43,492 bases of DNA from positions 1-43,492 of the forward strand of contig NZ_JABBGA010000033.1 of the NCBI RefSeq assembly GCF_012927165.1, written 5' to 3'. This document shows positions 1 through 43,492 of the stretch, in pieces. The notes below the pieces were generated by a model that searched no databases, had not been told where the DNA came from, and saw nothing but the letters and a program-made list of their open reading frames with translations. Numbering within the stretch: the first letter of the stretch is position 1; every line of letters begins with the position of its first letter. The position numbers and the translations under genes were made by a program. This DNA comes from Zoogloea dura. Lineage in GTDB: Bacteria; Pseudomonadota; Gammaproteobacteria; Burkholderiales; Rhodocyclaceae.

Positions 1-299
1 TCCATCTGCGCAGCACCGGTAATCATGTTCTTCACGTAGTCGGCGTGACCCGGACAGTCCACGTGAGCGTAGTGACGACCTTCGGTTTCGTACTCGACGT
101 GAGCGGTGTTGATGGTGATACCACGAGCCTTCTCTTCCGGCGCCGCGTCGATCTGGTCGTAGGCCTTCGCCTCGCCGCCAAACTTGCGCGACAGCACGGT
201 GGTGATCGCAGCCGTCAGGGTGGTCTTGCCGTGGTCAACGTGACCAATCGTGCCAACGTTTACGTGCGGCTTTTTCCGCTCGAACTTTTCCTTAGCCAT
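1..299 (-). CDS. tuf: Elongation factor Tu, N-terminal part (gene runs off the window)
   Basis: EF-Tu carries aminoacyl-tRNA to the ribosomal A site in a GTP-dependent cycle in the cytoplasm. The visible ~99 residues read [20 protein letters not shown] at the start, followed by the P-loop GHVDHGKTT, the switch I region ending RGITIN, and the switch II motif [12 protein letters not shown]. These are diagnostic of EF-Tu. The C-terminal three quarters lie outside the window. Start is the ATG at 297-299. Three tRNA genes lie just upstream in the same direction, as in the tRNA-tufB operon of enterobacteria, so this is probably the tRNA-linked copy. Identity is certain; which of two possible tuf copies it is remains inferred from context. 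Confidence 0.98.
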
Positions 300-363
300 A
301 TCATCAACCCCGCAAAAAAATCAGGAAATCGGAAACCAATTAAGGCTGCAGCACCGGGAAGGA

Positions 364-438
364 TGGTGCTCATGGGCAGGATTGAACTGCCGACCTCTCC
401 CTTACCAAGGGAGTGCTCTGCCACTGAGCTACATGAGC
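364..438 (-). tRNA. tRNA-Thr (anticodon GGT)
   Basis: The reverse strand folds as a cloverleaf with a 7-bp acceptor stem GCTCATG/CATGAGC. The anticodon stem CTCCC/GGGAG closes a loop TTGGTAA, giving anticodon GGT. The T-loop is GTTCAATC and CCA is encoded. It lies between tRNA-Gly and tuf. Confidence 0.97.
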
Positions 439-454
439 TTCCACACACTCAACC

Positions 455-528
455 TGGAGCGGGTGAAGGGAATCGAACCCTCGTCATAAGCTTGGAAGGC
501 TTCTGCTCTACCATTGAGCTACACCCGC
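455..528 (-). tRNA. tRNA-Gly (anticodon TCC)
   Basis: Reverse-strand cloverleaf with acceptor stem GCGGGTG/CACCCGC. The anticodon loop CTTCCAA gives anticodon TCC. The T arm is AGGGTTCGATTCCCT and CCA is encoded. The outermost anticodon-stem pair (G27/A43) is a mismatch; the other four pair. It is the second tRNA of the three-tRNA leader of tuf. Confidence 0.97.
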
Positions 529-593
529 ATTACAACGCACGACTCACAATCACCACTTCATGCCAAACACAAACATGGAGCAACAGCAAAAAA

Positions 594-681
<88 letters not shown>

Positions 682-696
682 AAGCGAGAAGCGCGC

Positions 697-725
697 ATTA
701 TAGGCACACCCCAAACCTCTGTCAA
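697..725 (-). promoter_or_regulatory. Consensus sigma-70 promoter of the tRNA-tuf operon
   Basis: On the reverse strand TTGACA (720-725) and TATAAT (697-702) are separated by exactly 17 bp, a perfect match to the sigma-70 consensus. The bases just after the -10 box are GCGCGC. Such a GC-rich discriminator is typical of stable-RNA promoters under stringent control. The predicted start point is about ten bases upstream of tRNA-Tyr. Confidence 0.9.
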
Positions 726-732
726 ACACTAT

Positions 733-763
733 TTGAAAAACTCCTTGCGGCCTGTGCTGTAAT
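733..763 (+). promoter_or_regulatory. Possible extended -10 promoter for the HDOD gene
   Basis: TTGAAA (733-738) and TGTAAT (758-763) are separated by 19 bp, which is long. The -10 is preceded by TGC, as in extended -10 promoters, which can tolerate poor -35 spacing. It lies 40 bp upstream of the GTG start at 803. This is pattern-based and weak. Confidence 0.4.
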
Positions 764-802
764 GACAGGCACGCCCATGAATATCGTCGGGGAGGAAGCC
801 CA

Positions 803-1600
803 GTGGACAAGGATCAACTCATAGAAGCCGTGCTCGCCAGCGGGGTGGTGCTGCCGGCGCCGGGGCCGGGCTTCCTGCGGCTCCAGGCGGCTGCAGCAAG
901 TGAAGACGCGGGCCCCCGCGAGCTGGCCGCTGCGGTGAGCCAGGACCCGGCCATCACCGGCGCCTTGCTGCGGGTGGCCAACTCGCCGGTCTTCCGCCCC
1001 CGGGCCGCACCTCGCTCGGCGCTGGAGGCCATTACCATGCTGGGCCGCACACGGACCCTGGCGACCGCAGCCAGCACCGCACTGCGCAGCCATTGCTCGG
1101 GCCTGGATGCGGATGTGATCGAAGCAGTCTGGTCGGCCAGCGCCCGCGCCGCAGAATTGACCTACGCGGCCTGCCGCCAGACGTCCGCCAAGGCACTGGC
1201 CGATCTCGCCTATCTGGCCGCACTCATGCAGGACGCAGGCATCGCTGTCCTGCTGCGGCGCAGCCCCGAGCTGGCAGCCGCCCTCAAGGGGCAGGGCCAC
1301 ACGCTGGAGGCAGGGATTCGCGCCCTGGATGCCCTGAGCGGCGCCGACCATGCCGCGGCGGGAGCCCTGGTAGCTCGCAACTGGAAGCTGCCCCAGGACG
1401 TGGCCGAGGCGATCCGCGCCCACCATGATCCCCGCCAGGCGGCCCGGCTTTCCGAGACGCCCCGTTTTCTGGCCATCCTCCTGGCAACCGGACGCCGCCT
1501 GCGCGACGGGGTCTCGCCAGACTGGATCGACTGGACGGAGCTGGCCGAATCCGAACTCGGTCTCGACGAAGCAAGCCTTGCCGAACTCGAGGAGGCGTGA
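803..1600 (+). CDS. HDOD-domain protein
   Basis: A 265-residue protein made almost entirely of an HDOD domain, a degenerate relative of the HD phosphohydrolases used in bacterial signalling and regulation. Landmarks are the early LPAPGPGFLRL, then AVSQDPAITGALLRVANSP, and AITMLGRTRTLATAAS, which match the helical pattern of the family. No enzymatic HD metal site or second output domain is evident. The start is GTG at 803, preceded by GGGGAGGAA at 789-797, a strong ribosome binding site. Its stop lies 15 bp from that of the convergent LysE-type gene. HDOD proteins often act with c-di-GMP or chemotaxis-type networks, but nothing here fixes a specific role. Confidence 0.85.
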   Translation: MDKDQLIEAVLASGVVLPAPGPGFLRLQAAAASEDAGPRELAAAVSQDPAITGALLRVANSPVFRPRAAPRSALEAITMLGRTRTLATAASTALRSHCSGLDADVIEAVWSASARAAELTYAACRQTSAKALADLAYLAALMQDAGIAVLLRRSPELAAALKGQGHTLEAGIRALDALSGADHAAAGALVARNWKLPQDVAEAIRAHHDPRQAARLSETPRFLAILLATGRRLRDGVSPDWIDWTELAESELGLDEASLAELEEA

Positions 1601-1615
1601 CTCCACGCCACCGGG

Positions 1616-2236
1616 TCAGCCCCGGGAGGTTCCCGCCAGCAGCAGGCCCGCGCTGATGAACAGCCCGCCGAAGACCCGGTTCTGCAGGCGCACGGCACGA
1701 TCACTGCCCGCCACCCGGCGGAAGCGGCTGGCCAGCACGGCATAGCCCGACATGACCAGGATGTCGATGCTGCACATGGTCGCAACCATCACCAGGAATT
1801 GCAGCGGGCGGGGCGCAGAGGCATCGATGAACTGGGGCACCAGGGCGGCAATGAACACGATGGCCTTGGGATTACCGAGGTTCACCAGGACCCCCTGCCG
1901 GTAGAAGCCTCCAGGCACGGGAGCATCAGCCGGCTCCTGCCCCTCTTCCCCTATCGATGCGCGCCATTTCTGGACGCCGAGCCACACCAGATACATGGCG
2001 CCGGCGAGCTTGAGGAGAACAAAAGCATGCTCTGACGCTGCGAGCACGGCCCCCAGCCCGGCAAAAACCAGCGCCATCTGCAGCACCAGGGCCGTCTGCA
2101 GACCGAGGATTCCACGCAGCGCATGCCAGTAGCCGTGGCGCAGGCCGATGCTCATGCTCAGCACGGCCCCGGGACCGGGCGACAAGGCAACTACACAAGT
2201 GACGGCCAGGAAACCCAGCCACAGATGCACGGACAT
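1616..2236 (-). CDS. LysE/RhtB-family amino-acid exporter
   Basis: A 206-residue inner-membrane protein, the usual size for the LysE/RhtB family, which exports amino acids or related metabolites. The N-terminus has the family signature LAVTCVVALSPGPGAVLSMS followed by GLRHG and GLQTAL. A later GVLVNLGNPKAIVFIAALVPQF is also characteristic. About five to six hydrophobic segments are visible. The ATG at 2236 was chosen because TGGAGAG lies just before it. An in-frame ATG at 2254 would add six residues and is possible. The transported substrate cannot be told from sequence. Confidence 0.9.
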   Translation of the reverse strand: MSVHLWLGFLAVTCVVALSPGPGAVLSMSIGLRHGYWHALRGILGLQTALVLQMALVFAGLGAVLAASEHAFVLLKLAGAMYLVWLGVQKWRASIGEEGQEPADAPVPGGFYRQGVLVNLGNPKAIVFIAALVPQFIDASAPRPLQFLVMVATMCSIDILVMSGYAVLASRFRRVAGSDRAVRLQNRVFGGLFISAGLLLAGTSRG

Positions 2237-2273
2237 TTGACTCTCCAGGATCATCAGGAGGCGACGCCTCCGT

Positions 2274-3056
2274 TCAGCTCGCGGCCTCGCCGTCGAGATT
2301 GAAGCGCACGGGAACCACGACACTCCCCTCCACCGCCTCGCCACCGCGCCGCGCCGGAGCGAAGCGCCAATGCCAGACTGCCGTCAGCGCGGCCTCGTCG
2401 AGAGCCTCGTGCCCGGAACTGTCCTTGACCCGGACCGCCGTGGGAATCCCCTCCGCATTCACTTTCACATCCAGCCGGACCAGCCCCTGCAATCCGCGTC
2501 GGCGAGCCATCAGGGGATAGGCGGGCTTGGGATTGTGCAGGTAGCTGGCACCGAAGCTGGGCGGCGCATAGGCTGCCGCCGGCCCGCCCCCTCCCGCCAT
2601 GGCAGCCGGCGGGGCCGATGCCGCCGCCAGCGGAGCCGCCGCAGTCCCGGCCCCGCTGGCGACGGCCCGAGCGGGCGCCTCCCGGGAACTCTCGCCGGTC
2701 AGCCGGGGCGGAGCCTCACGCTCGACGGGGCGCGCCGTTGCAATCTGCTCGGGAGCACGGACATGAGGTGTTGCAGGCACAGGGGGGTGGGGCCGCGGGG
2801 CCGCATGAGGCTCGACCGGCGGCCGGACCGGCGGTGGATGCGCGGCAGCAGGAGGCTCCGGTTCCGGAACCACGAGCCGCGCTTCAAGCAGCTGCGGCGG
2901 CTCGACCAGGGCAGGACTCCTGTCATTCCACAGGCCGAAGGCCAGCCCGTGAGCCAGCAAGGACATGCCGAACGCAGTGGCAATACCGCGATCGACCGTC
3001 ACAGCCAGGCGCACCCAGCCTGAGGCCGCAGGCAAGGGGCCGATGGAAGTGGGCAA
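2274..3056 (-). CDS. TonB-family energy-transducing protein
   Basis: A 260-residue protein with TonB architecture. A single N-terminal membrane anchor lies near residues 25-45 (ATAFGMSLLAHGLAFGLW). A long Pro/Ala-rich periplasmic spacer follows, and then a C-terminal TonB domain (from YPLMARRRGLQGLVRLDVKV to VVVPVRFNL). TonB couples the ExbB/ExbD proton channel to outer-membrane receptors for metal chelates or vitamins. No exbB, exbD or receptor gene is in the window. It follows the nickel/cobalt permease gene by 190 bp in the same direction, so a metal-uptake role is possible but inferred. The start is uncertain: TTG at 3056 is used here, with no clear ribosome binding site. Confidence 0.85.
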   Translation of the reverse strand: MPTSIGPLPAASGWVRLAVTVDRGIATAFGMSLLAHGLAFGLWNDRSPALVEPPQLLEARLVVPEPEPPAAAHPPPVRPPVEPHAAPRPHPPVPATPHVRAPEQIATARPVEREAPPRLTGESSREAPARAVASGAGTAAAPLAAASAPPAAMAGGGGPAAAYAPPSFGASYLHNPKPAYPLMARRRGLQGLVRLDVKVNAEGIPTAVRVKDSSGHEALDEAALTAVWHWRFAPARRGGEAVEGSVVVPVRFNLDGEAAS

Positions 3057-3246
3057 ACAGAAGGGGCTTCGTTATTCAAACTCGGACTCGGAATAGCAAC
3101 AAGGCGCTCACCAGACGAACGCAGGGCTCTGCGCCCCCCGGTACGGCACTCTGCCTCGCGGGGCACCCATTCACCTTGCGATGCATCAAGCCTGCGGATG
3201 CGGATCCTACCGAATTGTTCCCCGGCGGTGGGCAGAGATCGAAGGT

Positions 3247-4065
3247 TCAGGCCGCCATCCGCGCAGCGCCCCGCAGCCGCGCCACCGCCAGAGCCGCCAG
3301 GAAGCTGGCCAGGACGCCTGCAATCACCCCCAAGCCCAGTAGCAACTCCTTGCCCTCGCCCCAGGCCTCAAGTGCCGGCCAGGACATCCGGAGCAGCCCG
3401 TAAGCTGCGACCAGCAGGCTCACCCCCCCCACAGCCAGCGCCATGATCCTCGATGCCAGGCGGGCCACCTCGTCCGCACGCGCAATCAGGCGGGCGATCC
3501 AGAAGCCATTGACCCCATCGGCGATCAGCATCCCTGCCATGAAGACCAGCCCCAGCAAGGCAGCCGGCCCCCAGCCACCGGCTTGCACCCCGGCCATGGC
3601 AAACAGCGCGGCCTGACTCACCGTATCAAAGGACAGGGCAAACAAGGCCCCCACCAGCGCCACCCCCACCGGGTGACCGACCCGCAAGCTCCCCAGCCAG
3701 CGCCCCTTGAGCCCGACCGGATGCACCAACTCGTGTGGATCCGCGGCAAAGACCGCACCAAGATTGAGCACACCGAGAAGCGCCAGGAAGCCGATGGAGA
3801 TCCAGGCCCCCGACGTCTCCAGCCATTCGGGCACGGCCCAGTCGCTGGACAGCAGGCTGACCCCCACCGCGACAGTCACCACCACCGACCCGTGCCCCAG
3901 CGAGAACAGGCTTCCGCAAAACCGGGCCAGGCGGGGCCGCGCCACGAGATTGCAGCGGGTCAGCCCGTCGATCGTGGCGAGGTGGTCCGCATCGAATCCG
4001 TGCTTGATGCCCAGCATGAAGACCAGCAGGGCGAGAGAGAGGGTGTCTGAAGGCAGCGCATGCAT
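3247..4065 (-). CDS. NiCoT-family nickel/cobalt permease
   Basis: A 272-residue polytopic inner-membrane protein of the HoxN/NixA/HupN family, which takes up nickel and/or cobalt. The metal-selectivity helix reads GIKHGFDADHLATIDG, matching the family HX4DH motif. The further signatures LGHGSVV, LFALSFDTVSQAALF and GMLIADGVNGFW are also present. About eight hydrophobic segments are visible. The complete hyp set 3 kb away needs nickel, so supply for [NiFe]-hydrogenase is the likely use. An inverted repeat resembling a NikR site lies 21-47 bp upstream of the start. The symbol is left blank because nickel versus cobalt preference cannot be read from sequence. Confidence 0.92.
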   Translation of the reverse strand: MHALPSDTLSLALLVFMLGIKHGFDADHLATIDGLTRCNLVARPRLARFCGSLFSLGHGSVVVTVAVGVSLLSSDWAVPEWLETSGAWISIGFLALLGVLNLGAVFAADPHELVHPVGLKGRWLGSLRVGHPVGVALVGALFALSFDTVSQAALFAMAGVQAGGWGPAALLGLVFMAGMLIADGVNGFWIARLIARADEVARLASRIMALAVGGVSLLVAAYGLLRMSWPALEAWGEGKELLLGLGVIAGVLASFLAALAVARLRGAARMAA

Positions 4066-4085
4066 GGGATCGGCCCGGCTCGAGG

Positions 4086-4112
4086 GTATGAGAGAACTAT
4101 CTTAGTCCATAC
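4086..4112 (-). promoter_or_regulatory. Possible NikR-like operator upstream of the nickel permease
   Basis: GTATG (4086-4090) and CATAC (4108-4112) form a perfect 5-bp inverted repeat with a 17-bp spacer. The E. coli NikR site is GTATGA-N16-TCATAC, so the five-base half-sites match but the spacing is one base short. Location in the leader region of the permease fits a metal-responsive repressor site. Confidence 0.35.
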
Positions 4113-4226
4113 AGAAAGCGTACCAGGCACGCCACGCAAGCTCTCACGCAGGCCGGCGATCGGCCCCCACGCTTTTCGCTGCACTGCGATAATCAAGGCC
4201 TGAAACCGTTTATCCAGGACTCATCC

Positions 4227-4658
4227 ATGGCACGCATCCAAATCGAACTTCCGGAAAAGTTCTCCTTCTACACGGAAATCCAGATCTACCTGACCCACAT
4301 CAACATGGCCCGGCACCTCGACAACTCGGCCCTTATCGGCCTGCTGTCGGAAGCCCGCGCCCGCTATTTCCAGAGCCTCGGCTACCAGGAGCTGGATGTG
4401 GAAGGAGTCGGCATCGTGGTCACCGACGCGGCCCTGCAATACAAGTCCGAGGCCTTCCACGGCGAAACCCTGGTCTTCGCCATCACGCCGGACGATTTCA
4501 ACAAGTACGGCTGCGACCTGATGTGGCAGGCCACCGAGAAGACCACCGGCCGCGAAGTTGCGCGTGGCAAGATCGGGCTGATCTTCTTCGACTACGCCGC
4601 CCGCAAGCCGGCCCTGATACCTGGCGCCTTCATGGCCAGGCTGGGCAACCTCGCCTGA
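4227..4658 (+). CDS. Acyl-CoA thioesterase, 4HBT hotdog family
   Basis: A 143-residue cytoplasmic protein with the single hotdog fold of 4-hydroxybenzoyl-CoA thioesterase-like enzymes, which hydrolyse acyl-CoA or acyl-ACP thioesters. The region YLTHINMARHLDNSALIGLL followed by SEARARYF corresponds to the family segment with a central N/H and an acidic residue in the long helix. The later beta strands (VVTDAALQYKSEAFHGETLV, GKIGLIFFDY) fit the fold. The start is ATG at 4227. The downstream convergent gene stops 8 bp away. The substrate is not predictable; related proteins are often annotated simply as thioesterase. Confidence 0.85.
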   Translation: MARIQIELPEKFSFYTEIQIYLTHINMARHLDNSALIGLLSEARARYFQSLGYQELDVEGVGIVVTDAALQYKSEAFHGETLVFAITPDDFNKYGCDLMWQATEKTTGREVARGKIGLIFFDYAARKPALIPGAFMARLGNLA

Positions 4659-4666
4659 GACCCCGC

Positions 4667-5701
4667 TCAGACCGCCACATCGACCTGCTGCAGGGTTCCC
4701 GTGGCACCGTCCTCGCGAACATAGAAGCCGGTGCTGCGGATGTCGCCCAGCGTGGCGCCCCCCTCCTTGAGGGAAAAGGCTGTGGCAGCGCGGCCCAGAT
4801 AGAGCGCGCCGACCCCCGTATCAGCGAGGCTGCTCACCGCCCCGCCGCCCTGGGCATCCGGCGTCCACACGCCGAGCCGGCCGAACACGGGGTCGGCTTC
4901 ATCGATCCAGCCATTCGCGTCGCTGTCATAGCGGGCCAGATCGGCAAAGCCGTCGCCACTGTTCGGGCCGAACAGCTGGCGGCCGGACGTCACCTGGCCT
5001 GACTCCAGCGCATCCAGCACCAGAAAGCCGCTGCCCTGCCCCAGGGTCGGCATATCCACCTGCCGGCCATCTCCCATCAGATCGAAGCGGAAGCGCTGGC
5101 TGCTCAGGCTGGCCCCTTCACCGTTGAAGTTGATGACCAGCGGATCCTTGCTCACCGCATTACCGGCCCGCAGGCTGAAACTGCTGGTTTCGGTCTCCAC
5201 GCGCGACATGGAGAGGGACAGCCGGAACCCGATCTCGCGCCCGTCCGCCGTGCGGATCGTGCCACCGGCCTCGAACTGCATCGCCTCGGTCTCGGTACGC
5301 GTCTCGCTGCGCTCATACTCGACACCGAAGCCCGCATCCGGCGCAACCCCACCACCCGCGCCGGCGGCCGCGGCACCATCGGGCACGACCACCGTCGCCA
5401 GATCGGAGGAGGACACCAGGTTGATCTGCTGCCCGGTCAGTGCCTCGACAAGCGCCTTGAGGAACTCGAGCTTGGGATCCAGTTTGTTCTCGTCATCATT
5501 GGCCGGCGTCGCCGCCAGCACCTTGTCCAGGTCGAGCGCCTGGCGGGCTGCGTCGGAAACGATCACCGAACGGGAAGGGGCCTGCCCGTCGCTGGCCTGG
5601 GGGCGACGCCCCACCCAGGCATTCAGGCGCTCGCTGACCTCGACCCGGGTCGAGGCCTGATGGCTCGCAACGAGGGTGACACTGGCAGAATCGATCTTCA
5701 T
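4667..5701 (-). CDS. Unrecognised protein with EF-hand-like calcium loop
   Basis: A 344-residue protein that I do not recognise as a named family. There is no signal peptide or membrane segment. The N-terminal third is polar. Near the C-terminus is GPNSGDGFADLARYDSDANG followed by WIDEADPVFGRL, where D-x-D-x-N-G-x-I-D resembles the calcium loops of EF-hands and those next to repeats in secreted adhesins. Start at 5701 is supported by AAGGAG eight bases upstream; a longer reading to 5749 lacks support. It is a single gene with a divergent SH3 gene. Calcium binding is inference from the loop spacing; export, if any, would need a non-Sec route. Confidence 0.75.
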   Translation of the reverse strand: MKIDSASVTLVASHQASTRVEVSERLNAWVGRRPQASDGQAPSRSVIVSDAARQALDLDKVLAATPANDDENKLDPKLEFLKALVEALTGQQINLVSSSDLATVVVPDGAAAAGAGGGVAPDAGFGVEYERSETRTETEAMQFEAGGTIRTADGREIGFRLSLSMSRVETETSSFSLRAGNAVSKDPLVINFNGEGASLSSQRFRFDLMGDGRQVDMPTLGQGSGFLVLDALESGQVTSGRQLFGPNSGDGFADLARYDSDANGWIDEADPVFGRLGVWTPDAQGGGAVSSLADTGVGALYLGRAATAFSLKEGGATLGDIRSTGFYVREDGATGTLQQVDVAV

Positions 5702-5908
5702 CACAGGCTCCTTGTATCCCGGGGACTGGGATGATCTACGGCGACCCACCCGGCAACTTTACCGGCTCAGGGGGCGCTCACAGGCTTACCCGCAGGGCCG
5801 GAAACCTCGGCTTACAGTCGGGCCTGCCCCTTTCTGCCACACGATGCGTTGCATTACCCGACACCGGGCGTATTGTCCGGAGAGAGATCAAAGAAAGGGG
5901 GCGCCGCC

Positions 5909-6808
5909 ATGACCATCAAGACCCTGTTTACCTGCCTCGCGGGCGCAGCACTGCTGCTGCCTGCGGTCGCCACAGCACGGCCCGCCTATACCATTGAGCC
6001 GATGCGCATCCATGCCGGCCCCGGCCCGGACTACCCCCTGATTGTCGTTGTCCCCCCAGGCATCGGACTCGAAGTTGCCGGCTGCCTCCGGAGCTACCAG
6101 TGGTGTGACGTCATCGCGCCGGACGGCCTGCGCGGCTGGGCATGGAGCGGAGCGCTGAGCTTTTCATGGAATGGCCCGCCCCTGCCAGTCATCGAGTACG
6201 GCCCGTCCTTCGGCATTCCCCTGATCAGCTTTGTGATCGGAGATTACTGGGGCCGCTATTACCGGGATCGTCCGTGGTACGACACGCACCGCCACTGGCG
6301 CCCCTCGCCCCCTCCGGTGTACGTGGCCCCACCACCACACCGCGCGCCGGACGACTGGCGTCGGGACGACCGCTGGGAAGGACGTCGGGATGATCGCTGG
6401 GACGGACGCAGGGATGAGCGCAGGGACGACTGGCGCCGGGACGAGCGCCATGATGACCGGCGCGATGACCGGCGACCTCCGCCGCCCCGCAACGAGCGGG
6501 AGCGTGACCGCCATGGGAACAACGACGGAGCCCCTCCTGCACGGCCCAATCCGCCCCCGGCTGTGGCCCCGGTCGCCCCCACAGCCCCTGCCCCCCCTGG
6601 CGGCGGCTTCCAGCCCCCACCTTCACGCCGGGATACCCCGCCGGTCGAGCAACGCCGCCCGCCGGAAGACAACGCCTCCCGCTTCCGCCCGCCCCCGGGC
6701 CAGGAGGCGCCCCGCATGCACGCCCCCGAAAACCAGAACCGCTTCGGCGGCCGCATGGAGGGAGACCGGGGAGAGCGTGGCGACAGGGGAGGACGCGGCG
6801 ACCGCTGA
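5909..6808 (+). CDS. Exported SH3-domain protein with Arg/Asp-rich disordered tail
   Basis: A 299-residue protein with a clear Sec signal peptide (MTIKTLFTCLAGAALLLPAV, cleavage near residue 24, after ATA). A bacterial SH3 domain follows at roughly residues 27-80 (MRIHAGPGPDYPLIVVVPPG, SYQWCDVI, GLRGWAWSGAL). Such domains usually bind peptidoglycan. Residues ~150-195 are a striking DDRW/RRDD repeat, followed by a proline-rich stretch and a GDRGERGDRGGRGDR end. This tail has no fold signature and is probably disordered. Start is ATG at 5909 after GAAAGGGGG; the reading frame extends upstream to 5849 without support. It converges on hypE with only 9 bp between stops. Periplasmic or cell-wall location is inferred. 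Confidence 0.85.
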   Translation: MTIKTLFTCLAGAALLLPAVATARPAYTIEPMRIHAGPGPDYPLIVVVPPGIGLEVAGCLRSYQWCDVIAPDGLRGWAWSGALSFSWNGPPLPVIEYGPSFGIPLISFVIGDYWGRYYRDRPWYDTHRHWRPSPPPVYVAPPPHRAPDDWRRDDRWEGRRDDRWDGRRDERRDDWRRDERHDDRRDDRRPPPPRNERERDRHGNNDGAPPARPNPPPAVAPVAPTAPAPPGGGFQPPPSRRDTPPVEQRRPPEDNASRFRPPPGQEAPRMHAPENQNRFGGRMEGDRGERGDRGGRGDR

Positions 6809-6817
6809 GCGCCGCTC

Positions 6818-7864
6818 TCAGCAGATCCGCGGCAGGGGCTCGCCAGCCAGCCAATCGACCATGCGGCGTCCGCCCAGCATGGTCTGCATCTGCACGAAGC
6901 AGCGCTCATCGGCCACCACCTCACCGATCAGGGCAGCCTGACGCCCCAGCGGATGGGCGCGCAGCGCTGCCAGCAGGGGCGCCGCCTCGGCGCCCGGGCA
7001 TACCGCCAGCAGCCGCCCCTCGCTGGCCAGGTTCAGGGGGTCCAGCCCTAGGAACTCGCAGGCTGCGGCGACCGCCTGAGACACCGGCAGGGCAGACTCC
7101 TCCAGCACGATCCCCACCGTCGATTGCCGGGCAATCTCGTTGAGCGTCGCCGCCAGCCCGCCCCGGGTCGGATCCCGCATCAGGCGCAAACCCGGCGACG
7201 CCTCCAGCACTGCTGCCGCCAGCCCGTGCAGGGCCGCCGAATCCGAGCGAAGATCACCCTCGAAGGTCAAGCCCTCGCGCTGCGCCATGATGGCCATCCC
7301 GTGCTCGCCCAGGGTGCCGGACACCAGCACCGCATCCCCCGGCCGTGCAAATGCCCCCGATAGTTCCCGATCGGCAGGCAAGGCCCCCATCCCGGTGGTG
7401 GTGATGAAGACGCCATCGCCCTTGCCCCGCTCGACCACCTTGGTATCGCCGGTGACGATGGCCACACCGGCATCGGCCGCCGCACGCCCCATGCTCTCTG
7501 CAATGCGCAGCAGATCAGCCAGGGGAAAGCCCTCCTCAAGGATGAAGCCGACGCTCAGGTAGAGGGGACGGGCCCCCATCACCGCCACATCGTTCAACGT
7601 GCCATGGACGCTGAGGCTGCCGATGTCGCCACCCGGGAAGAACAGCGGCGACACCACGTGGGAATCGGTGGACACCACCAGCCGCTCCCCCGGCGCCAGG
7701 GCCGGCAGCACCGCGCCATCGTCGCCCCGCACCAGCCAGGGATTGTCGAAGGCACGCCGGAAGACTTCGCCAATGAGCTGTTGCATGGCCCGCCCGCCAC
7801 CGCCGTGGGCCAGATCCACATGGCCGCTGCGCAGATCCAGGGGACGAACATAAACGCTCTTCAT
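6818..7864 (-). CDS. hypE: [NiFe]-hydrogenase maturation protein HypE
   Basis: HypE dehydrates the carbamoyl group that HypF places on its C-terminal cysteine, making the thiocyanate used as the cyanide ligand of the hydrogenase iron. The 348-residue protein has the ATP-binding AHGGGGRAM near the start, GDIGSLSVHGTLNDVAVMGA, VTGDTKVVERG and LMRDPTRGGLAATLNE. It ends in the obligatory PRIC, whose Cys is the carrier residue. I chose the ATG at 7864, which gives a normal HypE N-terminus. An in-frame ATG at 7948 overlaps the stop of the upstream receptor gene (TGATG) and would add 28 non-homologous residues, so translational coupling from there is possible. It is the last gene of the hyp cluster. 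Confidence 0.96.
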   Translation of the reverse strand: MKSVYVRPLDLRSGHVDLAHGGGGRAMQQLIGEVFRRAFDNPWLVRGDDGAVLPALAPGERLVVSTDSHVVSPLFFPGGDIGSLSVHGTLNDVAVMGARPLYLSVGFILEEGFPLADLLRIAESMGRAAADAGVAIVTGDTKVVERGKGDGVFITTTGMGALPADRELSGAFARPGDAVLVSGTLGEHGMAIMAQREGLTFEGDLRSDSAALHGLAAAVLEASPGLRLMRDPTRGGLAATLNEIARQSTVGIVLEESALPVSQAVAAACEFLGLDPLNLASEGRLLAVCPGAEAAPLLAALRAHPLGRQAALIGEVVADERCFVQMQTMLGGRRMVDWLAGEPLPRIC

Positions 7865-7947
7865 GGGGGAAACCGCAAAGTAGAGGAGACCCCCATGATG
7901 CCAAGGAAGCCTTCGCCCTGCCCAGTGGAGGCCTCCCCGGGAGAGCA

Positions 7948-9978
7948 TCAGGAGTGAGTCAGCTGGCTCTCCGTGAGCTGCTTGAGGATGTCGGCCACTC
8001 CGCGGGCGTGGTCTGCCGTGCCCGCCGTCTTGCCGCTGAAGGATTCAATGTTAGCGAGCAGGCCCGACAGGTTGGACACGCCACCGGCCTGGCGCTCGAT
8101 CTCGCCAGCCACCCGGGCGATCTCGCTGGCCAGGGTGGAGATGTCGACGCCGATCTCGCCGGCACTGGCGCGGGACTTCTCGGCCAGCTTGCGCACCTCG
8201 TCGGCCACCACCGCAAAACCACGCCCGGCCTCTCCCGCCCGCGCCGCCTCGATGGCCGCGTTGAGGGCCAGTAGATTGGTCTGGTCGGCGATCTGCTGGA
8301 TCACCTCCACCACGCCCTGGATGCGCCCGCTGGCATCCGCCAGCTTGCGGGCGCTGCCGGCCGCATCGGCCGCCTGGCGGGTGAGGTCACCCACCGTTTC
8401 ACTGGCCGAATGCACCACCTGGCCCTGCTCCTGGATATGGCCGGTCAGTTGCCCGACCGAGGCATACAGGTCACCCGCACAGGACTCGAGCTGATGCGCC
8501 GTATCGTCGCGCAGGGCGTGGGAGGCCCTGAGCGTCTGCCCCAGACTGTTGAGGCCAGTCACCACCTGCGCGATGCTGCCGTCGAAGCTGGCAGGGTCCA
8601 GCCGGCTGTCGAAGGCCTGGGCCTGGTAATCGGCGATCTGCTTGACGATGACCCGTGACAAGCCCGACAACTTGGCGCTCTGACGGCGCAGGAAGAAGGC
8701 CTTGAACTCGCCGTAGTGCGCCACGAAGTTATCGACGTAATCGTCGCGGAAGGAAGCCCCCTCCGGCACCCTGAAGAAGAACACGGCCGTCAGGGTCTGG
8801 TTGAGGTTGAGCCCCAGGATCTCACCAAAGGTCGAGAAGCCCGCCAGCTGGGTCCCCGGCAGGGCCCTGCCGATCTCGGCCAGTTCCCGGTCGTTGTAGA
8901 GACGGCGCAGGATGCAGTCGTTGAGGATGCCGGCCACTGGGGCACCAGGCTTGCCCGCCATGAAGGACTGGAAGTCCCGCGCGGTGCTCTGGACCAGGCC
9001 GGTCCGCCGCACCAGCACGAGGTCCTCGCCCGGCGAGATGTCGCAGTAGAAATTGACCCGACCAGCCTCCACATCCACATTCACCACCGAACGGACATAG
9101 ATCTCCTTGCCCACCTGGATCGCGAAGGAATGATCGGCCAGCTTGCTCTCCAGCTCTGCCGGCCGGCACCGGAAGTGTGTGCACAAGGCCTCCACGAAGG
9201 GCACGATGCGGCCATCCGCGGCAATCACGTCGCTCACGTAACGCTTCTCGAGAGATGCCCCGATGACCGGGAAGCGCACCCCCTCCGGCTCGAAGTTCTG
9301 GCTCTTGAGCACGCCGAAGCGGGTGCCCTTGGCCACCTTCAGGAAGGCCACCAGCGCATGGTTCTCGAGCTTCCGGCTGCCATCGTGCAGCCAGGTGTTG
9401 CGGAAATCGAACTTGCCGCCGGCTGAGCCCCCGACAAACAGGCAAGGGAAGCGCCCGGATTCATACAAGGCCTCCATGAAGAAGGACTCGGAGGCGGACA
9501 GGCCGTCGAAGAGCACCTGGGCGATGGTGTCACGATGGTCGATCTCGAAATCGACCCGGGCCGAACCGATCTGCCGGGCAATCCGCTCCACCCGTTCCTT
9601 GACCCCGATCTCCGGCTTGCCCCGGCGCAGATCCTCGCAGCCCAGGGGAATGGCCAGCACCTGGGCACGGGCGATCAGGGAAGCATCGAAACACTGGATC
9701 ACCACCCTGTCCCAGCTCTCGCCAGTCCGGCAGTAGAGGGCATCGCCGCTGCTGCACAATTCGCCAGCCGTGGAGCAGAGCATCACCGGCACCCCGGGGA
9801 AGCGCGCGGTCACGGCACGCGCCACCGGCTCGATGTCCACATGGGGCGACACATAGCCGCTGACGAAGGTCGGAACAATGCGCGCAGCCGCCAGCTGCGC
9901 CGACACTTCGGCAGCACGGCACTGCAGGGTCAGGACGCCCGGGGAGGGAAGGCGTCCCAGCTTCTTGAACAGGTTCAT
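7948..9978 (-). CDS. Cytoplasmic FIST-domain methyl-accepting chemotaxis protein
   Basis: A 676-residue chemoreceptor without signal peptide, membrane helices or HAMP domain. FIST_N covers about residues 30-240 ([43 protein letters not shown]). FIST_C covers about 250-400 ([20 protein letters not shown] through [13 protein letters not shown]). The C-terminal third is an MCP signalling domain whose tip reads [20 protein letters not shown], then [18 protein letters not shown], the CheA/CheW contact. FIST domains are intracellular sensors of small ligands; some family members (NosP) bind haem and sense NO. Start is ATG at 9978 behind AAGGAGATAAGA. It interrupts the hyp gene order between hypD and hypE and has its own sigma-28-like promoter. 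The ligand is unknown. Confidence 0.93.
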
Positions 9979-10019
9979 TCTTATCTCCTTGCCGGTCTCG
10001 GTGCGGACCTTATTGCGGC

Positions 10020-10046
10020 ATATCGGCCCCGAACGCCGGACATTAA
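10020..10046 (-). promoter_or_regulatory. Sigma-28 (FliA)-type promoter for the FIST chemoreceptor
   Basis: On the reverse strand GCCGATAT (10020-10027) matches the FliA -10 consensus GCCGATAA at 7 of 8 bases. It is preceded by exactly 11 bp and then TTAATGTC (10039-10046), a partial match to TAAAGTTT. The spacing is that of flagellar-class promoters, and the gene it reads into is a chemoreceptor 42 bp downstream. Confidence 0.65.
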
Positions 10047-10100
10047 CCCTGGAGAACAAGAATTTTTTCAGGAAAATCCAGATCGTTTCCTTTTGATACA

Positions 10101-10120
10101 AGCACTTGCATGCAAGCGCT
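10101..10120. repeat. 20-bp near-perfect palindrome after hypD
   Basis: The sequence is a palindrome around a central CTTGCATGCAAG (12 bp perfect), flanked by AGC/GCT with one mismatched pair. It begins 4 bp beyond the hypD stop and lies ~55 bp upstream of the sigma-28-like promoter. There is no T-run, so it is not an intrinsic terminator. It could be an operator for the receptor gene. Confidence 0.5.
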
Positions 10121-10123
10121 CCA

Positions 10124-11257
10124 TCATGCAGCAGCTGCTCCAGGATCACGGCTACGCCCGTATGCGTAGTAGGCCGCACACGCCCCCTCGGACGACACCA
10201 TGCAGGCGCCCACCGGTGTTTCCGGCGTGCAGACGGTGCCAAAAAGGCGGCAATCCCGAGCTCGCGTGACGCCTCTCAACACCGCCGCACACTCGCAGCC
10301 CTTGTGATCGGGGATCGGGGAGTACTCCAGCCCGAAGCGGCGCTCCGCATCGAAACCGGAAAACGCATCGGCCAGGCGCAGGGCAGAGCGCGGCAGGATG
10401 CCGAGCCCCCGCCATTCGAAATCCTCCCGCAGCGTGAAGACCTCGGCCATCAAGGCCTGCGCCTTGAGATTGCCGTCAGCCGTCACGGCCCGGGTGAACT
10501 CGTTCTCGACCTCGGCCCGGCCCTCGTTCACCTGGCGCACCAGCATGCGGATCGCCTGCATCACATCGAGGGGCTCAAAGCCGGCGATCACCACCGGCTT
10601 GCGGAATCCGGCGGCAAAGGGCGCGTAGGGCCGGGTCCCGATCACCGTGCTTACATGGGCCGGGCCGATGAAACCGTCGATCAGCGCCGCGCCGCCTCCC
10701 TCCCCGCCCTCGGCGATGGCGCGGATGGCCGGCGGCGTGAGGACATGGCAGCACAGCACGCTGAAGTTGCTCAGCCCCAGCCGGGCCGCCTCGCGCACTA
10801 CCAGGGCGGTGGGCGGGGTGGTGGTCTCGAAGCCGATCGCAAAAAACACCACCTGCCGCACGGGCTCCCGCTGCGCCAGGGCCAGCGCGTCCATGGCTGA
10901 ATAGATCATGCGCACATCGGCGCCCATGGCCCGCGCCTTGAGCAGGGACATGCCCCCCGCGGCGGGCACCCGCAAGGTGTCGCCATACACGCAGAGCGTC
11001 ACCGGGCGGTCGAGGGCCAGGCGCAGCACCTGCTCGATCCGGCCGGTGGGCAGCACGCAGACAGGGCATCCCGGCCCGTGGATCAGGCGCAGCTCCGGCG
11101 GCAGCAGGTCTTCCACCCCATAGCGGGAGATGGCATGGGTATGGCCGCCGCAGAACTCCATGAAGGCATAGGCCCGCCCAGGTTGCACCTCACGCCGGAG
11201 CGCCTCCGCCAGGGTCCGGGCGATTCCGCCGTCACGGAAGGCCTCCAGGTATTTCAC
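10124..11257 (-). CDS. hypD: [NiFe]-hydrogenase maturation protein HypD
   Basis: HypD is the iron-sulfur scaffold on which, with HypC, the Fe(CN)2CO group of [NiFe]-hydrogenase is built. The 377-residue protein carries the family motifs [28 protein letters not shown] and [10 protein letters not shown]. The C-terminal cysteine set includes [11 protein letters not shown] and [20 protein letters not shown], which hold the [4Fe-4S] cluster. Start is GTG at 11257, overlapping the hypC stop in GTGA and preceded by GGAGAGGTC, so translation is coupled to hypC. A longer frame upstream is only the shadow of hypC. HypD is followed by a 145-bp gap and the FIST receptor rather than by hypE directly. Confidence 0.97.
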
Positions 11258-11487
11258 GGATCGACCTCTCCAGCCAGCCCGGCCTCGCGCATCAGGGCCA
11301 GGGTCTCCTCGGCCTCCGCTGGATCCAGCCGGGTCAGCGCAAAGCCCACGTGCACGATCACGTAGTCGCCCGGTGCCACGCTGTCCAGCAGGGCCAGCGA
11401 GACGATCTTGCGCACACCGCCGAGCTCCACCAGCCCGGTGTCGCCGGGCAGGCACTCGATGACTCGCGCCGGAATGGCCAGGCACAT
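11254..11487 (-). CDS. hypC: [NiFe]-hydrogenase maturation chaperone HypC
   Basis: HypC/HupF-family chaperone of 77 residues that carries the iron-ligand group from HypD to the hydrogenase large subunit. The start MCLAIPARVIE has the essential Cys2, which becomes N-terminal region and binds iron. The body (GDTGLVELGGVRKIVSLALL, GDYVIVHVGFAL) is canonical. Start is ATG at 11487 with GGGAGG upstream inside the end of hypF; a longer reading to 11706 is the shadow of hypF. Its stop overlaps the hypD GTG. Two bases separate it from the hypF stop. Confidence 0.97.
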   Translation of the reverse strand: MCLAIPARVIECLPGDTGLVELGGVRKIVSLALLDSVAPGDYVIVHVGFALTRLDPAEAEETLALMREAGLAGEVDP

Positions 11488-11489
11488 GG

Positions 11490-13871
11490 CTACAGGCCTC
11501 CCCCCATCAGTTGCGCCCGGGCCACCCAGGCCTGGCCCAGGGACAGGCCGCCATCCCCGGCCGGCACGTGCTGCGCCTCGAACACCCTGAAACCGCGCCC
11601 CGTCAGGCGCTGACGCATCCCCACAGCCAGCAGGCAGTTGTGCATGCAGCCACCGGAGAGCACCAGCGTCCGCACGCCGGTGGCGTGGGCGGCATCCGCC
11701 AGCCACTCCACCAGGGCCTCCAGCAGGTTGGCGTGGAAATGGGCGGCCCCCCTGGCCGCATCGTTCTCTCCGATCAACTGGTTGAGCAGCGGATAGAGGT
11801 TGAGCACAGACAGGCCGCTATCCGGCCGGACATCGATGTGATGCCCCCCCGGCAGCGGCAGGATGGTGCCGAACCGCCTGGCCAGGGACTCCAGCTGCAT
11901 CGGCGCCTGCCCTTCGTAGGTCATGCTTTCGCACACCCCGAGGAGGCCCGCCGCGGCATCGAACCAGCGCCCGAGGCTGGTGGTCGGCGGGCAGCGGCTC
12001 CCACGCATGAGCATGCCGAGGATCTGCTCCACGTTGTCCCGGGCGCCAAAGCGTTCGATCGCCTCGTCGCTCCGGCCCAGGGCATGCAGCACGCCGACGG
12101 CCATGCGCCAGGGCTCACGCGCGGCGCGGTCGCCCCCGGGCATCGGCAGCGGGCTGAGGTGGCCGAGGCGCCGGAAGCCTGCGCCATCCACCCACAGTAG
12201 CTCGCCGCCCCACGGCATGCCGTCAGTGCCCAGCCCGACCCCGTCCACAGCCAGGCCGAGCACGGGCTCATCGAGCTGATGCTCGGCACACACCGCCGCA
12301 ACGTGAGCGTGGTGATGCTGCACCGGAACAGTGGCGACATCGAAGCGCTCCGCGAGGGCATGGGCCAGGCGGGTCGAGTAGTAATCGGGATGGGCGTCGT
12401 GGGCGATCGCCTCCGGCCGCTGGGCCAGGATGCCTAGCAGGTGCTCGGCAGCCTCGTCGAGCGCCTGGCAGGATGCCGGGTTGTCGAGGGATCCGATGTG
12501 CTGGGACAGGAAGGCTTCACGGCCCCGGATCACGCACAGGCTGGCCTTGAACAGCGCGCCCAGCGCCAGCACCGGCGGGCCCGCCTCGCCCAGCGGCAGC
12601 GACAGGGGCGTGAAGCCCCGGGCCCGGCGCAGGAACTGCACGCTGCCGCCGACGGCCCCCTCGACCCGCCCGGCGGGGAGATCCGGCCGCAGGCGCAGCA
12701 CCGAATCGTCGCAGCGGACCACGATGTCCCGATCGTGCATCAGCAAGACGTCGGCGATCTCGGCCAGGCGCTCGAAGGCTTCCCCGTTGCCCTTCACCAG
12801 CGGCTCGCCATGCGGGTTGGCACTGGTCATCACCAGGGTCAGGGGATGAGGCTCGGCCAGCCAGGCCATGCCTTCCGGACGTTCGGCCGCCTCGTGGAAC
12901 AACAGGGTGTGCAAGGGCGTGTAGGGCAGCATCACGCCCGCCTCGTCCAGTCCGGGCGCCAGCCCCGGCAGGGCGGCGTCAAAACCGTCCCGCTTTTCCA
13001 GCAGCACGATGGGCCGCTCAGGACTCTCCAGCGCGGTTTCCTCCGCGGGTGAGAGACGCACCCAGCGCCCTGCACTGGCGGCATTCAGCACCATGATGGC
13101 CAGGGGCTCGTGGGGCCGCCCCTTGCGCGCCCGCAGACGGGCCACCGCATCGCCGTTTCGTGCATCGCAGGCCAGGTGGTAGCCCCCCACACCCTTGATG
13201 GCGACGATCTCGCCCAGCCTCAGCCGACGCAGGGTCTCGGCGACCGGATCGCGCGCCAGCGCCCGCACGCCATGGGATTCATACAGTTCCAGCTTCGGCC
13301 CGCAGACCGGACAGGCGTTGGGCTCCGCATGAAAACGCCGGTCCCCGGGATGGAGGTATTCCGCCTCGCAGGCCGGGCATTGCACGAAATCCGCCATGCT
13401 CGTCCTGGCCCGGTCGTAGGGCAGGCTGCGGGTGATGGTGTAGCGGGGGCCGCAGTAGGTACAGTTGATGAAGGGGTAACGCCAGCGCCTGTCGTCGGCA
13501 TCGAAGAGCTCCGACAGGCAGGAGGGGCAGACTGCGATATCCGGCCCGATCGAGGTGGCCACGCCGCCTTCCACGCTGGGCAGGATCACGAAGTCCTTGT
13601 GGGTGAGATCCGGTGGGATCACCTCGGGCTCGATCGCATCCACCCGCGCCAACGGCGGTGCCTCGGTCACCAGGCACTGGGTGAAGGCATCGAGGACGGC
13701 CTCGCTGCCCTGGATCTCGATCTCGACGCCTTCGCCGTCGTTGCGGACCCAACCAACCAGGCCCAGCTGGTTGGCAAAGCGATAGACGAAGGGCCGGAAG
13801 CCGACCCCCTGGACGACGCCCCGCACCTTCAGCCGGCGGGCCACGCGGGTAGGATCAACAATCAGCAGCAT
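11490..13871 (-). CDS. hypF: Carbamoyltransferase HypF
   Basis: HypF makes carbamoyl-adenylate from carbamoyl phosphate and ATP and transfers the carbamoyl group to HypE. The 793 residues show all four parts in order. These are an acylphosphatase domain (~10-100, [19 protein letters not shown]), two zinc fingers (CPSC/CTYC and CPAC/CPVC, ~105-190), a YrdC-like domain (~200-390, [27 protein letters not shown]), and a Kae1-like domain (~400-790, [20 protein letters not shown]). Length is typical. Start ATG at 13871 overlaps the end of hypB by 10 bp. Cytoplasmic. No lesion is seen. Confidence 0.97.
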
Positions 13872-14734
13872 GAGCGCTGTGCCTCCTGCCCGGCCTGCTC
13901 CGGACGCCCCTGGTCCCGCGCCCCTGCCCCTCCGGCATCCACAGCCCGCGCCTCCAACCAGGCCAGCCAGGCATCCATGCCCTCGCCAGTCCGCGCCGAC
14001 AGCAGCAGCACCTCCAGCTGCGGATTGATCCTCCTGGCGAACTCCAGCGCACGCTCGACGCTGAAATCCACGTAGGGCAGCAGATCGGTCTTGTTGAGCA
14101 GCATCAGGCGCGCGGCGGCGAACATGTCCGGGTACTTGAGCGGCTTGTCATCGCCCTCGGTGACCGACAGCACCACCACCTTGGCCGCCTCACCCAGATC
14201 AAAGGCCGCCGGGCAGACCAGGTTGCCGACGTTCTCGATGAACAGCAGGCTCCCCTCGACCGGCTTCAGCCCCGGCAGCGCCCGGCCCACCATCCGGGCG
14301 TCCAGGTGGCAGCCCTTGCCGGTGTTGATCTGCAGCGCCGCCACTCCGGTGGCGCGGATCCGCTCTGCGTCGAAGCAGGTCTGCTGGTCTCCCTCGATCA
14401 CGGCGACCGGCCAGCGTCCCTGCAACGCCTCGACGGTACGCACCAGCAGGCTGGTCTTGCCTGCGCCAGGGCTGGACACCAGGTTGAGGGCCAGGATACG
14501 CCGCGCCATCAGCCAGCGCCGGTTGGCGCCGGCCTCGGTATCATTGAGCGCCAGGATGTCACGCTCCACGCGCAGGCGGCGGGTCCGTTCCCCACCCTGG
14601 CCGGAGCTCCGGCCAGGGAAGAACCCGAACGCCACCGGCCCCCGCAGCGGGCGATAACGCCCCGGCAGCAGAGCTTCCTGCCCGCCCCCTTCGATCCGGA
14701 CTTCACCGGCTCCACATCCACACACACCACACAT
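13862..14734 (-). CDS. hypB: Hydrogenase nickel-insertion GTPase HypB
   Basis: HypB works with HypA to deliver nickel to the hydrogenase large subunit in a GTP-dependent step. The 290-residue protein begins MCGVCGCG, the N-terminal CxxCxC high-affinity nickel site. It has the P-loop SSPGAGKTS, the switch and metal region [12 protein letters not shown] and [12 protein letters not shown], the segment [12 protein letters not shown], and the guanine motif NKTD. Unlike many HypB proteins there is no histidine-rich nickel-storage stretch between the Cys motif and the GTPase domain. Start at 14734 follows the family. An upstream in-frame ATG at 14752 overlaps the hypA stop as ATGA and could be the coupled start, adding MRVVAS. 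Confidence 0.96.
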
Positions 14735-14748
14735 GCTTGCCACCACCC

Positions 14749-15090
14749 TCATTCAACTTCCAGTTCAAGGACCTGCATCCGGTTGCCGCCGGTCACTTCC
14801 ACCCCGTAGGCACCGCAGGCCGGACAGGGCTCGTACAGGGCATGCAGCACCATGCTACTGGCGCAGGCCCGGCACCATCCCTGCCCGGGCACCTGTTCGA
14901 TACGCAATTCAGCCCCTTCCGCCGGGCCACCCTTCATCACTGCGTCAAAACAAAAGCGCAAGCTCTCGGGCTCGACGGCAGCCAGCTCGCCAAGGGCCAG
15001 CACAACGGTCCTGACCCGCTCGAAAGGATTCCGCTCCCGGGCCTCATCGACGATCCCGCGGATCGATTCCGCAAGCGACATTTCATGCAT
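14749..15090 (-). CDS. hypA: Hydrogenase nickel-insertion protein HypA
   Basis: HypA binds nickel through its N-terminal MHE motif and partners HypB in loading [NiFe]-hydrogenase. The 113-residue protein starts MHEMSLAES. Its zinc site is formed by CRAC and CPAC, the usual CX2C-X(n)-CX2C pair, around residue 75-95. Start is ATG at 15090, with CGGAGA just upstream. It is the first gene of the leftward hyp operon. The 257-bp divergent interval to the next gene (15,091-15,347) should hold the operon promoter; I see no convincing sigma-54 or FNR site there. Confidence 0.96.
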
Positions 15091-15347
15091 CTGGGTCTCC
15101 GCAGAGCCTACGCGCCCGGCGCCTGAACGAGTTGTAAAGATACGCCTTTCGGTGGATGAAATGGCCGGATGGCAAATGGCGGAAGTTCGGGGTGCTCGCC
15201 CCCAAGCCCCCACATGCAGACCAAATATGAAGAATGGTGCTAGGCTGCTGTCCGCTGAGCCAACAGCAAACCTTTATGACTTTTGTCGCAGCGGTTTTCA
15301 GTTTCCCCTACAACTTTGAATGCCCGGTGCTTTATCGTGCTGATCCC

Positions 15348-16418
15348 ATGAAGAGCCTCCTGCCCCTCCTCCTCGCCGCCCTCCTTTCCAGCGCTCCGGC
15401 CCTGGCACAGAACGCTCCCCCGGAGCCTGCAGCCAAGCCGTCCACCAGCCCGGAAGTCGACGCCCCCTTGCCCAGCCCGCCAAAGATCACACGCTGGGAA
15501 AACGCGGGGATGACGCCCATCGAGGCGCGGGAGTGGCAGAGCTACAACTTTTCTCCGAACGACGCAGCCAACTGGAAGCGCGCCGGCTTTGCCCCCCTGG
15601 TGGCCCGGACCTGGTCCGACAAGGGTTTCGATGCCGACGAGGCCAGGGAATGGCTCAACTCCAGCAAGAATAACCGCAGCCTGATGGCCGACCTCGACCA
15701 GTCGGACCCCGGCCAGTGGAAGCGGGAAGGCTTCACGCCAGCCGACCGGGTGGCCTGGTGGGAAGCCGGCTTCGCCTTCGAGGATGCGGTGCTGCTCACC
15801 CGAGCCGGCATGTCTCCCGCCGAAGCTGCCTGGAACGGGCACGAAAAACTCAAGACGCTCCGGGGAGGACCCGCTGCTGCGGCCGAGCCCGCTTCGGCCA
15901 CCAAGCCTGGCGCCACAGCCGAAACGAGTACTGGCGGACTGCCCAGCCTCCAGTCCATCTGGAACGTGGTGGGCTCCTACGTCAAGTTCGGCCTGACAGT
16001 CTTCATCGCCTTCATTGCGGGCGGCCTGGCCTTCTTCCTGTTGCGGCGGCGGGACCTCAATCGGCACCTGAAGGCCGACATCGCCGCGGATGCGCCAGAA
16101 AGCGAACTGCCGCCCTCCGTAGAGCAGGCCGACACGACTGCCCCGGCAGGCAAGCACCGGCCCGCCCGGCGCTTTGCCCTGCTGCGCAGCTCGAACCCCC
16201 ATTGCGTCCATTGCAAGAGCCTGAATGTACGCCAGTCCCGCATGCATCCCCATCGTTTCGCGGGCATCAACTTCACCGAGTACTTCCGCTGCAAGCAGTG
16301 CGGCCGCCATTTCGCGATCGTCAGCTACACCCCGATCCTGGCCGCCGGTGGTGGCGTGGTGCTGATCCTGACCTTCATCACCTCGGGCTTCATCTACATG
16401 TTGTCCCTGGTCCATTGA
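15348..16418 (+). CDS. Unrecognised membrane protein with Trp/Gly 13-residue repeats and zinc ribbon
   Basis: A 356-residue protein with no family that I recognise. A signal peptide (MKSLLPLLLAALLSSAPALA) is followed by a low-complexity Pro/Ala linker. Residues ~45-165 hold about seven imperfect 13-residue units of the form W-x3-G-[FM]-[ST]-P-x-[ED]-A-x2, for example WENAGMTPIEAREW and WKRAGFAPLVARTW. One membrane helix lies near residue 225, then an acidic linker. A CVHC...CKQC pair (zinc-ribbon spacing, about residues 285-320) follows, with a final hydrophobic helix at the C-terminus. Start at 15348 is chosen for the signal peptide; the frame is open upstream to 15234. It is divergent from hypA. 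Confidence 0.75.
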   Translation: MKSLLPLLLAALLSSAPALAQNAPPEPAAKPSTSPEVDAPLPSPPKITRWENAGMTPIEAREWQSYNFSPNDAANWKRAGFAPLVARTWSDKGFDADEAREWLNSSKNNRSLMADLDQSDPGQWKREGFTPADRVAWWEAGFAFEDAVLLTRAGMSPAEAAWNGHEKLKTLRGGPAAAAEPASATKPGATAETSTGGLPSLQSIWNVVGSYVKFGLTVFIAFIAGGLAFFLLRRRDLNRHLKADIAADAPESELPPSVEQADTTAPAGKHRPARRFALLRSSNPHCVHCKSLNVRQSRMHPHRFAGINFTEYFRCKQCGRHFAIVSYTPILAAGGGVVLILTFITSGFIYMLSLVH

Positions 16419-16479
16419 TGCCGCCGGCGGGCGATGCCCCGCCGCCGCACCATGGCTCTGCCTCACCCGACCCGCCATC

Positions 16480-16968
16480 ATGAGCCGTCTCGCCATCCAG
16501 ACCACCGACTTCGCCGATGCCCGCAGCACCGGCGATTTTCTTGAGCTCCTCGATCACTACATGCGCAGCCCGACCGGCAGCGGCACGCCGATGTCCGCCG
16601 AGCTGCGCCAGCGTCTTCCGGAGCAGCTCCGCCAGCGCCCCACGGTGCTGAGTTTCATGGCTTATCTGGATGGACGGGCCGTCGGTCTCATCAACTGTGT
16701 CGAGGGCTTCTCCACCTTCGCCGGCAGGCCGCTGCTCAACATCCACGACATCATCGTGCGGGAAGACTGTCGCCGCCAGGGCATCGCCCGCGCCCTGCTG
16801 GCCCATGCCGAGCAGGTAGCGATCGAGCGCGACTGCTGCAAATTGACGCTGGAAGTCCTCGAAGGCAACAAGGGCGCCCGCCAGGCCTACCTGGACTTCG
16901 GCTTCCAGGGTTACCAGCTCGACCCGGCCATGGGCCAGGCCTTGTTCATGGAAAAGAAGCTGGCCTGA
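16480..16968 (+). CDS. GNAT-family N-acetyltransferase
   Basis: A 162-residue cytoplasmic enzyme of the GNAT superfamily, which transfers an acetyl group from acetyl-CoA to an amine. The acetyl-CoA loop is visible as VREDCRRQGIARALLAHAEQ (the R-x2-Q/G-x-G/A pattern of motif A). It follows the strand LLNIHDIIV and precedes KLTLEVLEGNKGARQAYLDF followed by GF, the usual motif B. Start is ATG at 16480, 60 bp after the membrane-protein stop; no strong ribosome binding site is seen. The acceptor substrate cannot be told. It converges on the FemAB-like gene with 12 bp between stops. Confidence 0.9.
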   Translation: MSRLAIQTTDFADARSTGDFLELLDHYMRSPTGSGTPMSAELRQRLPEQLRQRPTVLSFMAYLDGRAVGLINCVEGFSTFAGRPLLNIHDIIVREDCRRQGIARALLAHAEQVAIERDCCKLTLEVLEGNKGARQAYLDFGFQGYQLDPAMGQALFMEKKLA

Positions 16969-16980
16969 GCCAGGCGGCGC

Positions 16981-17952
16981 TCAAAAGCACTGCCACTCCT
17001 CCAGCAGGCGGTACTCGCTGCCACGCATGTCCTGCTTGAAACGTCCGTAACCGTCCGAGGACGAATAGCCCCCCAGGTCGAAACGCTCGCAGCCCTGCCC
17101 CCGCATCGCCTGGGCAGCATTCCACAGCAGGAAGTTGCCGGCCTTGCTGCGCCGGGCCTCCGGGCCATACCAGCCCACGAAGTACTCGGCACTGCGCGCA
17201 AAACGCACTACGATCATCCCGGCCACGGGCTGATCGTCCAGCAGCGCGCGACAGACGAAGAAGTCGTCCGGCACATGACGCTGCAAGGCACGCAGGAAGC
17301 CCACCGAGGTGCCGGAGAAGCCCTTCTCTTCCATGTGCCCGGCGTGGCGGGCCAGCATCCACTCCCGGGCTTCCTCGCTGGTGCTCATGTCGAAGACCAG
17401 GCCGCCGCGCTCCGACACCTTCAGGTGATTGCGCCAGTTGGCGGCCAGGCCTGCCCGCAGGGCGGCCTCGCCGAGCCGCAGATCGAGTACGGCAGAACAC
17501 CAGCCCGCCACACCGCGGGGCCTGAAGCCGGCCCGCCGCATGAGGCTGCGCTGCACATCCCCGTCCTCCAACCCCGGCGCCAGCAACAGCAGACCGCGCC
17601 GGCCGAGGCTCCAGCGCCGGCGCAGGGCCTTGTAGACCTCGCACATCACGTCAGCCGCGGCGTGGGGCACCAGGAATTGTGGACCACGATTGATCCGGGC
17701 AGCCACCGGCAAGCCGAGGACACGCTTGATCAGTACCTGGCAGAGCGCGAGGGCCTGCCCATCCAACTCGAAGACCAGGCGGTCCACGTCCCACCCCTCC
17801 GCCCGCTTGGCCTCACCATAGCCCCAGGACTGGGTCAGGTGCGGCGCCGGCAGGATCGCCTGGAAGTCATCCCATTCCCCACGGTCCGCCGCATGGCGGA
17901 CGGTGCAGGCGGTGTGCGCGCCACGAGGCGCGACAAAGGCAGCGTGATGCAT
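16981..17952 (-). CDS. FemAB-like aminoacyl/acetyl-transferase family protein
   Basis: A 323-residue protein of the FemAB type, made of two GNAT-like folds. Members transfer amino acids to peptidoglycan precursors. In Gram-negative bacteria related proteins are linked to exopolysaccharide or PEP-CTERM systems. Supporting segments are the early LTQSWGYGEAKRAEGW, NWRNHLKVSERGGLVFDMS, GMIVVRFARSAEYFVGWYG and SKAGNFLLWNAAQAMRGQGC followed by FDLGGY, the family's C-terminal pattern. Start is taken as ATG at 17952; a TTG two codons earlier is possible. The role in this organism is unclear, as no neighbouring gene gives a pathway. Confidence 0.8.
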   Translation of the reverse strand: MHHAAFVAPRGAHTACTVRHAADRGEWDDFQAILPAPHLTQSWGYGEAKRAEGWDVDRLVFELDGQALALCQVLIKRVLGLPVAARINRGPQFLVPHAAADVMCEVYKALRRRWSLGRRGLLLLAPGLEDGDVQRSLMRRAGFRPRGVAGWCSAVLDLRLGEAALRAGLAANWRNHLKVSERGGLVFDMSTSEEAREWMLARHAGHMEEKGFSGTSVGFLRALQRHVPDDFFVCRALLDDQPVAGMIVVRFARSAEYFVGWYGPEARRSKAGNFLLWNAAQAMRGQGCERFDLGGYSSSDGYGRFKQDMRGSEYRLLEEWQCF

Positions 17953-18054
17953 CGGCAAGGCCTGGAAAACAGACAGGCTGCGATGCTAAGGGCAGGGCAC
18001 CACGCTGTCGCGGCACGCCGTCACGCCGTCACGCCGATCACACGATGGCGCCGT

Positions 18055-18097
18055 AAAAAGAAAATCGCCTGCCCGGCGCAAGCCGATGGCAGGCGAT
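18055..18097 (-). terminator. Intrinsic terminator after ilvD
   Basis: On the reverse strand ATCGCCTGCC (18088-18097) and GGCAGGCGAT (18064-18073) pair as a 10-bp perfect stem. A run of TTTTCTTTTT follows directly. It lies 19 bp beyond the ilvD stop. Confidence 0.88.
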
Positions 18098-18115
18098 GGC
18101 GCAGAGCGGGAAGCC

Positions 18116-19957
18116 TCAGCGCTGGATCTGGGTCACGTCACGCACCGCACCGGTATCGGCACTGGTGGTCAACGCCGCATAGGCCTGCAGGGCAGCAGAC
18201 ACATAACGGACCCGGTTGGCGGGCTTCCAGCCGCGGGCATCCTGAGCGGCACGGCGACGGGCCAGCTCTGCATCTGCCACGGCGAGGTGAATGCGACGGT
18301 TGGGGATGTCGATCTCGATGGTGTCACCCTCCTCCACCAGGCCGATGGCGCCGCCACAGGCCGCTTCCGGCGAGGCATGGCCGATCGACAGGCCCGAAGT
18401 GCCGCCGGAGAAGCGACCGTCGGTCAGCAGGGCGCAGCTCTTGCCCAGGCCCTTGGACTTCAGGTAGCTGGTCGGATAGAGCATCTCCTGCATGCCGGGG
18501 CCGCCCTTCGGGCCTTCGTAGCGGATCACCACCACGTCGCCGGCCACGATCTGGTCGGCGAGAATACCTTCCACCGCGGCTTCCTGGCTCTCGAACACGC
18601 GGGCCCGGCCGGTGAAGGTCCAGATGGACTCATCCACGCCGGCGGTCTTCACGATGCAGCCCTTCTCGGCGATGTTGCCGTAGAGCACGGCCAGACCACC
18701 GTCCTGGCTGAAGGCGTGAGCCTTGTCGCGGATCACGCCCTTGCTGCGGTCCATGTCCAGCTCGTTCCAGCGGCGATCCTGGCTGAAGGCCACCTGGGTC
18801 GGCACACCGCCCGGCGCAGCCTTGTAGAAGTTGAACACGCCCGCGTCGTGAGCCTGCATCACGTCCCAGGTGGCCAGGGCTTCCGCCATGGTCTTGCTGT
18901 GCACGGTGGGCAGGTCGGTGTGCAGCAGGCCGGCCCGGCTGAGTTCGCCGAGGATGGCCATGATCCCGCCGGCACGGTGCACGTCCTCGATGTGCACGTC
19001 GGCGACGGCCGGTGCCACCTTGGACAGGCAGGGCACCTTGCGCGAGATGCGATCGATGTCCTTCATGGTGAAGTCGACACCGGCTTCCTTGGCGGCGGCC
19101 AGCAGGTGCAGCACGGTGTTGGTGGAGCCGCCCATGGCCACGTCGAGGCTGATGGCGTTCTCGAAGGCCTTGAAGCTGGCGATGGAGCGCGGCAGGGCCG
19201 ACTCGTCGTCCTTTTCGTAGTAGCGGCGGGCCAGCTCGACGATGCGGCGGCCGGCGTCCTTGAACAGGCGCTCCCGATCGGCGTGGGTGGCCAGCACCGT
19301 GCCATTGCCCGGCAGGGACAGGCCCAGGGCCTCGGTCAGGCAGTTCATGGAGTTGGCGGTGAACATGCCGGAACAGGAACCGCAGGTCGGGCAGGCGGAG
19401 CGCTCGATGGCGTCCACTTCCTCGTCGGAACAGCTGCTGTCGGCGGCCTTGACCATCGCATCCACCAGGTCGAGGGAGATCACCTTGGCCTCCCACTTGA
19501 CCTTGCCGGCCTCCATCGGGCCGCCCGAGACGAAGATGACGGGGATGTTGAGGCGCATCGCGGCCATCAGCATGCCCGGGGTGATCTTGTCGCAGTTGGA
19601 GATGCACACCATCGCATCAGCGGTGTGGGCATTGACCATGTACTCCACGCTGTCGGCGATCAGGTCGCGGGACGGCAGGCTGTAGAGCATGCCGCCGTGG
19701 CCCATGGCGATGCCGTCATCGATGGCGATGGTGTTGAATTCCTTGGCCACGCCGCCAGCGGCCTCGATCTCCCGTGCGACCAGTTGGCCCAGGTCCTTGA
19801 GGTGCACGTGGCCCGGCACGAACTGGGTGAAGCTGTTGACCACGGCGATGATCGGCTTTTCGAAATCGCCATCCTTCATGCCGGTGGCGCGCCACAGGGC
19901 GCGGGCGCCGGCCATGTTGCGGCCGGCGGTGGAGGTTCGGGAGCGGTACTGGGGCAT
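18116..19957 (-). CDS. ilvD: Dihydroxy-acid dehydratase
   Basis: IlvD converts 2,3-dihydroxy-isovalerate (or -methylvalerate) to the 2-keto acid, the third common step of valine, isoleucine and leucine synthesis, using an iron-sulfur cluster. The 613-residue length matches the E. coli-type enzyme (~616). Motifs include [20 protein letters not shown] at the start, [19 protein letters not shown], the cysteine segment [40 protein letters not shown] and [11 protein letters not shown]. Start at 19957 matches the family; the frame is open far upstream without homology. It is a single transcription unit with its own terminator, and is divergent from an amino-acid-type ABC transporter operon. Confidence 0.98.
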
Positions 19958-20254
19958 CTCTGGGAACTCCGTGTTCACGAATGGGTTGTTGCCAATCTTC
20001 CATTCTAGCGCCTGGAACCCCCGCTGCCGCCATCCTGATGCACCACGCCCTCGAGGCCAGCACTTCCGCATACGACAGTTCGGGTATTCCCCCATTGGCC
20101 CGATTCCCCGGAGAAGCCCTAATGACGCGACAAACAGCGCAGCCAAGGGAAGGCTGCCGGGCGGCACCAGCGCACCATTCGTTACATTTGGGCAAAGGTG
20201 TAGACAAGGTCCTTCCCTATGCTGGCACTTACAAAAAATAACGGAGACCTTGCA

Positions 20255-20395
20255 ATGAGCGCATTGCCCATCCTGGCGGCAGCCCTCTCTGCCGCCCTCG
20301 TCCTCGGCGCCCTCCATCACCGGCGCATGGCGGCCCGCCGTCGCGCCGCGCTGATCCCACTGGCCCGCCCGCGGCCTCATCTGCGGAAACGCTGA
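20255..20395 (+). CDS. Small 46-residue membrane protein leading the ABC transporter operon
   Basis: A short ORF encoding 46 residues, with CGGAGA seven bases before the ATG. The first half is hydrophobic ([18 protein letters not shown]), enough for one membrane helix. The rest is very basic ([12 protein letters not shown] and RPRPHLRKR), which predicts N-out/C-in insertion with the basic tail in the cytoplasm. The stop lies 24 bp before the livG-type gene, in the same direction, so it is the first cistron of the transporter operon. I do not recognise a family. It could be a genuine small protein or a leader peptide; translation is supported only by the ribosome binding site and position. Confidence 0.6.
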
Positions 20396-20419
20396 CCCAC
20401 CTTTCTTCCGGGACACACC

Positions 20420-21187
20420 ATGAGCGAGTTCATCCTCGAGACCGCCGGTCTGACCAAGGAGTTCAAGGGTTTCGCCGCCGTTTCAAATGTGGATCTGAAG
20501 GTCCGTCGCGGCCACATCCACGCCCTGATCGGACCCAACGGCGCGGGCAAGACCACCGTCTTCAACCTGCTCACCAAGTTCCTGCCGCCCACCCGGGGCA
20601 GCATCACCTTCGACGGGCAGGACATCACCCGGGAAGCCCCCGCCGCCACCGCCCGCCGTGGGCTGGTGCGCTCCTTCCAGATCTCCGCCACCTTCCCCCA
20701 CCTGAGCGTGATGGAGAACGTGCGCATCGGCCTGCAGCGCAAGCTGGGCACCGAATTCCACTTCTGGCGCTCGGAGAAGAGCCTCAACGTCCTCAACGAC
20801 CGGGCCATGGAGCTGCTCGAAGCGGTGGACCTGACCCAGTTCGCCGACACGGTCACCGCCGAGATGCCTTACGGCCGCAAGCGGGCCCTGGAGATCGCCA
20901 CCACCCTGGCCCTCGAGCCGACGATGATGCTCCTCGACGAACCCACCCAGGGCATGGGCCAGGAGGACATCGGCCGGGTCGTCGAACTGATCCGCAAGGT
21001 ATCGGCCAACCGGACCATCCTGATGGTGGAGCACAACCTCTCCGTGGTGGCCAACCTGTGCGACCGGATCACCGTACTGCAACGCGGCAGCATCCTTGCC
21101 GAAGGCCCCTACGAGGAAGTCTCGAAGAATCCCCAGGTGCTCGAAGCCTATGTGGGCTCGAGCGACATGAACGACGCCCACCACTGA
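20420..21187 (+). CDS. ABC transporter ATPase, LivG type
   Basis: A 255-residue ATPase subunit of a branched-chain-amino-acid/amide-type (HAAT) importer. It has a canonical Walker [10 protein letters not shown], the Q-loop [18 protein letters not shown], the LivG-type signature [16 protein letters not shown], the Walker [11 protein letters not shown] and the H-loop MVEHNLSVV. The LivG-specific C-terminus is present ([19 protein letters not shown]). It acts at the inner face of the membrane with the LivF-type partner encoded five bases downstream. Start is ATG at 20420. The transported substrate is not determined by the ATPase sequence. Confidence 0.93.
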
Positions 21188-21192
21188 CCGCC

Positions 21193-21915
21193 ATGACCAG
21201 CGCCTTCGACCCCAAGCCCGAAATGCTGCGGATCAGTGATCTGCACGCCTTCTATGGTGAATCCCACATCCTGCACGGCATCGACCTGCACGTGGGACGC
21301 GGCGAGTGCATCACCCTGCTGGGCCGCAACGGCTCCGGCCGGTCCACCACGCTCAAGTCTATCCTCGGCCTGGTGGGGCGCCGCAGCGGCTCCATCATGG
21401 TCAACGGCAAGGACGTGATCGCCGAACCCACCCACCGCATGGCCCGCCACGGCATCGGCTACGTACCCGAGGAGCGCGCCATCTTTGCGTCCCTCAGCAC
21501 CGAAGAGAACCTGATGCTGCCGCCCCAGGTGGCCAGCGGCGGCATGTCGCTGGACGAGATCTACCGGATGTTCCCCAACCTGCTGGAACGCCGCTCAAGC
21601 CCCGGCACCAAGCTGTCCGGCGGCGAGCAGCAGATGCTCGCCATGGCCCGGGTGCTGCGGACCGGCGCCAAGCTGCTGCTGCTCGATGAGATCACCGAAG
21701 GGCTCGCTCCAGTGATCGTCAAGAAGCTCGGGGAGGTCATCGTGGAGCTCAAGAAGCGCGGCTTCACGATCATCCTGGTGGAACAGAACTTCCGCTTTGC
21801 CGCCCCCCTGGCCGATCGCCACTACGTCCTCGAACACGGCGAGATCATCGCCACCATCAGCAAGGAAGAGTTGCCCGGCCGCCTGGACTGGCTACACCAG
21901 ACACTCGGCGTCTGA
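21193..21915 (+). CDS. ABC transporter ATPase, LivF type, with Arg in Walker A
   Basis: A 240-residue LivF-type ATPase. The signature LSGGEQQMLAMARVL, Walker B LLLLDEITEGLAP and the H-loop equivalent LVEQNF are normal. The Walker A reads GRNGSGRST: the lysine that contacts the ATP phosphates is arginine (codon CGG). The partner ATPase keeps its lysine, so the heterodimer may have one weakened nucleotide site. Start is ATG at 21193, five bases after the LivG-type stop. A longer reading frame beginning inside the previous gene is a shadow. Function as an importer subunit is otherwise clear; the substrate is unknown. Confidence 0.92.
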   Translation: MTSAFDPKPEMLRISDLHAFYGESHILHGIDLHVGRGECITLLGRNGSGRSTTLKSILGLVGRRSGSIMVNGKDVIAEPTHRMARHGIGYVPEERAIFASLSTEENLMLPPQVASGGMSLDEIYRMFPNLLERRSSPGTKLSGGEQQMLAMARVLRTGAKLLLLDEITEGLAPVIVKKLGEVIVELKKRGFTIILVEQNFRFAAPLADRHYVLEHGEIIATISKEELPGRLDWLHQTLGV

Positions 21916-21950
21916 ACACCCGCACACCACACAACCAGAAGGAGAGAGAC

Positions 21951-23165
21951 ATGACAATCAAGAAAGCGGTTTCCATCGCGTGTACGGCCGCCCTGGCCAC
22001 CCTGTCCGCCGGCGCCCACGCCCAGATCTCCGGTGGCGTGGTGAAGATCGGGGTGCTCACCGATCTGTCCGGCACCTATTCGGACCTGGCCGGCTCCGGG
22101 GCGGTGCTGGCCACCAAGATGGCCATCGACGACTTCATCGCCAAGGAAAAGCCCGATTTCAAGATCGAGATGGTCAGCGCCGACCACCAGAACAAGGCCG
22201 ACATCGCCTCCAACAAGGCCCGCGAGTGGTTCGAGCGGGAAGGCGTGGACACCGCCACCGAGCTGGTCACCACCTCGGTGGCCCTGGCGGTGATGAAGAT
22301 CGCCAAGGAAAAGGACCGCATCGCCCTGATGAGCGGCCCCGCCTCCACCCCGATCACCAACGAGCAGTGCAATGACGTCACCGTTCACTACACCTACGAC
22401 ACCTATGCGCTGGCCAATGGCACGGCCAAGGCCGTGACCAAGCAGGGTGGCAAGAACTGGTTCTTCCTGACCGCCGACTACGCCTTCGGCCAGGCCCTCG
22501 AAAAGGACGCCTCGGCGGTCGTCACCGCCAACGGCGGCAAGGTGCTGGGCTCGGTGCGCCACCCCTTCCCCGGCTCGGACTTCTCGTCCTTCCTGCTCAA
22601 GGCCCAGGCCTCCGGCGCCCAGGTGATCGGCCTGGCCAACGCTGGCGCCGACACCACCAATGCCATCAAGCAGGCTGCGGAATTCGGCATCACCCCCACC
22701 CAGGCCCTGGCCGGCCTGCTGATGTTCATCACCGACATTCACTCCCTGGGCCTCAAGACCACCCAGGGCATGTACCTGACCGAAGGCTTCTACTGGGATC
22801 TGAATGAGGAAACCCGGGCCTGGTCGAAGCGCTTCTTCGGCGTGCAGAAGAAGATGCCCACCATGGTCCAGGCCGGCCAGTACTCCTCGGTGTATCACTA
22901 TCTGAAAGCCGTCAAGGCGGCCGGCAGCGACGACACCAAGAAGGTCATGACCCAGATGAAGAAGATGCCGATCAACGACTTCTTCGCCAAGAACGGCCAG
23001 ATCCGCGAAGACGGCCGGATGGTCCACGACATGTACCTGATGCAGGTGAAGAAGCCCGCCGAATCCAAATACCCGTGGGACTACTACAACGTCCGCCAGG
23101 TCATCCCGGCGGCCGAGGCCTTCCAGCCCCTGTCCCAGTCCCGCTGCCCCCTGGTCAAGAAGTAA
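21951..23165 (+). CDS. Periplasmic substrate-binding protein, Leu/Ile/Val-binding family
   Basis: A 404-residue periplasmic binding protein of the type I Leu/Ile/Val-binding fold (Peripla_BP_6 type). A Sec signal peptide (MTIKKAVSIACTAALATLSA, cleaved near AHA) is followed by KIGVLTDLSGTYSDLAGSGA, VSADHQNKADIASNKAREWF, and a central hinge region with WFFLTADYAFGQALEKD. AAGGAGAGAGAC precedes the ATG at 21951. It belongs with the two ATPases upstream and the permeases downstream. Family members bind branched-chain amino acids, amides, urea or small organic acids. I cannot assign the ligand, so no liv symbol is given. Confidence 0.92.
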   Translation: MTIKKAVSIACTAALATLSAGAHAQISGGVVKIGVLTDLSGTYSDLAGSGAVLATKMAIDDFIAKEKPDFKIEMVSADHQNKADIASNKAREWFEREGVDTATELVTTSVALAVMKIAKEKDRIALMSGPASTPITNEQCNDVTVHYTYDTYALANGTAKAVTKQGGKNWFFLTADYAFGQALEKDASAVVTANGGKVLGSVRHPFPGSDFSSFLLKAQASGAQVIGLANAGADTTNAIKQAAEFGITPTQALAGLLMFITDIHSLGLKTTQGMYLTEGFYWDLNEETRAWSKRFFGVQKKMPTMVQAGQYSSVYHYLKAVKAAGSDDTKKVMTQMKKMPINDFFAKNGQIREDGRMVHDMYLMQVKKPAESKYPWDYYNVRQVIPAAEAFQPLSQSRCPLVKK

Positions 23166-23189
23166 ACAGCGCCTGACGCAACCACGATC

Positions 23190-23216
23190 CCCGGCGTGCC
23201 CCTGCGGCGCGCCGGG
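23190..23216 (+). promoter_or_regulatory. Intercistronic hairpin between binding protein and permease genes
   Basis: CCCGGCGTGCC (23190-23200) and GGCGCGCCGGG (23206-23216) form an 11-bp stem (one G-U pair) with loop CCTGC. There is no T-run. Hairpins at this spot in importer operons commonly protect or partly terminate mRNA so that the binding protein is made in excess; that role is inferred here. Confidence 0.6.
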
Positions 23217-23229
23217 CATGGAGTGACCC

Positions 23230-24111
23230 ATGGAAATCCTCGGCGTTCCAACCGCCCTGCTGGGCAGCCAGTTGCTGGTGGGCCTGATCAACGGCTCCTT
23301 CTACGCAATCCTCAGCCTCGGCCTGGCCATCATCTTCGGCCTGCTCAACATCATCAACTTCGCCCACGGGGCGCAGTACATGATGGGGGCCTTCATCGCC
23401 TGGCTGGCCCTCACCCGCTTCGAGATCAACTACTGGGTGGCCCTGATCGCCGCCCCGCTGCTGGTCGGCCTGTTCGGGGTGATCCTCGAGCGGACCATGC
23501 TGCGCAAGCTGTACAAGCTCGACCACCTCTACGGGCTGCTGCTGACCTTCGGCCTGGCGCTGATCATCGAAGGCATCTTCCGCGACCAGTTCGGCATCTC
23601 CGGCGAATCCTACGAAGTCCCCGAGGCCCTCTCCGGCGGCATCCACCTGGGCTTCATGTTCCTGCCGATCTACCGCGCCTGGGTCGTGGTGGCCGCCCTC
23701 ACGGTGTGCTTCGGCACCTGGTTCATGATCGAGAAGACCAAGCTCGGCGCCTACCTGCGGGCCGGCACCGAGAACCCGCAGATCGTGCAGGCCCTGGGCA
23801 TCAACGTGCCGCTGCTGATCACCTTCACCTACGGCTACGGGGTGGCCCTGGCGGCCTTTGCCGGCGTGCTTGCCGCCCCGGTCTTCCAGGTCAATCCGCT
23901 GATGGGCTCCAACCTGATCATCGTGGTCTTCGCGGTGGTGGTGATCGGCGGCATGGGCTCCATCCTCGGCTCCATCGTCACCGGCATCGGCCTCGGCCTG
24001 GTCGAGGGTCTCACCAAGGTGTTCTACCCGGAAGCCTCCGCCGTCGTCGTCTTCGTCATCATGGTCATCGTGCTGCTGGTCCGGCCCGCCGGCCTGTTCG
24101 GCAAGGCCTGA
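23230..24111 (+). CDS. ABC transporter permease, LivH type
   Basis: A 293-residue inner-membrane permease of the HAAT importer family. Characteristic segments are the early INGSFYAILSLGLAIIFGLL followed by NIINFAHG, the mid LKLDH-like loop (YKLDHLYGLLLTFGLALIIE), and near the end VVVIGGMGSILGSIVTGIGL followed by GLVEG, the cytoplasmic coupling loop that contacts the ATPases. About eight hydrophobic helices are visible. Start is ATG at 23230 with GGAGTGACCC upstream. It forms the translocation pore with the LivM-type permease. Confidence 0.94.
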   Translation: MEILGVPTALLGSQLLVGLINGSFYAILSLGLAIIFGLLNIINFAHGAQYMMGAFIAWLALTRFEINYWVALIAAPLLVGLFGVILERTMLRKLYKLDHLYGLLLTFGLALIIEGIFRDQFGISGESYEVPEALSGGIHLGFMFLPIYRAWVVVAALTVCFGTWFMIEKTKLGAYLRAGTENPQIVQALGINVPLLITFTYGYGVALAAFAGVLAAPVFQVNPLMGSNLIIVVFAVVVIGGMGSILGSIVTGIGLGLVEGLTKVFYPEASAVVVFVIMVIVLLVRPAGLFGKA

Positions 24112-24133
24112 TCAAAAGGAGCATGTGCATACC

Positions 24134-25090
24134 ATGAGCACCCCGAGCCAAACGACCACCCTGATCAAGCCCGAAGTCCTCTACACCGGGCTCTTCATCG
24201 TCGGCCTGATCGCGCCCTTCGCGATCTACCCCACCTTCCTGATGAAGCTGTTCTGCTTCGCCCTGTTTGCCTGCGCCTTCAACCTGCTGCTCGGCTTTGC
24301 CGGCCTGCTGTCCTTCGGCCACGCGGCCTTCCTGGGCACGGCCGGCTACGTCTGCGGCCTGATGGTGCGGGATGTCGGCGTCACTCCCGAAATCGGCATC
24401 CTCGCCGGCACCGTGGCGGCCGGGCTGCTCGGCTGGGTCTTCGGCGTGCTGGCCATCCGCCGCACCGGCATCTACTTTGCAATGATCACGCTGGCACTGG
24501 CCCAGATGGTCTATTTCATCGTGCTGCAGGTGAAGGCCACCGGCGGCGAGGACGGCCTGCAGGGCGTACCCCGCGGCCACCTCTTCGGCGTGGTGGACCT
24601 GTCCGACAACATGGCCATGTATTACCTGGTGTATGCCGTCTTCAGCGTCGGCTTCTTCATCATCTACCGGACCATCCACTCACCCTTCGGGCAGATCCTC
24701 AAGGCCATCCGCGAGAACGAGCCGCGGGCGATCTCGCTGGGCTACGACGTGAGCCGCTTCAAGCTGACCGCCTTCATCATCTCGGCCTCCCTGGCCGGCC
24801 TGGCAGGGGCCACCAAGACCCTGATCTTCCAGCTGGCATCCCTGTCGGACGTGCATTGGCACACTTCCGGCGAAGTCGTCCTGATGACCCTGCTCGGCGG
24901 GCTCGGCACGATCCTCGGCCCGGCCGTGGGCTCGGCCACCATCATCACGCTGCAGAACGAGCTGGCCGACAAGGTGGGCTCGTGGGTCACCGTGATCATG
25001 GGGTCCATCTTCGTGCTCTGCGTGCTGGCCTTCCGGCGTGGCATCGTCGGCGAGATCCAGGCCCTGATCCACCGCGCCGGCATCCGCTAG
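24134..25090 (+). CDS. ABC transporter permease, LivM type
   Basis: A 318-residue permease, the second pore subunit. Family segments include FNLLLGFAGLLSFGHAAFLG, LAIRRTGIYFAMITLALAQM, ATGGEDGLQGVPRG, AIRENEPRAISLGYDVSRFK and LMTLLGGLGTILGPAVGSA. AAAAGGAG lies at 24115-24121. The ATG at 24134 is chosen, but a GTG at 24125 is in frame, and the ribosome binding site is somewhat far (12 bp) from the ATG. It is the last gene of the operon. A GC hairpin follows at 25111. Confidence 0.94.
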   Translation: MSTPSQTTTLIKPEVLYTGLFIVGLIAPFAIYPTFLMKLFCFALFACAFNLLLGFAGLLSFGHAAFLGTAGYVCGLMVRDVGVTPEIGILAGTVAAGLLGWVFGVLAIRRTGIYFAMITLALAQMVYFIVLQVKATGGEDGLQGVPRGHLFGVVDLSDNMAMYYLVYAVFSVGFFIIYRTIHSPFGQILKAIRENEPRAISLGYDVSRFKLTAFIISASLAGLAGATKTLIFQLASLSDVHWHTSGEVVLMTLLGGLGTILGPAVGSATIITLQNELADKVGSWVTVIMGSIFVLCVLAFRRGIVGEIQALIHRAGIR

Positions 25091-25110
25091 GCCAAACCTC
25101 TCCCCTCCCG

Positions 25111-25138
25111 GCGGCGGCCTGCAAAAAACGGCCGCCGC
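25111..25138 (+). terminator. Possible terminator hairpin after the ABC transporter operon
   Basis: GCGGCGGCC (25111-25119) and GGCCGCCGC (25130-25138) pair perfectly over 9 bp around a TGCAAAAAAC loop, 20 bp after the livM-type stop. There is no T-run on the right, so the hairpin could be a weak or Rho-assisted stop. Confidence 0.45.
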
Positions 25139-25204
25139 ATCGAGCACAGCGCGGCCGGAACTCAGTTCGCCGACGCGTTAACTCAATACCGGTGGCGATT
25201 TATT

Positions 25205-25456
25205 CAAATCTGAGGCACGAGAATTGAGATCCGGAGCTGCGGATTTCAATTCCGGAGGGCGAGATCTCAAATCTGCGGTGCGAGATCTCAAATCCGGGAG
25301 GCGAGATTTGAATTCCGGGGTCTGAGATCTCAAATCCGGTGGGCCGGATCTCAAATCCGGAGGGCAGGATCTCAATTCCGGGGAGCGAGATCTCAAATCT
25401 GCGGTGCGAGATCTCAATCCCACGGCACGAGATCTCAAATCCGGCGCCCCGGCATC
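25205..25456. repeat. Twelve imperfect 21-bp tandem repeats rich in GATC
   Basis: Twelve consecutive units of exactly 21 bp, with approximate pattern CAAATCCGG-N3-GCGAGATCT. The motif GAGATCTC, itself a palindrome, occurs at most unit junctions. Units 4 and 10 are identical. A partial unit follows at 25457. About ten GATC sites recur at 21-bp steps. There are no spacers, so it is not CRISPR. Because 21 is a multiple of three, several frames stay open and give meaningless heptad peptides (such as GFEISxx on the reverse strand). No ribosome binding site or family supports coding. It lies in the convergent interval between the transporter operon and the haem chemoreceptor gene. Confidence 0.93.
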
Positions 25457-25483
25457 GAGATCTGGGTGAAGCTGAGAGCCGGC

Positions 25484-25744
25484 GGCTTTCCTTTTTTCCG
25501 CGTTGGATTGGCCGGGATTTCGCCCCGGCGGGCGACCTCCTTTCTTGCTTCGCCAAGAAAGGAGGCAAAGAAGGCGACCCGCCTCCCCGGTCATCCGCTG
25601 CACGGACGACTCCCCTGCGCTGCTCGCATCGGGCGGCCGGCGCGGAACTCGTCGGCTGCGCCTCCTCAGACAGCCGCGCCGGAAGGCCCCGCCCGCTGCT
25701 GCGCTGCTCGGCGGGTCAGAACGGGCTTTCAGCAAGCACCGAGC
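25484..25744 (+). repeat. Left copy of a ~260-bp hairpin-rich element (inverted pair)
   Basis: This stretch matches 25822-26078 in inverted orientation over almost its whole length, from GGCTTTCC at the outer edge to CACCGAGC at the inner edge. It includes a 29-bp identical block (25508-25536 against 26026-26054). Inside are three hairpins: 25536-25565 (12-bp perfect stem, loop CTTCGC), 25590-25610 (8-bp stem with one mismatch) and 25637-25682 (9-bp stem). No protein is supported here. It may be a dispersed intergenic repeat family of the genome. Confidence 0.85.
25536..25565. repeat. 12-bp perfect hairpin with CTTCGC loop (left copy)
   Basis: CCTCCTTTCTTG pairs with CAAGAAAGGAGG around the six-base loop CTTCGC. 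The equivalent hairpin in the right copy has a different stem but the same loop in inverted orientation. Confidence 0.9.
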
Positions 25745-25821
25745 CTCTACGGAAAAACCGGTGGAGGCGAGACGCTGGGGTTTTGCTTGTGCGTTGATCA
25801 TCGCGCCCTGCTTCAGCAAAC

Positions 25822-26078
25822 GCGCGGTGTTTGCGAAAAGCCCGTTCCGACCCGCCGAGCAGCGGAACGGCAGGCGGGGTAGTCCGGCGCGGCTGTTTGA
25901 GCCCGAAGGGCGAGTTCCGCGCCGGCCGCCTGGCGTGAGCAGCGCAGGGGAGTCGTTCGCAACGCGAACGACCGGGGAGGCGGGTCGCCTTTCTTGCTTA
26001 CTTCTTTGGCGAAGCAAAGAAGTGAGTCGCCCGCCGGGGCGAAATCCCGGCCAATTCAACTCAAAACAACGGAAAGCC
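25822..26078 (-). repeat. Right copy of the ~260-bp hairpin-rich element
   Basis: Inverted partner of 25484-25744, separated from it by a 77-bp spacer. Its hairpins are at 26000-26023 (9-bp perfect stem, loop CTTCGC when read on the reverse strand) and 25952-25972 (9-bp perfect stem GTCGTTCGC/GCGAACGAC, 3-base loop). The long GC stem equivalent to 25637-25682 is also kept. Stem bases differ from the left copy but pairing is preserved. It ends 60 bp before the stop of the chemoreceptor gene. Confidence 0.85.
26000..26023. repeat. 9-bp perfect hairpin, right-copy counterpart of 25536-25565
   Basis: ACTTCTTTG pairs with CAAAGAAGT around GCGAAG, the complement of the left copy's loop CTTCGC. Two stem positions are changed on both sides relative to the left copy. 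Confidence 0.9.
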
Positions 26079-26138
26079 TCGCAGCAAAGGCACAGACACA
26101 GCGTTCTACACCCCCCTCTGAAGCCGCCTATTGCCGCC

Positions 26139-27761
26139 TCAGACCCTGAAACGGGACACAGTCTGCTGCAGCTGGCCCGCCAGCTCTTCCATGTCGCGGG
26201 CTGCGTTGGCGGTGGCCTCGACCGATTCGTTGTTTTCCCTCGCCATCGCGGCGATGTTCTCGATGCTGTTGGCCAGGGCCGCGCTCGCCGCACGCTGCTG
26301 CTCGGTGGCCTCGGCGATCTCGTCGAGCCCCTGCCCGACCTCCACCACAGATTCGTTGGCCGCCGCGATGGTGCCGGATACGACACCCACCGCGCTACGG
26401 CTGGAAGCCAGGTGATCCAGGCCACGGTGGATGGACTCGCGAACCGCCACCGACTGCTTGCTGAGGGTCGACGTCACCGCGTCGATCTCGCCGGCGGAGC
26501 GGGCCGACTTCTCGGCCAGCTTGCGCACCTCGTCGGCCACCACGGCGAAGCCGCGCCCCTGCTCACCCGCCCGCGCCGCCTCGATCGCGGCATTGAGGGC
26601 CAGCAGATTGGTCTGCTCGGCGATGTCACGCACTTCCTGGGTCATGGCGGTGATCGAGGTGGTGGATTGAACGAACTGCTCCACCGAATCCGCCATCTGC
26701 CGGACCGCATCTTCGGCATGGCTGACTTCGGCCACCAGGGACTCCAGCGTCTTGCTACCTTCATGAGCACGCCGCAGGCTCTCCTGCGAGCGCTGATGCA
26801 CGCGCTCCGCGCTGGTGGCCACGCTGGCGATGTTGGCTGCCATCTGCTCGACCGAAGCCGCCGCGTTGACCGACTGGGCGTTCTGGTTGTGGGAGCCCTC
26901 GGCCACCCGCCCGGCGCTGGCCGACAACTGGTGGGCCGATCCGGTGACCCGCGCTGCCGACTCGGAGACATGGCGCACCAGCTGGGCGATGGTGCCAAGC
27001 ATCTCGTTGAAGGTGCTGGCGGTACGCCCGATCTCGTCGCGGCCTGCCACAGCCAGGCGGCGGGTCAGGTCGCCCTCGCCCTTGGCGATCTCCTCCAGGC
27101 TGGCGTTCATGGCCTCCAGCGGCGACACCACGAAGCGGCGGATGAACATCACGACAAACAGGATCAGGGGCAAAGAAACAATCAGGGCGGCAAAGATGCT
27201 CTTCCACATGAACGAATCAACGGCTGCATTCACCTTGTCGAGAGAGACCTTCATGCTGACCAGCCCCAGCGGAGTGCCGGCCGCCACTTGGTGGCAGCCC
27301 ATGCAGTTCTTGCCGAGATAGTTCTCGGCGGCCAGTGCCGGCTTGACCACCCGCAGGTACTCACCGTGCTTCGGATCCCTTTCGACCCGGATGACTTCCT
27401 TGCCGCTGCCCAGAGCAGCCTTCTCGTCTTCATCCAGGGGCGGCTGAGGCCGGTTGCCCGGTCCGAACTGTTTGCTGACGCCTTCACCACGAATCACCAC
27501 CAGGTCCTGAATGATGGACAACTGCTTGATCTGGTCGAGGAACACTTCACGCTGCCCCACCGTGCCGGTGATCATCATGCCGGTGAGGCCAGCCATGGTC
27601 ATTTCGTGGACGCTATGGGCAAAATCCTGGGCCTGGGCAATGGCCGTATCACGATTGACCCGGGTCTCCCAGGCGATCATGCCTCCCCAGGCGATGACGA
27701 GCATCAACCATATGGCGCCGGTGAGACGAAGCCATATGGGCGTATCCGCAAGCTTGCGCAT
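26139..27761 (-). CDS. Methyl-accepting chemotaxis protein with periplasmic c-type haem motif
   Basis: A 540-residue transmembrane chemoreceptor. TM1 lies at ~residues 12-31 and TM2 at ~188-207. The periplasmic sensor between them ends in CMGCHQ, a CxxCH c-type haem-attachment motif at residues 153-157. A HAMP domain (~208-262) and a full MCP signalling domain follow, with the tip [20 protein letters not shown], then [20 protein letters not shown]. Haem-containing chemoreceptors of this layout (single CxxCH in a PAS-like periplasmic domain) are known from Geobacter and serve redox or gas sensing. Start ATG at 27761 is 38 bp beyond pth's terminal region. A sigma-28-like promoter lies upstream. 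The ligand is unproven. Confidence 0.94.
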
Positions 27762-27821
27762 TATCCAATCCTTTAGGCGGCCGTCCGCCCCGCGATCCGG
27801 CCTGTTTGTCGTTGTACATCG

Positions 27822-27848
27822 TCAACGGCAACAGGCAGGAGGGCTTTA
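27822..27848 (-). promoter_or_regulatory. Sigma-28 (FliA)-type promoter for the haem chemoreceptor
   Basis: On the reverse strand TAAAGCCC (27841-27848) and GCCGTTGA (27822-27829) are separated by exactly 11 bp. The FliA consensus is TAAAGTTT-N11-GCCGATAA: the first five bases of the -35 and six of eight -10 bases match. It lies between the pth stop (27866) and the receptor start (27761). Confidence 0.7.
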
Positions 27849-27865
27849 AGTTTCCCGGGAGGAAA

Positions 27866-28465
27866 TCAGGCGCCGGACTTGGGCGCAGCAGGACGGGCGT
27901 TGAGGCGCTGGGTGGCTGCGTTCCAGTCGGCCTTGGCGATCAGGGGCCAACCCAGCAGGGCGCGGTCGATGGATTCGTCGATGAGGGCCGCTTCTTCGCG
28001 CCGCGGTGGCTTGAGCACGAAATTGACCACCTCGTTGCGATCGCCCGGATGGCCGATGCCGATGCGCAGGCGCCAGTAGTCCTGGGTACCGAGGTGTGCG
28101 GTGATGTCCTTGAGGCCGTTATGGCCGCCCATGCCGCCACCGAACTTGAGACGGAGCTGGCCGGGGGGGATGTCGAGCTCGTCGTGAACAACGAGGATCT
28201 CGGCCGGAGTGATGCGATAGAAACGCGCCAGTGCCGCCACAGACTGGCCGGAACGGTTCATGAAGGTCTGCGGCATCAGCAGCCAGACACCTTCGTTGCG
28301 GGCATTGGCCGCGAGACCGTGGAAGCGGGCTTCCTTGCTGAAGGAGGTGCCCAGGTCACGGGCGAGGCGCTCACAAAACCAAAACCCGGCGTTGTGCCGG
28401 GTTTCGGAGTATTCGTCGCCCGGGTTGCCGAGGCCGACGATGAGCTTGGGTGCAGGCTGGCTCAT
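27866..28465 (-). CDS. pth: Peptidyl-tRNA hydrolase
   Basis: Pth frees tRNAs from peptidyl-tRNA that drops off ribosomes and is an essential cytoplasmic enzyme. The 199-residue protein has [20 protein letters not shown], containing the catalytic His, then [34 protein letters not shown] followed by GGHNGLKDI, and RLRIGIGHP. Start is ATG at 28465, 30 bp after rplY in the same direction. The rplY-pth pair is standard in proteobacteria. Confidence 0.98.
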
Positions 28466-28495
28466 GCGTCAGCGCTCCAACAAACCGGAGGGCGA

Positions 28496-29089
28496 TCAGG
28501 CCGCCGGGGTTTCTTCGGCGTCGTCGCTACCGCGAACAGCCAGGATGGTGGCCACAACCGGGTCTTCACCGTGGGTCAGGGCCTTGACACCCTTCGGCAG
28601 GGTCAGCGCGGACACGTGGATGGAGGAGCCGCTCTTCAGGTCCTTCAGGTCCACTTCGATGAACTCGGGCAGGTCGCCGGGCAGGCATTCCAGGTCGAGT
28701 TCGGTCAGCGGGTGGGAAACCATGCCGCCTTCGAGCTTGACGCCCGGGGCGATGTCGGCGTTCACGAAGTGCAGGGGCACCTTCACGTGGATCTTGTGAG
28801 TGGCATCCACGCGCTGGAAGTCCAGGTGCAGCACTTGCTGCTTGTACGGGTGCCACTGGGTGTCCTTGAGGATCACGGACTGGGCGGTGCCGTCGAGGAT
28901 CATGCTCAGCACGGACGAGTGGAAGGCTTCGTTGCGCAGGGCGTGGAAGATCTCGTTGTGGTCAACTTCGATCTGCACGGGGGCGCTGGTGCCGTACACG
29001 ATGGCGGGAACGTTGCCGGCACGACGCAGGCGGCGGCTCGCACTCGATCCCTGCTTTTCGCGCGTCTTGGCGTTGAATTGAATGGTCAT
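28496..29089 (-). CDS. rplY: 50S ribosomal protein L25, Ctc form
   Basis: L25 binds 5S rRNA; this long form carries the CTC C-terminal domain. The 197-residue protein has the L25 N-terminus (KTREKQGSSASRRLRRAGNV, PAIVYG), the RNA-binding middle and the beta domain with LDFQRVDATHKIHVKVPLHF and LPEFIEVDL. Start is ATG at 29089 with TGGAGCTGTAGAA upstream; a longer frame reaching into prs is a shadow. Two terminator-like hairpins stand between it and prs. Confidence 0.97.
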   Translation of the reverse strand: MTIQFNAKTREKQGSSASRRLRRAGNVPAIVYGTSAPVQIEVDHNEIFHALRNEAFHSSVLSMILDGTAQSVILKDTQWHPYKQQVLHLDFQRVDATHKIHVKVPLHFVNADIAPGVKLEGGMVSHPLTELDLECLPGDLPEFIEVDLKDLKSGSSIHVSALTLPKGVKALTHGEDPVVATILAVRGSDDAEETPAA

Positions 29090-29104
29090 TTCTACAGCTC
29101 CAGT

Positions 29105-29132
29105 AAAAAGCCCCTCCGCGACCAGAAGGGCT
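29105..29132 (-). terminator. Second terminator-like hairpin in the prs-rplY gap
   Basis: On the reverse strand AGCCCTTC (29125-29132) and GAGGGGCT (29109-29116) pair with one mismatch and are followed by TTTTT. It ends only 15 bp before the rplY start, so it could act as an attenuator in the rplY leader. Confidence 0.6.
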
Positions 29133-29133
29133 G

Positions 29134-29165
29134 AAAAAAGCCGGAAACCCAGGAGGCTTCCGGCT
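29134..29165 (-). terminator. Intrinsic terminator after prs
   Basis: On the reverse strand AGCCGGAA (29158-29165) pairs with TTCCGGCT (29139-29146), and the T-run TTTTTT follows immediately. The stem begins 15 bp past the prs stop. Confidence 0.85.
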
Positions 29166-29180
29166 CGAAAATCGTAAGGC

Positions 29181-30131
29181 TTACTCGCAGAACAGCGAGC
29201 TGACCGACTCTTCGTTGCTGATCCGCAGGATCGTGTCGGCCAGCAGCTCGGCGATGGAAACGGAACGGATCCGCTTGCAGGCCTTGGCTTCGTCGGACAG
29301 CGGGATGGTGTCGGTGACAACCAGCTCGTCCAGGTCGGACTCATTGACACGGCTGATCGCCGGACCGGACAGCACCGCATGGGTACAGTAGGCCATCACA
29401 CGCTTGGCCCCGTTCTCCTTGAGCGCCTGGGCGGCCTTGCACAGGGTGCCCGCGGTATCGACGATGTCGTCCATGATCACGCAGGTACGGCCCTGCACTT
29501 CACCGATGATGTTCATCACCTCGGAGACGTTGGCCTTGGGGCGACGCTTGTCGATGATGGCCAGATCGCATTCGAGGCGCTTGGCAAAGGCACGGGCCCG
29601 GACCACGCCGCCCACGTCGGGGGAGACGACCATCAGGTCTTCGTACTTCTGCTTTTCCAGATCGGCCAGCAACACCGGGGCGGCGTAGATGTTATCCACC
29701 GGGATGTCGAAGAAACCCTGGATCTGGTCAGCGTGCAGATCAACGGTGAGGACACGCTGGACACCGGCGGCCTGCAGCATGTTGGCCACCACCTTGGCGG
29801 TGATGGGCACGCGTGCCGAACGGGGACGGCGGTCCTGACGGGCGTAACCGAAGTAGGGAATCGCTGCGGTGATGCGGCCAGCGGAAGCCCGCTTCAGCGC
29901 ATCCACCATGATCAGCAATTCCATGATGTTATCGTTGGTGGGAACGCAGGTAGGCTGCAGGACGAAGACGTCCTTGCCACGTACGTTCTCGAGAAGTTCG
30001 ACATTGACTTCGCCGTCCGAGAACCGCCCGACAGTGGCGGAACCCAGGGATTTCCCAAGGCGGCGAACAACATCCGCGGCCAGTTTGGGATTGGCGTTGC
30101 CGGTGAAAACCATCAGGCTGCCCGAAGCCAT
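29181..30131 (-). CDS. prs: Ribose-phosphate pyrophosphokinase
   Basis: PrsA makes PRPP from ribose 5-phosphate and ATP, feeding purine, pyrimidine, histidine and tryptophan synthesis. The 316-residue enzyme has [63 protein letters not shown] and the PRPP-binding loop [17 protein letters not shown]. Start is taken as ATG at 30131 (protein [11 protein letters not shown]) behind GAGAGGTGAT; a GTG two codons upstream is in frame. tRNA-Gln lies upstream and ispE beyond it, the usual order. Confidence 0.98.
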
Positions 30132-30204
30132 GATCACCTCTCGTTACTGCGATGAAGTACAGCTTAAAACAAAACGGGCAGGTTTTAGGCCTGCCCGCTG
30201 AATT

Positions 30205-30281
30205 TGGCTGGGGAAGAAGGATTCGAACCTTCGAATGCCGGAATCAAAATCCGGTGCCTTGACCAACTTGGCGACTCCCCA
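30205..30281 (-). tRNA. tRNA-Gln (anticodon TTG)
   Basis: Reverse-strand cloverleaf of 77 nt with encoded CCA. The first base is T paired with A72, as typical for glutamine tRNA. The anticodon stem CCGGA/TCCGG closes a TTTTGAT loop, giving TTG. The T arm is GAAGGTTCGAATCCTTC. It sits between ispE and prs, the standard betaproteobacterial position. Confidence 0.97.
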
Positions 30282-30298
30282 AGAAATCGTTTCGCAAC

Positions 30299-31159
30299 TT
30301 ACACAACCCATTCCTGCAGGGGGTGTCTGTCGAGCCCTTCGGCTACCCAGACTTTCATGCCCTGCGGGGCGGCTGCTGCAACCTGCTCTGCCTGCTCCTT
30401 CGAATCGAAGGGTGCAAACACGCAAGCCCCTGAACCACTCATTCTTGCTGCCCCGTATTGCGACAACCAGACCAGCGACTCAGCCACTTTTGGAAACCGT
30501 CTGCAGACTACCGCCTGCATGTCGTTCCGCGTTGTGTGCATCGCGAAGGCCCGCATTATTAGGATTTCACTATCGCGTGTCAACTCCTGATCGGAAAAAA
30601 TTTCAGCGGTCGGCACAAAGGCATCCGGCGCCACCATCACATACCAGGCCGGCGGCACGCTCAGAGGCTGCAGGGCTTCCCCCACCCCCTCGGCAAAAGC
30701 GGTCTCACCGAAGATGAAAAAGGGTACGTCCGCCCCCAGCCCGAGCCCGATCTCCTGCAGCTGGGAACGGGACAGGCCGCAAGCCCACATGCGGTTTAGC
30801 CCGATCAGCACAGTGGCCGCATCGGAGCTCCCGCCTCCCAGCCCGCCGCCCATGGGGATGCGCTTCAGGACACCGATGTCAGCCCCCCAGGTGGCGCCGC
30901 TGGCCGCCTGCAGGGCCCGCGCGGCACGTACCACCAGGTCCGACTCGGGCGGCACCCCGGGTACGTCGCCGATGCGCCGGATGACGCCGTCGGAGCGGCG
31001 CTCAAGGGTGATCTCATCCCCCCAGTCGATCAGGCGGAACGCAGTTTGCAGTAGATGGTAGCCATCCGGGCGGCGCCCCACGATGTGGAGGAAGAGGTTG
31101 ATCTTGGCAGGCGCAGGCAGGCAGGCCCGCTCCGGCAGGAAGGTATCGGTGGGATGCAT
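30299..31159 (-). CDS. ispE: 4-diphosphocytidyl-2-C-methyl-D-erythritol kinase
   Basis: IspE phosphorylates CDP-methylerythritol in the MEP isoprenoid pathway. The 286-residue GHMP kinase shows the opening LPAPAKINLFLHIVGRRPDG followed by YHLLQT, the glycine-rich ATP loop IPMGGGLGGGSSDAATVL and the C-terminal GHMP motif ARMSGSGACVFAPF. Start ATG at 31159 is four bases after the lolB stop, so the two are co-translated. It is followed directly by tRNA-Gln. Confidence 0.98.
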   Translation of the reverse strand: MHPTDTFLPERACLPAPAKINLFLHIVGRRPDGYHLLQTAFRLIDWGDEITLERRSDGVIRRIGDVPGVPPESDLVVRAARALQAASGATWGADIGVLKRIPMGGGLGGGSSDAATVLIGLNRMWACGLSRSQLQEIGLGLGADVPFFIFGETAFAEGVGEALQPLSVPPAWYVMVAPDAFVPTAEIFSDQELTRDSEILIMRAFAMHTTRNDMQAVVCRRFPKVAESLVWLSQYGAARMSGSGACVFAPFDSKEQAEQVAAAAPQGMKVWVAEGLDRHPLQEWVV

Positions 31160-31163
31160 GGGA

Positions 31164-31724
31164 TCAGGGGTTCCAGGCGTCGACGATCAGGCGCAGACGA
31201 GTATCGCCGCGATGCACGTCGATCTTGCGGGGCAGGTCCTCGGCGGCCTCCCCCACGTACTCGATATATTCAATGGTCCAGCCGCCATCCACCACGCGGC
31301 GGGGACGTCCGACGGCGTCCACCTCGCGCAGCTCGGCACCGGACCGGACCCGCGCAGTGGCCCACAGGGGCAGTTCGGCAAGGGGGGCAGCCACGCCAAG
31401 TGCACTCTCGGCCAGCTCGGCGGCGGTCGGCGCCTCCAGGCGGCGGCCGTCGGCCAGGGTCATGCGGGCCCGGCCCGGCTGCGCGTCGATCCGCGCCAAT
31501 CCCTGGCCGAGAGGGCCCGTCAGCAGCCATTCATCGCCTGTTGGGCCGTGCTGCCAGCTCAGGCCAGCCACCGCCTGGCGCTCACCGTCACGGACCTGCA
31601 GGCGCCCCTCCAGCTGGAAGGAGCTCAGTTCGGCCGCGGCACGCAAGGGGACGGACAACCCGCCGGCGGGCTGCACAGCGCAGCCTGTCAGAGCGACGGC
31701 CAACACCAGCAGAGAGGCCTTCAA
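31164..31724 (-). CDS. lolB: Outer-membrane lipoprotein insertion receptor LolB
   Basis: LolB takes lipoproteins from the periplasmic carrier LolA and inserts them into the outer membrane. The 186-residue protein has a lipoprotein signal with lipobox LTGC (Cys near residue 15), then FQLEGRLQVRDGERQAVAGL and the LolB strand pattern SWQHGPTGDEWLLTGPLGQG. The C-terminal IDVHRGDTRLRLIVDAW also fits. Start is TTG at 31724, overlapping the stop of the TPR gene in TTGA. Gene order TPR-lolB-ispE is a common betaproteobacterial arrangement, supporting the call. Confidence 0.93.
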   Translation of the reverse strand: MKASLLVLAVALTGCAVQPAGGLSVPLRAAAELSSFQLEGRLQVRDGERQAVAGLSWQHGPTGDEWLLTGPLGQGLARIDAQPGRARMTLADGRRLEAPTAAELAESALGVAAPLAELPLWATARVRSGAELREVDAVGRPRRVVDGGWTIEYIEYVGEAAEDLPRKIDVHRGDTRLRLIVDAWNP

Positions 31725-33457
31725 GGCTTGAACTTCTTGATCACGTCACCCAGGACGGCATTGTCCGGATGTTCCCGGGCGGCATCCTTCCAGGTGCGGG
31801 CCGCCTCGTCGCGCCGTCCGAGCATCCACAACACCTCACCCAGATGGGCCGCGATCTCCGGGTCGGGGCGCGTCTCATAGGCCGCCCGCAGGCGCTCCAG
31901 GGCACCGTCGAGATCACCCTTGCGGTAGAGCACCCAGCCCAGGCTGTCGACGATGAAGGGGTCGTTCGGGGCGAACTCGAGCGCCTTGCGGATCAGCGCC
32001 TCTGCCTCATCGAGGCGCTGGTTGCGCTCAACCAGGGAATAACCCAGCGCGTTGTAGGCGTGGGCATGATCTGGCTTCAGCGCGATCAGCTTGCGCAGGC
32101 GCCCCTCCATGACCTCCGGGCGCCCCAGGCGCTCGGCCATCAGGGCGGACTCATACAGGTAATCGGGACTGTCCGGGTTCGCAAGCAGGGCCGCATCCAG
32201 CACGTCGAACGCTTCTTCATTGCGGCCGGCATCACGCAGCAGCTGCGCCTCGGCCAGCACGTACTGGCTCCGCTCGGAGGACGCGGCATCGCGGGCCCGC
32301 TCCTGCAGCAGCTGACGCGCCTCGGCAAGCCGCCCCCGCGAGGCAAGGATCTGCGCAACCTTGCTCTGCGCCACCGGATAGCGGGCCCCCGGGGCAACCT
32401 CCTTGTACCAGCCGATGGCGTCATCCGGTCGACGGGCATCCTCGGCGATCTGGCCAAGATACATGCGCAGCGTGTCAGCCTCCGGGAAGCCCAGCGCCAG
32501 CAGGCGCCGGAAGTGGGCTTCCGCGACCACCCCGTCACCGGCCTGGAGCGCCAGCAAGCCGGCGGCATGCAGCAGATCCTTGTCGTCCGGGGCGTCCTTG
32601 AGGAGCGCCTCGAAATGCTGCCTCGCCGGGCCGAATTGCCGGGCCCCCACCAGCAGGCGCGCCAGCACGGAGCGCACATCCCTGGCGCCGGGATGGGCGG
32701 CCAGATAATCCTGCAAGGTCTGGATGCCGGTGCCCGACGCGGCCTCCTGCTGAAACCGGGCCTTCAGGATGACGGCCTGCTCCCAGTCGGGACGCAGGCG
32801 CAGGGCCTCGTCAAGGGCCACGGCAGCGGCGGCGGAATCCCCCGCGACGAAAGCCGCATTGGCCCGCGCAAAGTGCGCCTCGGGGTGCTGCAGGTAGGGT
32901 TCGGTCACCTGTGTGACAAGACGCCGGATCAAGTCCTTGTCCGGAATCCTGGCCAGCCCCTGATTGAGACTCAGCAAGGTGGAGCCGATATTGTCGCCCT
33001 GGCGGGCAAGGGTGGCGGCCAGCCGGGTTTCGAGCTCGTCGAAACGGGCCTGATTGACCAGGTTTCCGGAAACCAGTTGCTGCGCCGGGATGGATTCCGG
33101 CTCGAGATCCAACCACAGCCGCGCCGCCTCGCCGGCCAGCTCAGCCTGGCGGGCGAGGAGCGCGATCTCGGCGGCCCGCCGGGCAATCCGCGCGTCCCGG
33201 GTCCGCTGGGCGAGATCAAGATAGGAGCGTGCGGCCAGGGTCGGCTCGGAGCGGACTAAAGCGATTTCCGCCAGCAGCACCTGATAGATGATCTGCGGTG
33301 TCAGCTCATTGTCGGGATAGACTGCAGCCGGTCCGGCGGATGATGCATCCTCTTCAACGGGTGGCTGCTGGGCCCGGGCAGTGCCGGTCAGCAAGCCGAC
33401 GGACAGCAGTACGGCCAGAAGACGGGGGGGGAAAGCGGCTCGGATGGTGGGCTTCAT
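31721..33457 (-). CDS. Exported TPR-repeat protein upstream of lolB
   Basis: A 578-residue protein with a signal peptide (MKPTIRAAFPPRLLAVLLSV and on, cleaved near ARA) and more than ten tetratricopeptide repeats over most of its length. The C-terminal ones are clearest (YNALGYSLVERNQRLDEAEA, VDSLGWVLYRKGDLDGALER). TPR proteins scaffold complexes. This periplasmic one is conserved next to lolB in betaproteobacteria, but I know of no firm role. Start ATG at 33457 is chosen for the signal peptide; the frame upstream to 33880 is the shadow of mutM. Its stop overlaps lolB's TTG. A 154-bp divergent interval separates it from mutM. Confidence 0.9.
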   Translation of the reverse strand: MKPTIRAAFPPRLLAVLLSVGLLTGTARAQQPPVEEDASSAGPAAVYPDNELTPQIIYQVLLAEIALVRSEPTLAARSYLDLAQRTRDARIARRAAEIALLARQAELAGEAARLWLDLEPESIPAQQLVSGNLVNQARFDELETRLAATLARQGDNIGSTLLSLNQGLARIPDKDLIRRLVTQVTEPYLQHPEAHFARANAAFVAGDSAAAAVALDEALRLRPDWEQAVILKARFQQEAASGTGIQTLQDYLAAHPGARDVRSVLARLLVGARQFGPARQHFEALLKDAPDDKDLLHAAGLLALQAGDGVVAEAHFRRLLALGFPEADTLRMYLGQIAEDARRPDDAIGWYKEVAPGARYPVAQSKVAQILASRGRLAEARQLLQERARDAASSERSQYVLAEAQLLRDAGRNEEAFDVLDAALLANPDSPDYLYESALMAERLGRPEVMEGRLRKLIALKPDHAHAYNALGYSLVERNQRLDEAEALIRKALEFAPNDPFIVDSLGWVLYRKGDLDGALERLRAAYETRPDPEIAAHLGEVLWMLGRRDEAARTWKDAAREHPDNAVLGDVIKKFKP

Positions 33458-33611
33458 GAAATTCTCAACAAAAACGCACGAGGTCCCGTCGCCCCGCACT
33501 CCCAAAGGCATGCGACGCCCGGTCCCGCTGTTGGATCGCGCCGCTACAATAGGGTTCGCCGATGTTAGGCGCTTTCCCACAGCCCAGCAAGCCAGCCCCC
33601 AGGCCCCCGAG

Positions 33612-34421
33612 ATGCCCGAATTACCTGAAGTTGAAACAACCCGCCGGGGTATCGCCCCCGAGCTCGAGGGGCAGCGCTGCGATGGCGCCAGCATCCGCCA
33701 GCCACGCCTGCGCCACCCCATTCCAACCGATCTCGACCTGCTGCTGAAGGGCCAGCCCCTGCTCGGCGTGGAGCGCCGTGCCAAGTACCTGCTGCTGCGC
33801 TTCCCCACCGGCCGCCTGCTGGTCCACCTGGGCATGTCGGGCAGTCTGCGCATCGTTCCCGGAGACGAAGCCCCCGGCAAGCACGATCACGTGGACCTCG
33901 CCTTCGGCACGCGCGTCCTGCGCCTGCGCGACCCCCGGCGCTTCGGCCTGGTCCTGTGGCAGGCCGGGGACGGGGAGCATCCCCTCCTCGCCCATCTCGG
34001 CATCGAGCCCCTCGACGACGCCTTCGACGGGGCCTGGCTGCACCAGGCCAGCCGGGGGCGTGCGACGCCGGTGAAGCTGTTCCTGATGGATGCCACCCGG
34101 GTGGTGGGCATCGGCAACATCTATGCGTCGGAGAGCCTGTTCCGGGCCGGCATCGATCCGGTCACGCCGGTGGGCGAACTGGGTCTCCGCCGCTGCGCCA
34201 GGCTGGTCGAGTGCATCCGCGAGACCCTGCGCGACGCACTCGCAGCGGGCGGCAGCTCCCTGCGGGATTTCGTCGGCAGCAACGGCTCACCGGGTTATTT
34301 CCAGCAACAGTACTTCGTGTATGGCCGGGACGGCGAGGACTGCCGCCGCTGCACGACCCCGATCCGGAAGCGCATCATGGGGCAGCGTGCCACCTTCTAT
34401 TGCCCGCGCTGCCAACGCTGA
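33612..34421 (+). CDS. mutM: Formamidopyrimidine-DNA glycosylase
   Basis: MutM (Fpg) excises 8-oxoguanine and formamidopyrimidines from DNA and nicks the strand. The 269-residue enzyme begins MPELPEVETTRRGI, with catalytic Pro2 and Glu3. It carries the DNA-binding loop with GIGNIYASE and ends in a zinc finger CRRC-(16)-CPRC (CPRCQR is the last segment), as in the family. The ATG at 33612 is fixed by the catalytic N-terminus; an upstream in-frame extension is a shadow. Divergent from the TPR gene. Confidence 0.98.
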   Translation: MPELPEVETTRRGIAPELEGQRCDGASIRQPRLRHPIPTDLDLLLKGQPLLGVERRAKYLLLRFPTGRLLVHLGMSGSLRIVPGDEAPGKHDHVDLAFGTRVLRLRDPRRFGLVLWQAGDGEHPLLAHLGIEPLDDAFDGAWLHQASRGRATPVKLFLMDATRVVGIGNIYASESLFRAGIDPVTPVGELGLRRCARLVECIRETLRDALAAGGSSLRDFVGSNGSPGYFQQQYFVYGRDGEDCRRCTTPIRKRIMGQRATFYCPRCQR

Positions 34422-34508
34422 GAGTGTTTCGGTCAGACGCAATCCCGTTTATGCTAACAATATCGACAAGCCGCCGGCGAAGCGGCGCCATGTCCAGGAA
34501 ACACGCCC

Positions 34509-36479
34509 GTGAAAGACGCTCACATGCTTGCTGATCACTTCTCTGCCTACACCCAGTGGCGAGGAGACGTTGCCGCCGGGATCGGCGACCTTCGCAAATG
34601 GCTGCAACAGAACGAGATCGGTGACGCCCAATCCGACCTGCGCCTGCAATACCTGCTCGACCGCCTGCGCGAGGACAAGCTCGTGGTGGCCTTCGTGGCC
34701 GAGTTCTCGCGGGGCAAGTCCGAGCTGATCAACGCGGTCTTCTTTGCCGGCTACGGCAACCGCATCCTACCCTCGAGCGCGGGCCGCACCACCATGTGCC
34801 CGACCGAGCTGCAGTGGAAGGAAGGCGACAGCCCCGAGATCCGCCTGCTTCCCATCGAAAGCCGCAAGACCAACGCGAGCATCACCGAACTCAAGCGCTA
34901 CCCCGAGGAGTGGCAGGTCCGCCCCCTCGATACCCGCTCGGCGGAGAGCCTCCAGGCGGCGCTCGCCCAGGTCGGCGAAACCCGCCTGGTCACCCAGCAG
35001 GAGGCCGAAGAGCTGGGCTTTCCCATTGACGAAAGCGGCGACCGCGGCATCCGCCCCGACGCCGAAGGCAGGCTGGAGATCCCCCGCTGGCGCCACGCGA
35101 TCATCCAGTTCCCGCACCCGCTGCTCGAACAGGGCCTGGTCATCCTCGACACGCCGGGTCTAAATGCCATCGGTGCAGAACCCGAACTGACCCTCAACCT
35201 GCTGCCCAACGCCCACGCGGTGCTGTTCATCCTGGCCGCCGACACCGGCGTGACCCAGAGCGACCTGGCCGTCTGGCGCGAACACGTCAATGCCGGCCGC
35301 CGGCAGCGGGGCCGCATCGTCGCGCTGAACAAGATCGACGGCCTGTGGGACGGCCTGCGCAGCGAGGCCGAGATCGAGCGGGAGATCTCCGGCCAGGTGG
35401 CCAGCGTGGCCGCCACCCTCGACATCGACCCCTCCCAGGTTTACCCGGTCTCCGCGCAGAAAGGCTTGGTGGCCAAGGTCAACGACGATGACGCGCTGCT
35501 CGAACGCAGCCGCATCGTCCAGCTCGAACAAGCCCTGTCCACCGAGCTGCTGCCCACCAAGCGCGACATCGTGCGGGACAACACCCAGGGTGACGTGGCC
35601 GACATCGTCGGACGCAGCCGCGAGCTGCTCAATGCCCGCCTCAGCGGCCTGCGCGAACAGCTTCAGGAGCTCACCGACCTGCGCGGCAAGAACCAGAACG
35701 TCATCGAATACATGATGCGCAAGGTGCGCTCGGAGAAAGACGAGTTTGAACAGGGCCTGCAGAAGTACTACGCGGTGCGCAGCGTCTTCTCGAGCCTGTC
35801 CAACAACCTCTTCGGCCACCTGGGCCTCGACGCCCTGCGCGACGAAACCCGGCGCACCCGCGAGGCCATGCTGGACGCGGCCTTCTCCCGCGGCCTGCGG
35901 GGCGCGATGAAGGGCTTCTTTGCCCACCTGCGCGGCAACCTGAAGAAATCCACCGACGAGATCAGCGAGATCTCCCGGATGCTCGACGCGATGTACAAGC
36001 GCTTCACCGTCGAGCACGGCCTCAAGCTGGCGGCTCCCACGGCCTTTTCTACGCTCCGCTACGAGAAGGAGATCGAGCGTCTGGAAGAAGCCTTCAACAA
36101 CCAGTTCAACACGGTGCTGACCATCGTCACCACCGAGAAGCACACCCTGACCCAGAAGTTCTTCGAGACCGTGGCCGTGCAGGCGCGCCGCACTTTCGAG
36201 ATCGCCAACCGGGATGCGGAGCAATGGCTGCGCGCGGTGATGGCCCCCCTCGAGACCCAGGTGCGGGAATACCAGTTGCAGCTCAAGCGGCGCCTGGAGA
36301 GCGTCAAGCGCATCCACCAGGCCACCGACACCCTGGAAGACCGGGTGCGCGAGCTGCAGCAGGCAGAAGACCTGCTGGTCCGGCAACTGTCCCAGCTCAA
36401 CCAACTGGCCGGACGCATCGACAAATCCCTGGGCAGCACCTTCTCTACCACCGACACCCCGGCCGCCCTCGCCGCCTGA
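34509..36479 (+). CDS. Dynamin-family GTPase
   Basis: A 656-residue large GTPase of the bacterial dynamin type. The G domain has the P-loop AEFSRGKSELINA at residues 64-76, a threonine-bearing switch I (AGRTTMCPTELQW), the DTPG motif near residue 217 and NKID near 278. The C-terminal half is helical and coiled-coil rich (~360-640). No membrane helix is present, so it is likely cytoplasmic and membrane-associating. Dynamin-like proteins in bacteria protect or remodel membranes. The first P-loop residue is Ala where Gly is usual. Start is GTG at 34509, with AGGAA eight bases before it; an ATG at 34524 is in frame. It follows mutM by 87 bp. Confidence 0.88.
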   Translation: MKDAHMLADHFSAYTQWRGDVAAGIGDLRKWLQQNEIGDAQSDLRLQYLLDRLREDKLVVAFVAEFSRGKSELINAVFFAGYGNRILPSSAGRTTMCPTELQWKEGDSPEIRLLPIESRKTNASITELKRYPEEWQVRPLDTRSAESLQAALAQVGETRLVTQQEAEELGFPIDESGDRGIRPDAEGRLEIPRWRHAIIQFPHPLLEQGLVILDTPGLNAIGAEPELTLNLLPNAHAVLFILAADTGVTQSDLAVWREHVNAGRRQRGRIVALNKIDGLWDGLRSEAEIEREISGQVASVAATLDIDPSQVYPVSAQKGLVAKVNDDDALLERSRIVQLEQALSTELLPTKRDIVRDNTQGDVADIVGRSRELLNARLSGLREQLQELTDLRGKNQNVIEYMMRKVRSEKDEFEQGLQKYYAVRSVFSSLSNNLFGHLGLDALRDETRRTREAMLDAAFSRGLRGAMKGFFAHLRGNLKKSTDEISEISRMLDAMYKRFTVEHGLKLAAPTAFSTLRYEKEIERLEEAFNNQFNTVLTIVTTEKHTLTQKFFETVAVQARRTFEIANRDAEQWLRAVMAPLETQVREYQLQLKRRLESVKRIHQATDTLEDRVRELQQAEDLLVRQLSQLNQLAGRIDKSLGSTFSTTDTPAALAA

Positions 36480-36489
36480 GACAGCCAAT

Positions 36490-36535
36490 GCAAACGGGGC
36501 CGGACGCACCCTGCGGTGCATCCGGCCCCGTTTGC
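36490..36535. terminator. Bidirectional terminator-like palindrome between the dynamin and ferredoxin genes
   Basis: GCAAACGGGGCCGGA (36490-36504) and TCCGGCCCCGTTTGC (36521-36535) pair perfectly over 15 bp. An inner GCACC/GGTGC stem extends the hairpin. It lies between two convergent stops. The flanking T/A runs are only three bases long, so it may work in both directions but less efficiently than classic terminators. Confidence 0.7.
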
Positions 36536-36549
36536 CGAGCGACTGCGAC

Positions 36550-37883
<1,334 letters not shown>

Positions 37884-37887
<4 letters not shown>

Positions 37888-39224
37888 CGTGCAGCCCCGC
37901 CCTTGGCCGCGGCGCCCTTGTCGCCATCGCCGCCGACGACCACCGTCACCATGCGCTCCGGCGACACGTGGCGACGGAAGGCCTCGCGGATCTGCTCGGC
38001 GGTAACCGCCTTGACCCTGTCACGATAGGTGTCCAGATAATCCAGCGGCAGGCCGAAACCACCGATCACGGCAACCTGCTCGAGCATCTTGCGGTTGGAA
38101 TCGAGGCGCAGGGCAAAGCCATTGATCAGGTTCTCCTTGGCGGCCTTCAGCTCTGCCTCGGTCGGCCCCTTGGCGAGGAAGGCATCGAGGGTCTCGGCCA
38201 CCACCTTGAGGGCATCGTCCGCCTGGCTGCCCTTGGTCTGCAGACCGATCTGGAAGGGGCCCGGCTCCCGCTGGGGCGAGAAGTAGCTGTACACGCTGTA
38301 GGCATAGCCGCGCTTCTCGCGCACCTCGGAGGTCAGGCGCGAGACGAAGCCACCACCGCCAAGGATGTAGTTGCCGACCATCAGCGGGAAGAAGTCCGGA
38401 TCACCGCGCTTGATGCCGGGCTGACCGATGGCCACGTGGGCCTGGGCCGAGGGGTGCGCCACGCGGATCGTCTGGCGTTCGGGCTGCTTGCCGGCCACCA
38501 CGGCAGGAATCGGCTCGCCAGCCGGCATGCCGGCGGTCAGGCGCAGGGCGATGGCCTCGGCCTCGGCGCGGGAAACATCCCCGACGATGCTCACCACCGC
38601 CCGGTTGGCGGTGTAGGTGCGGCGATGGAAATCCACCAGATCGTCACGGGTCAGGCTGCCCACGCTGTCCACCGTGGGCAGGCGGCCATAGGCCTGATCG
38701 GGAAACACCGCGGCCGCAAAACGGCGGGACAGGATCGCATCAGGCTGGGTATCGGACTCCTTCAGGCCGGCGATGCTGCGGGACTTCTCGCGCTCGACCG
38801 CGGCCGCCGGGAACTTCGGCTGCAGGATCAGGGTGGCCAACAGGCCCACCGCCCCGTCCCGCTCGGCCTGGCTGCTGAGGGTGCGCAGGGACACGGAGGC
38901 ACGATCCATGTCCACCCCGCCACCGATCTGCGCGCCCAGGTCGGCGCTCCGGTTGGCAATGGCGTCCTCGTCCAGGTCGCCCGCCCCCGCATCCAGCAGG
39001 GAACGGGTCAGCCCGGCCAGCCCGGCCTTGCCGGCCGGCGCCTCGGTACCACCGGCGCGGAAGTCCACCTGCACATCGACAATCGGCAAGGCCCGGCTCT
39101 CGACAAAGAACACCCGGCTGCCATTGGGGGTGGTCCAGTTCTGGATGGAAAGACCGGCCTGGGCGGTCAGGGTCGCCAGGGTCAGCAGCAGGGCCGCCCC
39201 GTAACGCTTGTATTCAAAGCTCAT
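37884..39224 (-). CDS. M16-family peptidase-like protein lacking the zinc motif
   Basis: A 446-residue exported protein (signal peptide to about residue 23, MSFEYKRYGAALLLTLATLT). It has the M16 (pitrilysin/MPP) fold, but the position of HxxEH reads AGLAGLTRSLLD, so it cannot bind the catalytic zinc. The rest of the fold is kept (VSIVGDVSRAEAE, GNYILGGGGFVSRLTSEVRE, KRGYAYSV). M16 enzymes often work as an active/inactive pair, and the active partner is encoded just upstream. Likely periplasmic. The target is unknown. Confidence 0.93.
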
Positions 39225-39250
39225 CGATCAACCTCGGATTCGGAGAACGT

Positions 39251-40621
39251 TCAGTGACGGTGGGGCGCAGCAGCCTTGGCGCGAGCCTGGGGATCCACCG
39301 GCAAGGGGTCGAGCTGGGCGACGGTGAGGGTCTCGTCGCGGAAGTACTTGCGTGCCACGGCCTGCACCTCGGCGGCGGTGACGGCGCGGATGCGGTCGAG
39401 CATCAAGGCATCGTCCTTCCAGGAGTGGCCGACCATCTCGTCCATGCCGATCTCCATCGCCTGGCCCATCAGGGAATCACGCTTATAGACCTGCCCCGCC
39501 ACCGCCTGGGCCTTGACCCGCCGCAGCTCGTCCTCGGACACGCCCTCGTTCTGGATGCGGGTGATCTCCGCCTTGAGCGCTTCCTCGACCTGGACCGGGG
39601 TCTGGCCGGGCGCCGGCGCGCCGTCGAGGTAGAACAGGGATTCACCACGCGCCGTGCCGTCGTAGCCGGCACCGGCCGTGACCGCCACCCGGCTGCCACG
39701 CACGATGTTCTTCGCCAGGCGGGCCCCGTCGTAGCCGTCGAGCACGGCAGCCAGCACCTGCAGGGCGTAGAAATCGCCATCGGCCTTCACGTCACGCAGG
39801 GTCGGCACGCGCCAAGCCAATGCCACGTAGGGCAGCTCGGCGGGCGCCTTGACCACGCTGCGCCGGGGACCGGTCTGCTCCGGCTCGACGAGAGCCTTGC
39901 GCACCGGCAACGCACGGGCCTTGACCTTGCCGTAGGTGGCGGTGGCTTCCTTGAACACCGCCTGGTGATCCACGTCACCCACCACCACCAGAGTGGCGTT
40001 GTTGGGCACATACCAGCGCTGGTACCAGTCACGGGCATCCTGTGCGGTCATGTTGTCCAGGTCGCTCATCCAGCCGATGATGGGCCGGCGGTAGGGATGC
40101 GCCTGGAAGGCCGTGGCCATCAATTGCTCGACCACCAGGGAACGGGGCTTGTCGTCGGTACGCAGGCGGCGCTCCTCCTTGACTACCTCGATCTCCTTCT
40201 TGAAGCCCTCCTCCGTCACCCGAAGATTGGCCATGCGATCGGCTTCCAGGGCCATCATCTTGCCCAGCGCCTCCTTGGGCACCTGCTGGAAGTAGGCCGT
40301 GTAATCGTGGCTGGTGAAGGCGTTGTCCCGCCCGCCCGCAGCCGCCACCCGCTTGTTGAACTCGCCCGGGCCGACCGCCCGGGTGCCCTTGAACATCATG
40401 TGTTCCAGCAGATGGGCAACGCCCGAGGTGCCATCCACCTCGTCCATCGCGCCCACCTTGTACCAGACCATATGCACCACCGAAGGGGCCCGGCGATCCT
40501 CCTTGACGATCAGCTTCATGCCATTGGGAAGCGTCGTCTCGAAGGGGTTGGCCCAGACCGGGGTGACCAGGGCCGCACTAAGGGCCAGCACCGAGCTGGC
40601 AATACGCACACTGCGATTCAT
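39251..40621 (-). CDS. M16-family zinc peptidase, catalytic partner
   Basis: A 456-residue exported M16 metallopeptidase. A signal peptide (MNRSVRIASSVLALSAALVT, cleaved near VWA) precedes the inverted zinc motif HLLEHMMF (His70, Glu73, His74). A conserved Glu further along (ALEADRM) completes the site. The N- and C-domain M16 segments follow, and the protein ends AAAPHRH. Start is uncertain among ATGs at 40621 and 40624, and no strong ribosome binding site is seen. The inactive partner lies 26 bp downstream. Probably a periplasmic oligopeptidase; substrate unknown. Confidence 0.95.
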   Translation of the reverse strand: MNRSVRIASSVLALSAALVTPVWANPFETTLPNGMKLIVKEDRRAPSVVHMVWYKVGAMDEVDGTSGVAHLLEHMMFKGTRAVGPGEFNKRVAAAGGRDNAFTSHDYTAYFQQVPKEALGKMMALEADRMANLRVTEEGFKKEIEVVKEERRLRTDDKPRSLVVEQLMATAFQAHPYRRPIIGWMSDLDNMTAQDARDWYQRWYVPNNATLVVVGDVDHQAVFKEATATYGKVKARALPVRKALVEPEQTGPRRSVVKAPAELPYVALAWRVPTLRDVKADGDFYALQVLAAVLDGYDGARLAKNIVRGSRVAVTAGAGYDGTARGESLFYLDGAPAPGQTPVQVEEALKAEITRIQNEGVSEDELRRVKAQAVAGQVYKRDSLMGQAMEIGMDEMVGHSWKDDALMLDRIRAVTAAEVQAVARKYFRDETLTVAQLDPLPVDPQARAKAAAPHRH

Positions 40622-40782
40622 CATAGGCTGTTGAAGCATCTGGTAAAATTCAGGGATGGTGGCCACCGGCCGGCATGTGGCGCGGCATCATAGCGGCATT
40701 CCGGCGACCCGGCCAACCGGGCAAGGCGGGCGATTGCGCTCCCGGCCCGTCCCGATAGACCCACTCTCAGACTCGCCACCCC

Positions 40783-41895
40783 ATGTTTGGTTTCCTGAAG
40801 AAAGTCCTCAAGCCCGGCGAAACGCCCGAGCCCGAGGCCAAGGCCGCCGAGGCGCCCCCGCCCGCTGCGGCAGCCGTGACGGCAGCCCCTGCGCCGGCTG
40901 CAAGTGCCCCGGTGGCTGCAGCAGCAGCCCCCGAACCCGAGAAGAAACGCTCCTGGATGGACCGCCTGCGGGCCGGCCTGTCCCGCACCCGCGAACAGAT
41001 CGGCGGCGGCCTCGGCGGCCTGACCAGCCTGTTCTCCCGCCGCAAGATCGACGAGGAACTCCTTGAAGAGCTGGAGACCACCCTGCTGATGGCCGACTGC
41101 GGCGTCGAGGCCACCCAGCACCTGCTCAAAGAGCTGCGCCTGCGCTGGAAGCGCGACAAGCTGGAGACCGCCGACCAGCTCCAGGGCGCCCTGGCCGAAG
41201 GCCTGCTGGACATCCTCTCGCCCCTTGAGCAGCCGCTGGCGATCAGCAGCCACAAGCCCTACATCATCATGATCGCGGGCATCAACGGCTCCGGCAAGAC
41301 AACCTCCATCGGCAAGCTGGCCAAGCACTTCCAGAACGAAGGCAAGAGCGTGCTGCTGGCAGCCGGCGACACCTTCCGTGCCGCCGCCCGCGAACAGCTG
41401 ATGACCTGGGGCGAGCGCAACGGCGTGGCGGTGATCGCCCAGGAGTCCGGTGATCCGGCCGCAGTGGTGTTCGACGCGATCAGCGCCGCCCGCGCCCGCA
41501 ACATCGACATCGTGCTGGCTGACACGGCCGGCCGCCTGCCGACCCAGCTGCACCTGATGGAAGAAATCGCCAAGGTCCGCCGGGTGATCCAGAAGGCGGA
41601 GCCCTCCGGCCCCCACGAGGTGCTGCTGGTGCTGGACGCCAACATCGGCCAGAACGCCCTGCAGCAGGTCAAGGCTTTCGACGCGGCCATCGGCGTGACC
41701 GGCCTGGTCGTCACCAAGCTGGACGGCACCGCCAAGGGAGGCGTTGTCGCCGCCATCGCCCGCCAGTGTCCCAAGCCCCTGCGCTTCATCGGCGTGGGCG
41801 AACAGATCGACGATCTCCAGGTGTTCCGGGCGAAGGAGTTCGTGGATGCCTTGTTCACCCCGCTGGGAGGCAACAGCGAAGAGAAGGCCTCATGA
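40783..41895 (+). CDS. ftsY: Signal recognition particle receptor FtsY
   Basis: FtsY is the membrane-docking GTPase that receives SRP-ribosome complexes for co-translational insertion. The 370-residue protein starts [10 protein letters not shown], then an Ala/Pro/Glu-rich A domain (~12-55), an N domain ([20 protein letters not shown]), and a G domain with [15 protein letters not shown], the [15 protein letters not shown] segment and [10 protein letters not shown]. Ends [12 protein letters not shown] at 40783, divergent from the M16 pair with a 158-bp interval. A strong bidirectional terminator lies after it. Confidence 0.98.
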
Positions 41896-41921
41896 AGGCC
41901 TGATCCTCGCATCCGGCTACA

Positions 41922-41955
41922 CATGACAAAGCCGCCCGAGGGCGGCTTTGTCATG
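41922..41955. terminator. Bidirectional terminator between ftsY and wecB
   Basis: CATGACAAAGCCGCCC (41922-41937) and GGGCGGCTTTGTCATG (41940-41955) are perfectly complementary over 16 bp. The stem contains AAAG/CTTT near its base, so each strand gives a short T-run. It lies between convergent stops at 41895 and 41972. Confidence 0.85.
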
Positions 41956-41971
41956 CTGCTCCGCTGGCCAC

Positions 41972-43081
41972 TCAGGCCGGCAACAGCCGGTCCAGGTCGG
42001 CCACGATGCGCTCGGCGGCCTTGCCGTCCCACAGCACCGGCCGACGCCCCTGCTTGCCCTGGCCAGCCAGCACCTTGGCGGCCTCTTCCAGGATGCGGGC
42101 CGGGTCGGTGCCCACCAGCACGTTGCTGCCTTCGTCGAGCGTCACCGGACGCTCGGTGTTCTCACGCAGCGTCAGGCAGGGAATGCCAAGAGCGGTGGTT
42201 TCTTCCTGCAGGCCACCGCTGTCGGTCATGATCAGGGCCGCATCCTTCCACAGGTTGAGGAACTCCATGTAGGACTGGGGCTTGGTCAGCACCACGTTGG
42301 GCCCCAGGTCGAGGCCGAATTTTTCCAGGTTGCCGCGGGTGCGCGGGTGCACCGGGAAGATCAGCGGCAGGTCCACGGCGATCTGCTTCAGCGCGCCGGC
42401 GATGCCACGCAGGTTGGCCTCGTCGTCCACGTTGGAGGGGCGGTGCAGGGTGACCACGCCGTATTTCGGGTACTTCGCTTTCAGGGCCTCGGTTTCCATA
42501 CCCGCCTTGTCGGACGCATCGAGCTTGTCACGCTGGTAGAGCAGGTTATCCACCATCACGTGGCCCACATGGAATACGGCGTCCTGGCGCTTGCCTTCCT
42601 TCAGCAGGTTGTCCACGCCCGCCGGCTCGGTGCAGAAGAACCAGTCGGAGATGCTGTCGGTGACCAGGCGGTTGATCTCCTCGGGCATGCGCATGTCGCC
42701 ACTGCGCAGGCCGGCCTCCACGTGGGCGACCGGGATGTCGAGCTTCTTGGCATCGATGGAGCAGGCCAGGGTGGAATTCACATCCCCCACCACCAGCACG
42801 CAGTCCGGGCGGGCCTTCTGGCAGATCTCCTCGAAGGCCACCATGATCTTGGCGGTCTGGGTGGCGTGGCTGCCGCCGCCGGCCTCGAGGTGGTAATCGG
42901 GCTTGGGAATGCCCAGCTCGTCGAAGAACACGTCACTCATTTCCCGGTCGTAGTGCTGGCCGGTGTGGATGATCCGGAACTCGAAGCGGTCGGCCCGGGC
43001 CTGCAGGGCACGCACGATGGGCGCGATCTTCATGAAATTGGGGCGGGCGCCGGCAACGAGGTAAATGAGCGAACGGGACAT
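41972..43081 (-). CDS. wecB: UDP-N-acetylglucosamine 2-epimerase (non-hydrolysing)
   Basis: Interconverts UDP-GlcNAc and UDP-ManNAc for surface polysaccharide synthesis in the cytoplasm. The 369-residue enzyme has VAGARPNFMKIAPI, VVGDVNSTLACSIDAKK, HVEAGLRSGDMRMPEEINR, LHRPSNVDDE, MTDSGGLQEETTALGIPCLT, and ends RLLPA. Length is typical. GTGGAGTTCTGC precedes the ATG at 43081. The rfbC end just upstream suggests a polysaccharide cluster that continues beyond the window. Confidence 0.97.
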   Translation of the reverse strand: MSRSLIYLVAGARPNFMKIAPIVRALQARADRFEFRIIHTGQHYDREMSDVFFDELGIPKPDYHLEAGGGSHATQTAKIMVAFEEICQKARPDCVLVVGDVNSTLACSIDAKKLDIPVAHVEAGLRSGDMRMPEEINRLVTDSISDWFFCTEPAGVDNLLKEGKRQDAVFHVGHVMVDNLLYQRDKLDASDKAGMETEALKAKYPKYGVVTLHRPSNVDDEANLRGIAGALKQIAVDLPLIFPVHPRTRGNLEKFGLDLGPNVVLTKPQSYMEFLNLWKDAALIMTDSGGLQEETTALGIPCLTLRENTERPVTLDEGSNVLVGTDPARILEEAAKVLAGQGKQGRRPVLWDGKAAERIVADLDRLLPA

Positions 43082-43113
43082 GCAGAACTCCACGGGCGGA
43101 ATGACAGGCGCGC

Positions 43114-43143
43114 ATTATCGCGCGGGCTTCATGACACCAACAA
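43114..43143 (-). promoter_or_regulatory. Possible sigma-70 promoter upstream of wecB
   Basis: On the reverse strand TTGTTG (43138-43143) and GATAAT (43114-43119) stand 18 bp apart, ~32 bp upstream of the wecB start. The -10 sits within GCGCGATAATGCGCGC. This is a pattern-level call; wecB may also be read through from rfbC. Confidence 0.4.
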
Positions 43144-43182
43144 AGAAATAGTTGTCAGGCTGCGGCGGCTGGGCAAGCGAGA

Positions 43183-43492
43183 TCAGGCGAAGCTCTCGCA
43201 CTCAGCCAGCCTCTTCCCCGCCACATCCTTGGCCGACAGCAGCGGTTCGCCCGCCAGCGGCCACTCCACCCCCACCGCCGGGTCGTTCCACAGCAGGCTG
43301 CGCTCATGCTCCGGGGCATAGTAGTCGGTGGTCTTGTACAGGAAGTCGGCGCTTTCGCTTGTCACCAGGAAGCCGTGCGCAAAGCCCGGCGGGATCCACA
43401 GCTGGCGCTGGTTCTCTTCGCTCAGCTCGACCCCTTCCCATTTGCCGAAGGTCGGCGAAGACTTGCGCAGGTCCACCGCCACGTCGAAGACG
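43183..43492 (-). CDS. rfbC: dTDP-4-dehydrorhamnose 3,5-epimerase, C-terminal part
   Basis: RfbC epimerises dTDP-4-keto-6-deoxyglucose on the way to dTDP-rhamnose. The C-terminal ~102 residues are in the window (VFDVAVDLRKSSPTFGKWEG, LWIPPGFAHGFLVTSESADF, YKTTDYYAPEHERSLLWND). They contain the cupin-like active-site region of the family. The N-terminus is cut by the window edge. It lies upstream of wecB in the same direction. Confidence 0.95.
   Translation of the reverse strand, partial: VFDVAVDLRKSSPTFGKWEGVELSEENQRQLWIPPGFAHGFLVTSESADFLYKTTDYYAPEHERSLLWNDPAVGVEWPLAGEPLLSAKDVAGKRLAECESFA

Follow-up and report, generated by a model that had tools for sequence, protein, structure and literature searches.

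A FIST-domain chemoreceptor gene with a sigma-28-like promoter site, lodged between hypD and hypE in Zoogloea

The closest described proteins are the FIST-MCPs, in which FIST, FIST_C and MCPsignal domains are combined, and the receptor analysed here has the same three domains; FIST-MCP relatives outside Zoogloea and Denitromonas mostly lie away from hyp genes, whereas this one is encoded inside a hyp operon. NosP, a haem and NO sensor that works with a histidine kinase, has the FIST sensor in common with the receptor, but NosP is a separate protein acting on a kinase while in the receptor the FIST sensor and an MCP domain form one protein, and its gene is neighboured by hypD and hypE rather than by a histidine kinase gene. 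A comparable fusion is CdpA of Vibrio cholerae, which is described as FIST-FIST_C with an EAL domain, and with haem (PMC8846402); in that account as in the receptor a FIST sensor is joined to an output domain, the output being c-di-GMP hydrolysis in CdpA and predicted chemotaxis in the receptor. The order hypA-B-F-C-D-E of Rhodocyclales hyp operons is kept around the receptor, but hypD and hypE are here split by it. A table of Dechloromonas hyp genes lists no receptor (PMC2907700). The accessible open-access full text on FIST, MCP, hyp and Zoogloea hydrogenase yielded no description of a receptor in a hyp operon, and within that literature the claim of a first-pass annotation that this setting had not been described before stands.

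The receptor and the hyp genes around it

The window, that is, the whole stretch of DNA analysed, is an entire contig of 43,492 bases from a 5.83-Mb genome. As the first-pass annotation had it, a full FIST-MCP gene lies there between hypD upstream and hypE downstream (7948..9978, minus strand; 676 residues, with orthologs in other genomes). Its start is the ATG at 9978, preceded by a Shine-Dalgarno-like AAGGAG that is read from the sequence at 9985..9990 (minus strand). The FIST_N domain (residues 39-248; 9235..9864, minus strand; PF08495, E 5.4e-29) and the FIST_C domain (residues 270-388; 8815..9171, minus strand; PF10442, E 8.1e-16) score 101.9 and 58.8 bits against Pfam cut-offs of 23.2 and 28.5, which places the sensor in both families, and the MCPsignal domain (residues 523-644; 8047..8412, minus strand; PF00015, E 5e-32) scores 111.6 bits. 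The tip of the MCP hairpin falls near residue 577, with 94 residues from tip to C-terminus; tip residues are invariant in an alignment of close orthologs (A1), and the MCP part matches MCP structures in a sequence search of the PDB. A Pfam scan of the receptor returned no HAMP match. The peak Kyte-Doolittle mean over a 19-residue window is 1.6, at residues 92-110 within the FIST domain, and the receptor is probably soluble and cytosolic, as judged from hydropathy rather than from a transmembrane predictor.

On the minus strand the genes run hypA, hypB, hypF, hypC, hypD, receptor, hypE, with starts called, where stated, by a gene caller trained on the genes of the window. They comprise hypA (14749..15090, minus strand; Pfam PF01155, start by gene call), hypB (13862..14752, minus strand; Pfam cobW/HypB/UreG), hypF (11490..13871, minus strand; Pfam), a gene that we take to be hypC from its position and the protein start MCLAIP rather than from a Pfam scan (11254..11487, minus strand; gene call), hypD (10124..11257, minus strand; Pfam PF01924, E 1.5e-145, start by gene call) and hypE (6818..7864, minus strand; Pfam AIRS and AIRS_C). 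These genes had been described as otherwise gapless, which is nearly so from hypA through hypD, where they are packed with almost no gaps, but 145 nt lie between hypD and the receptor, which thereby breaks the tight packing. A TGATG overlap had also been noted between the receptor and an upstream start of hypE. The letters are present, and the long hypE reading frame does extend to 7948, but in 16 of the 17 other-genome loci with hypE the match to that frame begins only at residue 27-29 (at residue 9 in locus L007), so that the ATG at 7864, 83 nt past the receptor stop codon, is the likelier start by conservation as well as by gene call. Translational coupling of receptor and hypE through the TGATG was rejected because the extension is unconserved in those 16 loci.

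The scanned reading frames of the window include none recognised as a structural hydrogenase gene, and a PF00374 search puts none on the contig. Weak PF00374 scores had suggested a hyp operon in a genome lacking hydrogenase, a possibility that was rejected since contig C10 of the same genome carries a hydrogenase large subunit that we take to be HoxH-like, with the motifs RLCGIC and DPCLSC. Sharing the hyp contig are a NicO-type nickel transporter gene (3247-4065, minus strand) and a second chemoreceptor with HAMP and MCPsignal domains (26139-27761, minus strand). The one other FIST protein found in the genome is a standalone protein of 383 aa (L111:11419-13340; genome G000, contig C37), directly preceding a protein judged by eye to be GGDEF-like; at 21% identity to the receptor, it is a putative NosP at most.

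Distribution and descent of the receptor

The family search covered 395 genomes of the bacterial family, drawn from a larger group. A long ortholog with at least 59% identity is present in 42 of them (in G245 the match spans residues 4-600 only); G363 has a receptor piece cut by a contig end, and ten further genomes carry a FIST-MCP at 36-43% identity over a part covering most of the sensor. Within Zoogloea, the genus of the window, the ortholog is present in 18 of 21 genomes and HypD in all 21. The arrangement hypD-receptor-hypE is found in 15 of the 18 carriers, and the contig end in G363 cuts a sixteenth locus adjacent to hypD. In the remaining two, G261 and G332 (loci L034 and L033), the locus is reduced to hypF and receptor, flanked by the outer neighbours seen in the other genomes, a different cluster elsewhere holds hypABCDE, and the G261 receptor gene contains an in-frame TAG. 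The three Zoogloea genomes lacking a receptor (G164, G248, G372) have hypD-hypE spacings of 20-42 nt. Full clusters such as that at L060 run hypA-B-F-C-D-receptor-hypE and continue with genes for a formyl-transferase and enoyl-CoA-hydratase protein, a sigma-54 activator with a receiver domain, the small subunit of a hydrogenase and a protein resembling the large subunit, for which we assume the names hypX, hoxA, hoxB and hoxC. Several Zoogloea also have a 118-residue reading frame between receptor and hypE (L106:16095-16451, with like frames in L008, L013 and L066); that of L106 has no Pfam match and overlaps the hypE start.

The receptor gene is under purifying selection. Across ten Zoogloea pairs its dN/dS is 0.03-0.12, beside 0.02-0.13 for hypD, hypE and hypF, and in comparisons of the window with its two nearest relatives the receptor values (0.032 and 0.046) are the lowest of the four genes, which is not the case in other pairs. 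Taken with placement in most of the sampled genus and with recurrence elsewhere, this argues that the receptor is no random passenger of one genome.

Outside Zoogloea the picture is different. Adjacency to hyp genes in family genomes, which the first-pass annotation had proposed to score, holds for hypD in 16 of the 18 Zoogloea carriers, but of the 25 orthologs that the family search found in other genera only 4 stand at hypD-receptor-hypE, three in Denitromonas (G060, G175, G199) and one in another genus (G213). The flanks of the other 21 contain no hyp genes over about 9 kb on each side for 20 of them, and over a shorter distance on one side for G161. Of 227 relatives the best 80 were kept, which span many genera at 53-98% identity, with Zoogloea as the nearest named ones; among these 80, hyp genes lie near the receptor only in 17 Zoogloea-group loci and in Denitromonas L145, with hypF alone at L120 and L122. 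Receptors of the family occur in Rhodocyclales, Pseudomonas, Geobacteraceae and others, and their linkage to hyp is not constant, 21 of those 25 orthologs being unlinked and HypD missing from 36 of 69 carriers outside the genus. That close relatives might carry the receptor elsewhere had been named in advance as a sign of chance insertion; such relatives exist outside Zoogloea but not inside it.

Even within Denitromonas the receptor is patchy (3 of 10 genomes in the family search, 3 of 8 in the HypD survey). Sixteen receptor-free hypD-hypE junctions comprise ten of 14-130 nt, one of 528 nt (G143) and five of 679-871 nt, all in Denitromonas (L112 and L194-L197). No receptor remnants were detected at E 1e-4 in these five; the L112 junction looks noncoding by eye, with apparent palindromes. 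Ten loci of distant FIST-MCPs include a single one with such a receptor beside hyp genes, that of G066 (L059:6867-11173), where the receptor gene follows hypB at a distance of 63 nt and moaA and hypA lie upstream. Running divergently from this locus are genes encoding Proton_antipo_M and NADHdh domains, which we take to be group-4-hydrogenase-like.

HypD was sought in carriers outside the genus, 25 from the family survey and 47 from the 64 loci L130-L193, with three genomes common to both. It was found in 24 of the former and 11 of the latter (2 of 33 in Pseudomonadaceae), giving a joint count of 33 of 69 with HypD and 36 without, where absence from a draft genome is no proof. The 36 comprise 31 Pseudomonadaceae together with Pseudothauera (G174), Methylobacillus, Novimethylophilus, Pokkaliibacter and a Methylophaga MAG. 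HypD is present in each of the seven Geobacter/Desulfo carriers searched, and among 80 genomes within the family in 42 of 43 carriers versus 30 of 37 non-carriers (p 0.02, with kinship ignored). A ligand tied to hydrogenase only is unlikely for the receptor family as a whole given the 36 carriers lacking HypD, and the signal sensed is probably not hydrogenase-specific.

In a tree of 95 receptors the hyp-linked ones fall in three places, Zoogloea, Denitromonas and G213, with the Denitromonas receptors branching beside unlinked Thauera and Pseudothauera; the starred branches of that tree are by themselves compatible with one origin. For an approximately unbiased (AU) test the 95 rows were reduced to 53 by dropping 25 from Pseudomonadaceae, nine distant ones, six from Zoogloea and two long ones. 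A single clade of hyp-linked receptors (16 versus 37 rows) was rejected at p 0.0031, and at p 0.0017 with G213 left out, an omission decided on once the tree was known. Nor do the receptor-bearing operons form one clade in a 37-row tree of hypD plus hypE (p 1e-80). The hypD-receptor gaps of Zoogloea, Denitromonas and G213 are unrelated to one another (z at most 2.4), against a likeness of z 1.9-16.7 within Zoogloea and 7.5 within Denitromonas. This lack of a single clade, combined with unrelated gaps, implies either two to three entries at the same junction or an ancient linkage with many receptor escapes, and an ancient receptor-hyp linkage with later escapes is compatible with the AU rejection.

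A sigma-28-like site ahead of the receptor

The gap between hypD and the receptor contains a sigma-28 (FliA)-like site, TTAA-N15-GCCGATAT (10020..10046, minus strand), also designated the GCCGATAN site, which lies 41 nt before the start codon and has two mismatches to TMAA-N15-GCCGATAA, presumably the sigma-28 consensus and used here for scoring. Sites scoring at least 10 of 12 are found in 18 of 18 Zoogloea loci, 40-46 nt ahead of the start codon, a level reached by 1.9% of dinucleotide shuffles (60 per locus), and a consensus-type site at a fixed distance is what membership of the sigma-28 regulon would require. Because these loci are related, the 18 do not amount to 18 independent events; because two-mismatch sites are common in the genome (402, against 259 in a reversed control), the support comes from conservation and not from the single match.

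Beyond the genus, sites of this kind are present in all three Denitromonas loci, in six of six Azoarcus-like orthologs that lie away from hyp and in 18 of 33 Pseudomonadaceae, and are poor or missing in G213 (a score of 8 of 12), in Methyloversatilis (none of 6 loci), in Geobacter/Desulfo (2 of 9) and in the distant FIST-MCPs (0 of 8). One of the 16 receptor-free hypD-hypE junctions scores 10, a weak control given that most of these junctions are short. For calibration, the genome sites with one mismatch or none were taken, of which there are 33; 30 were read and ten downstream proteins scanned, which proved to be a CheW plus REC protein (cheV-like), MotA, FliJ, two MCPs, a Cache-HAMP protein, an HD-domain response regulator, a PAS-GGDEF protein, a CHASE-PAS protein and one with no family; for many of the 30 sites no flagellar gene could be recognised downstream.

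Neither a sigma-70-like site nor a terminator was found in 7700-10300, and the lack of a terminator there makes read-through from the hyp genes possible. A sigma-54 scan gave two weak hits in 19 loci. With its conserved sigma-28-like site the receptor resembles a gene of the flagellar regulon and not a plain operon member, and it looks to be flagellar-regulated through a sigma-28 promoter of its own.

Explanations for the placement

There is reason to think, with moderate confidence, that the gene encodes a flagellar-regulated cytosolic chemoreceptor, probably for a general ligand, that has lodged and been kept in a hyp operon. Its FIST_N/FIST_C sensor would read a small intracellular ligand, probably a general rather than a hydrogenase-specific one, and pass the signal via a coiled coil to the MCP hairpin, which should couple to CheW/CheA and hence to the flagellar motor. 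The gene would be a cassette at the hypD/hypE junction, equipped in Zoogloea and Denitromonas with a sigma-28-like promoter, so that its synthesis should follow the flagellar regulon, hyp read-through may add to it, and hypE with the genes downstream could be transcribed from this promoter as well. Two sets of observations count against this reading. A purely general receptor does not predict recurrence at the same junction in lineages that form no clade, nor the G066 locus; and the excess of HypD among family carriers and its presence in every searched Geobacter/Desulfo carrier sit uneasily with a general ligand, most HypD-less carriers being Pseudomonadaceae.

It might instead be supposed that the receptor came as a mobile cassette, settled at an operon junction that tolerates inserts and has been passed on since, its position having no function. 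The patchiness within Denitromonas agrees with this, as do the long receptor-free junctions of five Denitromonas loci, which imply that inserts are tolerated at this point. We nevertheless consider it an unlikely account, if one with appreciable weight, since chance would hardly place the receptor at one junction in three lineages whose gaps are unrelated, and the receptor has been retained through deep divergence within Zoogloea.

The proposal of the first-pass annotation was that the receptor steers cells toward settings that favour hydrogenase production (H2, low oxygen or a metabolite such as a carbamoyl or cyanide species). In a fuller form of this reading the cells would also seek places where the enzyme is useful, a metabolite of maturation might be the cue, and the receptor would be co-expressed with the hyp genes. 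What that annotation observed of the placement has turned out stronger than it knew, for the arrangement is found in most of the sampled genus, recurs in Denitromonas and in one further genus, and involves a gene under purifying selection. The shared junction, the L060-type clusters in which hypX, a sigma-54 activator and further hydrogenase small and large subunits share the locus, the co-occurrence with HypD within the family, the distant FIST-MCP beside hypB-moaA-hypA in G066 and the two Zoogloea loci from which hypCDE have gone, in one of which the receptor gene has acquired an in-frame stop, may all be cited in favour of the proposal. The proposed tie to hydrogenase synthesis is weakened, however, by the sigma-28-like site of the receptor itself, by the 21 family orthologs outside the genus with no hyp gene in the fetched flanks, and by the carriers outside the genus that have no HypD, Pseudothauera among them; the hydrogenase meaning is doubtful, and we judge steering of this kind distinctly unlikely.

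That the receptor is a NosP-like haem or NO chemoreceptor placed incidentally among hyp genes, which would be compatible with a flagellar-regulated receptor lodged in the operon and would name its ligand, seems improbable, for although haem- or NO-binding FIST proteins are described in two reports (PMC8846402, PMC12570481) and all 22 aligned close orthologs have H198 and H207, these histidines are not kept throughout more distant FIST-MCPs, the receptor shares little sequence with the standalone FIST protein of its own genome, and the PDB sequence search found no FIST structure.

The repeated use of one hyp junction is odd. A bolder conjecture, to which we would give little credence, is that hyp operons have captured FIST chemoreceptors repeatedly and independently at the same junction in Zoogloea, Denitromonas and G213, and beside hypB in G066, and that the Zoogloea and Denitromonas cassette adds sigma-28 input to hypE and, in full clusters, to hypX, hoxA and further hydrogenase subunits, with motility and hydrogenase maturation wired both ways.

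For the FIST-MCPs, a little-studied class of receptors, these loci provide a testable setting across a genus and a candidate promoter of their own, together with a caution that the signal of a receptor is not to be read from its operon neighbours alone. Should the flagellar promoter indeed drive hypE and the hox regulators, swimming and hydrogen metabolism would be connected, in these flocculating bacteria of wastewater, in a way that had not been suspected.
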